A DNA stretch of 64,000 nt, from positions 1-64,000 of the forward strand of contig JAVTLE010000005.1 in the NCBI GenBank assembly GCA_033439295.1, read 5' to 3'. Of the stretch, positions 1 through 64,000 are shown piece after piece; position 1 is the stretch's first letter; each line of letters starts with the position of its first letter. This stretch comes from Deuterostichococcus epilithicus (lineage: Eukaryota > Chlorophyta > Trebouxiophyceae > Prasiolales > Stichococcaceae). The translations under genes were made by a program, and so were the position numbers. The notes under the pieces were generated by a model that ran no database searches, was not told where the DNA came from, and saw only the letters and a program-made list of their open reading frames with translations.

Positions 1-295
1 AAACCCTAAACCCTAAACCCTAAACCCTAAACCCTAAACCCTAAACCCTAAACCCTAAACCCTAAACCCTAAACCCTAAACCCTAAACCCTAAACCCTAA
101 ACCCTAAACCCTAAACCCTAAACCCTAAACCCTAAACCCTAAACCCTAAACCCTAAACACCCTAAACCCTAAACCCTAAACCCTAAACCCTAAACCCTAA
201 ACCCTAAACCCTAAACCCTAAACCCTAAACCCTAAACCCTAAACCCTAAACCCTAAATCCCTAAACCCTAAACTCCCTAAACCCTAAACCCTAAA
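1..295. repeat. Telomere, CCCTAAA tandem repeat
   Basis: An almost perfect array of about 41 CCCTAAA units, the Arabidopsis-type telomere repeat also used by Chlorella-type green algae. The C-rich strand reads 5' to 3' from base 1, as expected for a left chromosome end. Variant units occur near 155-162 (AAACACCC), 255-261 (AAATCCC) and 270-277 (AAACTCCC). The variants cluster toward the inner side, the usual pattern where old units escape telomerase turnover. Confidence 0.98.
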
Positions 296-325
296 AATCC
301 TCGGGCCGCTGTGGCTGGACTACTA

Positions 326-358
326 TTTAGGGTTTAGGGTTTAGGGTTTAGGGTTTAG
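326..358. repeat. Inverted telomere block (TTTAGGG)n
   Basis: Four TTTAGGG units plus a partial unit in the opposite orientation to the terminal array, separated from it by about 30 bases of unique sequence. The two arrays could pair as a fold-back hairpin. Inverted internal telomere repeats are typical scars of chromosome-end fusion or of telomere sequence added at a break. Confidence 0.93.
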
Positions 359-3084
359 CATCGGCTGGACGATGCAGCGCTCCTTGCCCCGCGCTGTGCC
401 TTGCCAAAGCCCACGGCTGCTCAGATGAGCGGATCATTCTTTGGCGTTCTTGGCTGCTAGCATCCAGCAAGGCCCACCCTGCTTGACAGATCAGGCAAGT
501 TCGGCTAGTCAGACTAGATGACGATGCAGGCCAAATCAGTCACTTACAGCCCTAAACCCACACTCACCGCTGCAGTGCCCGGTGAAGCCAGTCAAAGCAG
601 GTTCCTCCACCACCCAAGCCACTCCGGCTCTGTACAACCGCTAATACCGGCAGCATGTAGAGCTCCTAGGCGGCCGCGCTTGTCTGTACTGGCGGCAGCT
701 CCTGCTGCAGTGCTGACATGCCATGCAATGCAGCAGCGCATCCTGTGCAGCGACCGCCTCCGCTGCTCCCCCATGTGCAGCAGCAGGCTTCACCAGCTGC
801 ATGAAAGCCTGTCTCGGTCCCGCCTGCGCGCCACCAGCAGTGCAGACCACGGCCACGGCGGTCAACCGGCTTGTATGCACCGCCGCCACTGATGATTCCG
901 GTGCCGCTATACTGGCGCCAGCCGAGGACTGGGATGGGAAAAAGACAGCATGGCAGAGCCTCCTGACGGCGGCATTGACAGGCGATCTGGGGTTTTGCAT
1001 TGCCAGGGGCACTGGCGGAGAGTTGACCCTAGGGCAGCGCAGCCGTTGCAGCAGGCAACGCGCGCTGGCTCGCGGGCGCGCTCGTCGCACGCGCCAGGCG
1101 AAATTCGCGTGGCGACAGGGGCTGCACAGTGTGCGCTCCCGGGGCGCTGCCAGTGGCTGTGCCGGCAGCGCCGACGCTGATGCCGTCACGGGCAGCCTCG
1201 GCAGTTGCGTCCAGGCCGTGCGACATGCAGCACACTTGAAAATAAGTGTAGTAGGCTGACTGAGAACGAAACCTCCTTCAAGGCTGCTTGCAATTGGCAC
1301 ATCGATTGACTCTCATAAGGCGGCCCTGCGCAACTGCTTTGCCAGCGGCTGAAGCTGCTGTATTGACACGACCGCCGCCTATCCAGAGGCACGACTGGTC
1401 TCTGGGCAGCCCTCAGGACACTCATCCCAAAACACACCGCCAACTGGTCCCGCAGCGTGGCCCAGGGCTGCAGAGCGAACGGTCTTGCTGCTGCTGCCGC
1501 CAGCCCGGGGTGCGCCACCAGCAGCGTAGCGGCGGGCGTCGGCGCGCCATCGGTCCGATGCCCGCCAGCAGTGGCGCCGCAGCTGCCTCATCGTCCACGG
1601 ACCAGTCGGCTGCGCCGTCACAGGGGCAACGACACCGTTCACGTCGCAACGCAGCCGCAATGCTGTGAAAAGCAGGCACTGTAACTCAGCAGCGCCGCTC
1701 TTGGCACTGCTTAGTAGCAGGTGCTCAGAGGAAGGAGGCATCTCAGCTCATGCCATTGACCATCATGTGCTAGCCACTCAAACTTGAAAAGCCAGATTTT
1801 CTCAATTTCTGGTGGCAGCCATGCTCCGCTGCAGTCGCACGCCTGACTCACTGTGGCTGCTTGGGGCGGCGCTGCCTATGGCGCTTTGCTCTGCAGGCGT
1901 AGCAAAGGGTGTGTCGGCTGTCCAGAGTCGTCCTTGCACTGGGGAACAGCCGCATGGGGTACTCGTGCCCGCAGTTTGCGCAGCGCTTGCTACCGGCGCC
2001 ACTGCTCGCGCTGCCGCTAGGCGCCCGAAGGGCTTTGCCTGTGCCGGCTGCCGGGGCTTCGCCAGAATCACCGGAGCCGGACCAGCGTGCCGTCAGTCGG
2101 CCCTGTCGCCAGGCCTCGTCACCGTCAAAGTGTTTTCTGGCAATGCAGCTGCCGCTGTGGCAGTGACATTGGCCGATTCAGCAGCATAGCTGCGAGTTCA
2201 CCTGGCCTGAATTCGCGATCTCATCATTTACACCATGTGGACAGGTGCCCACGACCAGATCACGACGGCAGGCAGGTGTCCCCAGCTATGAGCCAGCCGG
2301 CTCACCTCGAGGTACAGTTGCTCTTCTGTGAGATCGTCCCTGTGTGGAGTGTAGCAGCTGCGCAGCAGAGCCGGAGCCGCCGCCGGCTGCCACGACTCTG
2401 CGCCTGAACCGGTAGCCTCAGCCTCTCGAAGCAACGAAACTTGATCGCTCTGCGTTCCGCTGGCTGCAGTACGTGGGCTGCAGCGCCGCTGGCCTGAGCC
2501 GCTGCTGGTGGTGCTGCAGTGCACTGCCGGGGCAGAGCGCGTTGGCGCCAACATTACTGCGCTGTTGCATGTAGCTTGTCTTCTCTTCAATGAATTGCCT
2601 CAGCCGGGAGGAGGGCAGTGGCTGTGGCAAGACCACAATCATACGCGCCGACCTGCGCAGCAGGTCACTGCCTATCTCAGACCGTGCCGGACATCGCTTC
2701 CTGAGCGGACTCGAGGATGATACAACCCTTGAGATGGCAGTGACAAATCTCCAAGAAGTGCAGCTGGCCTGCGATTCCGCAGCAATTGCGATCGACACAA
2801 AGATGGTGGGGCGTTATGGAATGACAGCAGAGCGCTGCACTGAGTGCACTCCCAATTCAAGCTTGGCCCGTGATGGCACGTGAGCTGCTTTCACAACAGT
2901 AGATGGGACGCCCTTTCGAGCGCGGCCAGCGTCACACTGTCAACACTGTCAACTTGCAACTGACAGCATCAAACCTCAGCTCTAACAAGCTTCTCTGACC
3001 GTGTGTGCACGCAGCATCGCTGGATAGACGCATGAGGTCGCCTCTTCTTCGCGGTGCACCTGCAGCTGCATCATCAGACACGAA
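359..3084. other. Subtelomeric region without a recognisable gene
   Basis: About 2.7 kb of GC-rich sequence. Overlapping open frames exist on both strands, but none shows a conserved domain, consistent splice sites or a believable start. They are of the kind GC-rich DNA gives by chance. One isolated telomere-like unit (CCCTAAACCC) lies near 549-558. No known transposon ends were seen. The right end may contain the promoter and 5' UTR of the RAP gene. Confidence 0.6.
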
Positions 3085-6000
3085 ATGCGTGTTGCAGGCT
3101 CAGTCCGCCCAAGCGCTCCCGGCAGCGGCCATGCACGGCAGCAGCCTGACCAGGTACAGCAGACCAGCAGCAAAAAGTACCGGCAGCTGCCAGGTGACGC
3201 AGCAGGAGGCGGCGATGTCTTGACAGAGCAGTACAGCGAGGCGCGCCGTCCAGCGGCAGCAAGGACACGGGCGCCTCGACAGGGCGCGCCTGCAGAGCCG
3301 CAGGCGTGGGGCCGCAGGCAGCCTAGAAAGTTTGGCGCTGTTGCTGCGGCACCCCCACAGGCCGGCCCGGCGCCTGCGGCCCTGGAGGCGCGCTGCCAGG
3401 ATGCTGACCTGGCACAGCTGCAGCGCCAGGTAAGTGCAGTTGCTTTTTGGGGTTGGTTAGACTGCTGTCAGAACGGATCAGACCAGGCGACGCTTGTGCC
3501 TGCTGAAGTGGAGATGTAACGTCACGGAACTACCATGCAGGCATGGCAGCTGAAACAGCGGCGTGACTCGGCAGAGGGACAGGTGAGCCTGCATTGCGGA
3601 GCAGCCCTGCGGTGCGAGCACGGAGCATTCAAGTGTGAAATTTGTCCTGACTCGGGCAACCTGCCGCCGCCAGGCTGCTGGCAGCGTTGAATGGCCGCAG
3701 GCTGGCCGCCCCCAGCGGGACTCTCTTGTGGCTCAGCTCCTGACCGTGGTTGAGTCCGTGGGTGAGCTTGAGCTGAGCTGGTGCTGCCTTGACACTGGCG
3801 TCATCTTTAGCAGGACAATCGGTCCCACCATGGGGTGCCATGGAGTACATGTGCTCTGTTTTCAGGGTCGAGCTTGGACTGCAAGAGCGCCTCTGTACTC
3901 CTCGAGAGTCTCGCTGCCTGTGCGTGGCGAGATGCAGCGTGCGCTGAAGCCATCATTAAGGTGTGCACAGTTCTCTGTTGTTGGGAGACATCCTGATTTC
4001 CTAATGTTTTGCGCATTGGTAAGTGCGTCTTGCTTTCTACACCAGCTGGCGCTGTCATGTGCGCAGGATTGGCGTTTTGCAAGCGTGCTCGACCGCATCA
4101 GGGCTGATCTGTTGAGCACCGCCGCGCCTGTGACGCTGGCGATGCTGCTCTGGAGTGGGTATATTAATGGATGAATAATTAATGACTTCAGTTTTGATGG
4201 CATCGTGCAAAAAAACCTGTGATTTTTCCGAATCATGGGCAGGTCGGCGCTTTGCATCAGCGAGTCAGCAACTGACACCATCGTGCAATGCATGGCTTGC
4301 AGCGGTGTGCGTGCTGGGCCGTGTGCCGCCAGCACACATGGCAGAGGGAGGTGGCCGAACCACGCGAGACAGCAGGTGGGGAGGTGCAGGTTGCAACTGT
4401 CCATTTGAGCGAAACAATTGGCAATCGCATTCGTTCCAGTGGAACCCTGCCTTTCTTGGCAAAACAAGCTGGACTGCGAGCTCATGAGATGCCCTGTTGT
4501 GCGTCTTTTGTAATGGGCTACCATCAGCGAAGCTCCTTGCAGATAGCATACTGTACCCTCTAACGTTGAACCCACCTCCCGCTCCCCCTGACGGTCATAC
4601 AGGCTGTGGGCGAGCCGCCTTGAGCTGCCGCCGCTGCAGCTGCTGGCAGGGCTGCCGGGGCACATGGCAGCACGCGGCAGCAACAGAGCCAGCTTGCCAG
4701 CTCGTACTTTGGAGGCCATGTCGGCACGCATCCAGCGAGACACGCTGGGCAGGCTGTCGCTGCGGGATGCGGCCGCCTTCGTTGAATTCATCCACATGTG
4801 CGCGATCCGGCTGCCCAGCGCCTGGATGTTCCCGGCCGCTTCTGTGCACGCTGTTCGTGAGGTGATCACAGCACCAGTGGCCAGCGCGACTCTCGTGAGT
4901 CAGCCTGGCTTGTCTATGCTACATTTTGGCACCAGTCAGAGCACCGTGAGCGAATTGGGGGCGCCTCTAAACAGTTCGCACGCTGCGCATCACCCGCAGT
5001 GAGCGGGGGCACTGCGGTGCAGAGGAGCTGTCGCTGTTGCTGGCCGCGCTTGGCACGCGGCGGGCGCTGCCGCCGCAGGCGCCGCGGGTGGTGGTGGACT
5101 TGCTGGACGCCATGCTCACGCACTTGGTACAGCTTTTAGCTTTTCTAGATTAAACAGTTTGCCTGCGGTGCTCTCAGAGCTGGACGGGAGAAAGCTCCAC
5201 TGACTTGCAGCAGCGGCTCCCCTGCATGCATCAGAGTGCGCTCACGCTCACGTGCCATTACAGGAGGAGTGCGCCGCCCTTTTCAGAGAAGCAAACCGCA
5301 AACACCGGCAGCCAGTCATCCAGAAGCTCTCACATGTGCGGGTCTGCGCATCAGGAGGCTGCCTTGGGCGGCGCCGCAGCGGCAGGTCTCCCATCTGCAG
5401 CGGCGGCTGCGGCGGCGGCGGTGCAGCTGCACCGCGCGCTGTGTGCGCTGCAGCAACTGCGCCACCAGCCGCAGCCGCGCCAGCTGCGCCGCCTGTGCAC
5501 GCTGCTGGACGCCCACTGCGCCGCCCTGGAGGTGCGCAATTCTGCAGGACCAGTGTCCGTTTCAGAAGCTGCAGCAATCGTCAAGCCTGCGCCTGTTCCC
5601 CCTGACGCGCGGTGAAGGAAGCAACCAGTCCAAGAAATCATGCCACTGCAGTCGTTTGATTCTCTAGTTCAACGCCCTCCCGGCTGTCGCAGGTGCCGCA
5701 CGAGGTGCTGAGTGCGTGTGCAGCGCTGGGCGTGCGGCCTGTGAGCTCGCAGCACGGCGGCGGCTTCATCGCGCACCTGGTCTCCACTTGTCGCGAACGG
5801 CTGCTGGACGCGACAAACTCGGGTCTGGCGCCCATCAATGCGGCCTGGGCACTGGCGGCAATGCGGGTGGGTCTGGGACCTGCGGCTGCCGGCCTCTCTG
5901 CAGCTGGCGTCAGCATCGGTGGCGCATGTGCGAGGATCCAGCCACTGCGAGTCACAGACTGGATGCGACAGCCTGGTGCCAGCAGCTCTCCTGATCAGAC

Positions 6001-7729
6001 CTGCTCGACAGCAGTGGGACAGAGACACCTCGGAGGTTGCTTGTGCAGATGTGCGACGTGCCGGACTTCGATGCGATCTGGGCCGCGGCGTGCGGCGCCA
6101 ACATCCGCGGCGACGGCAACGCGCAGCAGCTGCTGCATGCCGCCATGATTTTGCAGGCTGATGTGAGTATGATCCAAAGCTCCTGCTGCCCTCATCCTCG
6201 TCCTTGCACGGCCGACGCTGGTTCGTGGTGAACTGGTCACACCTCGCACGGATCCTGGTATCCTGCACATGGTGCAGCGCCAACACTCAGGCATTCTTTA
6301 AGTTTGCTCCGGCTCACAGGGCCACCCAGCGGCAAGCGTTCGCGTGAAGCGAGCGCTGGCGGAGCGCGCACAGCAGCTGTGGCTCGCGCAGAGCGTAGCA
6401 GAGACCTCCGTCTCCCTCATGCACCGCAGCGTTGCCGCCGGGCTGGCGGCTCTTGGTGAGTAAGGCATGGGGCGGCTGCCACACCGAGAAGTCCTGACCG
6501 GCTGCATGGCAGCGGTTGCATGCCTGGGCTGCGGCCACAGCGTCCGCGCCGGCTGCTTGAGCCGCGACTGGGACAAGGCCTGCCCCTCTCTGCCCTCAGG
6601 AGTCGGGCATATGGTGGAGTACATCACCGAGGACGGGCTGCTCAGCATCGACCTGGCGCTGCGTCCGCCACCCGCTCTCCTGCGGGGCGCTGCTCCCCGG
6701 GGCCAGCCATGCAATGCCGCTGCAGCCGACGTGGCTGTCGGCCATGTTGCTGGGCCAAGGTGAGGGCTCTGCATTCTGCGCGAGCCGTCACCTGTCCCTC
6801 CTCTGCCGCCTGAATATCCCACGATTCCAACGGCCACTGCCCGACATCAGCACCCTGGCAAAGTCACGGCAGCTCGTGGTTCTGCTGCCACATCGCTGCA
6901 CAATCGATGCCGTAGCCCGGTTCGAGCAACTGCTTGGCGTGCTTATGTGCCAATTTTGTTTGCACAGCGGCAGCCAAGAAGACCTGGTGCCGCTGCTGCC
7001 GCCGCAGCGCCTCAAAGGCGTGCAGCTGGCTGGCGCAAATATCGACAGCTCGCAGCTGAAGGCGCTGCTGCGCCATGTCGCCGGCGATGCGACCTCCAAC
7101 GTGCCTGACGCCCAAGGTGTCCTTCTGCTTGTAGCCTGTGATCATGTGCCGGCCCGGCTTTACAGCGGCTTGTCTCGTCATCAGTTTCAACAAAACGACG
7201 GCTGCAGGACCGATGGCCACTGGGTTAGGGACTGCGGCCTTGATCTCATCGGGGGCTGTCTGGCCATGTCGAGCAACTCCTTGGAAGTGCTGGTGCAGAT
7301 GCGACAGGCGGGCGGGACTCCGGTCTCGCCGTGCACCTTGAAGCAGAACTGCTGGCGGCGAGGCTGCCGGCTGTGGCCATCGAGGTCGATGGCCCGGGGC
7401 ACTATGCGTCCAACGGCCCGGCGCCGCTGGGGCGCACTATCGTGCGGAACCGGCTGCTGCAGTCGCGTGGATGGCGGGTGAGGCGGCGCTCGACGTCTCT
7501 GCCGCCTGGCCCCGCCGCCGCCCCCCAGACTGTCCTTCCTGACTGCCGTTGGCACTGTGGGGCTGCAGGATTGACAAACAACCAACGCTGGTGCTCCTCG
7601 TGCCTGCTGCAGGTGGTCGAGATCAAAGGCAGTGTCTGGATGCGGCTGGGCAAGGAGGCTGACAGACAGGCATTTCTCACGGAGACATTGCGCCAAGCCA
7701 GCGTGCCGCTTGATCAGTTTCGCAAATGA
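3085..7729 (+). CDS. RAP-domain protein, probable organellar RNA-binding factor
   Basis: The C-terminus carries a RAP domain. The exon near 7331-7470 contains AVAIEVDGPGHY, then a T-IVRNRLLQSRGW block, spliced at GCGG|GTGAGG to a last exon starting CAG|GTGGTCGAGATC and ending at TGA 7727-7729. This is the endonuclease-like fold found at the end of FASTK proteins and plant/algal octotricopeptide and RAP proteins, which bind organellar transcripts and affect their stability, splicing or translation. Upstream exons (about 3150-3430, 4610-4890, 4985-5128, 5350-5530, 5690-5860, 6050-6160, 6310-6460, 6600-6760) encode alanine- and leucine-rich helical stretches such as RTLEAMSARIQRD, RDAAAFVEFIHMC and NAAWALAAM, consistent with degenerate helical repeats. 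A strong donor CAG|GTAAGT lies at 3430. ATG 3085 is the first plausible start but is not proven, and exon borders in the first half are approximate. Inferred target compartment: chloroplast or mitochondrion. Confidence 0.82.
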
Positions 7730-7969
7730 GGAATCGACTGGCGGGTTTATTCCGCACGTGCTGTACCTGCTGCGATGGGCATGCGCTACCTATATTCGGG
7801 TCAAGCGAGTTGTGACAGTGTCGAAAACACGCTGAACCAATTCGTATACGAGCGAGCACACCACAGTTGCCAAACCGGTTAAGATGCACTCCTCAGGAGC
7901 CGACGTCATACTCTTCACGGCTGCGAACTCTACTGCACCGCTGTCCGCACAATACCTCCAGGAGGTGTA

Positions 7970-9890
7970 TCATGCTTCCCTGGCAATCGGCAGCGGACCC
8001 TCTGCGCCCCTCACAGCAGCCAGCCAAAATTGCGCGAGGCCCGCCAGGGTCCAGGCTGGGCCGCTGCCACACACGAGCTCCTGGAACACCTCCCGAACTG
8101 CCTGCGCCTGGTGCACATGCCGAGGGCGGTGAGCCACAGGAGGCCAATGCACTTGGCAGAAGCATCAGCTGCTCGACTCGAGCAACCAGCAGTGCGTGGC
8201 AGCAGCTCGCATGGGACTGCTTGGTGGTGCAGGCGCATCCATGGCACTGGCACCAGCACTGGCACCAGCTGGATATCCAAGATCGGCACCTGAGCAGCGC
8301 CGGCGGGAGGAAACTCTGCTGAAGGCGCGGCCGCCGGGTACGCCGCACTCAGCCGCACCAGCATCACGCGCTGCGCGTCGCTGAGCTGCTGCGGCGCATC
8401 AGCTTCGTCGCGGCGGTCGCCGCCGGCGGACACCCGCACCAGCAGGCCGCCCGCGGCGGCACTCGCCGACAACACCTCCAGTCGCATGTCCTCTGACTGC
8501 GCCTACATGGATGCAAACAGCATTGTCTCAGGCATCCTCGTCGTGTGATGCAGAATACCCTACAGGCCCTGAGATCTGAGCTGGATCGCATGGCAACAGC
8601 ATCTGTCCTCCAGGGGGATGCTGGTGTCTGCGGCAGCAAACGTGTGGTTGGCCGGCGGACGCACAGTGTGAAGTCCTCAAGCGCAATCGGGAAGCAGGAA
8701 AGTCGCACCTCGAGGCATTCCGCCTGCACGGCAGCATGCAGGCGCTGTGACGCTTCCAACGCCGCAGGCGTCTCCACCTCGGCGGCCGCAGGCGCCGCCG
8801 TGGCGTCGGCACCGCCATCACCGCTGCGCAGCATCGCCTGAATAGCTGCCGTGCCTTCCCCCTCCACGAAGCACTCGTTCACAGACCTGCATGCGGCGCA
8901 GGCGGCACATCAACGCAGAAGGCGAGTCGACTCGTGCTATATACGTTGCAGCGAGTCAGCCTCACCCGCCCTGAGCTCTGACGGATACTGTGCAGATTCG
9001 ACAGGGCCTACACACCCGCGATTGCCGCCGAGGGGTGCAGGAGGGAGCACCTGGAGACGATCAGCGGCGGCGTCGCGGGCGGCTGAACGCCGCTCCCGTC
9101 GACCGCTGCGTCCGTGTCCGACGGCCTGGCGGCAGGCTGCAGCGACGCCAGCCAGGCTGCGGGCGGCGGCGGCGGCGGCGCCGNGCCGGCGTGCCAGAGG
9201 GCACGCCGCAGCTGCCCGGCCGCGGCGGATAAGTCCTTCTGTCGGCTGCGCTTGATGGCGTCCAGCAGCGCCTGCACAATGGAAACACCAGGGGGTGTTG
9301 TTTCGACGCTGGTCACGGTCCTCAAGATCGCCCATCCAGTGTCGGCGTTTGATTTCCATGGGCTGCCGCGACGGGGTGGAGAGCCCACGCTGGGGGCTGG
9401 CGCCGCTGCAGCACCCCATCGCACCTGAGCAGGCGTTGCTGGCGGCGGCGGCGGGCCGCCCGAAGCGGCGGCTGCGGCGTCGCCATGCAGCTTGACCTGC
9501 AGGCCTCCCAGCACGTCGTGGTCCTCAGGCGCGGCGACGACCGGCTGGCCTGGAACCTGCACCAGAAGAGAGTCGACCTCGCATTGGGCTGATGTTCTAA
9601 CGGCAGACGACATGCGCGATCATGGTGGGGGCCAAGACATGCCTGGGGCCCGAACAAGCCGCCCTGAGAGTCTCCAGCTGTCCTGCAGCCGAGCGCAGCT
9701 TGACGACCGACCGAGGGGGAGATGCCTGAGACTGCCGCCAACGAGAGCGCGAGCCACACTCTGGAAACAGGGCACGCTCGGATCAGACCTGCTGGAGTAC
9801 GTCAGCGCGCAGAGCCGCCGGCGGTAGTGCGTCGGGCTGCGCCTGCTGTGGCGGCTGGTGCAGCGGCTGCGCCAACACAGGTGCGCCTGG

Positions 9891-9933
<43 letters not shown>

Positions 9934-11350
9934 TCCTCCTGGGCTCGCTGCGGCTGCTGCTGCTGCTGCTGGGCTCGCTGCGCCTCCTGCCTGAATCGCT
10001 CCCTCCACCGCGCCTGCAGACACAGCAGCCCCCTGAGCTGCACGTCTGCGACGGCTGGGGCGGCTGCCGACGCGGCACCAACAGCATGCCGCGCTGTTGG
10101 TCGACCTTTGATAGACCAAGCGCTGCCCTGACGCTGCGCTGCAGGCGGCAGGCGGGAGGCGTGCCTGATGCAGCAGAAAGGTAGCACACCAGCTGCGGGC
10201 GCAGGCGGGGGATGTGGGCGTCAAGGTGCGCCCGGCACTGCTGCAGCAGCGCCAGGTCGGGCCGTATAGGCGACGGCTGGCCGCGCTTGATGCCCAGCAG
10301 CTTTGCGGGGGTGAGCAGCTTCTCCAGCATCGCCACCTGCGGCGGGCGGCCAGCCAGTCGAGAGAGTCTCGCGAAGTCCTGCCGTGGCGACTGCAGGCGC
10401 TGTGTGCAAGCGCGCGGCTGGCGATGCCACAGGCGCCCACGGCTGCAGGAACCGCCAACGAGGCCTCGGATGTCCCGTGCAGCAGCCGCATGCGCAGCAG
10501 ACACTGTGCGCTGTGTGCGTGGCACCTGGCCTGGCGGCGCCGAGGCGCCCTGCGACTTGTTCGTCCGCAGGATGGCCTGCACCACCAGCAGGTCGTGCAG
10601 GTACGTCTCCCGCAGCTGCGCCTGCAGCCGCCAGAAGTCCTCCTCCGCCGCCGCTGAATGCGCCTGTGCGGCGGCGAATGCAGGAGCTACCTCAGGATAA
10701 CCCATGGCGAGAGGCCCAGCTCTTTGATCGTGCCGTATGACATGTTGGTGCCAGGCTTCATGTGCGTGTCCTGCTGTGCCGCAGGCCTGGACCAGCCTGC
10801 GGCTGTGGCAGCCTGTAGGGGAGTGAAGATGAGCATGCAGGACGCAGTGGCACATCAATGATCGAGGAAAGCGCCTGCGGGCACTCGAGCAGCCCGCCGG
10901 CCGTGGAGGCAGAGCGGCACCTGCGCCGGCTGCGCCACGGTAGGGGTGATCACGGCGGGCTCCGTCGCGGGCCCGTCGCAGAAGAAGGACGCCATCTCGC
11001 TGAACATGGCCTCGTCCTCGCCGGCCAGCGGCGCCTCACCGGAGCCGAAAGGGTCGCCAACCAGCTGCGGCGGCTGGACCAGCTGCGGCGCTGGCAACAA
11101 TGGCTGCTGCTGCTGCTGGAGTTGCTGCTGGGGATGCTGTTGTTGCATCTGGTGCGGGTGCTGTGGGTGCTGCTGCGGCGGCTGCTGGTATGCCACCTGC
11201 TGCTGCAACTGCTGTTGTGGCCGAGGGCTGTAACCAGCCTGCTGAGGCATGTGCTGGTAAGCCATCTGCTGTAGCGGCACCTGATGCGAGTACGCCATCG
11301 ACTGGGGCGGCCGCAAAGGAGGCGGCTGCTGAGGGTACTGCGCTTGCGAA

Positions 11351-11389
<39 letters not shown>

Positions 11390-12147
11390 TGCTGCCGCTG
11401 CGCGTGAGCATACTGCAGGCTCTGCTGCTGCTGCTGCTGCTGCTGCTGCCGCAGCTGCTGCTGCTGCTGCGGTGCGGCCTGCACGAAGGCCTGCGGCTGC
11501 TGTGGCAGCGCCCACTGCTGCTGCTGCTGCTGCTGGGGCGTGGGCGCGTAGCCCACCGGCGCCGCCTGCATTGGCTGGGACGCCTGCATCAGGTGCTGCT
11601 GCTGCTGCAGCGGCGGCGCCAGCGGCTGTCCGCCCGGCTGCGGCCCCGGCGGCGGCGTGGCCCCCCCGCGCTGCGCTGCTATCCTCTTGTTGAGGCTCCT
11701 GACCTTTGCCTCCACCTTGTTGAGGTACTCATCCTGCGCGAGGAAAAAGTGACATGCTGCCATGCTGCCATGCTGCGCCAGGGGGGTCCTGCCGCCAGGC
11801 CCGAGCAGCATGCAGCAGCCTGACGCATTGGCATGGTAGTGTCCGGCATGACAGCACCCAAGCTATAGAAACGCAGCCGACCTGGTTGTTGCTGCACTGT
11901 GCAAAGATGCGGCCCTCCAGCTTGGCCACTGTGTCCGACACGTCCTGCGCCCCCAGCAGCGTCTGCAGCGTCTGCTGCCTGCAGTCAGAGAACCACGTGC
12001 GTCTGTCAGTCTTCCCAGCACGCAGTGGATCGGCGGTTCCTGTGCATGCGCGTGCGGGAGGGCATGCACAGCACAGCTAAGCAGAGGTGCGGCTCACAGG
12101 AACATGACGACTTGCTGCCGGTTCTCGTGGGTCACAGGCTGCGCCAT
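7970..12147 (-). CDS. MED15: Mediator subunit 15-like protein with KIX domain
   Basis: Resolved 5' exons are 12098-12147, 11882-11978, and one starting at 11733. Joined in phase they give a KIX domain at residues 1 to about 70: MAQPVTHENRQQVV, then DVSDTVAKLEGRIFAQC, then DEYLNKVEAKVRSLNKRI. This matches the three-helix KIX of plant and fungal MED15 and of CBP/p300. A long glutamine-rich region follows, encoded by CAG repeats at about 11100-11610 and again at 9885-9975. Further exons (about 10550-10690 and 10190-10350) are helical. The C-terminal part has LVRLSAAYPAAAPSAEF, then VREVFQELV and LAQFWLAAVRG before the stop at 7970-7972, resembling the proline/tyrosine loop and terminal helices of the MED15 C-terminal domain. 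MED15 is a tail-module subunit that links activators to RNA polymerase II. One N lies at 9184 in an exon-like GC tract. KIX identification is firm; calling it MED15 rather than another KIX coactivator rests on the C-terminus. Confidence 0.83.
9885..9975 (-). repeat. CAG trinucleotide tract (polyglutamine)
   Basis: On the plus strand this is a run of CTG/CTC triplets. Read on the minus strand in the MED15-like frame it encodes a run of about 13 glutamines followed by shorter Gln blocks with Arg, Ala and Glu. Long open frames on the plus strand here are shadows of the repeat. Confidence 0.85.
11096..11610 (-). repeat. Glutamine-rich coding repeat of MED15-like gene
   Basis: Several runs of 5 to 12 CAG codons, interrupted by Pro, Tyr, Met and His, in the exon following the KIX domain. 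Glutamine-rich linkers are the norm after the KIX domain of MED15. The tract length is prone to change by slippage and could vary between strains. Confidence 0.85.
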
Positions 12148-12837
12148 GGTGAGCCTTCCTGGTGTGAAATCTGCTCGCTGTTTCCAGGCCACGTTGCAGC
12201 GGCTGAGGTGCCGAAAACAGTGTGTGAACTTCCAGCCTGCAAGACCCAGGACTGAGTCAATGAACACAACGCGATGCGCGGGGAAAGAGTTTCCACCATC
12301 CGCAAGCACCGGATGCCTCCAGGAGTGAGCGTTGTAAAACCGAGCTTTGGTGGCCATTCCAGCTGGCGCCTGGGCATTCCGAGACAAGCGTCCACGTGCG
12401 TGCTGACTGATTTGACGAACAGTGTCACAAAGGCGATGAGATGCAGCAGTGTCACTTTGCATCGTTCTCGCATTGGATTCGAACCGGTCCGTAGTGATCG
12501 CGGCTCACTGTCGCCGCCTGGTTTGAATGCGTCGGGGCGGAAACCCCACAACCATCTGCTCAGCATTTGAGTATTGCCGGGTGTGTCTCATGTCAGAACA
12601 TCGTCTGTCGCTTGCTTCCGGAACGCATCGCTCTTGAGGTTCAATGCGCAGCCAGTTCTGGTGCCGTGGTGACTCTGCTTGCCGGTGACGCCAGCACTCT
12701 TAGCTGTGTAGCTTGCTGGGAAAGCTGTCGGCAGCGGCAGCAAACTTGCTGTCACTCATGCGTCCTGGGATCGTGGGCACACTCCATGCGTGGTAGTTGA
12801 GCAACCCGCTGCAGCCTCGGTCTGCGCATGCAGCGCC
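12148..12837. other. Divergent intergenic region between MED15-like and DAG lipase genes
   Basis: About 690 bases separating two outward-facing start codons (12147 minus, 12838 plus). It should hold both promoters. No clear TATA box or tandem element was identified. A GGTTCGAATCC-like string near 12474-12484 on the minus strand resembles a Pol III B box but has no tRNA around it. Confidence 0.6.
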
Positions 12838-15800
12838 ATGCCGTGCCTGAAGCTGTATGGCAGGCGATGGGGCATCGCGGACGACGACATCATCTTCGCT
12901 GCGACGCCATGGCTGTTCCACCTCGTGTGGATCATCTTGCTACCCATCCTGCTGCAGGTGCTTTGCCGGTCCAGCGTGCTGCGCCTGGTCAACCCACCAA
13001 TGATGCCGTCAGCCTTCCTGACATGCTATATGACATCGTCACATGCTGCATTGCCCAAGCCAACGCGCTCGCCATGCAGACGGTCACGCCGCCGCCAGGG
13101 TGCGAGCGCGATGAGTACCGGCTGGCGGTCATCGCACTGTTCGTGCTCTTTATCGTGGCGCTGCTGGAGGAATCTGCCATCGTCCTCGTCGCCCTGAGAG
13201 GTGTGCACACAAGCAATGGCTGTGCACTACTTCCTTCTGTATTGCACAAGACTTGCGCATGCTCAAGCCGATACAACAGGTTCAACATGCTGCCGGCTGG
13301 GCGCAGGCTCAATCTTCGACGCACACAAGCGGCGCCTGGTGCAACCGCTGCTGTACCTGCGCACAGCGTCGCTCGTCACCGAGACCGCCTTCCTCAGTGA
13401 GCCACCTCTTCTTGCCGCAGTTGCACTTGACCTTCTCGTGCAGTTCCTATAAGCCTCGTCTCCAGCCATGCGCTAGTGTGGCTGCAACCCGCGCTAGACT
13501 CGCTTTGCGCGCTGAGGGCTGATGCATCAACGGTGCTTTCTGCACACAGTATATGCGACTGTCATCGTCATGCGGCCTGGGGAGCGGTGCACGAAGGGCT
13601 CAGGCGACCCGGTCTGGGACCCGCCGCCCGTCGTTCAGGTCGGCCGCTGCTGTGACGCGTGCTGGGCATCCTGCTGCACCGGCTCAGCTGCATCCAACTT
13701 CTTCGGGCACCCAAAGCGCTGCTGTGAGGCGCCACATCTCACGCGGCAGACGCCCCCGCCTGCAGGCCTGGATCTGGAGCACGTGGGTCACCGTCGGCCT
13801 GACGCTCATCTCCATGGTGCGACCTCCTCTTGCATTTGGTCACCACCGGGTCGGGTGCTGACTGCCCCTGAGGCCAGGCGCAAGCTACAGATTGGTTCTG
13901 CTTGCGCTTTGCCCTGGCCCGCCCCCCAGTCGTCCTGCGACGGCTTCCAGCTGCCGAGTGCTGCCACACAGGCGGCTACCTTCAAGTTCTGGCCGGAGAT
14001 GGCGAAGGAGAAGTCGTGGGAGCACCGTGTGCGCCTCGTGTCCGCCCTGTGCTGCTGCTCCAGCCGCGTCTCCAAGCCACGCGACGATGGCGAGACGACG
14101 CCGCTTGCTCGCATGGCCCTCGTCTTCGCTTCGGTGACTCCCCGGACCTTCCCCCTGGGCATCATGGCATGCCACTCGCCCGCTGCTCTTCTGGCCTTTC
14201 GCTGCACCGCCATAGCAGGACTGCAAAAAGCTGAAGCGGGATTGGCGTTGCCGCCGTGCTCGGCTGTGCAGGAAGCGATGCTTGTATGATTTGTCAGCCG
14301 TCTGATGCAGATGTTCGGCTTCGTGGATATGACGGCATCAGACTTCCTGGCGGCGTTCCTGCTTGCCGCACAGCTGCAGCGCTGCCGCCGCAAGTCAGCC
14401 CTGCAGGCGAGCAGAGGTTTCGCAGCAGGCTGTGCATGTGTGGGCGACTCTGGTGCTTCAGCAGCGTTGCTCTGCAGTGCTGAGAAGAGATTGGATTGCC
14501 AATGCGTCTCAGTCCTTGAACATGCCCGTGCATACCATCGTGAGGACTGCCGCCTCTGAATACGCTGGCCACTGCAGCGCTTGCCCGACACAAGTGTGCG
14601 CCGCCTGCCGCCGCCTGCATCATGTCCCGACAGGTTTCGCACACCCTGCAGCACCTGGCGGAGGACGCAGACACCATCGACGCGGAGGCGGGCGCGCTGT
14701 CGCCCGCCGGCAGCGAGGCGCTGTCGACGTTCTCGTCCGACATCCGCAGCAGCCGCCGCCGCATGACCACCGGCGGCATCGCCGACCCCGAAGGTTGGTG
14801 CAGCAGCCGAACAACTTGCCTGAAGGACTGGCTAGTGGGTGCACTTTACTGACAGAGCAGCCCTGAAATCTTTGCCTGTGCAGCAGGATTGTGTCCAACT
14901 GTCTGCTCGAGATCTTTCCGGCACTCGCTGCGGCAACAACATGGGGGGATTGGTGCCCGCATGGAGTTTCTGTGAGGCATCACACGGTCGCATGCTGCGA
15001 CACGCCAACTGCCTCCATTGCGCGCAGCTGGGGACCTGCTGCTGCGCCTGCACAGCCGCAGCCAGCGTCCACGCCCGCCCCGCCACACCTCCAGCGAGGC
15101 AGAGCTGCCAGCCGGCACCGGAAGCGGGCGGCGCAGCGTGCAAACAGCTGGGCTGCCGGCACCGCGGCGCGCAACATCTGAGCCTGGCAGGTCGCGCCTC
15201 GGACCCGGCGATTCAGCAGGCAGTGCTGCGAACGGCGACGCTGCAGGGAGCAGCGCCAGCTGCGAAGCCCAGGGTGGTGAGCCGCCAGCCGGGCTGCTCA
15301 GCAGCGGCGGCGGCAGCGGCAGCAGCGGTGGCAGCAGCGGTGGCAATGGCGGCGGCCACAGCAGAAGCATTGGCAGCGGTGCTGCGGAATCCCCCTTCGC
15401 AGCAGAGCAGCAGCAGCAGCAGCAGCAGCAGCCGCAGCCGGCTGCAGCGGCCATGCACCGGGGCGGCCCCGAGACCTCGCGGGCGTGGCGGAAGCGTACA
15501 GAGGTGTATCTCGAGCAAGAGCTGCTCGACCGGCGGCGCGTCGAGGTGCGCAGGGGGATCTGGTGTCCCCAGAACCTCTGCACGGATGCATGGCACGTCA
15601 GGCAGCCATTCCAGTGGGCCTGTTGGTCCGCTGCAACCGTTGGCATATGGACCCCACATGCTGGGACTGCTGACAGTGTGCCTGCACCGCTGCCCGCCGC
15701 GCCCTCGACGTCAAGCGCTGTCCGGCTGCAGGGGCAGCCGCCGGCGAGGGACCTGGCGGCTGAGGGGCGCCGCCTGCTGGCGTTTGCCGAGGCGGAAGCG

Positions 15801-18800
15801 CGTCACGGTGGCGGCGCCCACGCGCCGCTGGCAGAGCTGGGAGAGGACCACACCTCCTCGTCGGCTGATGCCGCCGCACGTGATCCCAACGGTGCAAATC
15901 CACGCTGACTCTGCGCCGGAGCACCAGATCTTTACGGTGGCAGGGTAGTACTGAGCGACTGCATGATACAGCAGCGTCAATGTGGGGTTCGCATGTCGCT
16001 TTCCTAGAGTGCCTCGATGACAGGGCATGTGCGCGCACAGCTCGGCCCAGCTTCATGGAGGCAGTGAATGTCGAGGAGCATTCAGGCCACATGACGGCTG
16101 CTGCAGGCGAGGTGGAGCTGCTCTCGCCTGCGGAGCCGCTGTTTGCCAGGGACGACCCCGGCGTCGAGAGGGCGCCAGTGGCGGACCGCCTCGGCAGCAG
16201 CGCAAACCCGCCGGCGGCCGCAGACCCAGGCAGCGGCAACGAACCCGCCGGTGCGGAGCAGCAAGCCAGCAGCCATGGCGCAGCGCGCGAGCGTGAGGCG
16301 CCGTCTCGGGATGACAGCGCCTGGGGCGCGGGCGCGGCGGCGCAGCCGACGAGCGCAAAGCAGGCGGCGGAGGGCGGCGGCGCCGAAGACCCTGCGGCTG
16401 CGGCAGCGGCTGGAGCGGCTGCGGCGGCGGCTGGAGCAGGGGCAGACGCGAGTCCAGGGGCCGGGGCGGGGAGGTCGCCGCCCTGGCGGCGTAAGCGGCG
16501 GCCTTTCAACACGGCGTCGCTGCTGGTGCAGCCCAGCGCCAGCGGCGAGCTGGAGCACGCGCACGGCAGCGGCCTGCTCACGCCCAGCGGCATGGCCGCC
16601 GACCTCAGGTCAGACCTGATCCATGGCATGGCATTGCGCGTCAGCGGCGCCCGCGGAAACGCAGGTGGCAGGCGCATGGCCACCGGGATTCTGGCCCATG
16701 GTCACACGCCTGGCACTTGCCGGGTCGCATGGCGCAGTCCTGCGACAGCGTCACTCGTGCCTCCTCCCCACTGCGAAGCTGGACAGGACAGCAGCTGCTG
16801 CGCCATGCTTGCAGGCCGGAGCGCAGCGCCGTCAGCAACCTTGTCACCTTCAGCGGCGATAGGGAGAAGGTGTCCGACGCCGATGTTGCGGAGGCGGCGC
16901 ACTACGTCAAGTACTCCTTTGCCGCCTACGGCTACCTGCTCTACGTTTTCAGCAAACCCATATATTCGTGCGCTACTCTCCTGCCACCTGCGAGCTGCAG
17001 AGCATGGTGTCTTTGGCCGCAATCGGCGGACCGCAGTCAAGTGGGGGCGTCTGAGGCCGCTGCCGGGCAGGACCTCTTCGACCCTTTGACTGCATGTGTA
17101 GCGCAGTGCCAACACAAGGCTGCACAGCTGCAGCCACAGCCGAGCACGATGGGGTGGCTACAGGTGCCGCTGTTCCAGCTGTGAGCTGGGTGCTGGCCAG
17201 CTGCACATAGCAACGTTGCTCCCATGCCCGTCCGTGCGACCCCTGCGCAGGGGCCTGCTGCAGCTGTGCTGCGGGCGCTGGTTCGGCCTCATGCGCACGC
17301 TGCTGTTCAGCCGCTCCACCTGGCGGCTGCGCAACCTGCTGCCGTCCGCAGAGGCGCCCATCCCCGGGCCCGGCGTCAGCAACGCCCTCAACCGGGAGGC
17401 CATCCAGCAGGTGCTGCAACAGCCTGCCCGTGTGCAGATGGAGCTGGAGCCATGTCTTTCAACATGCCGACAGCCTGCCAGCAGAAGTTCGAACCGCAGC
17501 ACCTGCTCGAAGGCGCAAGTGCCACCTGCACGCCTCTTGCTGGCTGGCCTGCGCTGTGTCACATTTGCAACGTGGCCACCTGGTATCTGAACGCTCTAGG
17601 CTCTCATCCTGTCCCCGCGCATCTACATTACATGGAGTGTCGCGTGTGCGCTCGCGCAGATCACGGGGCTGGCGGAGGAGGACGTTCTGTTCGTGCGCTT
17701 CGAGGGGGAGGGCGGACCGCACTGCCTGCCCTACTTCATCGCGCTGGACCGGGAGAAGGAGTCCGTCATCCTGTCTATCCGTGGCACGCTGTCGCTGGAG
17801 GATGCCATGACAGGTGCGGGCCGGCTGCAACCTGCCGTCGCCTGAACTCACGAGCTCCTGACCTAGGCCACAGCCACGCCTCTGCCCCTCGCTGCGCCCG
17901 GGGTCTGTGGACGTTGCGCCTGGGCTGCAGTGCCAATGTTTTGTGACGCTCGGAGTTCCGGCATGCGATGGGCACTGCGGCCGGTGCATGCGCAGACTTG
18001 CTGTGCGACAGCGCGCGGCTGGACGACTGGATGCGGGAGGTGCCCAGCGGCGGGACCCCCGCCTCCTTCACCTCCGCGCAGCCTCCCAAGCGCCGCGCCG
18101 GTACGTCGTCATTCTAGGATCTGGGGCACACACTTTTGGTCAGCGTTCCACTGCTGTGTCAGGAAGCGCGCAGGCCTGGCGGTTGGGCCCGCATGTGGAG
18201 TGCGAGGCCCTGACGGTGCTGGCATGGTGTGCTGCAGAGTCGGACTCCAAGTACGCGGCGCACGCCGGCATCCTGGACGCTGCAAAGGTACATTCAACAC
18301 CCAAAATTCTAAACCCTTGAACCTCGTATGACAAACGCGTCGACGAGCCGCCCTAGAGATGGCAGCACGGGTGCGCTGGCCGGGCCTGCAAAGCCATTCG
18401 ACCGCTTGTTCCGGAACCACGCAGACACAGCTGCAGACGCGCTTCCATGCACCTGCAGGCGATAGTCCTGGACCTGCAGGCGACCGGCGTGCTGCGGGCG
18501 CTGTTCCAGCAGCACGAGGCATCCGCCGAGCCGCCTGCAGCGCCGCCCGGCGGTGTCCAGCTGGCCAACGGCAGCGGTCGCCACCCCACCGTCAAGCTGT
18601 GGGTCCTGCCTGCATGTCGTCAGAACGGCGCCGCAGGATGCGCAGGACGCCGCACGCTGACCTGCATGCCTCTGGTGCTGCTGCGCATGCAGTCCCACAC
18701 AAGGTGACCTCCTCACAGTCGTGCTACTGCCTGACGGGTGTCGTGATGCTGCCGGCAGGGGCGGCTTCGTACCGATTGCGGACAAGGTGGCAGCGGCGGT

Positions 18801-21126
18801 GCGGTCGCAGGCGGCTGCCCTGGCGCCCGCCGTGCAGAAGATGATCCCCGCCCACCCGTCCGATAAGGTGCGCACGACTCGGTGGCTGACACGACGAGCA
18901 GCTGCTGACCAAACAGGCAGCACCGCAACGCCTTAGCTGCTTCTGGCCAGCTGACGACAACATCCCAGCTGCCCAGTCAACGCCGGTCTGTCGGCGGAGT
19001 CACCTCCGCAGCGGCGGGGACCTTCCAGCACCCGGTGCCCGACCTCCTTTACCGATCGCAACAGGACCTGGCGGCCAGACTGGCGGAGCTGGACTGCGAC
19101 GGCTGGAAGCTTGTGGTCACGGGCCACTCACTCGGCGCCGGCGCCGCGGCGCTTGTAGCGCTGTACGCCCACAACTACTTTCCCCGGTGCGAGCCGAGCC
19201 CCAACCGTTCCAGGCTGCCTCATCTCAGCGAGGGCCCATTGAGCACGCCGCCCGAATGCTGATTGCGAGCACATCCACGCAGAGGCTGCGGCAGTGGAGG
19301 ACCAATGTGGTACTGGTCCGCTGCATCGGCTGGTTCGCCAACACTTGACACCTTGACGCGCCCGCCGGCCGCAGGGTCAAGTGCTGGGCGTTTGAGCCGC
19401 CTGGCGGGCTGATGACGCGCACCGTGAGCCGCGCGCTGCAGCCGCTGTGCACGTCCACGGCTCTCGGCAAGGACTGGGTGCCGCGTCTGTCTGTCGCTGC
19501 CTTTGAGCGCATGCGCGACGACATGGTGCGCCGCCTCAGCCCTCCAGCGACCGCAGCGGCTTGTGCATCGCATGCGTCGAAGCTCCACCTGGCGCAGTCT
19601 CCTCCAAGCACCTTTATCAGCTGGCAGGGCATCTTGAGGAGAGGTCTGCGCTTGCTGCAGCAGCTGACCCGACTCTTGCCCCTGTTGAAGCAGAGGTCAA
19701 GGACACGACATGCAGCCTCGCGACAGTGCCGACACAGAGCCAAGCTGTGCTGAGCTGCAACAGCCTGCGCCGCGCAGATGATGGCGGCGGTGCGGTGCAA
19801 GAAGAGCAAGTGGCTGTTCATACTGGGCACCCTGCTGGGCAAGCACTGGGACGAGGACGAGCTCTTCCACTCAGCCGAGGACGTGCGCTGTCGTGTGTCA
19901 TGCGCTTGCGAGGGCGGTGCTGCACTGCAGATTCTGTGTGCCTACCCCGCCCGGCCTTCCACAGGCACCAGCGTCAGAGCAATGGCGACGCAGCCGGAAT
20001 GTACCCGGACGCTGCCTCCTCATGTCATCCTGAACCGCCCAACTCTGGCGCGCACCAGGTGAATCCGGGGCCGGCGGCGGTGCTGGCGCAGTATCGCGAG
20101 GCGGTGGCGGCGGCGCGGCCGGGCGACCCGCGCGACCTGGCGCTCGCCCGCCAGTTCGTGCTGCCTGGCCGGTGCGCTGCTGTTGACATGCGGAATCAAG
20201 GCTCGTGACCCAGGGCGCCTGGGGACCTGCGCCGCTGCAGTGGCCAGACGCAGGCTGTGCAAGCCTGCGCGTGCGAGCGGCAGTCTGCAGTGGGGCCATT
20301 CGTGCCGCTGGTTGTGCTGTGGCCGAGCAGACAGTGCTGCAGCCTGTCCATGCAAGCGCGGCACCACAACTCTGAATATTCAACGAGTGGCAAGCACCTT
20401 TGCAGAGTGAGGGCATGCTATCAGTGTGCCTTTCTGCCGAGCACCGACCGCGACGATTGCGGCACCTGTCACTGACCGCCTGTGTGGGCACGCAGCGTCA
20501 TGTTCATGCGGCCGGTCAAGGCGAGCGGGCAGCCGCGGGGAAAGGCAGCGGCGCTGAAGTACGAGCCAGTGTGGGTCACCTGCGACGATCTCGCAACCGA
20601 GGGCATCCTGGTATGCTGCGCTTCCCTGAGCTCAGGAACATGCCTGCTGCAGTCAGGCCGCATGTGTTTGACCATCTGGTGGCTTCGGCTTCTCCAAACC
20701 AGTGCAAGGGACATGTGTGCAGCTTGGCACGCTTCATGCTGCTCGGTGCGACAGCCTCGCGGCCGACGCTGCATGTGCCCCATGCAGATTTCGTCGCGCA
20801 TGATGGCGGAGCACATGCCGGACCGCCTGCTGCGCGTGCTGCAGCGCCTGGCGCAGGCGCGCACCGGCGACCCGCAGGGGCCGCTGGCTGCGGGGCCGCA
20901 GCACAGCCNCNCCGCCGAGCTGCCGCGCCCCGGCAGCCTCGGCGGCGGCCATCAGGCAAACGACAGCACAGAGCTGGAGCCGCACAAGCGGCGGCGCTTC
21001 AGCCTTGGCGAACGGCGCAGCTCAGCAGGCAGCGTCGGCGGCGCGCGGCGGGCAAGCTTGACCGGTGCGGAGCGCCTTGACGACCTCGACTTCGAGGAGG
21101 ACGCCGAATCGGGGGACAGCGACTGA
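12838..21126 (+). CDS. DAGL: sn1-specific diacylglycerol lipase (lipase class 3)
   Basis: The gene follows the order of animal DAGL-alpha/beta. ATG 12838 opens MPCLKLYGRRWGIADDD and a first membrane segment (TPWLFHLVWIILLPILL). Three more hydrophobic exons follow near 13110-13195, 13310-13400 and 13740-13815. Then come a cysteine block (LCCCSSR, about 14050), VDMTASDFLAAFLLA (14320), YVKYSFAAYGYLLYVF (16905) and the catalytic region. That region has VILSIRGTLSLEDAMT near 17765, the nucleophile elbow GHSLGAGAAA near 19120, the Asp segment ALGKDWVPRLS near 19460, and the probable catalytic His in MAEHMPDRLLRVLQRL near 20812. The enzyme hydrolyses diacylglycerol at sn-1 to give 2-monoacylglycerol. 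The tail is acidic and ends at TGA 21124-21126. A low-complexity stretch at about 15290-16500 has no DAGL counterpart and may be intron or a disordered loop. Two Ns lie at 20909 and 20911. Family and topology are confident; exact exons are not. Confidence 0.88.
15294..15440. repeat. GCA/GCG triplet low-complexity tract in DAG lipase gene
   Basis: Runs of GCAGCGGCGGC-type triplets followed by an AGC run (about 15400-15430). If exonic it would encode Gly/Ser/Ala/Gln runs in a loop between the membrane part and the lipase core. It sits at the position of the long insertion that distinguishes this gene from animal DAGLs. Confidence 0.6.
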
Positions 21127-21822
21127 CGCGCCCAGTGTCTGGAATCTCAGGAGGCGCGGGCGGCACTCGGTGGTGCTGGGCGTCGTTGCCTGTGTTCGTG
21201 GGGAAGGTAGTTCCTGATAGAACGCGCCGAGGCGTCTCATCTGGGCCAAGGCAGCGGCAGGTCTAAGTGCGCTCTGCTGCCTACCAACCTGCAGGGTGTC
21301 GAAAGCCACTGCAGCAGGCTGCGCCAGCCACGGCAGCAGCCGCAACTGCCTTTGCAGCCCCGCATTGTGATCAAAGGTTTGTGGGTTCTGCTGGCCGGGC
21401 GCCAAGGCATTGCCGTCTCGTGAGTAGCACCGACCATGACCGGTGGGCACTGCTGCAAAATTTGTTGGTTTTTTTTGTTGGAACTAGCAAACCCTCGGCT
21501 GTGTGCTTGGTGGTTTGGTGAACATATCATGTCTGAGGAATCTGTTTCCGCCGCGACAACTGTCAATTCGCTTGAGGTGGTGCTGTCCACAAACTTGTAC
21601 GAATCCGTATATTTCGTTGTTCTGCTGCGTTGACACCGTTGCATCTTGGCCTTCACAACGAGATGATTCTATAAGCTTGATTTTGCTTATTGCCGCCGCA
21701 GCAGGTGAACAAGGTTGTTGCACCGTGATGTAATCATCATGCTGGCGGTCGAGCATGTTTTCAGGAGGACAGTCAGTTGAGCTCGAGGAAGCAGGTGGAC
21801 AACCCGATGCCCAAGTTCCGAG
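21127..21822. other. Convergent intergenic region (3' ends of DAG lipase and pyrophosphatase)
   Basis: About 700 bases between two converging stop codons, with AT content rising at 21450-21760, typical of 3' UTR and intergenic DNA in GC-rich algae. TGTAA, the common chlorophyte polyadenylation signal, occurs near 21727-21732 on the plus strand, compatible with but not proof of the DAG lipase 3' end. No gene seen. Confidence 0.55.
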
Positions 21823-23974
21823 TCATGCTGCTTCGACCGCATGACAGGTCCCGGCGCGCAGCCGCTGGTAAAATGCCGATGTCTCAGCAACAACGCCCCG
21901 CGCAAATGCCGCATCCAGCGCCTTGGCACCAAAGCCATAGGAATTTGGCGACTTCCCGTCAGGTATCTTGTAATCTCTGAACCACGTCATGATCCTCTCC
22001 AGCTCGCCGGGCAGCTCCCTGCGATCAGGCAGCCACAGATGCACTGCTGCATCAGGCGGGTTTGCAATTTGGCTTGGCGAGTTGGCGCTTAGAATGCCCG
22101 CAAAACCAAGAAGTCGTCTGAGCGCCGCATACCTGTCGACGTCGGCGACATCGTTCAGGCGCGGCGCCAGCGGATCATCCACTCTGATGGCGATGACCTG
22201 CGACGCCATGGGCAGAGGCTCAGCGTGCATAGTGTGTCAAATGTCATGCAGCCAGAATAAGGCCTGCATCGATGCACGGCTCTAGGCTGAGCTGCACAAA
22301 GTAATGTCACCAGCGCTGTCGCAACATACACTACAGATGCAACTGTCAAAGCTGCGAGAGAAGCAGTATGCCTGAGTTTACAGCCTCCTCATCATGGTAC
22401 GTGCTTTCCCAGGATTGGTGCAGTTGCCGGCAGCGGGGCAGATGAGATCAGTGTGCTTCTCACCTTCCAGTCCAGTTCGCCTGCAGCCGCCAGAGAGGAT
22501 GTCAGAAGAGCAACTTGTTTGCAATAACGACGGTGCCCAAGATGAGCCAGGGCGGGCTGAGCAGGCTGAGGATGAGCAGCAGGTCAGCGAGCATTCGGTT
22601 GCCTCAGACTCGCACAGCCGCCAGCAGGCAAAGCAGCGGCAAGCAATTACTCAGCACCTTCGTCGATCATGGCGTAGGCTCCGAGCGGCTTGACGCGGTA
22701 CACGCCGCCCGTCTTCAGCGTGCGCGATCCGATCTCCACCACGTCCACTGGATCGTTGTCGCCCTGTGTGTCTCATACGACGACACGACTGACGCGCAGA
22801 ACGCGTGTAAGGCCGGTTCCGAACGGCTAACTCTGTTCTCGATGTTTTGGCGTGAACAACGAGAAGTCGAGGGCTCTGCCTTGACCAGGGTAGGCGGCGG
22901 CGCACCTTCACGCCGCCACAGGCGTTGTTCATGTGATCAGGGTCCTGCAGGACCGCCAAGATTTCATAGAGAGGGTGGTTCAACTGGCCAGCCTCACATG
23001 ATGAGCAGTCCAACACTTCTGCATGCACGAGCAGCAGTGCGCAATCTGTTCAGCTGTTTGCAATGCCAAGCCGCGCACCTCCCAAGTCTGTGGCAGCATA
23101 CCGTAGTTCCAAGGAAAGGCCTGCACACCCGCGCCAAGCACCGTTTATCACTAAAGAAGTGCCGCGCTCGGCTTTCTCTGCTGACGTGCTCTACAGGTGC
23201 ATGCGTCATGCTGGACTGGCAGTCCGATCTGGCTGCGCAAGACTTGCTGTGCAGCCGCGCGTTTGTTGCTGGATGCATGTGTACATACAACGCATCATTG
23301 CGATGCACCTCGTGGTAGTGGCGCAGCTTCCCCTTCTTGATGTCCTGCTTGATGGGCGTGCTCTCCTCACCCTGCAGTGAAGCGGCAAAGGCACAGCCTC
23401 TGGAGAGCTCGTCTGCACACACGTGATGGCTGGTCGAAGCAAACGACCGGGTGGTGACTGCCAGGAACAGGCACTCGCATGCAAGCTGGATGTCCTGATG
23501 TGCTGCTGGGTCATCGTGCTTACGGCTGTCCAACCAGCGAGCGGATGAACAGCAGCATTGCAACGCACTGTGGCGACCTCCATCTTGGCGGTGCTGTTCT
23601 TGGGGATCTCGCAGATGAAGTTCAGGGAGCCGTCCTCCGGGTTGTGCAGCGGGACATCGTGCCATGCACTGACCGGCTCCCCTGCATGACCCATGCAGCA
23701 ATGCTCATGCTCCTGCGATGATCTGATTCAGACCTGAGTTGCGCCACTGATGGGCGCGTCCTGACGGTATGACGCTGCTGATAGCTGGCGCTCTGCGCCT
23801 TTGATGGCATGCCGAACCCAGGCCAGCTGTCGCCAGCGGAGCAGTCGACAACAGCATGCCGCGAGACACACCGGCTTTCTGCATGAAGACACGGAAGTCC
23901 TCCGACGCCGCCTCCCCGGAGGTGGCGAGGCCGTACGCGGCGTTGGTGGCGGTGCGCGCCAACGGCTGCATCAT
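21823..23974 (-). CDS. PPA: Soluble inorganic pyrophosphatase, family I
   Basis: This enzyme hydrolyses pyrophosphate to two phosphates. Exons in order on the minus strand encode [11 protein letters not shown] (ends near 23866), then in phase [14 protein letters not shown] and [15 protein letters not shown] (23575-23693), [16 protein letters not shown] (near 23340), [11 protein letters not shown] (near 22930), and [20 protein letters not shown] with [16 protein letters not shown] (22670-22755). Then come a 17-base exon at 22464-22480 giving ELDWK, and [17 protein letters not shown] from 22197 on, ending at the stop 21823-21825. DNDPVD is the family I metal-binding signature with three aspartates. 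The end segment [19 protein letters not shown] is the standard eukaryotic C-terminal region. Two adjacent ATGs at 23972-23974 and 23969-23971 would give a roughly 20-residue leader that could be a plastid or mitochondrial presequence. The frame is also open upstream of them (see next entry). Confidence 0.93.
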
Positions 23975-25163
23975 CAGGACGCCTGACAGCTCCGGAATGA
24001 GGTCTGCCTGCAGGCCATCCACAAAGAATAAGCGCGACACGACCCAGCCGCGCTCTGCTGCGCTCGGCAACTCGAACCTCGTCAGCAGGTTCACAGGGTG
24101 CCATTTCCATCTTGTGAGTTGCTGCTGCTGGCACAGATCACAGGGCTGCCAGCTGCTCAGCCCGGAGCCCACCAGGTACTTGGCGACCCCTTTCTGCGCG
24201 ACCTTGGACGGTGGCAGCTGCTTGTGGAGCGCTGCGCCCTGCCCGATGCAGCGCTTTACAATCGATCAGAATACAGTGCCAGGTGCTCAGTCGGCCCCCC
24301 CGCCACCTGCTCCGCGGGGCCGGCAAAGTCGCCATCGGCAGGACCCGCCAGCGGCTGCTCCAGCAGCGAGGCTAGCGCCAGGTCCTTTTCGAGCGCGCTC
24401 TTCGCCGGTGTCAGCACCCGTCCCCAGACGCCCTCGTTCTCCAGCGAGAAGGCCTGCGGCGGGCGGCAAGAGAGATCACTCCTCCGCTGAGCGGTTTCCC
24501 ACGACACCTAGACGCGCGCTTAGTCTGGGGAGAACCCAGGAAGCATCTCCGGCCTTGTGTACAATCAGCCCAGCATCGACGGGCGCAGCATTCTTGCACG
24601 GTGAAGTGCAAGCAGGAATGTCCAGCATGCCGCAGCAAGAGCCCCTTCTACTCGCCTTTTCCAGGGCGTCCTGGGACATGCCCACGCGCTGCAGCTTCCT
24701 GTCACCGCTGGCGTTCTTGTACAGCCGGAAGTGCACGCCCACGTCCGCGCTCCCCAGGGCGCTCTGCAGACATTCCGACCTGCTTGTGCTAGCACTGGTC
24801 GAGCAGCTTACAAGCAGTGCATCAAGTGTGTGCGGGAATGTGGCCTTTCCATGCAGCTTGGCTAGGCCTTTGCTGTGCTGCAGTAGCATATTGTGATCCA
24901 GCATTCCTTTTGTGCTTCAGGGCTGAACCACTCACCGGCTGCAAAGCGCTGCTGCTTGTGTCGGCGGCAGCGTGCGCGCTTGTCAGGGCAGCGGCAGCGC
25001 CGTCGTCGAAGCCGGCGGGGGGCGCCGGTGGAGCCAGGGCCGCCATGACGTTGCGGGACGCGGCGAGGCTGTGTGCCATTCCTGACATCTCGGCCGCCCG
25101 ATGGGTGTCGACCGCATCCTCTGGCTTGGTGTGCAGCGCCGCTTCCGTTGCAGACGATACCAT
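23975..25163 (-). CDS. Unidentified coding exons upstream of, and in frame with, the pyrophosphatase
   Basis: Several exon-like blocks with good splice borders. From 25163 (ATG) to about 24935 the block contains THRAAEMSGMAHSLAASRN and ends at a GTGAGT donor. Near 24690-24790 there is SADVGVHFRLYKNASGD. Near 24300-24450 there is an exon flanked by CCGCAG and GAGCAG|GTGGCG containing ENEGVWGRVLTPAKSALEK. Near 24140-24230 there is LPPSKVAQKGVAKYLVGSG. From about 24085 the block contains AERGWVVSRLFFVDGLQAD and continues without a stop into the pyrophosphatase first exon. I do not recognise the family. It is either a separate gene whose 3' end I cannot place, or an N-terminal extension of the pyrophosphatase. 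Codon use looks like that of the neighbours. Confidence 0.45.
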
Positions 25164-25189
25164 TGCGTGCGGCTGCAGGCACGCCACAT

Positions 25190-26663
25190 GCGGAACAGCT
25201 GCCAGCCGCTTAGGTCATGTTTAGAAGCTGATTTCAAGGTTCTGAAACTCGGGCTGCTTGTGGAAGATGCTTACGAGGCCGTTGTTTCAGATCTGTGTGC
25301 CAGCGGGATCGCTGTCCCACTAGTAGTTGCGCTGATTCGGCAGAGGACTCAGGAGCCCCTCAATCACATTCTTTGCTCTGAAATCGACGGCAGAGATGCG
25401 CACGGTGGCAGGTAGCGAGGATCCGGGATCAAATCGGTTCCGGAGATCAGTGGCGCGCTGGGTAGTGGCAGCGGAACATGCAGCTAGTCAGCCGGTGGTG
25501 CATCATCTGCGCACGCACATCAGTGTAGACCCTGATAAGATTCCATTACAAAATGGTTCATGCGCAAAGGCGCACCTGCCGTCTCTGCCACCCGCCGACT
25601 CTGAGGATCCCAAGGGTCGGTTCCTGGCTTCTGCAGCCGCAACCCGAGGTCAATGGCTGACACTACCGACTGCAGTCAGGATAACGCGCCCTCTAACAAT
25701 CATGCAGATGGTGTTCTGCGCAAGATATCGTCGTGACAAGTCCTCGGGACGATTTAGTCAAAATCGCGGGAAAGGGGCGACAAGATGGCAGCTTCCATTA
25801 AATCAATGGCCATCGCCTCCCGGGCGGACGAGCCAGACGTGCCGTTTGGCATGACCCAACCGCTGGCATTGACGAGATGAGCCTCCTAGCGGGCATGCTG
25901 ACGGGCCGCACCGCGCCTGCAGCTTCCCTGGGGTCTGCGGATCCCAGTGGGCGCACATCCAGCCGGTGTTGTCGTTCGGCGAAGGCCTTCAGCTCTGGCG
26001 TCGCCCGACAACAGCACAGCAGAGGTGGGCATAGGAAGGGACATCGTGACGGAAATGGGTGGAGGCAAACCCGTGGTACAGAAGGGATCCAGCCTTTGTG
26101 CGCTGCTCTGTGTGGACGCCAGGACCGACGTGAACATATGGGCGGTTCACGCAGAACAGGAGCTGGTGCAAGCTGCATTTCCGTCACATCAGCATGTCGA
26201 CTGGCCACCTTGATTTGCGACACAACTATCAAAGTGGTAGCCAGTGACCGAGTCATAGCCTCTGTGCTGCCCTGATCAGCGGTGCACAGCGCATATGCTG
26301 GCGCGCTGGGCAGAAGCACGCACGTCTGAAAACTTGCATGTGCTTGCCTCTCTACACCATCTCTGGCGCGACAGACCGGCTTTGGTAGCTCGTACTAGCC
26401 TTTTCGACCTCAGATCATATCTGCAGCCTCTGTGCAGGTCTTGGCTGCCTCAAGGCCCGGCATAAAAGCATCGTTGTGAAACCTCTGTATCTCCAACAGC
26501 TGTACTCAGCAGGCTCCTTCTTTGATTCTCTACTCTCTGGTGAGGTTGGTAAAGATCACCGGCTCGCGGCCTCCTGAGCTGGCCTGAGCGGAGCTCTGCC
26601 ATGGAGCTCGCAGCAACCACGATGGCGATTTAAATGATTTCAAAGTCGATCCCTGTCATCAGC
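25190..26663. other. Intergenic region upstream of starch branching enzyme
   Basis: About 1.5 kb. Open frames are present on both strands, but none has recognisable domains or consistent exon borders. The part at 26340-26640 is less GC-rich and is the likely promoter and 5' UTR of the branching enzyme. A small upstream exon could be hidden here. Confidence 0.5.
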
Positions 26664-29600
26664 ATGCTGCGCAGATGCGCCCCGCCGCGGCGTGCATGCA
26701 GCGGCGGCGAAGGGGGCCGGCGGCAGCAGCGAGCCCACGCGGCAGTCACTGGAGTCGCTGCGCAGCGAGAACGAGGCGCTGCGCAACTCCATCAGCGAGG
26801 CGGAGGCCGTCGTCGGGGAGCTAAGCAGCTCCGGTGGCGGCGCGGCAGGCGGCGCGGACTCGCCGGAGGCGGTCCTTGCGGCGCAGGACAACGGCAGCCC
26901 CGCTGGCGGCAACATCACATCCGCAACGGCAGCGCCGCCCAGCAGCGGTCCCAGTGAGGACCACCCCGCCGGCAAGCCGTCCACATCCAACGAACATGCG
27001 GGTGGGCGCACATGAAAGATGCTTTCCCTGCATAAAGGTGCTCCCTCTGCTGGCATGCCACCGTCGAGGGCCTCCAAGCTCTCATCATTGCGACTACAAT
27101 GGCGCGGCTGCAGGCATGGCGCACCCCTCTGCTGCCGCCGCCCTCATGGCCTGGAGCATGCAAGGTGACACCCCTGCACGGGTGTCCACACGGGCCGGGA
27201 TCCGCCCGGCGCGGTGGGTGACCGCGGAGGAGCTGGACGCGCCATCATGTGCCAACACGACGCACGATCTTTACAATCGCCACCGCTTTCCAGAGCAACA
27301 CTTGTTCAAAATTTGTGCCTCCGCAGGCGTGGCGCCACACGGCGGGCTGGCGACCGCGGAGGAGCTGGATGCGGCGCACGCGGCGGAGTCGCGGCCGGCG
27401 CCCACCTGCCCAGAGGACTACTGGTCGCCGCAGCAGGCGGACCCGGGGGGCGCCTTCATCGAGCAGTACGGCGCGATCCAGCCGGTGCCAGCGCACGATG
27501 GCACCGAGTGCCTCAAGTGGGACGACACGCTGTGGGCACACGCCGACCACTTCAAGGTGCGCGGGCAACCGCGGGAGTTCAGGGCTTGGAAGTTCTGACC
27601 AGTCCTGGTTTTGGGTCGGAAAAGAAAATCGTTCGGGAAAGGAAGCCCTGCACCTGACAACGGGCTCCTGGGGCGTGCTGTTTTGTGTGCATTGCATGAC
27701 TGTGAATGATGCGCAGGCGGTGACTGCTGACGTCAGGTGTTGGTCACGCCCACGTGCGTGTCGCAAGCGCCGCACATTTGCAGATATGACCTGGCAGACC
27801 TCTAACCAGCCCCTGCGGCATGTTTCCATTGTGCCTACATGCACGGCGCACGCAGCTGACTCGTTGGCAACCCAAAGTTTGCCCTTGACATCGCGCTGGC
27901 GCACCTCTGGATGCAGGTGGCTGAACTGCAAACCCCTCACAGCCGCACAGTGCACAGTCCTGGTACAGGATGGCCGGCGCACAGCCTGACACATTCCCTG
28001 CGTGCTTCCCTGTCCCCGCAGTACCGCTGGCACGCGTACAAGAGCATTCGGGAGGCGATCGACCAGAACGAGGGGGGGCTGGCAAAGTTTTCGCAGGGCT
28101 ACAAATACTACGGCTTCAACCGCGGCGAGAAGGACGGCGCCGCCGGCATCTGGTACCGTGAGTGGGCACCCGGCGCCAGGGTGAGCTGCGAATTCAAGGG
28201 TGTTTCACAGCTTGAATCTGGACTCGAGCGTGTTTCAAGGCATGCGGGGTCCACACTCTTGACCTGTCAGAAATGTGAGCATGGTCAGGCCGTGCACTTT
28301 ACAACAAACCTGCCCCCGCCCCCCCCCCCCCGGAGGGGGGAGGGGGGGACACAGTCGCTGTGTCGGAGGTGCCGTTGCAGCACCTGTCACAGCGGCGGGG
28401 TGCTTGTGCATGCGCGCATGCTTGCAGAGCTGCTGCTGTGGTCGCGATGGCACTTGACGGGTGCACATGCAAAAGTCGTTCCTGAACGTAAGGCAAACTG
28501 TTGATGGCATTGATTTTCCCCACAGGCCATTGCGCTGGTGGGCGAATTCAATGCCTGGCAGCCAAAGGACGAGCACTGGGCGGTGCGCAACGACTTTGGC
28601 GTCTGGGAGCTGTTCCTGCCAGACAACGCCGACGGCAGCCAGGCCATCCAGCACAAGTGAGCAGCTTCGTCATTGCATCATCATAAGTGCTGCTGGATTC
28701 CCACGAGCAGCCGGGGAGGCCTCCCGAGCTGCAATACTTGAAGCCTTGCACCTGCCCAACGCTGAAGCTGCAAAAGTGTGGTGCCGCTTTTCCATGCACC
28801 CTGTGCCGGCTGTGGCTGCTTGCTGGGCAACTGGCTGCGGCTGCTTGCCAAGTAGCTGCCACGTCCAACTCAGATGGATTGTCCTGCCCATCTCCACTTT
28901 GCTGATACCCAGCACAGTCGTCCAGCCTCCTGTCATGGCGCACAATGGTGAAACAAGCCCAGGTTCTGAATGGGGAAGCACCTACGAGCACCTTGCACTC
29001 GACTGCGCATGACCAGGGAGACTGCCCAGCTTTTCGACATCAAGCCAGGGCTGTGTGCCTTGTGGTCAATGGTGGGCAGTGCCGGCCGGCATGCCGGCTG
29101 CTGATCCAGGTAACAAACCTGTGCTGCCCGTCGCAGGTCCAAGATTAAGTGCCGACTGGAGACGGCATACGGGGAGTGGGTTGAACGCATCCCCGCCTGG
29201 ATCAAGTGGGCCACCCAGGAATGGAACGAGGTGCAGTTCAATGGCGTCTACTACGAGCCGCCAAACGGCTACAGCGCCGCCGGCGAGCTGACGCCCGATG
29301 CCAACTACACCTTCAAGTGGCCGCGCCCCGAGCGGTGAGCGTGGGTTTTCGAGGACAAGTGGCCCACGTTCTCGATGATGTGGAGTGGAGTGCCTGGTTG
29401 CTGCTGGTCGGACCTGAACAGCTCTCCTGAATGCAAGTGCACCGTGAGTCTGCTCCATCTGGCAGAGACCTGCAGCATCAGCCGCGCCACGTGCCTGTCA
29501 GGACTGCGTCAAGTGGCGCCCCTGTCCGCAGCCGCAATCAGGAGTCTTGCTGCCTGGCATCGTGCACTCCTTCACACCAGCGGTGCCAGGTGGCCAGCCG

Positions 29601-32600
29601 CGCTGCGTCACAGTCTCCGCTAGTGCTGCGAGCAGCCCTGCGCTTGCTGTGACGCCAGACAGCTCGGAGCATCCGCAAGCTAGTCAGCCTCGCAGGCTCC
29701 CCGAGTGTGGTCCGCATGGGCATGGCTGCAATGCGGGGCCATGGCAGGCTTGTTGTGCTGTCAAACAGCATCCCGCGGATCGCCAAAGGAATCAGCGTCG
29801 GCCTCAATGCACAACTGGCTTGAACGCCCCCAGTTCCTGAGGCAGGCTGCGTGCTGACAGCTCTGCCCTGCATCGTAAATTTGAGGCCTCCGTCAACAGC
29901 CACAAGTGTCAGGTCCCGGACGGCCCATCATTTTTGGCGCACGTTCCTGCGTGCCTGTTGCGCTGGCTACTCGTCCGATTCCTGCCCAGCACTACCCGCG
30001 TGCCGTATGTCGCGCCGCTCAAAACCGCTGCCTTACCCGCCCCTGCAGGCCGCGGGCGCTGCGAATCTACGAGTGCCACGTGGGCATGAGCAGCGCGGAG
30101 CCAAAGATCAACACCTACAACGAGTTCAAGACGGACATGCTGCCCCGCATCCGCATGCTGGGCTACAACACTATCCAGATCATGGCGGTGCAGGAGCATG
30201 CCTACTACGGCTCCTTCGGCTACCACGTCACGAACTTCTTTGCGGTGGGTCTCCGTGGGGCTGTGCGACCGGTCCTGGACTCCTGCATGCAGGGCTTGGT
30301 GCTGTCGACACGGCCCCCTGAGAACGTGTCTGGCAGCCAGAGGCGCGAGGCCCCTTCCTGTGTGAGGCCTCGACTGTGAAGCGGTGTTGCGGACATAAGA
30401 TCGAACTCGGCGGGTGCGAGGAGGGGCAGCCGGTGCTGCGCAACCGCGACGTCGTGGGCGAAGTGTCTGGCGCAGCCTCTGTGGGGCCAGCAGCCGGTGC
30501 GGCAGCCTAGCGAGCTGGAGGTGGTCATCAGCGAGGCTGATTGCCCAACATTCACTTCCAGCAACTCGTTGCTGCTCCCCCCCGCGCGCAGGCCAGCAGC
30601 CGGTGTGGCACCCCCGACGAGCTGAAGGCGATGATCGATGAGGCGCACCGGCTGGGCATGGTGGTGCTCATGGACATCGTTCACTCGCACGCGTCCAAAA
30701 ACACCAACGACGGCATCAACATGTTTGACGGCACGGAGGCCATGTACTTTCACGGCGGGGGTCGCGGCTACCACTGGATGTGGGACTCGCGCTGCTTCAA
30801 TTATGGTGCGTGGGGCTCTGTAGGGTTTCGGGTTTGGGGTTGTGCTCCCTTGAATCTGCGCGTCACAACCCTACCGCTCTGCAGTGCCATCTCGTGCCTG
30901 GCAGCTTGCGCAAGCGCGCTGCACAAGCTCGTGGCAGCAGGCGCCAGCCGCATGGTTCACCCTGCTCCATTGCCCGCGCCTGTGCAGCACTCACATAACC
31001 CTGTCCTGTCTCATGTGCTGCCTTCAGCGACCTCGTAGCTGCAGATAATCTGGTGGGGGTCTCTCCATTAATCTCAAGCCTCCAGGGTCTGCAGCAACGC
31101 AAACAACGCAACCATGTGCTCAGGCAACTGGGAGACGCTGCGCTTCCTGGTGTCCAATGCGCGCTGGTGGGTGGACGAGTACAAGTTTGACGGCTACCGC
31201 TTTGACGGCGTCACCTCCATGATGTACCACCACCATGGCCTGCAGATGGCCTTCACCGGTGAGGGTTCGAGAGGGGCGCCGCCGCTGGGGCTGTTTTGCA
31301 CGCTTTGTGAGGTCTGCGCGGCCTGGCCTGTCTTGGCAGGCACTTGTCAGACAATCGTTTCTGAGAGGGCTCAGGCCATGGCAGTAGCTGCGGCGGCTAC
31401 ACTCGAGGCGTGCCAACTTGTGCACTGAACCAACCTCGCAGCTGAGAACAGTCTGTGGGCCAGGGATGTGTTTGCCGAGCGACTCAGCGAGCCTGCGCCA
31501 ACTGCTGCACTCTTCCTGCTCTTGACAGGCAACTACGAGGAGTACTTCGGCATGGCGACAGACATCGAGGCGGTGACGTACCTGATGCTCATGAACACCA
31601 TGCTGCACGACCTGTTCCCCTCCGTCATCACCATCGGCGAGGATGTTTCTGGCATGCCCACCTTCTGCCGGTGGGTTGCTTGTGCAATGGGCTTTCCTCC
31701 TTTCACCTTACCTTCCTCCTGCTGTGCCGGCTGGCCCCCATGTGGCTTCCAGTATCGTCTGCAGGATCAGCCGCAGCTCCTGCCAGCATTCGTGACAGGG
31801 ACCTCAGAAACTAATCATAGTCCCACCTGTCCGCCTGCAAAGTCGTTCTGTAACATCGTCTTTTGCAGGCCTGTGGAGGAGGGCGGTGTCGGCTTCGACT
31901 ACCGGTTGCAGATGGCCATCGCTGACAAGTGGATCGAGGTGAGCAACGCATCAGCACAAAGGTGTCTGTTTGCATCATCAGCAGAGGCGCAGACAGCGCC
32001 ATACGGGCCTGCGCCTGCGGCAACCTTGTCACACCTGGGCGGAGGGGTGTCTGCATGTTCAATTCCAGCCGCACATTGACGCGTTGAAGACGCAGGCCAC
32101 GCCATTAGCGCCCGCAGCAGTTTGTCAGACCCGAGCTGAGGGGTGTCACTTCCAGTCGCACCTCTGAACCGTACCAGTGGGAGATAGTTCACCAGCAGAC
32201 AATTCAGGTGGTCTGCAACTGCCGCACTGCCTGTGCTGCGGGGGTGGGCCTGGGCACCGGCGGCATGCAGGCCCGTCTGTCGATAGGCGTAAGAGGTTCA
32301 AATGTTTATTTCCTCACAGGCCAAACCCTGCAAATTGTTTGTTGTGCAGGTGCTGGAGAAGACGCCGAGCGACTACGACTGGGACATGGGCAACATCATC
32401 CACACGCTGACCAACCGGCGGTACGCCGAAAACTGCGTCGGCTACGCTGAGTCCCACGACCAGGTAGGGATCTGTGCTGCTGGGTTCGTGCAGTTGATCC
32501 GAGGAAGGGAGCCGCACTGTACATCGCTTGATCAACGTACAGAATGCTTACGGAAGACTGCCATACTGTTGGATGTGCCACCTGCTGTGGGAAGGCGCCG

Positions 32601-35600
32601 CTTGCCTGCAATGCACACAGGACCTCGCAGCTCTGTTCGCCTTGCGACCGAGCTGATCGGCCTTCATTGGCTCCTGCAGGCTCTGGTCGGCGACAAGGTG
32701 TGACTCCGACCGATGCCTGACTCGCTTTCGGCATCATGCATCAAGCCATGTATATGATGTGGAGAATCAGGTCGTGTGTCATGGTGTGTGCCGAAGTTGC
32801 GCTGTGTGCCCACTTCGCATGGCAATCAACAGCAGTGGCAGGGCGGAAGTTCAGAGCTGCAGCACATTTATTCACAGCAAGCTCGTTATCTGAACGTGCT
32901 GCCTGGCACCAACCGTCGCCTCCCATAGGAGCAGCGGCTGCTGCAGGGCACTGGCCACCCTGCCGAATGTGAGCTTTGAGGTTCATTCACCACGCAGACC
33001 ATTGCCTTCTGGCTGATGGATGCGGACATGTACGACAACATGAGCCTGAAGGGCAACAGCAGCCCGCGCGTCGAGCGCGGCATCGCCCTGCACAAGATGG
33101 TGCGGAAGGCGGCGGCCCAGAAACCCCTGCCCTGGCACACAATGCGCTCGACCTGCTTCGGACGCTGCGATCATCACAGCTGGCCGAGGCCGGCCGAGGC
33201 GGCAGGCTCACCTGCTCTGGGGGCTCGTCTCGCCTGCCGGCTTGCGCATCTTCGGTCTGCTCCACCTTCTGTTTCTTGCGTCTCGACATATCCAGCTGCT
33301 GCGACCGTGCGCAGATCCGGCTGCTCACCATGACGCTGGGCGGTGAGTCATACCTCAACTTCATGGGCAACGAGTTCGGGTGAGGTTCGCATCCACATGC
33401 ATGTGACCACTGTCCTTCAATCGCCTGATTGGCGATTGAACAGGCGAACATCACCTCAGGCGATCCTGCGCCTCAACTCCACAACTGCACCGCCAAGCGC
33501 CTTTCAGGAACACAGCGCCTCCCCCACTGCCCTGCACCAGAGCACCCCGCCCTGTGCCAGGAAATGTCCCGACTCCGATTTCACATGACGGCTGCCGGCA
33601 CCTGCACGACGGTCCGGCCCCGGCGTGGCTGCACCTGATCGCGAGGCACGCCCTCCTGCGCAGGCACCCCGAGTGGATCGACTTTCCGCGGGACGACACC
33701 TACGACACGTCCACCGGTGCCTTTGTGCCAGGCACGCGCACCCACCTTGTCTTGCGGATGCATTTCACGTGAAGACTGTTGGGCCGTGATTCTGTCGCAG
33801 ATGTGCTGCCATGAACACAACTTTGCTGCCATAGATACAGCGGCCGCTCACCGTTCCAATTGCCGAGACGGGGCGGAGGTCATGGCCTCGGGTGTCTGGC
33901 AGCTCTGAGGGTGTGCATCACCCTTGCACCTCACTTGTCAACTCACCGTGTTCATGCACATGGCTCTCAAGGCAATGGCGGCAGCCTGGACAAGTGCCGG
34001 CGGCGGTGGGACCTGGCAGAGGACGAGGACCTGCGCTACAAGTTCATGTACGTTTTCGACCGCGCCATGAACCACCTGGACAAGGTACAGTGCTGCATCT
34101 TCCCATTCCGGCTGTGGGGCTGCCAGCCTGGGCCTGCCCTGCAGCTCGACCAAGCAGCACTGCTTTCTAGGGTGAGGGACGGAGACCGGTCCAGGCAGCG
34201 GAATTTGGCTGGCTTGCGGTGGCTGCAGTTGCCCGCCGCAGTCGACAATTGGCAATCCACTGTGCAGCCACTCTGGACCGCTCTTTCAGGCGCCGCATCA
34301 TGCCAATAACGTGTACTGCTGAGCACCTCCCGAACACCCTGCAGGCCTTTGGCTTTGTGGCGGCGCCGCACACATATGTGAGCCGCAAGGACGAGGGTGA
34401 CAAGCTGATTGCGCTGGAGCGGGGCGACCTGGTCATGGTGTTCAACTTTCACCCCTCCAACTCGTACCAGGACTACCGCGTCGGCTGCCTGCTGCCGGGC
34501 CCCTACAAGGTGCTTCCCTGTGAACATCAGCGTCTGGAGTGCCTCGCCCCATGGGGCTGACGCATGGCCGCTGCGGGGCGGCTACCAATGCAAGACCTTC
34601 CACGGCGCTTGGGCAGCTCCTCCTTGCGAGTGCAGCACCCAAGTCAGCTGCTGCTACGTTCTCGGCCAGCCGCCGGGACGTAGATCGTCTGTGCAGCTGG
34701 ACTTGCCCAGGTCTGCGAGGGGAGAACAGCGAGCACTCGTTGGAGTATGCAGGCAACGACCGCTACTTCGCCGCCAACCCTAGATCTGCTCACACCCACT
34801 GCAGACCCACACCAATGCTGCCTGGGCCGCAGGTGGTACTGTCGTCGGACGAGGCGGTATTTGGCGGCTATGAGAACGCCAGCAAGAAGTACGACACCGA
34901 GTACGCCACCAGCGAGGGCACTTATGACAACCGCCCCAACTCCTTCCAGGTGGGTGGATCCTTCCCGACTGGTTCCAGCTGCTGCGTCCGGCCCTGCACA
35001 GTCAGTTTGCGAGAACACTTGGACTGGACATCATCCAGCTCAGGGTCTGCAGAGTGTGCGCAGCTCGTATGCGACGCTGCCAACGGCAGTCCGCCGTGGA
35101 GGCGCCTTGCGTCCCGCTCATCTGGTGCCTTGACGTCTTGTGCCCGCTCACGACGTGACCGCCTATCCCCGCGTGGCCCTGAACCTGCAAACGGCGCCCG
35201 AACACCCTGGCGCAGGTGTACGCGCCGTCGAGGACGGTCGTGGTGTACGCGCCGGCAGAGTGCGCTGACCCGCAGGCGGACTCTAAGCCCGCCGGCATCC
35301 CCGGCCTGGGCGTCAAGGGCCTGGGTGCGTCCGCCTTACCCAAACTGCTTGCTGTCCCTACTCGTCCTGTGTCGTGCTGACAGCCATTGGAGTCGCACGC
35401 GCGTCAGGCAGGTTGCCAGCTTGCCGACTGCGTGGTCCAATGTGCCTCCGGCGGACAAGGCAAGGAGGTGAAGAGTTGCCAGGCACCTGGGTCTCGTGTC
35501 GTGGGCTCAGGCGCAGGCTGGATCCACCCGCCGCTGTGTGCTGCTTGCGGGCCTTGCATCGCGTACTCTGACACACGTCGTTGCTTCTGCAGGACCCTTC

Positions 35601-35612
35601 TATTCCTACTGA
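26664..35612 (+). CDS. SBE: Starch branching enzyme (1,4-alpha-glucan branching enzyme, GH13)
   Basis: This enzyme makes alpha-1,6 branches in amylopectin, normally in the plastid stroma. The N-terminal exon (about 26700-27013) encodes a coiled-coil-like segment ([17 protein letters not shown]), and a second one starts at 27327. CBM48 follows: YKYYGFNR and [11 protein letters not shown] (28100-28175), then [16 protein letters not shown] (28530). The GH13 core has [21 protein letters not shown] (residues split across 30062-30125), [33 protein letters not shown], the nucleophile region [19 protein letters not shown] (31185), the acid/base segment [11 protein letters not shown] (31630), and the transition-state segment YAESHDQ (32440) continuing ALVGDKT. 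The C-terminal part includes [37 protein letters not shown] and [18 protein letters not shown]. The last exon starts at 35593 after CTGG|GTGCGT and ends at TGA 35610-35612 (GPFYSY). All active-site segments are intact. The start is uncertain: the coiled-coil frame is entered through an acceptor near 26700, so an upstream coding exon is likely. Introns contain decayed exon copies. Confidence 0.94.
27187..27240 (+). repeat. Partial copy of the following SBE exon start
   Basis: CACACGG followed by GACCGCGGAGGAGCTGGA at 27220-27237 repeats the same 18 bases at 27352-27369 in the SBE exon that begins at 27327. Both are preceded by CACACGG within 35 bases. Either a degraded exon duplicate in the preceding intron, or a real exon that gives the protein two TAEELDA motifs. 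Confidence 0.6.
28312..28348. repeat. Poly-C / poly-G hairpin tract in an SBE intron
   Basis: About 20 bases of almost pure C are followed immediately by GGAGGGGGGAGGGGGGG. The two halves are complementary and could form a perfect hairpin; the G half could also form a quadruplex. Such tracts are also common assembly trouble spots, so the length is uncertain. Confidence 0.8.
30486..30541 (+). repeat. Decayed copy of the next SBE exon inside its upstream intron
   Basis: Starts GCCAGCAGCCGGTGCGGCA and aligns over about 56 bases with the real exon start at 30592 (GCCAGCAGCCGGTGTGGCA), with one single-base indel and scattered changes; GAGCTGNAGG and GAGGC remain recognisable. Translated in the exon frame it begins ASSRCGS like the exon (ASSRCGT) and then loses the frame. 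It lies in the intron just before the exon that encodes the [17 protein letters not shown] segment. Confidence 0.75.
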
Positions 35613-36213
35613 GCGTCGCCTACCGAGGATGTGCGAGGGGCTGCAGGGCGCGGCGCAGCAGCAGACGGTTACGGCTGGCTGACGGCCATGCGATGCGTGC
35701 GGCTTGCCTGCAAGCCAGAAGTTGTGCAAGCGGCCAGAGTCAGGCGGCAGCAGTACCATTTTGATGGCTGTGAAAGCGAGGTGGCAAGCACATGGGTGTG
35801 CCACCTAGCTTGGCTTTGCCAGATTTCGAATTAGTAGCTTCTCGAGAGCAGCAGTGTTGGTTGTTACTGAGTCGGCTTTGAGTTGAACCGACAGTACGCA
35901 TGTCGCAGTGAGGTACTGTCCCCGCAACATGACGCAGTGAAGATGATGGTTTTCGACGAGCAAGAAGTCAGCTAAGCCTTCACGAACCCAACACAGCTTT
36001 GACACAGCTACCTAGTGAATCTCACCAAACTGGACAGGACCGTGGACCCATCACAAGGACTGACTCTCAGACTGTGAGTGTGAGAGCAGTGCGGCTGCCA
36101 TGACGAAATCAACACCTGAGCTGCACGCGTGGCTTCGACAGGGCACTGTGTTGACGTGTTGCCACTGACGCCTCCGTGGCTCTGGTCCTTCGCATCCTTC
36201 GCCCGGCAATCCG
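35613..36213. other. Convergent intergenic region (SBE and zinc-ribbon gene)
   Basis: About 600 bases between the stop of SBE (+) and the stop of the small zinc-ribbon gene (-). AT content is higher at 35810-36010, as expected of 3' UTRs. No gene seen. Confidence 0.55.
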
Positions 36214-36627
36214 CTAGTGCGCACAAACCACGCGCGCGGTTTTTTTCAGCATGCACTTCTTGCAATGGCTGTGCAGGCCTGTGGCCGCTGCTCTCTTGCT
36301 TGGGAACTCGTCGGAGCTTTTGGTCTCCCCACAGCTGGTGCAATTTTGCTGCTGTGGACGCACCGGCGGCGGCGGCGGCAGGCGCGCAGCCTCGTACAGG
36401 CCTCGCCGGTGCGTGGCACACTGACGGCAGATGTGGTGTAGGCCGCCGGGGGCCCGCGAGTCGCGGTAGAAGGCGCTGGCGCTCAGGGTGCACAAGCACT
36501 TCCGGCACTGCTTGGTGGCCGGTGGCTCTGACCGCTGCGCATTGGCATTGTACTGTGCGTTCGCCTCCGCCTTGCAGGTTCTGAGCGTGCGGAAAGAACA
36601 AAGTCGCATCATAGCGTGTCGGCACAT
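36214..36627 (-). CDS. Small protein with two Cys4 zinc-ribbon-like repeats
   Basis: The frame holds two copies of the same pattern. The first is CRKC, then about 18 residues including SASAFYRDSRAPGGLHHIC, then CRQC. The second is CTSCGETKSSDEFPSKR, then GLHSHCKKC. The pattern CxxC, then an F or FY, then G-L-x3-C-x2-C is typical of short zinc ribbons found in phage endonuclease VII-associated proteins and in scattered algal and giant-virus proteins. A PPPPP linker separates the two, and the tail is basic (KKTARVVCAH). The ATG at 36627 is the first in frame; an acceptor-like AAG|GCGGAGGCG at about 36580 leaves open that this is the last exon of a longer gene. Function unknown; nucleic-acid binding is only inference. 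Confidence 0.6.
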   Translation of the reverse strand: MCRHAMMRLCSFRTLRTCKAEANAQYNANAQRSEPPATKQCRKCLCTLSASAFYRDSRAPGGLHHICRQCATHRRGLYEAARLPPPPPVRPQQQNCTSCGETKSSDEFPSKRAAATGLHSHCKKCMLKKTARVVCAH

Positions 36628-38234
36628 GGCGTGTGGCCGATGCACGCGGTGTGTTCAGCGGCTGCAGGTTTGCAATTAACATAATTCAGATGACCTGCTG
36701 CTGCAGCACCAGGGCTCATCAGGCTGCATGCTCTGCTGGTGCGGCACTATGCACGGCATGGGCAGGCACACCTGCAGCAGCTTTGGCGCCCGGTCTTGTT
36801 GGAAGGCGCCAGGCTAAAGTGCTCTGCCGCCAGGACGAGGCCGCAGTCCCGACACCGCTGCGGCTCCGTCGTTGGCGAATTACCTCCGCCCGTACTGTTC
36901 TTCCTACCAGCCGGAAAGCACTTTTGTCGCGAACCTCAGGCCGCATCTGGCAATGGACGCGGACAATGAAGAATGCAGCATCGCCTCAAAAGTGCACATT
37001 CTTGTCAGGTTTGGTGAAACTGTGCCTTGGAAGAAACAGACGCGGATGTGAGAGAGGGCGCGAGAGGGCGCCCACCCCCTCTGTCTGGCAGGATAGCGCT
37101 CCTCGTTTTGCGTCGAATAGCAGCCTCGACACAAGTAATGCCGCCCGTCAGGTTGCTGTTGCAGCTTCCGAAAGTAGCACAGAGGAAACTGCAGCCCGCA
37201 GCCATCGCAGTGCTTGGCGTCCTGCGAGCCGTTTTACGGGCGCAATCATCATTCCAGACAGGGTCTGGGTCCAGCAAGTCAACCTACAGTATGTCCGTGC
37301 GATGGACACCAAACAGCAGCAACAGCGACCATTGAGCCGCCTGGATCAGCCGCCAGACGCCCTTACAACCACCTCAGCATTGGCGCTAACCTGCTCGGAC
37401 GAGTCACCGTCTGGATTCCTCCCTTCTGCTGCACCTGCAGGGGCTGCGGCGGCCTGTGTCGCGGGCCGGCTGGTGCGACACGCGGAATGGGCACGCGGCT
37501 GCGCTGTAGGGCAGCTGCGGCGCCAGGGCTCTACCCTTGCGCTTTGTTGGGATTCTGTGCATCCAGAAGGACAGCCGCGGGATGGTAAAGGCCGAAGGCG
37601 CGGCTGCAGGCTGATCTTGGCAGGGTGCGCTGCACAGGCCATCGATGACCTTGTGCCGCTGCATGCGAGCATCCTGCCGGTTATGTATGCTCGGCAAATG
37701 CAGGTCTAACGGGTCCAACAAGGCGATACGAACGGTGCTTGCTGTATTTTCTGCAAATTCGGCGTCTGCACCTGCCTACCGTACCGCAAGCCGGGTCAAT
37801 CAATCACTGGAAATGTGGAACAATTGTCTATTGGGCCGGGTCCAGCATTGCAGATAGACAATCCAATTACGTACGTTGCAACTTGACTGGCAAAGGATCT
37901 GGGCCTCAACTGCGGTGCTACTGCATGTCTTGAACGTGGTGGTCGCTCGGTTGCTCTTCTCTCAGCCGTGTCACTCGTATCCTGAACAGAAGCCTGAAAA
38001 CAGGAATGCAGTTGGTGTCTCCCATCCTCATTAAGCTTTGAGCTTCCTGCCAACAGCGCTGCGTATGCGAAGTTGCACACGGGAGCACGGTCCCAGCTTG
38101 TGAGGTTGGCCTGGGAGGCACTTCGAGGCAGCCTGATGCAGCCAACTGATGCACGATTGAAATAGCACTTTTCCGCCGATCGCTGTCTGCCCGGTTGGCG
38201 TCGGCCTGGTGGCAGACCGAGCGCGCATGACAGC
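36628..38234. other. Region without a supported gene
   Basis: About 1.6 kb upstream of both the zinc-ribbon gene (-) and the DCD gene (+). A 358-codon plus-strand open frame (36633-37709) and shorter minus-strand frames at 37346-37721 are present. They show biased, cysteine- and arginine-rich composition, no domain and no splice pattern, so I do not call them. The 37730-37930 stretch is relatively AT-rich and may be promoter DNA. Confidence 0.5.
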
Positions 38235-41200
38235 ATGTCAGCCCGGTATGACAGGTCCAACACTGGCGCTCACTGGCGCGGCCGCTCAACGAATCAGATT
38301 GACGACAGCCACCTTGACGGTGCCGGCCATGGCTATGGCAGCAGGAGCGGGCGCGGCGGCGACCATGCCGGGCAGTCGAAGCGGCACGAACACCATTTGG
38401 GCGGCGCCTATCACGGCCGAAAGAATGATCCTGGCGACGTTGCGGCTGGCGGAGCCCTGGGCGGCTTCATCTTTGGGTGCGCATCCCGCCAGACCCTGGC
38501 CGACACTCTGAAACGTCACCTGACGACGCCGCCGGACCCTGCCCGCACAGTCACCAGCAATGCTGCTTTCCTTTCAAGAAGAGCGCTTGTGGCCTGCTTC
38601 GTGAGCATGAAGTGCCAGCACACAAGCGCTGAGCCATGTTAGAGGTTTAGGGTTTAGGGAGGTGCAGCTGAACGCCTCTGACCGTTCCTGAACAGGTGCG
38701 CCCGGCACACGGAGGCAGAGTGCCTGGAGGGCGGCGTCTTCGGGCTGCCGGCGGCGCAGGCGGCGCAGGTCGACGGCCTGACGCCCGGCCTGCCGCTGTT
38801 CCTGTTCAACTTCCAGACACGGGTGGGCTTGTTGGGGCCGGATGAGGAACATCACATCACGGCCGCCTGCTAATGACTTGCAAGCGGCACCCGCGGTGGC
38901 CTCCGAATGTCGGCCATGGCGACAGCGATCTTCGCCTGCAACCCTGTCGGTGTCTGCCCGTTCCCTGGCGGTGCCGGAATCGACGTGAGCACCCAGCGGA
39001 CGCTGCCGCAGATCATGCACGGCGTGTTTGAGGCGACCACCGGCGGCGCCTGGAACCTGAAGCCGCACGCCTTTACCCGCGACCGCGGCGGCCTGTCGCC
39101 CTATCCCTGCCAGGTGCCGAGCTTCTGTCCTTGCACGGGGCTGCCTGGACGCGGAGCGTGACGGCATGTGATCCAGGCTGAGTAGAGCCACGCCTGTGTC
39201 GTTTGGTTCGTACAAGCATTGACAGCTGCCACCTTTGTGCCTGCCTGCACTGGCTGCCGGCTTTGCACCTACCCACAAGGCGCTTGCTGGATCGCAAACC
39301 CGAACCGTGGACGTGTGCCGCACATCAAAGCAGCACGGTGCCGCCTGTCGCGCTTGCCCAGAAGCACTTCCAGCTGCTGGCCGGCACCGCTGCCAGCGAC
39401 ATGACCGCTCCGGCGCCTTTCATCAGGCGCCTTTCCTGCTGGACCAGTCTCCTCTATGCCTTTGCCTTCGCCGATGGCATTCTGGCACAATCCCTGAATG
39501 CACTATATTCCCGGCGCAGGTGGGCGTCGCACGCGTGCAGTCGTGCCCGCCGCTCAGCGAGGAGGAGATCTACCCTGTGCTGGCGCCAAGCTACCTTGGC
39601 GGCGGCAGCAACAAATTCCGGCTTGGCCTGAGCCACCAGCAAGTGCGCCGGGATTCGTGACTTGGGTTCGTCAGTGTCGGCGCTGCAGGCCAGGCTGTGC
39701 CTCCCAGGCCGGCCAGGTCGCAGCCTGTTGCTGTCTGGGCCGGTGTGCCCACCTTCCGCCTGCGTGTGTGGACAGGACCCCTTGGATCTGGGTGCCCAGC
39801 AAGCTCAGCGCTTCCAGCGTGGCGCATCCATCTGCTCGGAGCTCATGCACATTCCTGGTGCGCCGCCGCGCCTGCAGGTACACGGACTGCTGGTGCTGTT
39901 CGACCAAGCGGCGGCTGAAGCTGCGCAGGCGCCCGCCGCAGCGGATGTGGCGGCAGGGTCGCGGCAAGCTCGAGACGCCAAGAGGCCGGTGCGCGAGCCG
40001 CGGAAGCGGCCGCGCTCAAGATCAGGTGCGCCCAGCTTGTGCAGAATATGCGCACTTGTGAACGTTTCCGCTGCTCCAAGAAGAAGCAGTGTGTTAACCC
40101 GAACTCCATGCTGTCAAGCGCCCGCACTTGGCGACGCAGCTGTCCTGACCATCTGAGCGCTGCAGGTTCATTCCAGCTTGCATCGTGCCAATGCTTACTG
40201 GTGCCTGCCGCGTCGTGTGGGCCGCACCCCGTCAGACACCTCGGCTGTGCCGTGTCGTGCAGCAGACGGCGGCCCGGAGGAGCGGCAGCGGCAGGCGCCG
40301 AAGCGGCTGCAGGACCTGCCGCCGGCAGCGGCGCAGCCGTTGCAGCTGCGCGACGCACCGCCGCTGCCTCAGCCCAAGCCAGCAAAGGCCCTGAAGCCGG
40401 GGGCGGTGCAGCCTGGCGCCGGCGCCGGGCGCCGCTCAGATGCGGCCGGCAGCGGCAGGGCAGTAGCGGCGGCGGCCGCGGCGCAGCAGCGGGGGCAGCT
40501 TGCGTCGGCGCCGCAGGTGTGACAACAGATGCCCTTGCATGGCGTGAGGCAGCGGCACATCCCAATCTTGCTTGTCAGCGCAGTAGGTGGCGCTTTGTGC
40601 GACTGCGGAGCCACTGTTTGGACTGCAGAACGAAGACCCTGGTCCCTGTACGCGACTTGCACGGCGGCATTGCCCACGCTGACCCGCAACGAAGAGCGGG
40701 ATACGTGGCTTTGATCAGTCGCCGTAATCGCTGGTGCAGGCTTTGGCGGCGGTGCGGGGAGGTGTGCCCGGCGAATCCGCGCACAGTCGCATAGACCCAA
40801 ACAACATACCGCCAGGCTGCACCACTGCTGTGCTCCGGTGAGCAGCTTTTGCCTGTCTGTGGTGTCGCGGTTGCGGGCCCTGAACAGACAACCGGAATCG
40901 CCACTCATTGGCTTTGGGGGTCCCTGTCTGTGGCGCCAGTGATTGCCTTCAGGACTGCCGCGCGTGATGCGACTTGGCTCGGACTGGGCTACCTCCACAA
41001 GAACTGCTGAGCTGCTGCGCGTGGGGCCAGCACAGCCTCCTTGCAAGAGCGTGACATGACCGCCCCGCATGGTGAAACCCTCCAACCCTGAACCCCGAAA
41101 ACCTGCTCGGCGCAGGCGGCTGCCGCCCACAGCGACCGTCTCTGGCGTGCTGGCCGCGCTGGCCGGCTGGGGCGTCGACGCCGATGCCGTGGACTTTGCG

Positions 41201-42590
41201 CACGGCACCATGCTGCACGGCGAGCGGGTGCTGGTCCTCAACTTCACCAGGTGCGGCACTGGCTGCGGCGGTTCTGAGCTCTTCTTGGACGTGCTCGCGC
41301 GGTGGTTCACAGCAGGCCTCGGTCGCCAAGCCCTGGCCTGGACGTGCGATGTCGTGCCCTGATCCCTGAACTCGCAGAAGCAATCAGCTGTCAGCAGCAG
41401 GGGCAGTGGCTGCCAGTCTTCCGGCGGCGCCTACGGCAGCGCTGCTCGCGTGATGGCGAGGCCACCTGTGTCTCCTGCCATCGAGCAGCCGCCGACAAAG
41501 CCTTCTGTCCGTCGCCGCAGCTCTGCGCAGCTGGCGGCGCTGCACCGGGGGGTGCACTGGCGGCCCTGGTCGCGGCTGCTTCAGGATGGCGGCGCTGGGG
41601 GCGGCGCCGCCGCTGCCGACCAGCCGTCACAGGGCGCCACCGCCGTGGAGTATTACGACCTCCAGGGCCGCGCGGCGCTGCAGGTGGCGGCCCCAAAACC
41701 ATGCAGATGGCTGAATGTTCTGCGCTGCATCGTGCAAAGCCGCTGCGTGGGGTCTGCAGCCTGTCGCAATGCTGGGGCGGACTCGGAGAAGGGTCTAGGG
41801 TTTTGCGATTGTGAGAAGGTGGAAGTGTTCCTCATGCAACCACCTGAATGGCTGGTCCCCAGCCAGTGGGACTGTGATGAGGACTGCTGCTGCGACGCAG
41901 GCGCGTCATGGCGCCAAGGCCAAAACCCTGGCGCGGGTGTCCGAGTGCGGCCGCCTGCGGCTGCCCTTTGCCGTGCCGCTGTTCTTCCGGGCGCCGGCCG
42001 CGGCCGCCGACGCGGCCGCCGCTGCCACAGCGACGTGCGCAGCGGCAACCGGGCCGCCGCGGTCGGCCAGCCAAGCAGCGGTGGCGGCATCTGCGTCAGC
42101 GGCAGCCCTCCAGGTATCTGCCGATGCAGACAGTTCAGCGACACGCTTGCCTTCGACGGCGACCACCCCGACGGCAAAGACGCGAGCGACGGTCGAGCCG
42201 GGTGCGGCGCAGCAGTCAGCAGAGGAGGCAGCAGCGACTGAACCCGTGGCGGCGGCCAGGCCAGCGGCAGCACGATCAGCAGCAGCGAGGCAGCAGGCAC
42301 CAACACGACCGGCAACGGCAGCCCCGGCAGCGCAGCAGTCAGGGTGCGAGAAACCAGCTGGCCCGGCCGCGCCTGCTGCTGGTACGCCCGGCAGCAGCAC
42401 AGCCAAGCAGGCTGCAGTCTCGCCGGAGGAAAGGCCGCCAGCATCCGCTGAGAACAGCCCTGCAGCTGCGGGCGGCAGCGTGGTGGGCGGCGCCAGTGCG
42501 GACAGCGCTGAGCTCGCTGGGGAAGAAGACGGCGGCGGCCTAGCCTTTGGCAGTGACTTTGTGGAGCTGCCAGACTCGCCATGCCGCTGA
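38235..42590 (+). CDS. DCD (Development and Cell Death) domain protein
   Basis: ATG 38235 opens a Gly/His/Ser/Arg-rich segment (about 75 residues) that leads into a DCD domain: GGFIFGCASRQTLADTL, then after an intron TEAECLEGGVFGLPAAQ and GLTPGLPLFLFNFQTR (38697-38822), QIMHGVFEATTGGAWNLKP (near 39010-39060) and CPPLSEEEIYPVLAPSY with NKFRLGLSHQQ (39545-39645). These are the FGC/T, PLFLFN, GVFEA and CxPLxEEE motifs of the plant DCD domain, found in stress- and cell-death-linked proteins such as N-rich protein. A basic NLS-like stretch (RPVREPRKRPRSRS) follows at about 39985. Downstream exons (40230-40515 ending CAG|GTGTGA, 41100-41250 with VSGVLAALAGWGVDADAVDF, 41440-41690, 41905-42590) are Ala/Pro/Gln-rich and end at TGA 42588-42590. 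The DCD call is firm; that all downstream exons belong to the same gene is inferred from strand and spacing. Confidence 0.75.
38646..38659. repeat. Interstitial telomere repeat, two TTTAGGG units
   Basis: Two perfect TTTAGGG units in the first intron of the DCD gene, about 38.6 kb from the chromosome end and in the inverted orientation relative to the terminal array. Confidence 0.85.
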
Positions 42591-42960
42591 TGCCGCTGCG
42601 CCTATCAGCGTTCTGTCGGCACCGAGCTGAGCGGGCAAATGAGACCGAGCCCGTGCATACATTTGCAAGGCCAGTTGTTGTGCCGCTGCACTGCGCTGTG
42701 AATGCAGACTGGCTTGCAGAGTCCGCTTGCTCTCTAGACCGTGTTGAGAAACGAGCCGCTTGCACGATATTGCTGAATTGTGGGCTGCCCAAGATGTTGC
42801 AACCGAAGGTCACGGCAGCAAATGACTGGCGAGCAAAGCTACATTAGAAAAGGTCATGAATTCAACAACCCAGACACCTCGCTACCAGATACGAAAGCCA
42901 CAACACACCCCGACTACCTGGCTTCAACTGCGCATCACAACAACAGGATCAAAGGCCTTG

Positions 42961-43617
42961 TCAAACATAAGCACATGACAAGGCAAGATCTGTCCATATA
43001 CGTCTTATGTGCTCACCCAAGAACCCTATCCCGGAGAAGATACTCTGTGCTTGCTGTACGACTACACGTCTACCACTCACGGCGGCGCCGCCACGGCCAA
43101 CTGGCAACAGCACTGATACCCGCAGCAGCACGCCTTGTCCAACCCCGTTCCGCAGCCTCGTGCAGTTCCTGCCCTGCCCTGGACGCAGCACCCTCAGACG
43201 GCTGCGTCGCGCTGCGGCTGCGTGTGTGGCGGCATATCGGATGCGGTGCCGTAGGCGGAGGCAGAGTACAGCGGAGCCGCCGGGAAGCCCTCGCAGGCAG
43301 GCAGCTGCGCCGCCAAAACTGGCCCGTACGGTGATGCGCCTGCCTGCGATCAACGGCAGCGAATGTCCGTCAGGATGTAGCTCCTGTGCACCGCATCGCA
43401 AAGGCAGTAGTGCGGAACCGACTGCACCTCCGTTGCGTGTTTGGGACGCAGGCTGCCATTGTGCAAATGCATGCAGGATGCGCTGCGCTGCACAGTTTAC
43501 ATAGGCCACATGTCTGGTGCAGAGTGCACTAATACTACGTTGACGCACCGGCGGCGGCGGGTGGAAGTAGTTTGTGGAAGCATAGTGTGGTGGCGGCCCT
43601 CCCGCTGGGAACGGCAT
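42961..43617 (-). CDS. Possible proline/tyrosine- and cysteine-rich small protein (weak)
   Basis: The minus strand has MPFPAGGPPPHYASTNYFHP and PPPPV near 43550-43617, and a second block near 43200-43330 in another frame (PLYSASAYGTASDMPPHTQP) followed by a cysteine cluster (KACCCGYQCCCQLA) near 43100. Together these could be exons of a Pro/Tyr/Gln-rich protein with a Cys-rich end. I could not establish splice borders that join them, and the long single open frame here is rich in Arg and unlike a real protein. The remaining parts of 42591-43797 show no gene. Confidence 0.25.
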   Translation of the reverse strand: MPFPAGGPPPHYASTNYFHPPPPVRQRSISALCTRHVAYVNCAAQRILHAFAQWQPASQTRNGGAVGSALLPLRCGAQELHPDGHSLPLIAGRRITVRASFGGAAACLRGLPGGSAVLCLRLRHRIRYAATHAAAARRSRLRVLRPGQGRNCTRLRNGVGQGVLLRVSVLLPVGRGGAAVSGRRVVVQQAQSIFSGIGFLGEHIRRIWTDLALSCAYV

Positions 43618-43797
43618 GCCCGGCGCCTGGAGTCATGTTCGACAACCGACGAGATCAGTGGAAGTCACGAGAACGTATGCATGTTGGATTCATTCTGATG
43701 ACGTGCAACAGGCAGACACTGCCTAAAATCCTATGCCTGCAGCAGCAGCTTGTAGTTTTCCGAGCTTTGTTATCGTACACGGCATATTGTGGGGCAA

Positions 43798-44749
43798 TCA
43801 AGGCGGGCATGCAGCCTTTAGCACCGGCTGGCCAGTGGCGGCGTAGCGGGCCCCCGGCCCCATGCTATTGAGCTTCTCCAGCTGCGCGCGGTGCCACTGC
43901 TTGCGCGCCTGCGGCATAGTCGAAAGGCGTCGAAAGGCAATCAGAGAAGTATGCAGAGCAGAGTGACCGAGGTCGCCTGGAATATAGAGTTTCAGTCAGC
44001 AGGACATTCAGGACGGCGAGCTTTTCTGACGTCTCCAGACATCATGCATGTGAGGAAGGACCGATGCAATAAGCAGCCCATGAATCGTGATGCTTTTGCG
44101 AGGCGAGCGGAGGTCATCACCTCGATGTCAGCAATCCAGGCGATGCACAGGAATGCCAGCGGCACGCCTATCAGGATCACGCAGAGCGGCAGGGCAATCA
44201 CTGCACAGCACAGAACCACTAATGGGGCAAGTAGAAAGGGTACTTGTTGCAGGCGCAGGACCGGGTCCCACACGTGTTGTGGTAGTGGTACACATTTTAA
44301 AATGCACAGCTGGGCGCTGTGCGGGATGACTCTTGCATTCGATCCACACGACTAGCAGCATTCCGCAATCTGTGAGGCAGAATTTCAACCGACGCACCAA
44401 TGAGGCAGAACCAGGCCCAGAAGGACTCCCAGCGCAGCATCTGCAAGACATCAATAGCGCCAAATTCGCATCTGGGCCTCCGATAAACACAAACACCATC
44501 TCGTATAACAACTTGCAACTATGACCATGCATGCACATTGTGAAAGTGGCGCTGTGACCCTTCTGGTTTAATGAGTCTGAAAAGGGAACGAATGCGCGCC
44601 CGCAGCTGCTGGACATGATACTGCACGCCGATGGCGGCGCTGTCGGCGAAGCCGTTGGGCATTGTGTGGTGCGGGGATGCTGGCGGCAGCGGCGGTGGTG
44701 GCGGCGGCAGCGGCGGCGGCGGAGGATACCGCTGCTGGCTGTGGCTCAT
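43798..44749 (-). CDS. Small two-helix membrane protein with polyproline N-terminus
   Basis: ATG 44749 starts MSHSQQRY followed by a run of prolines, then MPNGFADSAAIGVQ and HVQQLRARIRSL. Next exons: after a TTGCAG acceptor, MLRWESFWAWFCLI; after GTGCAG, in phase, VIALPLCVILIGVPLAFLC then IAWIADIE with a GTGATG donor; after CGCAG, ARKQWHRAQLEKLNSMGPG and a short tail to the stop at 43798-43800. This gives one or two hydrophobic helices (about 35 residues) between a cytosolic-looking Pro-rich head and a basic tail. I do not recognise a family. The splice phases of the last three exons agree, which supports a real gene; the join between the N-terminal exon and the WESFWAW exon is approximate. 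Confidence 0.6.
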
Positions 44750-46118
44750 TAAGCGGGCCGCGCAGGTGCTTCTCGTCAGCAGCCCACGGCTACTGCTTCG
44801 ATGGTGTTAACGCCGCCAGCAGAACGGTGGTGCACATCATCGTGTGCAGCGGGTGCCGCAGAGATGTGTTGGCGGCCTGCTGGTGTCGTGGCGGGGCTCG
44901 GCTTTCGAGCACTGCGTGGCAGCATGACGACACGGTCACATTGCTCAAGCTGGGGTCTGGCTGCCTGCGTCGCTGCTACATTCTGCCGCAACTTGCTGCC
45001 TTTAAGGAGCACACTATTGCACGTACTGCACAAGAAGCCGCGAGCAGAGCAACGTCCGGCTATTATTGGCAGCAGTCGACAGGGAGGCACGACGGAGGCA
45101 CGCAATGAAACCTTCATGGCGATTTCAAATCCCACTCGGCCACAATCTCAATGCATCAACGTGAGAGTGCAGGGAGGTGGCCATCCCAAAGGGCTGAGCC
45201 CTTCTTTCAGCAGGGCAAATTAAAGTTTAAGCCAGTGCTGCCTGAGGCCAGCAGGTTGTGACTGCCTGATATATGCGGGAGCAGAACTTGCATCACCTCT
45301 CCTGGCAGGCAAACACTGCGCACGTCTTCACAGCTTGCCAGCAGGCAGCGAAAGCGCCAGCGCAGTCCAGCTTGCGGATGGCACAAGGCTCATCGTCCGC
45401 TGTCAGTTTTATTGGCGGCTGATGGACGTCGTGGACAAAGAACATTGTTTCGACTGGCAACTGCGCTAATGCAGTCATCGGTAGTGTAGCTGCCTCTAAC
45501 TTCCCTGCAGGAAGTTGAACAAAACGTGGATGACTGCAGCCACTGGTGGTGTGCACCACCCGCCAATGATGTCCGCATTTGTCTTGATGCAACAGGCGCA
45601 CCGCCGCCGCTCGTTTGTCAGATGCAGCGCCGCGCCCCTCACGTATCTCTCCTGGTTCACGGAGGTGGCTGCCGGGACTAGTTGACCGTGCGGACGAGTT
45701 GCTGTCCGAAGACGACTGCTGGTCGCGTTCAGAGATGGGGCTAATGTCCCTGAACGCTGTCCCCATGGATGCATGCCCTTGCGCGCACGCGCCGGATTGG
45801 TGTTGGGTGCAGGGTGTGCTGCCCAGCTTTGGTGGGTGCAGCTTCATATACTTCGCATCCACTGGCAGCAAAGAAGCTTGGAGGAGAGCTCAGGAGGCCA
45901 CCGTGACACCAGTGCTCAGTAGCTACAGAATGAAACCGCTTATCGGTATGCCGAACAAAGAGCAACGTGCACAGCACAGTTGTCAGACACCGGGCGTGCC
46001 CCCTCGATCGTTGAAATTCATTTGTCGGTTGCCGGATATCAATGTCGCATACCAATGAAGTGGGACCGTCTCGGACGTCCCGAATTCTGGCAAATTTTGG
46101 GGTTTGCAAACAAGCCGC
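44750..46118. other. Intergenic region upstream of membrane-protein gene and downstream of SBPase
   Basis: About 1.4 kb. Several short open frames exist on both strands, none with a domain or clear splice context. The left part should include the promoter of the membrane-protein gene and the right part the SBPase 3' UTR. Confidence 0.5.
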
Positions 46119-49100
46119 CTAGGCGTTCTGCTTTGCGCCAGCGAACCGCTCAGACTTTCCGTACATGTACTCCTCGAAGCGGCGCACCTGGAAAGCAGCA
46201 CAGAGCACGGTCAGTGGGGTGTCTCCATGCACCAAAATGCCCAGGATGCTGGCTGTGTGCAGCAGCGCAAATGACCCATCAGGCCCTCGGTTGAGTTCTC
46301 AGCATACGGATTCACTGTCCGAGCCGTTGTATGCCGTGCGCACCTCGCCAATGCTGCCGTAGCACACCTGCGTGCGCTGGTCGTATGCCTGCGGGGCCAG
46401 GGAGGGGCACCACAGCTCAGGGCGCCAGCAAAACTGCACATGCGCTGCACCATCGGCTGGACGGCGATCTAGCGCCCAAGGCTCAGCCGGGCAGCGTGGA
46501 CCTGAGCTTCACGGTCTCGCAGCACGAGCAGGGCGCCGGCGTTGCACATCACAACGTCTGAAGATCGGCGGCTTGTCTTGCAGAGCATGCCCGGCCGGCA
46601 ATGGGCGGCAAAGGCGGCCGATGCAGGCGCACCTCAATGGGCACGTCCAGGGCGCTCTGCTGCTTGCCGTCGGCACTGGAGTAGCCGCCTGCCTTCTCCA
46701 CCTGCGGGCACCGAGAGGCAGGGATCGTCATCAACCGGGAATGGCGTGGTCGGAAACGGCACATGTTTGCACGTTGCAAAGACACATCCATGAATGCACG
46801 GACACAGCAGAGGACGCAGCACCATGCATGACGCAAAGACATAAGGGTTTGCACGCACAAGCACATACACTCAGAGAGGCGAGGCCAGGTGGGAGGACGG
46901 GCGGGCGCACCAGCAGGCCGAGGGGCGCGACCTCGAAGAGGATGCGCAACTTGGCCTTGGTGGACGGAGAGGTCACGTTGGAGAAGACGCCCTTCTCCTT
47001 CACGATGATCTGGAACACGTCCGGCACCTGCCGAGGAAAAAACAAAAAGAGTTGGAAAGAAAATGGGAACACACACATGTGAATTCCCTGATTTTCATAT
47101 GATTTTCATATTAATTTCATATTCACGCTGTCAAGACGGTAGACTCACCATGCCTCCGGTGTACCGCAGCGTGTACTTCTCGCCGATCCAGTAGCTGACC
47201 AGCTTCTCGTACTGCAGTCGGCATGGAATAGTACGTCAGTGCAGCGCAGATGGTTGCTGGGAGCTGACATGGCCCGGGTGGGCGCGTGCCGCAAGCCTCT
47301 TGGCAGATGGCAGAAGCCACGCAGGCACAGCATGTATACATAGGCATGGACACATACCACACACTGCTTTCAGGCATCAGCATGAAACAAGTGTGGTTTA
47401 TAAGTTGTCGATTTCGTTCGGAATACAAGGATATATAATCATTGGCTGACCTCGGGGTTGTCAAAGGTGGCCCTCAGGTTGCCCTGCAAGCAGGAGGGAA
47501 GCATTTCAGGGATTTTGCTCCGTAGTTGTTCACAGCTAATTCAGTACGGCTTTCTCGCACAAACGCTCAGCAAACCCACCGGGGAGAACATTTTCCCCTC
47601 GCCAATCTCCGTGGTTTCCTTCACGTGAAGCCACTTGCCTGCGGGAGGGGATGGAATCGTTGTTCCTCAGTTTCCGGTGTTGACTTGGGTGCAAGAGCTG
47701 CCGTGTGTGTGGGTGCTACTCCTTGCATGTGCTGCTGAAACAGCACATGAAATTGAATGTCTCTCGGAGCTGCGCATGATGCTGGGACGGCAATGATGCC
47801 CGGGAGCGCCAGCGCAGCCTGTCACGTCTGCTTTGGGGACCGCATCACACGCACCAGGATTGGGGCGCATCCAGGGTTTTTGGTACAGTTTCATGTAATC
47901 TCTGAAAATGAGAGCCAGCATTGGGCACTCACCGTCGTCCTGCAGCAGGAACTCGTGGCAGCCGGGCGCGTCCTTGAGAGCGATGACGAAGCAGGTGCGG
48001 GGGCCGAAGACGCCCATGCCGGCCGCCGCCTGGTCGCGCCCTGTGATACCCTTGAGCTTGTCGCCGGGCCACACGCCAAAGATGGTGCCCACCTGCGCAA
48101 TTTGAGGGTAGGGTCTGGGGCCGGAGGATCGCCATGCTGGCGGCGTCACGCCCCTGGGAGCAGGGCGGCTCCATGTCAGGCGTGCACTCATCCACAGCAG
48201 CGCTCCGGCAGTCGGGAGCCGGCAGCCCCGCCTGTCGCCGACGGCATGGCGGCTGCCGCGCACTTCGCTCCACACCCAGCCTTGCCGCAGTCGAGGCGAT
48301 GATCAGGTTCCCAAGGCGGCTGTGGCCCCAGTGGCCCCACGCTGGCCCAGACGTGGACTCGGCAATGCTCAGACCCCGGAGTTGATGTCCTCAGTGGAAG
48401 AGAAGGCATTCAGCAGACCGAAGGCCCCAAAGAGGTCGGATGATCCACCGGCGACACATCCAACAGTGAGCGAAGTGTCAGTCTGCGCGCTGTAGAGTTG
48501 GTGGTCAGCACAAAGACGCTGTCAAGGAGGCCGAGATCCTTTAGGAAAGAACCGAGATGAAACAGCAACTCAGCTGCCGCACCGTGAAGGTGCTGGCCCC
48601 AGGATGCTCCCCGCCCTCGAGGGGGTCAAAGGCCCCGGAAATGAGTTACAGCTTGAAAAGAAACCAGAGGTGACAGCAGAGACGCCGCACCGTGAAGTTG
48701 GTGTCCACGATGGAGGAGCCATCCAGAGGGTCAAACGCGACGGAGAAGCCCTCGCCCTCCATGTCGACCGGCTCCGGCACCTCCTCGCTGCACGCGTACT
48801 TGCACACGTGCTGCAGCAGCAAGGGTAGATAGGCGTCAGGTTTAAGTTTGACATTCAGGGTGTAGAGCGCGAATAGCCCTCCATGTCCACCGGCTCCGGC
48901 ACCTCCTCGCTGCAGGCATACTTGCACACATGCTGCAGTGTGGAACCAAAGGCTTTTAGGGCTCTGGGTTCAGGTTTCTCAGCGTGTGAGCGGCCAGATA
49001 TGTTGGAGGCCTGCCGGCTCCGGCAGGCCTCGCTGCACATGTCCTCTAACCCTCTGAAGCGGGTTTCATGTTTGCAGCACTCACGCCTGCCGCAAAGACG

Positions 49101-50397
49101 CACAGACTCTGCCTGTGTTCAAACGGTGAAGGCTCACAGCTGGACCGCTCCCCGTTCAAACGTACTGGGATGCCGCCCCGGCTTGATTTCCCTGTCGGCT
49201 TCTTGGCAGCCCCACACCATCTGGTGCAAAGACGCACGTGCAGGAGATCGCCCTGACCGGCCTCCTCCTACCGTACTCCAGACAGATGGTATAACGGACA
49301 ACCCACCGAGAACTTGAGGGCCTCGAACAGCAGCTTGTCGGCCAGCAGGTCGACCGCCAGCTGCTCATCGCCGAAGGAGTTGACGCAGCTCATGGCGCTG
49401 CAGCTCGCCGTGCGCACCTGCCCAGCAAGACAGGGGCACATCTGGGCTGCGGCAGTAGCAGAGGCTTGTCGGCGCAAACTGGATGAGTTTCGCAGATGCC
49501 AACATACTCTCCATTTTCCGGCTGCCGCTGCTGCACATGGTTCCGTGCTGCTGCAAGCGCACCTTGAAGGCAATGGTGCGGATGGCCTCCGACATGCTCA
49601 TCATCAGCTGGCGCAGCTTGGCGTCGTCCGTGGCGCTGACCAGGAATTCCTCAAGGCTGTCGCCCACCTGTGCACACAGTGGGGGACATTTGGCAGCTGC
49701 ACCATCAGGTAGCAGTTCGGCGGGCGCCCGCGTCTGCCAGGCTCCAATACCGTGTGATCCGCTGTGAACCACTCGTCCGCGTTGCTGCCACAAGATGCTT
49801 CCGGCCGGAAGCAGGTTCGACCCATGCAGTCCCAGCTGCAGCAGCACCGCCACCGTGCAAATGTGCGCCCGGCCCGCCGCCGGCAGCAGAGCGATGGCCT
49901 CGCGGCTCGCCACACTCAGTCTGATCAGGCCATGCGTTCGACGCCTCCTGCTACCCGCCAGCGCTCCCCAGGTGTCAGCGGCCGGCTGCACGTAGGATAA
50001 GATGTTTCGGTAGTGGATGTCCCACCTTGGCCTGCGTCGTCAGCCTCTGCCGGCTGGCAGCGCGGCTGCCCTGCGAGCGGCATGTCAGGGCCGCTGCCGG
50101 GGCTGCGAAGCTGGACGACTTCGAGGACAGGGCCGCAACGCTGCCGGTCAGGGGCGCCCGGAACGCAGCCTGCAGTGTAAAAACGCATGATCAGGGACTA
50201 CGCTGGATTCACAGATCGGTCAGGAGCCATGCTGATGTACAAGAAATGTATGACCGGCTCACTGCAATCGGCAAGATGCATGTCGGTGGCTGCAAGCGAT
50301 TGGTAAGTCGCACCTGAGGCGCCTGCCGGGAGGGGCGGGCCGCCGACACGGCGCGGGCCTGGACCTGAGGGGTCTGGAGCATCATGGTGCTGGCCAT
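46119..50397 (-). CDS. SBP: Sedoheptulose-1,7-bisphosphatase, chloroplastic
   Basis: This Calvin-cycle enzyme removes the C1 phosphate of sedoheptulose-1,7-bisphosphate in the stroma. ATG 50397; exon 1 (50314-50397) and exon 2 (about 50050-50168, with [18 protein letters not shown]) form a Ser/Ala/Arg-rich transit peptide. Then come [20 protein letters not shown] (49561-49670), [20 protein letters not shown] (49310-49418), [20 protein letters not shown] with [17 protein letters not shown] (about 48690-48813), and [12 protein letters not shown] and [16 protein letters not shown] (47935-48090). These are followed by [20 protein letters not shown] (47580-47637), [10 protein letters not shown] (about 47452-47484), [19 protein letters not shown] (47148-47213), [20 protein letters not shown] (46910-47030), [13 protein letters not shown] (46632-46703), [13 protein letters not shown] (46345-46387) and [14 protein letters not shown] to the stop at 46119-46121. 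FDPLDGSS is the metal/phosphate-binding signature. Cys-x4-Cys before VNSFGDEQ matches the thioredoxin-regulated cysteines, so light activation is expected. All key motifs are intact. Confidence 0.96.
48876..48938 (-). repeat. Duplicate of the 5' part of an SBPase exon, upstream of the real exon
   Basis: 63 bases match the real exon start (48754-48816) at 59 of 63 positions. The copy begins with the same CTGCAG acceptor and encodes the same [18 protein letters not shown]. All four differences are third-position and synonymous (His, Tyr, Ala, Val codons). After the shared GAGGGC the copy diverges at once and has no good donor close by, so it looks like an intronic partial duplicate. Confidence 0.85.
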
Positions 50398-50728
50398 GGT
50401 GGCGATCTCGGGGGTCAAGATGCGAGCAGCTGAAGGAGAGGGAGACGCGAGCTCCTGGCTGCAGTTTGACGATTGGTGGGGGCGGGACTGGCCTGACAAA
50501 ATCTTAGAATGGACCGGGATTCTTGGAGCGCGAACAGCACATGCCTTCTTCACGACAGCCAACGTCCTCCCTCGAACAAGCCGGTAGAAGGCATCGTGCG
50601 TGTTGCCTTACCACCGACAGCTGCAACTCTCGGCACGCAGTACTGATTGCCGCTAAGCGGGGTGCCGCACTGGTGTGCCGCAGGACACGTCCAACAGCGG
50701 GTGATCTCAGGGCCCCTGCACATCGAGC
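50398..50728. other. Short intergenic gap between LpxC stop and SBPase start
   Basis: 330 bases between two genes on the same strand. It must contain the LpxC 3' UTR and the SBPase promoter and 5' leader. The frame is open for 55 codons upstream of the SBPase ATG, but that stretch does not resemble the protein. No distinct element recognised. Confidence 0.5.
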
Positions 50729-53700
50729 TCAAGACTCGTGCGTGGCCTTGGCCGCCAGCGCGCGCAGGAACTTGGCATGCAGCCTGTGGTCGGCCTTGTA
50801 CGCCAGTATGTGGCCGTCGGGCACGCCGCCGCCGCCATTCCTCGCCAGCAGCGACAGGTCACCCTGCATGGCAAAGAGGATGTGGTGGCCAGAAGTCACG
50901 GTCACCATTGCACAGCCATGAAAAAACAAGCACGAACTTCATGTGGAGGCTGCCCCGGGCTGCAGAGCAGTCTCGCACGATGTGGGCAGGCCTTCCACGC
51001 TGTACCGTCCATTGCACATTCTCACCATGCTGGACATGGGATGCTGCCTGCACCAGGCCTGGGATTTCAGGGTTTAGGGTTCGCACCGACAGGTCGACGA
51101 GCTTGTGGCGTGCGGGCTCGTCGTCGTGGAAGCGTATCTGGCCCGGGTCGTACCAGCGGTCGCCATACCCGATGATCGAGCAATCTGCGGTGCCGCCCTT
51201 GATGTAGCCCTGCGCCCGCAGCTGTTGCAGCGCCTGCGGGCGCAAATGCAGGGGCGGCAGCATGTGAGCGCCAGAGCGGGACACGTGCTTTGGCACCTGC
51301 CAGCAGGTCGTGCATCAGACGCGGGTCGAGACCCGCATAGGCGCTTACGTCCGGTGCCGGTGTGGGGGTGGGCACATCATGGCCACTCCCTGGCCAGTAT
51401 GCAGGGTGCCCGCGGTCAGAGCGCTCACAGTGCAACCTGATGCTTTTTGTTTCCGGCAGCAGCACAGCACTCACGTCTGTCGACTCTGCGTAGTTGCGAG
51501 CGGGGGCAACCTTCCAGCGGTAGTGCTCCGTCTCGCCGCCGCCGGCCGCCCACGACGCAAACTGGCGCCCGATGATGGGCGCCGCCGCAGCATGGTCCAC
51601 CCCCGCGCTCAGCTGCTGGCTGCGGCGGGAGAACGAGGCATCATGTAGGCAGTGGCGGCAGCGGCATAGGCAGCACCAAGGGAGACAGCTTGCAAGGTCC
51701 TGCTGTTCCATCGCCGATATTCTGGCAAGGTCCCTGGCATGACAGCTATGCTTCATCCTTTGCTGTCAATGCATCCTGATCTGGCCCTCAATACCGCGCC
51801 CTCAGGCTGCACGCTTTGCTTCACCGGTGTACTTTCCCGCAGCTTGCACCGACACCACATTGCATTTGCGATCTGGCACAAGATGCATGTGCAGCGTGTG
51901 ATGTCCAGCCCGTGGGAGCGGCGGCCCCATGCTGCCGGGCGAAAAGCAGAAGCCCGGTTCGGCACTGTGGGAACACAGCAGGCATACGCTGCCGGCTTCG
52001 TGCCAAGAGAAACCGACGATGCCCCGAGCTTGGCCAGGCCTTGGAGGGTTTTGGCGCTCACGTGCTGCCGGGCACGAAGCTGACGAAGGCGCCGTCATCT
52101 CCAGTCACCAGCACCGGTTCCCGCACCACTGGCAGCCGCCGCATCTTCATGCTGTCCTTCGTCCCCGGCTGCACCGCCTTGCGCGTGCCCGCCTGCGGGC
52201 AGCAATCGTTCATTTAATGCTCAACGGGAGATTATAAATGTGTGGGTGCGCACGGTGATGTGCGCAGGCTGGACGGTTCCAGCAAGCACACAGTACACAC
52301 TTGCCGGGCGGTGCTTGGGCCCATCGCCGGGATCCCGAGGAGCTGCTGCACTGAGCCTGCACCGCTGCCAGGAAGGCCAGGAGGGAAGGTCCGTGAGGAG
52401 CGGCACCGCGGACGCACCGCCTGGCAGTCGATGGTCCAGCCGAGCGCGGAGCCGTCGACGATGGGCACCTCATGGCCGCCCTCGATCTCGATGCGCGCAT
52501 TGTCGATGCCCAGCATCTCCAGCGCCGACAGCAGGTGCTCCACTCCCTGGACCCTGCAGGGGACGATATGGCAAGTGGAAATCTGATCATTCGACCACCG
52601 GAAGCGCGTGCCTTCTTGCAGGTGCATCCGGCGCTGACGGCGGGTGTGCTCCTCGCCCTGTGCCCCTCGGTTCTCCCGGCCAGCGTGGTGAATAAATCGT
52701 CCCTGCGCACTGCACCTGCACCTGCACCTGCACCTGCACCTGCATCTACCGCCAGCAGCAGGCGCAACGCCAGTGCATCGCAGCGGGGCATGGTGCTGCT
52801 CCCTGCACGAGCTGCTTTGATGCAGAGGATGACTTGCTGCGCATGGCATGGCATGATTGCTCAGCCTACAGAGCCGCTGCGCACCTGTCGTCTCCGCTTC
52901 CCAGGGTGGTGAACATGGGGTCGTCCGTGGTGACGCTGTCCAGACTCGCCAGCACGTACGGCTGCGCCTCTGACCGCTCCACAATCTGCGGGCAGCACTC
53001 GACTTGGTTTAAGATGGTCGGGAACCACAATGTCACGTACACCCCGCCGACCACTTCGTGATGTGCAGCAGTAGCAGGTGTCTGTTGCCGCATCGACTGC
53101 TGCCTCAAGTCAGCAAGGCGGGACGACCTGCCCAATGGCTATGGGCAGGGTCAGGTCCCTGGGGATCTCCCTCTGGCTCATTTGTTCACGTTTCGTTCAA
53201 GCACGTGTCTGCATCGAGCCACAGTGCCATCGGACAGCCGCCGTCATGCCTCTGAGAAGCCTGCTGCACGTCCAAACACTGTGCCAGCGCGCCGCTGGCA
53301 CGTCAGCCCCCGTGTCGACGCCCGCCAAACCCTGCTGCTGAGCGCTGCGCCATGCCGGACGCTCCCACAGCCGAATCTCTGCCTGTATGGTCTGCCTCCA
53401 TGGTCTGCTCTGCTGGCCTGAAAACTTTACCCAGCAACAAATGGCTTCAGCAAAACCCCACCTCCTCCGGTTCCGTCTCGTTGTCCACAATCTGTTCCAG
53501 CAGGCCATCGATTTGGCCGACCAGGTCCTTGCCCACGAAGTCGCCAAAGGAGCCCTCGTACCCCTGCGTGTCCTGCGGGTTGCGCCACGAGGGACAAGGC
53601 CTCGGCACCGGCAGGGCAGCCACGCAGCCGCGTCGGCCGACCCAGCAGCCGGGTGTGCCGGGTGAACGACTGCTCATGCAAGGTGGCGGCGGCGCAACAG

Positions 53701-54594
53701 CTGGTGTGGCCCGACTGTGGTCGGCGAGGTTTCACCAGTGCTTGCCAAACACGAAATGTTCCAGTGCTAACCTGGAGGTTCAGGTACTCTAGAAACAGTT
53801 GCGCCTGCAGGTCCTGTGCTTCTGGGTCCTTATCCCCGTCTGCACGAGCGATTGTCCAGTGTCAAGACGTCCCGATGATTCGACAACACGATCCGCTGGC
53901 GCTGAGTGCTGCGCAAGCTGCTGCACGCGCCCAGCGGAGCGTGGTGGGGTGTTGTGCGTGTGGAGCAGGCCGCCCAATTGCCGCGAGATCTTGCACGCGG
54001 ACGCCACGCACATGGCTTGCCGCCCGGCAGGGCGGGGGACGACCAGAGTTGACAGGTTATCGGCTTTTTTTAGAAAATCCTGCACCACATACATCTGCTT
54101 ACCTATTCCCTCCTCATCAACGTCCTCCATGTCGAGCTCCCTCTCATGCCCTTCCATCTTGAAGCGGCCGCTGTTTGTGCCTGCGGGAGATGTGCAGAAC
54201 CCTTGAGCAGCATAATCAACGCCAAGAAAAGTACTATGCAGCACACAATGCAGCCTATATTAGGCAGCGGTCTCCCGAATCACGAGGCGAGCACTGTGGA
54301 AGAGGGCATGACTCGTGTGGGTGTGAACCGTACCCTCTGGCACACGCACAAAGTATCTGCCTTCGCCCGCGTACGCTGGCCTGACGCGCACGAACGCTGC
54401 ACGCGTAACATCACCCTTTGAGTGAAAATGCAGTCCTCATCGGGTATGCTTTGGTGTCTTGATGTGTTGCCAAGCGGAAGAGGTGCCGTCGCCACGCCGT
54501 CATCACACACCAAACCCTCACCGTAGTCTGCTGAGTGCAGCCCCAGGCCGCCCACTGTGAACGACGTCTTCAGCGTTTGTTGATACTGGCCGGG
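50729..54594 (-). CDS. LPXC: LpxC: UDP-3-O-acyl-N-acetylglucosamine deacetylase
   Basis: This zinc enzyme catalyses the committed deacetylation of the lipid A-type pathway; plants and green algae keep it in an organelle. First recognised exon 54522-54594: QTLKTSFTVGGLGLHSADY. Next 54334-54396: VRVRPAYAGEGRYFVRVPEG. Then three or four in-phase exons (54103-54180 and near 53781-53849, 53466-53576, 53340-53390) add an acidic insertion. Then IVERSEAQPYVLASLDSVTT and DDPMFTTLG (about 52895-53000), VEHLLSALEMLGIDNARIEI and EVPIVDGSALGW (52430-52555), VQPGTKDSMKMRRLPVVREP (52060-52190), AGVDHAAAAPIIGRQFASWA and EHYRWKVAPARNYAE (51480-51610), QLRAQGYIKGGTADCSIIGY and RFHDDEPARHKLVDL (51105-51240), and GDLSLLARNGGGGVPDGHIL with ADHRLHAKFL, stop 50729-50731. 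The zinc ligands (His of VEHLL, His and Asp of RHKLVD) and the catalytic His region are present. The first exon with the targeting sequence is not located; it should lie within 54595-55470. Confidence 0.93.
52711..52744. repeat. Hexanucleotide array (CACCTG)n in an LpxC intron
   Basis: Five to six CACCTG units. On the transcribed (minus) strand it reads CAGGTG repeated, so each unit contains CAG|GT, both a possible acceptor AG and a possible donor GT. Likely slippage product derived from splice-like sequence. Confidence 0.85.
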
Positions 54595-55472
54595 CTGCAA
54601 GCAGGAGCGTCTGCTGTCAGTGCAACCGCGCTGCTCGGATATGAGGAGAGGCAGCAGGCGCTCAATGGCATGACCGCAGTGTCAGCAGCAGGGAGATTAC
54701 CAGCGGCAGGTCGGGCGTCTTGTCTTTGAAACGCCGATCGCGAGTCTTTCGACTGTCCTCCTGCTGGAACGGCTTCAAAGCAGCAGTGCATGTGCTCGCC
54801 AGCTCTCGCCTCCTACCGCCCGCTTTGCTCGATGCAAAACCACAGAGAACTGGCGGATGGTATTCTCGGAGCCGGTGCATTGGGGGAGGCGCAGCTGAGG
54901 GCTGCGGCGTCTGGCATGGTCGTGCATTCGTTGCACAACATGGCGGCAGGCACAGTCCAGCCTGCGCAGCCATGTTGAAAGCTTTTGCACAAGCTTGAAG
55001 GCGATCTGGACGGCTCGATCGAGCGCAAGAAATGCCTCACAGCAGCGCGCGTGGTGTCGGAAGTCTCGCAGTGTTCTCGGCGGAGGGAACGATCGGGTGT
55101 CTTCCGAAAGCCTGAGCATCCTCTGGCGGTTTGCCCGGCGGCCAGAAACCTCAGGAGCCCAGCTCGACTCGACTCGGCGGTCGTTCAGAGGACGACTCAA
55201 ATGGAAATCCGGGGAAGAAGACAAGCTGTGGAACATCTGCAAGACGATCGGTCGTGCGCGCTCTCTTGCATGAAACATCCTGAGGCAGCTGAGTTGAACA
55301 CTGGTCACTGCCGCACTGAAGGAGAAATGGCAATACAGACACATCATACACAGCTCGTGCTCTAGAGACACGCACAGAACTATCCAGCAAAATCTTTCAA
55401 AGACCTTCGGCTTGCGGCGCAGCATCATCCCACAACCGCGCCCAGGAGAACATGGCGCACTTAGCCGCAGAA
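54595..55472. other. Interval between riboflavin synthase stop and first recognised LpxC exon
   Basis: About 880 bases that should contain the riboflavin synthase 3' UTR, the LpxC promoter and its first coding exon with the organelle-targeting sequence. I could not pick that exon with confidence. A 233-codon minus-strand frame (54775-55476) shows no domain and overlaps the riboflavin synthase stop. Confidence 0.45.
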
Positions 55473-57508
55473 TCAATGAGCGCTGCCGCCGCCGCCAACG
55501 AGAGCGTTGGCCAGCTGCGGCAGCACGCCTTGGCGCTGCGGCGAAGCGTCCGCCAGGTAGCGCGGCAGCAGTGACTCCACTGTATCCACGATTGCCTGCA
55601 TCGAGGGTCGGCTGCCTGCCTAAGGTCTAGGTTGCGGCAATGCGCCCAGCGCTGCAGCACGTCCACACTCGTGCAAGCACAGGTGCCACCCCTCCATGCA
55701 CACCTCACCCTGGTGCACTGCGTTCCGGCAGGAACCGAGCCATACTGCAAGCCGGGACGACTGCATCCATGAAACCCTGCCTGCGTCTGGGAGTCGATCT
55801 CGATGTTGATGGCGTCGCCGACCTTGCGCTCGCCGAGGATCGTCACCCGCAGCGTCTCGGGGATGAGGTACACGCTGAAGCAGTCTGGTCCCACCTCCCC
55901 CACCTGCCGCAACATGAATATCCAGGAGGTGATGCGGAGATAATTGCGGTGCAGAGCCATGCAAGAATAGACCTCAGCAGGTTCGCCCCTGTGAGGTGCC
56001 TCACCAGGCACGACTGACTGAGTGACCGAGCGCGAGCTGATTGCCTGGTGGCGGTGAGGCACAAGCAGGTGCAGCCCGGTGTTGGCTCACCGTCAGGCTG
56101 CAGCCGTCCACTGCAACGAAGCCCTTGGGCAGCAGGTACTTCGTCCAACGCTCAGGCACCTGCATGTGTAATGTCAGTCTCTCTGATACAGGGCTCATAG
56201 TGGGAATTGAGGGCTCATGAGAGGTGGAGAGTATGAGAGATGGCCTTTACCTGCCGGATACTCATGCAAGCGTGACCAACATGGAAACGTTCCCAAAAGT
56301 CCCAAGACAGCTGCGGCATACTCTGCGCCAGGCAGCAGCAACAAACTGCCCATCAGTATGCAACAGCATGAACTGCCCAACAGGACGACATGCAAAGAGC
56401 ACGAAGCCTCGCCTCGAAGGTCAGCTTGCGGTTGTTTGCATCCATGGACACCACCTCCCTCAGCACCGCAGTCGTGTGCACATGCCCAGACACAGTGTGC
56501 CCGCCTATCTCGTCCCCCATGCGTGCCGACCTGTGCGGTGAACATATACCTGAATCTCTGTTTGGAGGAAAGCCTGGTTTGTACTAGCAGTGCTGGTAAG
56601 CATCTCAATCTGGATGCTGTGGCAGCACCAAGCCAACCCTGAAAGGGGATTGGCCGCGGCGCTGTGGGCAGCCGCCGTTTGCACCCAGCGTCTTCCGTCT
56701 GCACGTGAGACAGTTGCCAGGGCCTCTGCAGGATACGCCTCAAGGCAAACCCCAGCGCACCGCTCGAAGTTGACGGTGCTATTCATCTGCAGGCCGCCCA
56801 GGTTGGTGGTGCGCAGCGTCTCACTTATTACGTCAAATCCCAGCAGCGTGCGCTCCATGCCATGCTTGCCCTCGTTGATGGAGGTGACCTGAGCGGCGGC
56901 GCGGGGCTCAGGGTTTGATAGTTGTGGGTCGTCACATGATGCAGCACAGGCGCCCGCCGCCATGCAGCCATGCGACTTGCGCAGGTTCACATCTGGCAGG
57001 TGCATGATATGTGATGCATGTCTCAGCGCGACGGGTCAGACAAACAATGCAGCAGCTCCGCATACGAGCCCAGATTTTGCAGTACTGCCGAGGAACGGCG
57101 CGGGCGACGCCTACTGTGAGACAGGTGCCGTTGATGGCGACGCTGGCGCCGATTTGCACTCCATCGGCGGCGCCTGCCGGGAAGCTGATGGACAGGGAGG
57201 CGAACTCGCCCTGCCGCCGTATGGACCGCACTGTCGCTTTGCCCTGTACAATGCCTGCGCCGCACACGGCGCGGCCACTCACCATTACTGCCAGGACCTG
57301 GTGCCGGTGCCGCATATGGTTGCATGTGTAGCAGGCGGCGTTGCCTAGGCTCTGGCGACATGCGACACACAGCACAACCACGGCGCCGCATTTCCACGGT
57401 CTGGGGGTGGACCATGACATTCCTCCCACCTGTGAAAAGGGCGCACGGCTGCTGCCCGTGCTGTCGATGCCTCTGTGGCTGCCGCGCCGGCTGCGATCGA
57501 CTGCGCAT
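55473..57508 (-). CDS. RIBE: Riboflavin synthase, alpha-type (two lumazine-binding domains)
   Basis: The enzyme converts two 6,7-dimethyl-8-ribityllumazine molecules into riboflavin; in plants and algae it is plastidic. ATG 57508 gives a short Arg/Gln-rich leader ([18 protein letters not shown]) before ALFTG. Exon 1 ends at 57430, and exon 2 starts at 57254 in phase: [14 protein letters not shown] and [12 protein letters not shown]. Then [20 protein letters not shown] and [12 protein letters not shown] (about 56780-56890), [20 protein letters not shown] and [15 protein letters not shown] (about 56420-56530), [20 protein letters not shown] (56090-56160), and [20 protein letters not shown] with [14 protein letters not shown] (55790-55905). 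The final exon is [17 protein letters not shown], stop at 55473-55475. FTGIVQG, ETLRxTNLG and GGHxVxGHVH are the diagnostic motifs of both barrels. No upstream ATG in frame before a stop near 57628, so either this Met is used or a further 5' exon exists. Confidence 0.93.
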
Positions 57509-58738
57509 CTGCGACTCCAAGCCGGCAATGCTGCGCCAGCGTGGCTGCAGCACCTGTGCTGCTGCTGCTCCCGCAATCAGAGAAGCCCTCGCAGAACAGG
57601 AACTGTGCCTGCACCGTCATCGGCAATGAGCGTCAACACATACCAGGAGACCATCAGCAACCCTTGCCCATAATATCAATGTTAGTCTTCCCTTGCGGAG
57701 CGACCAGATGAACGCTCATCGCACCTAGCAGCAGCGCAGCGGCATGGCGCCTGTGCGGCAAGGCTGGCATGCGGTCTCGTGCCTGCAAGCACGCAGATTT
57801 TGAACTTCAGGATGTCCTCATATGTGTTTGAGAAGCTTTACTATACTTCCAACGCCAGCTTATAATTTTTGCATGTGCACCTGTTCCCAGCATGGCGCGG
57901 CTAAACAGAAACCGCTGGCGCTCAACCCTCCGCCGGCTCTGGATCCGACGGTCTCGATTCGGGTTTGAAGCTGCTGAATCAACAGTCTTGTGAAGCAACC
58001 GAGGTGCCTGCCGTCTGCACCCTGTCGTTCAACCGACGTGCAAGGTTCACGGTGTGAACTTGAGATGCAATGCCCCCGAAGGAATGCCGTGAATCGTGGT
58101 GGGCGCTGCACCTCCGACTGATGCAAGGGTGCTGTTTGTTATTTCACTTTGGAAAGTGAAACGAGAAGTGAGCCTCACGCATGCATGCCAGCAAGGATGT
58201 CACACAAGAAGTTTAGTTAGGGTACTTACGGATCTCTTATTTGTACCCTACTTCAGCGGGTCACGTTGTGCGAAATGCGCGTTTCGTGTGATCAGTCAGA
58301 GCAGCGATCACTGGTTTTATCGCACGTTTCGTCTGTGGATAATTACACAGCGATTCTGCACCATGTCGGCGGTACTCGGGCGCTGCGGTAGGTTCTCAGA
58401 TGGCCTGATCACTCGCTGTACATACCCGACACATCGCTGCGCCAAGTTCCCAGCGTTTTGATTTCGGCTGCAGATTCATATGTGCCGTCATCTAGCTCAA
58501 TTGCCGCGACTTTCCTGCCAGAATCGCTCTTGCTGTCCTAACCACTCTGTGCATGTCCAGGCGTTCCCACGGCTGCTGAGCACGTGAGGCAATCACCAAC
58601 TACAGCGGCGCACTCAGGCGTGCGGCAATTACCTGCTGTGCCCGCTGCGGGGCGGCATGCGAGCCTCAGCAGCAAGGTGCTTTCAATATGCTCTTACGCG
58701 CACCCCTGCTCCATGCATGACCTGCCACTGAGACCGGC
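57509..58738. other. Divergent intergenic region, riboflavin synthase / SQD1
   Basis: About 1.2 kb between two outward-facing genes. The part 57800-58480 is less GC-rich than the genes and contains CTTTGGAAAGTG-type short inverted repeats (for example near 58146-58160), but no element I can name. Both promoters should lie here. Confidence 0.5.
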
Positions 58739-62966
<4,228 letters not shown>

Positions 62967-63542
62967 GCATCAACGCTAGGATGAGGGCATGCACCTGTTG
63001 TTGGGGATGGTGGTCGTGGGTCAACCTGCCGGTGGTGTCCTGGCCTCAGCTGTGAACTGGGTCATTGCGGTAGCTAGGTACTTGGGAACACGTCGGCTCT
63101 GGCTGCTCTGGGCCCACACTACTGCAGAGCACACAGTCCGACAGGTACACCGGCACATTACATTCGTAGCCTGAAGCAGCTTGAGGTTGCAGACTGCCAA
63201 CAAGTCGACAGTTGCTGCTGAGAGCTGCTGCATCATCTAGGTTTCCTCTCGCTGTACAGAAGATGTAGGTAGCATCCAAGAACTTCAATTGACTGTCAGC
63301 GCAAAAGCGAGGATATCACGTTGCAGGCCCTATCATACCTAGAGGTAGGTAGTTACATTCCAATGATGCTCCCCAGATGCGACAGCCGAGCTGTTTTCAC
63401 GTCTGAGCTTGGCCGTCGTACTTGCAAACAATCACTTGACGCTCAATTTGCTCTTCCAGCACGGCGCACGTGTCAGTGCCCAGCGTCACGGTCACCCTGC
63501 ATGCACCGTACGGAAGGTAGCGGAAGCCGCGACTCACTCGCA
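62967..63542. other. Convergent intergenic region (SQD1 and LRR gene)
   Basis: About 575 bases after the SQD1 stop. A minus-strand segment at 63397-63540 (for example YLPYGACRVTVTLGTDTC) could be a further 3' exon of the LRR gene, but I found no convincing intron joining it. Otherwise nothing recognised. Confidence 0.45.
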
Positions 63543-64000
63543 TCATACCAAGCCGTTCTGCTTCCGCATGACATTCACCTCTATGACCGCCGTGAAAGGG
63601 ACGCGTGATCCAACGGCAACATGGTGCAGAGCTGGCATGCTCGCCAGCGCTTCCCTTGACACAGGGGCCAGCGGCGTGAGCCCGCATGAGCTGATGTCCA
63701 AAATTGCACACGACTTCAACACCGCCACTGCAGTGGGGATGCCGAGCCTGAAGATGCTCCAATCCTGCCGAAGGTCCACCACTTGCACATGGGTTGCGCC
63801 GCTGAGGTCCGCCGGCAGCTGCGCCAAGCCGCAGTTCACCAGGTCGAGCCTGCGCAGCACATGCGTGTATCGTACCAGCCGCAAAGCATCAAGGGGCGCC
63901 ACCCCGGCGAGGCTGCCGAACAGCAGCAGTACAGCGCTGTGCACCTCATGCCGATCTTCCTCAATTATGTGCTGCAGGAAGCACACGATGCGACATTGCT
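63543..64000 (-). CDS. Leucine-rich-repeat protein, partial (runs off the window)
   Basis: The minus strand is open from the right edge to a stop at 63543-63545. It encodes leucine-rich-repeat-like units: HVLRRLDLVNCGLAQLPADL, then VQVVDLRQDW, then SCAILDISSCGLTPLAPV, spaced as in plant-type LRR or F-box/LRR proteins. The start side lies beyond the window, and the ORF could splice on at its 3' side. Specific function cannot be given. Confidence 0.6.
   Translation of the reverse strand, partial: QCRIVCFLQHIIEEDRHEVHSAVLLLFGSLAGVAPLDALRLVRYTHVLRRLDLVNCGLAQLPADLSGATHVQVVDLRQDWSIFRLGIPTAVAVLKSCAILDISSCGLTPLAPVSREALASMPALHHVAVGSRVPFTAVIEVNVMRKQNGLV

Follow-up and report, generated by a model that had tools for sequence, protein, structure and literature searches.

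The start of exon 5 of an SBPase gene, a gene of photosynthesis, occurs a second time inside the intron upstream of it, and we consider this copy (A') to be most likely a dead intronic by-product of a small local duplication in direct orientation at the acceptor edge of the exon. Together with similar pairs found in samples of the same genome, A' is best read as what remains of a local duplication process that is common and biased in direction. As we envisage it, an error of break repair or replication would copy a piece of 30 to 60 nt to a place about 110 nt away without changing its orientation. Such copies would survive if they fall in an intron and leave the exon body intact, and would then decay freely, while the normal mRNA would, judging from the sequence, skip A' by using the downstream acceptor.

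SBPase gene and the duplicated exon start

The window, i.e., the whole 64-kb stretch of DNA that was analysed, is the first 64 kb of contig 5 and contains an SBPase gene for which exons 1 to 10 were modelled on the minus strand, giving one continuous protein when joined. The SBPase and its gene structure point to a green alga. The 161 central residues of this protein match PDB entry 7b2o, which we take to be from Chlamydomonas (E 1.9e-94), and 5iz3, named sedoheptulose-1,7-bisphosphatase (E 2.6e-88). Searching the protein against the 46.8-Mb, 21-contig genome gave one SBPase gene and three weaker places, which are presumably FBPases. Introns 4 and 5, of 496 and 598 nt, are the longest among the nine modelled SBPase introns. 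The features in and around them are as follows.

46911 to 50397, minus strand: SBPase gene, exons 1 to 10 modelled; the model ends at exon 10
49307 to 49417, minus strand: SBPase exon 4 (gene model)
48876 to 48938, minus strand: A', consisting of CTGCAG and the initial 57 nt of exon 5, within intron 4
48855 to 48857, minus strand: in-frame TGA after A', reached on read-through from the A' acceptor
48817 to 48875, minus strand: spacer of 59 nt that separates A' from the real acceptor and aligns weakly with the 59 nt just upstream of A'
48811 to 48816, minus strand: real exon-5 acceptor CTGCAG (sequence and gene model)
48691 to 48810, minus strand: SBPase exon 5, 120 nt, phase 0-0, 40 residues (gene model)
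47933 to 48092, minus strand: SBPase exon 6 (gene model)

A' is a copy of 48754-48816 (A), with 59 of 63 bases identical and 122 nt from start to start, and the pair reached an E value of 2.8e-20 in a self-search of the window. The preliminary description of this DNA had reported such a duplication of an exon start, with the CTGCAG acceptor kept in both copies, and both points are borne out. The 63 bases that it assigned to the exon are indeed duplicated, but 6 nt of them are intron (CTGCAG) and 57 nt are exon, which opens with a His codon. Only the downstream copy runs on into the exon body. Exon 5 is also the only one of the ten modelled SBPase exons with a high-scoring copy nearby, as it scores 94 against its upstream and 24 against its downstream intron, while every other modelled exon scores at most 22 against its neighbours.

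Several simple origins were rejected. A' holds 57 of the 120 exon-5 bases and the acceptor only, not both splice sites, which is incompatible with duplication of the whole exon. A processed (mRNA-derived) copy does not fit either, since A' carries the intronic CTGCAG and a further remnant downstream (B', see below) runs into the intron. When a 133-nt query (48684-48816) was searched against its own 46.8-Mb genome, the places of A and A' were the only ones found among the best candidates scored, and the spacer (48811-48886 as query) matched only itself in the genome search. On this result, and as the gaps between copies score 25 or less across loci (comparisons within L017 and within L022 apart), an inserted element flanked by a target-site duplication and shared among loci was rejected. 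We regard it as highly improbable that A' is an artefact of the assembly, as comparable pairs exist at many loci and in many degrees of decay, and the self-matching spacer also speaks against it.

Silent differences and CpG loss

The four differences between A and A' are all at third positions and silent, as had been noted, so that there are 0 amino-acid changes across 19 codons. The suggestion that this hints at protein-level selection fared less well. If the real exon is under constraint and the copy is not, four silent changes out of four have a p between 0.0099 and 0.066 across the rate settings that were used (0.0012 to 0.013 if every change fell in the free copy), and 11 other ungapped pairs show 17 silent against 39 non-silent changes in 141 codons, counted in frames set by eye and with two pairs sharing one exon. 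One of these 11 pairs is without any change, and one copy has a stop. We place little weight on the 4:0 ratio of the SBPase pair because it was picked for that very trait. All four differences also remove a CpG of the real exon (p 0.0025 for random positions), leaving 3 CpGs in the copy against 7 in the exon; in the 11 other pairs, 9 of the 56 changes are at CpGs. We infer that the silent changes reflect constraint on the real exon, CpG loss, and luck.

Splicing potential of the copy

No GT donor is found at the end of A', and if its acceptor were used and the copy read through, six further codons would be followed by the TGA listed above. Six GTs lie between the copied and the real acceptor. 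The earlier statement that the copy lacks a nearby donor therefore holds for good donors but not for weaker internal GTs, two of which would keep the frame (the slash marks the splice site). GAG/GTGCCG at 48902, with 1 mismatch to the nearest among the ten modelled SBPase donors, would close an in-frame mini-exon of 30 nt that lies 92 nt before the real acceptor, and CCG/GTGGAC at 48890, with 2 mismatches, would close one of 42 nt that lies 80 nt before it. A mini-exon made in this way would repeat 10 or 14 SBPase residues. The real exon 5 has comparable GTs at or close to the corresponding positions, where the gene model leaves them unused, and for this reason we doubt the A' mini-exon. The internal donors that could rescue the frame of A' would be weak ones only, and a decoy role for its acceptor is possible.

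It is unlikely that A' is functional now or was formerly, either as an alternative exon or mini-exon or as a decoy ("poison") acceptor that would lower SBPase output by unproductive splicing. The preserved acceptor, the 19 codons without replacement, the in-frame stop shortly after the copy, and the two GTs that could complete an in-frame exon of 30 or 42 nt would suit such roles. Against this, the copy has no donor at its end and lacks the second half of the exon, the equivalent GTs of the real exon are unused, 11 comparable pairs evolve freely, and the p for four of four silent changes is just 0.01 to 0.07.

Further remnants of exon 5 and the case for contiguous duplication

Local alignment of exon 5 against its introns located two remnants beyond A', so the exon is flanked by A'' upstream and B' downstream. 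Neither these remnants nor the pattern in the rest of the genome had been noted in the preliminary description.

49014 to 49038, minus strand: A'', decayed exon-5 start with identity in 23 of 26 aligned columns, located 123 nt upstream of A'
48546 to 48639, minus strand: B', decayed and gapped copy of the exon-5 end and intron-5 start, 105 to 108 nt downstream

The score of A'' was reached by 0 of 10000 dinucleotide shuffles and that of B' by 1 of 10000, and B' was recovered by the lag scan described below as well. B' retains the donor TTCACG/GTGCGGC and about 34 nt of intron 5. A perfect 12-nt inverted repeat with a 2-nt loop is present at 49006-49031, and this hairpin overlaps part of A''.

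These remnants bear on a different origin, namely, that a contiguous unit of about 122 nt (59 nt of intron tail, the acceptor, and the exon start) was duplicated in tandem, perhaps twice, and that the likeness of the intron parts was then lost fast; a boundary-crossing duplication of such a kind is described for the potato RdRp gene. We hold this to be possible rather than probable. The copies are in register, with 123 nt from A'' to A' and 122 nt from A' to A, and the tails of 59 nt preceding A and A' align colinearly (p 0.0117 and 0.0087 relative to a null set of 1417 tails; 0.0074 by shuffles). B' spans intron and exon over 94 nt. Elsewhere in the genome samples (L-numbers denote the sampled loci), a 72% array covers 187 columns at L032 8494-8663/8607-8789, and z exceeds 4 in 3 of 38 flank tests (SBPase, L012 7427, and L023 2127). 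However, the likeness at L012 7427 just runs on into the exon, a p of 0.01 is not rare among 38 flank tests, and neither the A nor the A' tails can be aligned with those of A''. The identical pairs L032 8280 (42/42) and L023 2127 (31/31) have no flank homology from end to end, with a 17-column local match beside the latter. For 12 pairs, the adjacent 30 nt have an average ungapped identity of 0.26, the chance level, two gapped pairs having been scored ungapped; the flanks of L013 886 are exceptional (16/30 and 13/30 identical).

At SBPase itself, the tail alignment and the register of A'' point to an older contiguous tandem array. If such an array is real, the likeness of A' in its exon part exceeds that expected of a free copy. 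The real exon could then have refreshed an old copy by gene conversion, with the exon parts staying alike and the introns diverging, as would fit an exon part that is 94% alike beside tails that are barely alignable. We find this quite unlikely, as it requires the weak tail homology to be real and the other pairs are plainly decaying. Short direct copying during repair is the process that we favour for the class of pairs; short-patch copying and contiguous tandem duplication may both occur, and A' itself may have arisen by either.

Local direct pairs in the genome samples

The main sample comprised sixteen 10-kb stretches and the window. A BLAST scan (E 1e-3) of 220 kb, cut into 10-kb blocks, gave 12 direct pairs at 60 to 200 nt, 5 at 200 to 500 nt, 4 at 1 to 3 kb, and 2 beyond, against 1, 1, 0, and 0 inverted pairs in the same distance classes and three palindromes; the sole inverted pair in the 60- to 200-nt class is at 79 nt. 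A lag scan with a fixed 22-nt window, 19 matches, and lags of 30 to 1000 found 34 direct pairs in 223.6 kb (5 below 60 nt, 21 at 60 to 200 nt, and 8 above), and its complement control over the same 223.6 kb found no pairs. With the same settings, an inverted scan of 18 loci and 60 kb of the window gave 4 pairs, all at 321 nt or more. The first lag scan had used a strict complexity filter that kept 12 pairs and lost A', and the filter was relaxed in the counted scan. A relaxed BLAST scan (score 32), which drops A' itself (complexity 0.82, cut 0.85), had 21 direct versus 0 inverted pairs at 60 to 200 nt and 3 versus 4 at 300 to 500 nt. Local direct pairs thus far outnumber both the inverted and the complement controls.

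Four held-out stretches (40 kb) contained 10 direct pairs, 6 of them at 60 to 200 nt; five of these six are in a single 10-kb stretch, L032, whereas in two of the four there is no pair within that range. In 100 kb of E. coli K-12 there were 3 direct pairs, two of them at 60 to 200 nt. The densities of direct pairs in this distance class are accordingly 9.4 per 100 kb in the main sample, 15 in the held-out sample, and 2 in E. coli K-12, the last being a check of the method and not of biology, with E. coli having no such introns. In total, 27 direct pairs at 69 to 187 nt were counted in 263.6 kb, and 22 of them are at 74 to 141 nt. Scaled to 46.8 Mb, this extrapolates to about 4800, a figure to which pairs other than exon copies also contribute: L018 4019 is simply a tandem repeat, a single repeat accounts for both L022 1956 and L022 9750, and the L026 pairs look compositionally simple. 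A genome-wide search for doubled exons with the Helicase_C family returned 129 matches, with no clear doubled exon among them; pieces of this length would score too low in such a search.

Many of the pairs look like pieces of exons, and exon identity is proven for few. By eye, acceptor-side pieces lie upstream of their exon at L011 9541, L012 7427, L013 886, L021 1078, and L032 8280, and donor-side pieces lie downstream at L012 9767, L015 398, L017 9084, and L032 8509, with the splice site itself missing from the L011 and L017 copies. This layout is a prediction of selection for an intact exon body. Ten open reading frames (ORFs) from duplicated sites of the first sample were compared with Pfam; at E 0.05, six gave a match and the other four did not. 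NTP_transf_2 and Glyco_transf_90 were the only ones over the Pfam cut-off, and PP2C, Helicase_C, PAP_assoc, and rhaM were below it.

In L032, three ORFs of one gene match strumpellin above the Pfam cut-off, and the 10 kb gave nine direct BLAST rows below 1000 nt, two of which belong to one array. Like SBPase exon 5, one strumpellin exon is preceded by a copy from its acceptor side and followed by a copy from its donor side. This gene (L032:5050-8840) is the densest case seen, with several exons having direct copies 86 to 163 nt away, one copy identical over 42 nt, and one three-unit array.

Comparison with known systems

The Chlorella NC64A genome paper is said to mention, perhaps, exon-like repeats in introns. 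Boundary-crossing duplications, small break-repair duplications, and unannotated duplicated exons are already known. A tandem genomic duplication across an exon boundary in a potato RdRp gene, in the account excerpted from Ma, Lan and Niu (2016, PMC4974935), left formerly exonic sequence inside an intron, and exonic sequence has likewise ended up intronic in A', which is a nearby direct copy of an acceptor and exon start. In the potato gene, as told there, a new intron was formed and its major part is a direct duplicate, whereas in SBPase an old intron apparently grew; moreover, the SBPase intron tails are only marginally alike, and the genome samples of the alga contain further pairs of this kind. 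The sections of Ivanov and Pervouchine (2022, PMC9013439) on tandem exon duplication and mutually exclusive exons report unannotated duplicated exons. These share with A' an exon-like copy beside its parent, but, by the description in those sections, A' differs in being half an exon, without an end donor and with a stop on read-through. Break repair, according to the relevant parts of Schimmel et al. (2021, PMC8355091), makes short, local tandem duplications in direct orientation. The pairs of the alga are equally short, local, and direct, although the duplications in those parts are tandem, whereas in the two identical pairs of the alga the copies have 44 and 89 nt between them, without a match to either flank.

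The main text of the Coccomyxa genome paper (PMC3446292) has no word beginning with "duplicat", and the places on NC64A and tandem duplication in an intron review (PMC3488318) hold nothing on a pattern of exon-edge copies. Our literature search, with a coverage that mostly excludes subscription literature, gave no dense, direction-biased set of exon-edge copies in any green alga.

Implications and other repeats

We suggest, tentatively, that this alga may have an active process that copies exon-edge pieces of 30 to 60 nt, in direct orientation, into the adjacent intron about 75 to 140 nt away. If so, there would be thousands of copies by extrapolation, lengthening introns and seeding decoy splice sites, and accounting for the direct bias and the preferred spacing would take a mechanism with an intrinsic length, such as repair synthesis that jumps back a set distance or is templated by the nascent transcript. 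A' alone is minor, and it is the pattern that bears on intron growth and on the origin of new splice sites and introns. Thousands of copies of mixed ages, some identical to their source, would allow event size, direction, and decay to be measured directly, and gene finders could mistake such copies for exons.

Several other repeats were seen in the samples. At L023:1036-1364 there are three copies of an apparent last coding exon, two of them beyond its stop codon. L013:5164-5332 and 5631-5789 form a longer two-block direct copy about 460 nt apart, with an exon-like frame in one, and this ORF has no Pfam match. The same repeat pair with a near-identical interior occurs twice in L022 (1956-2171 and 9750-9965), at a distance of 7.8 kb, which resembles a mobile or duplicated element. 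In the window, related short repeats are found on both strands at 9892-9991, 11061-11608, and 15281-15456, and positions 1-358, at the start of the contig, are a repeat array with a 7-nt step that is probably telomeric.
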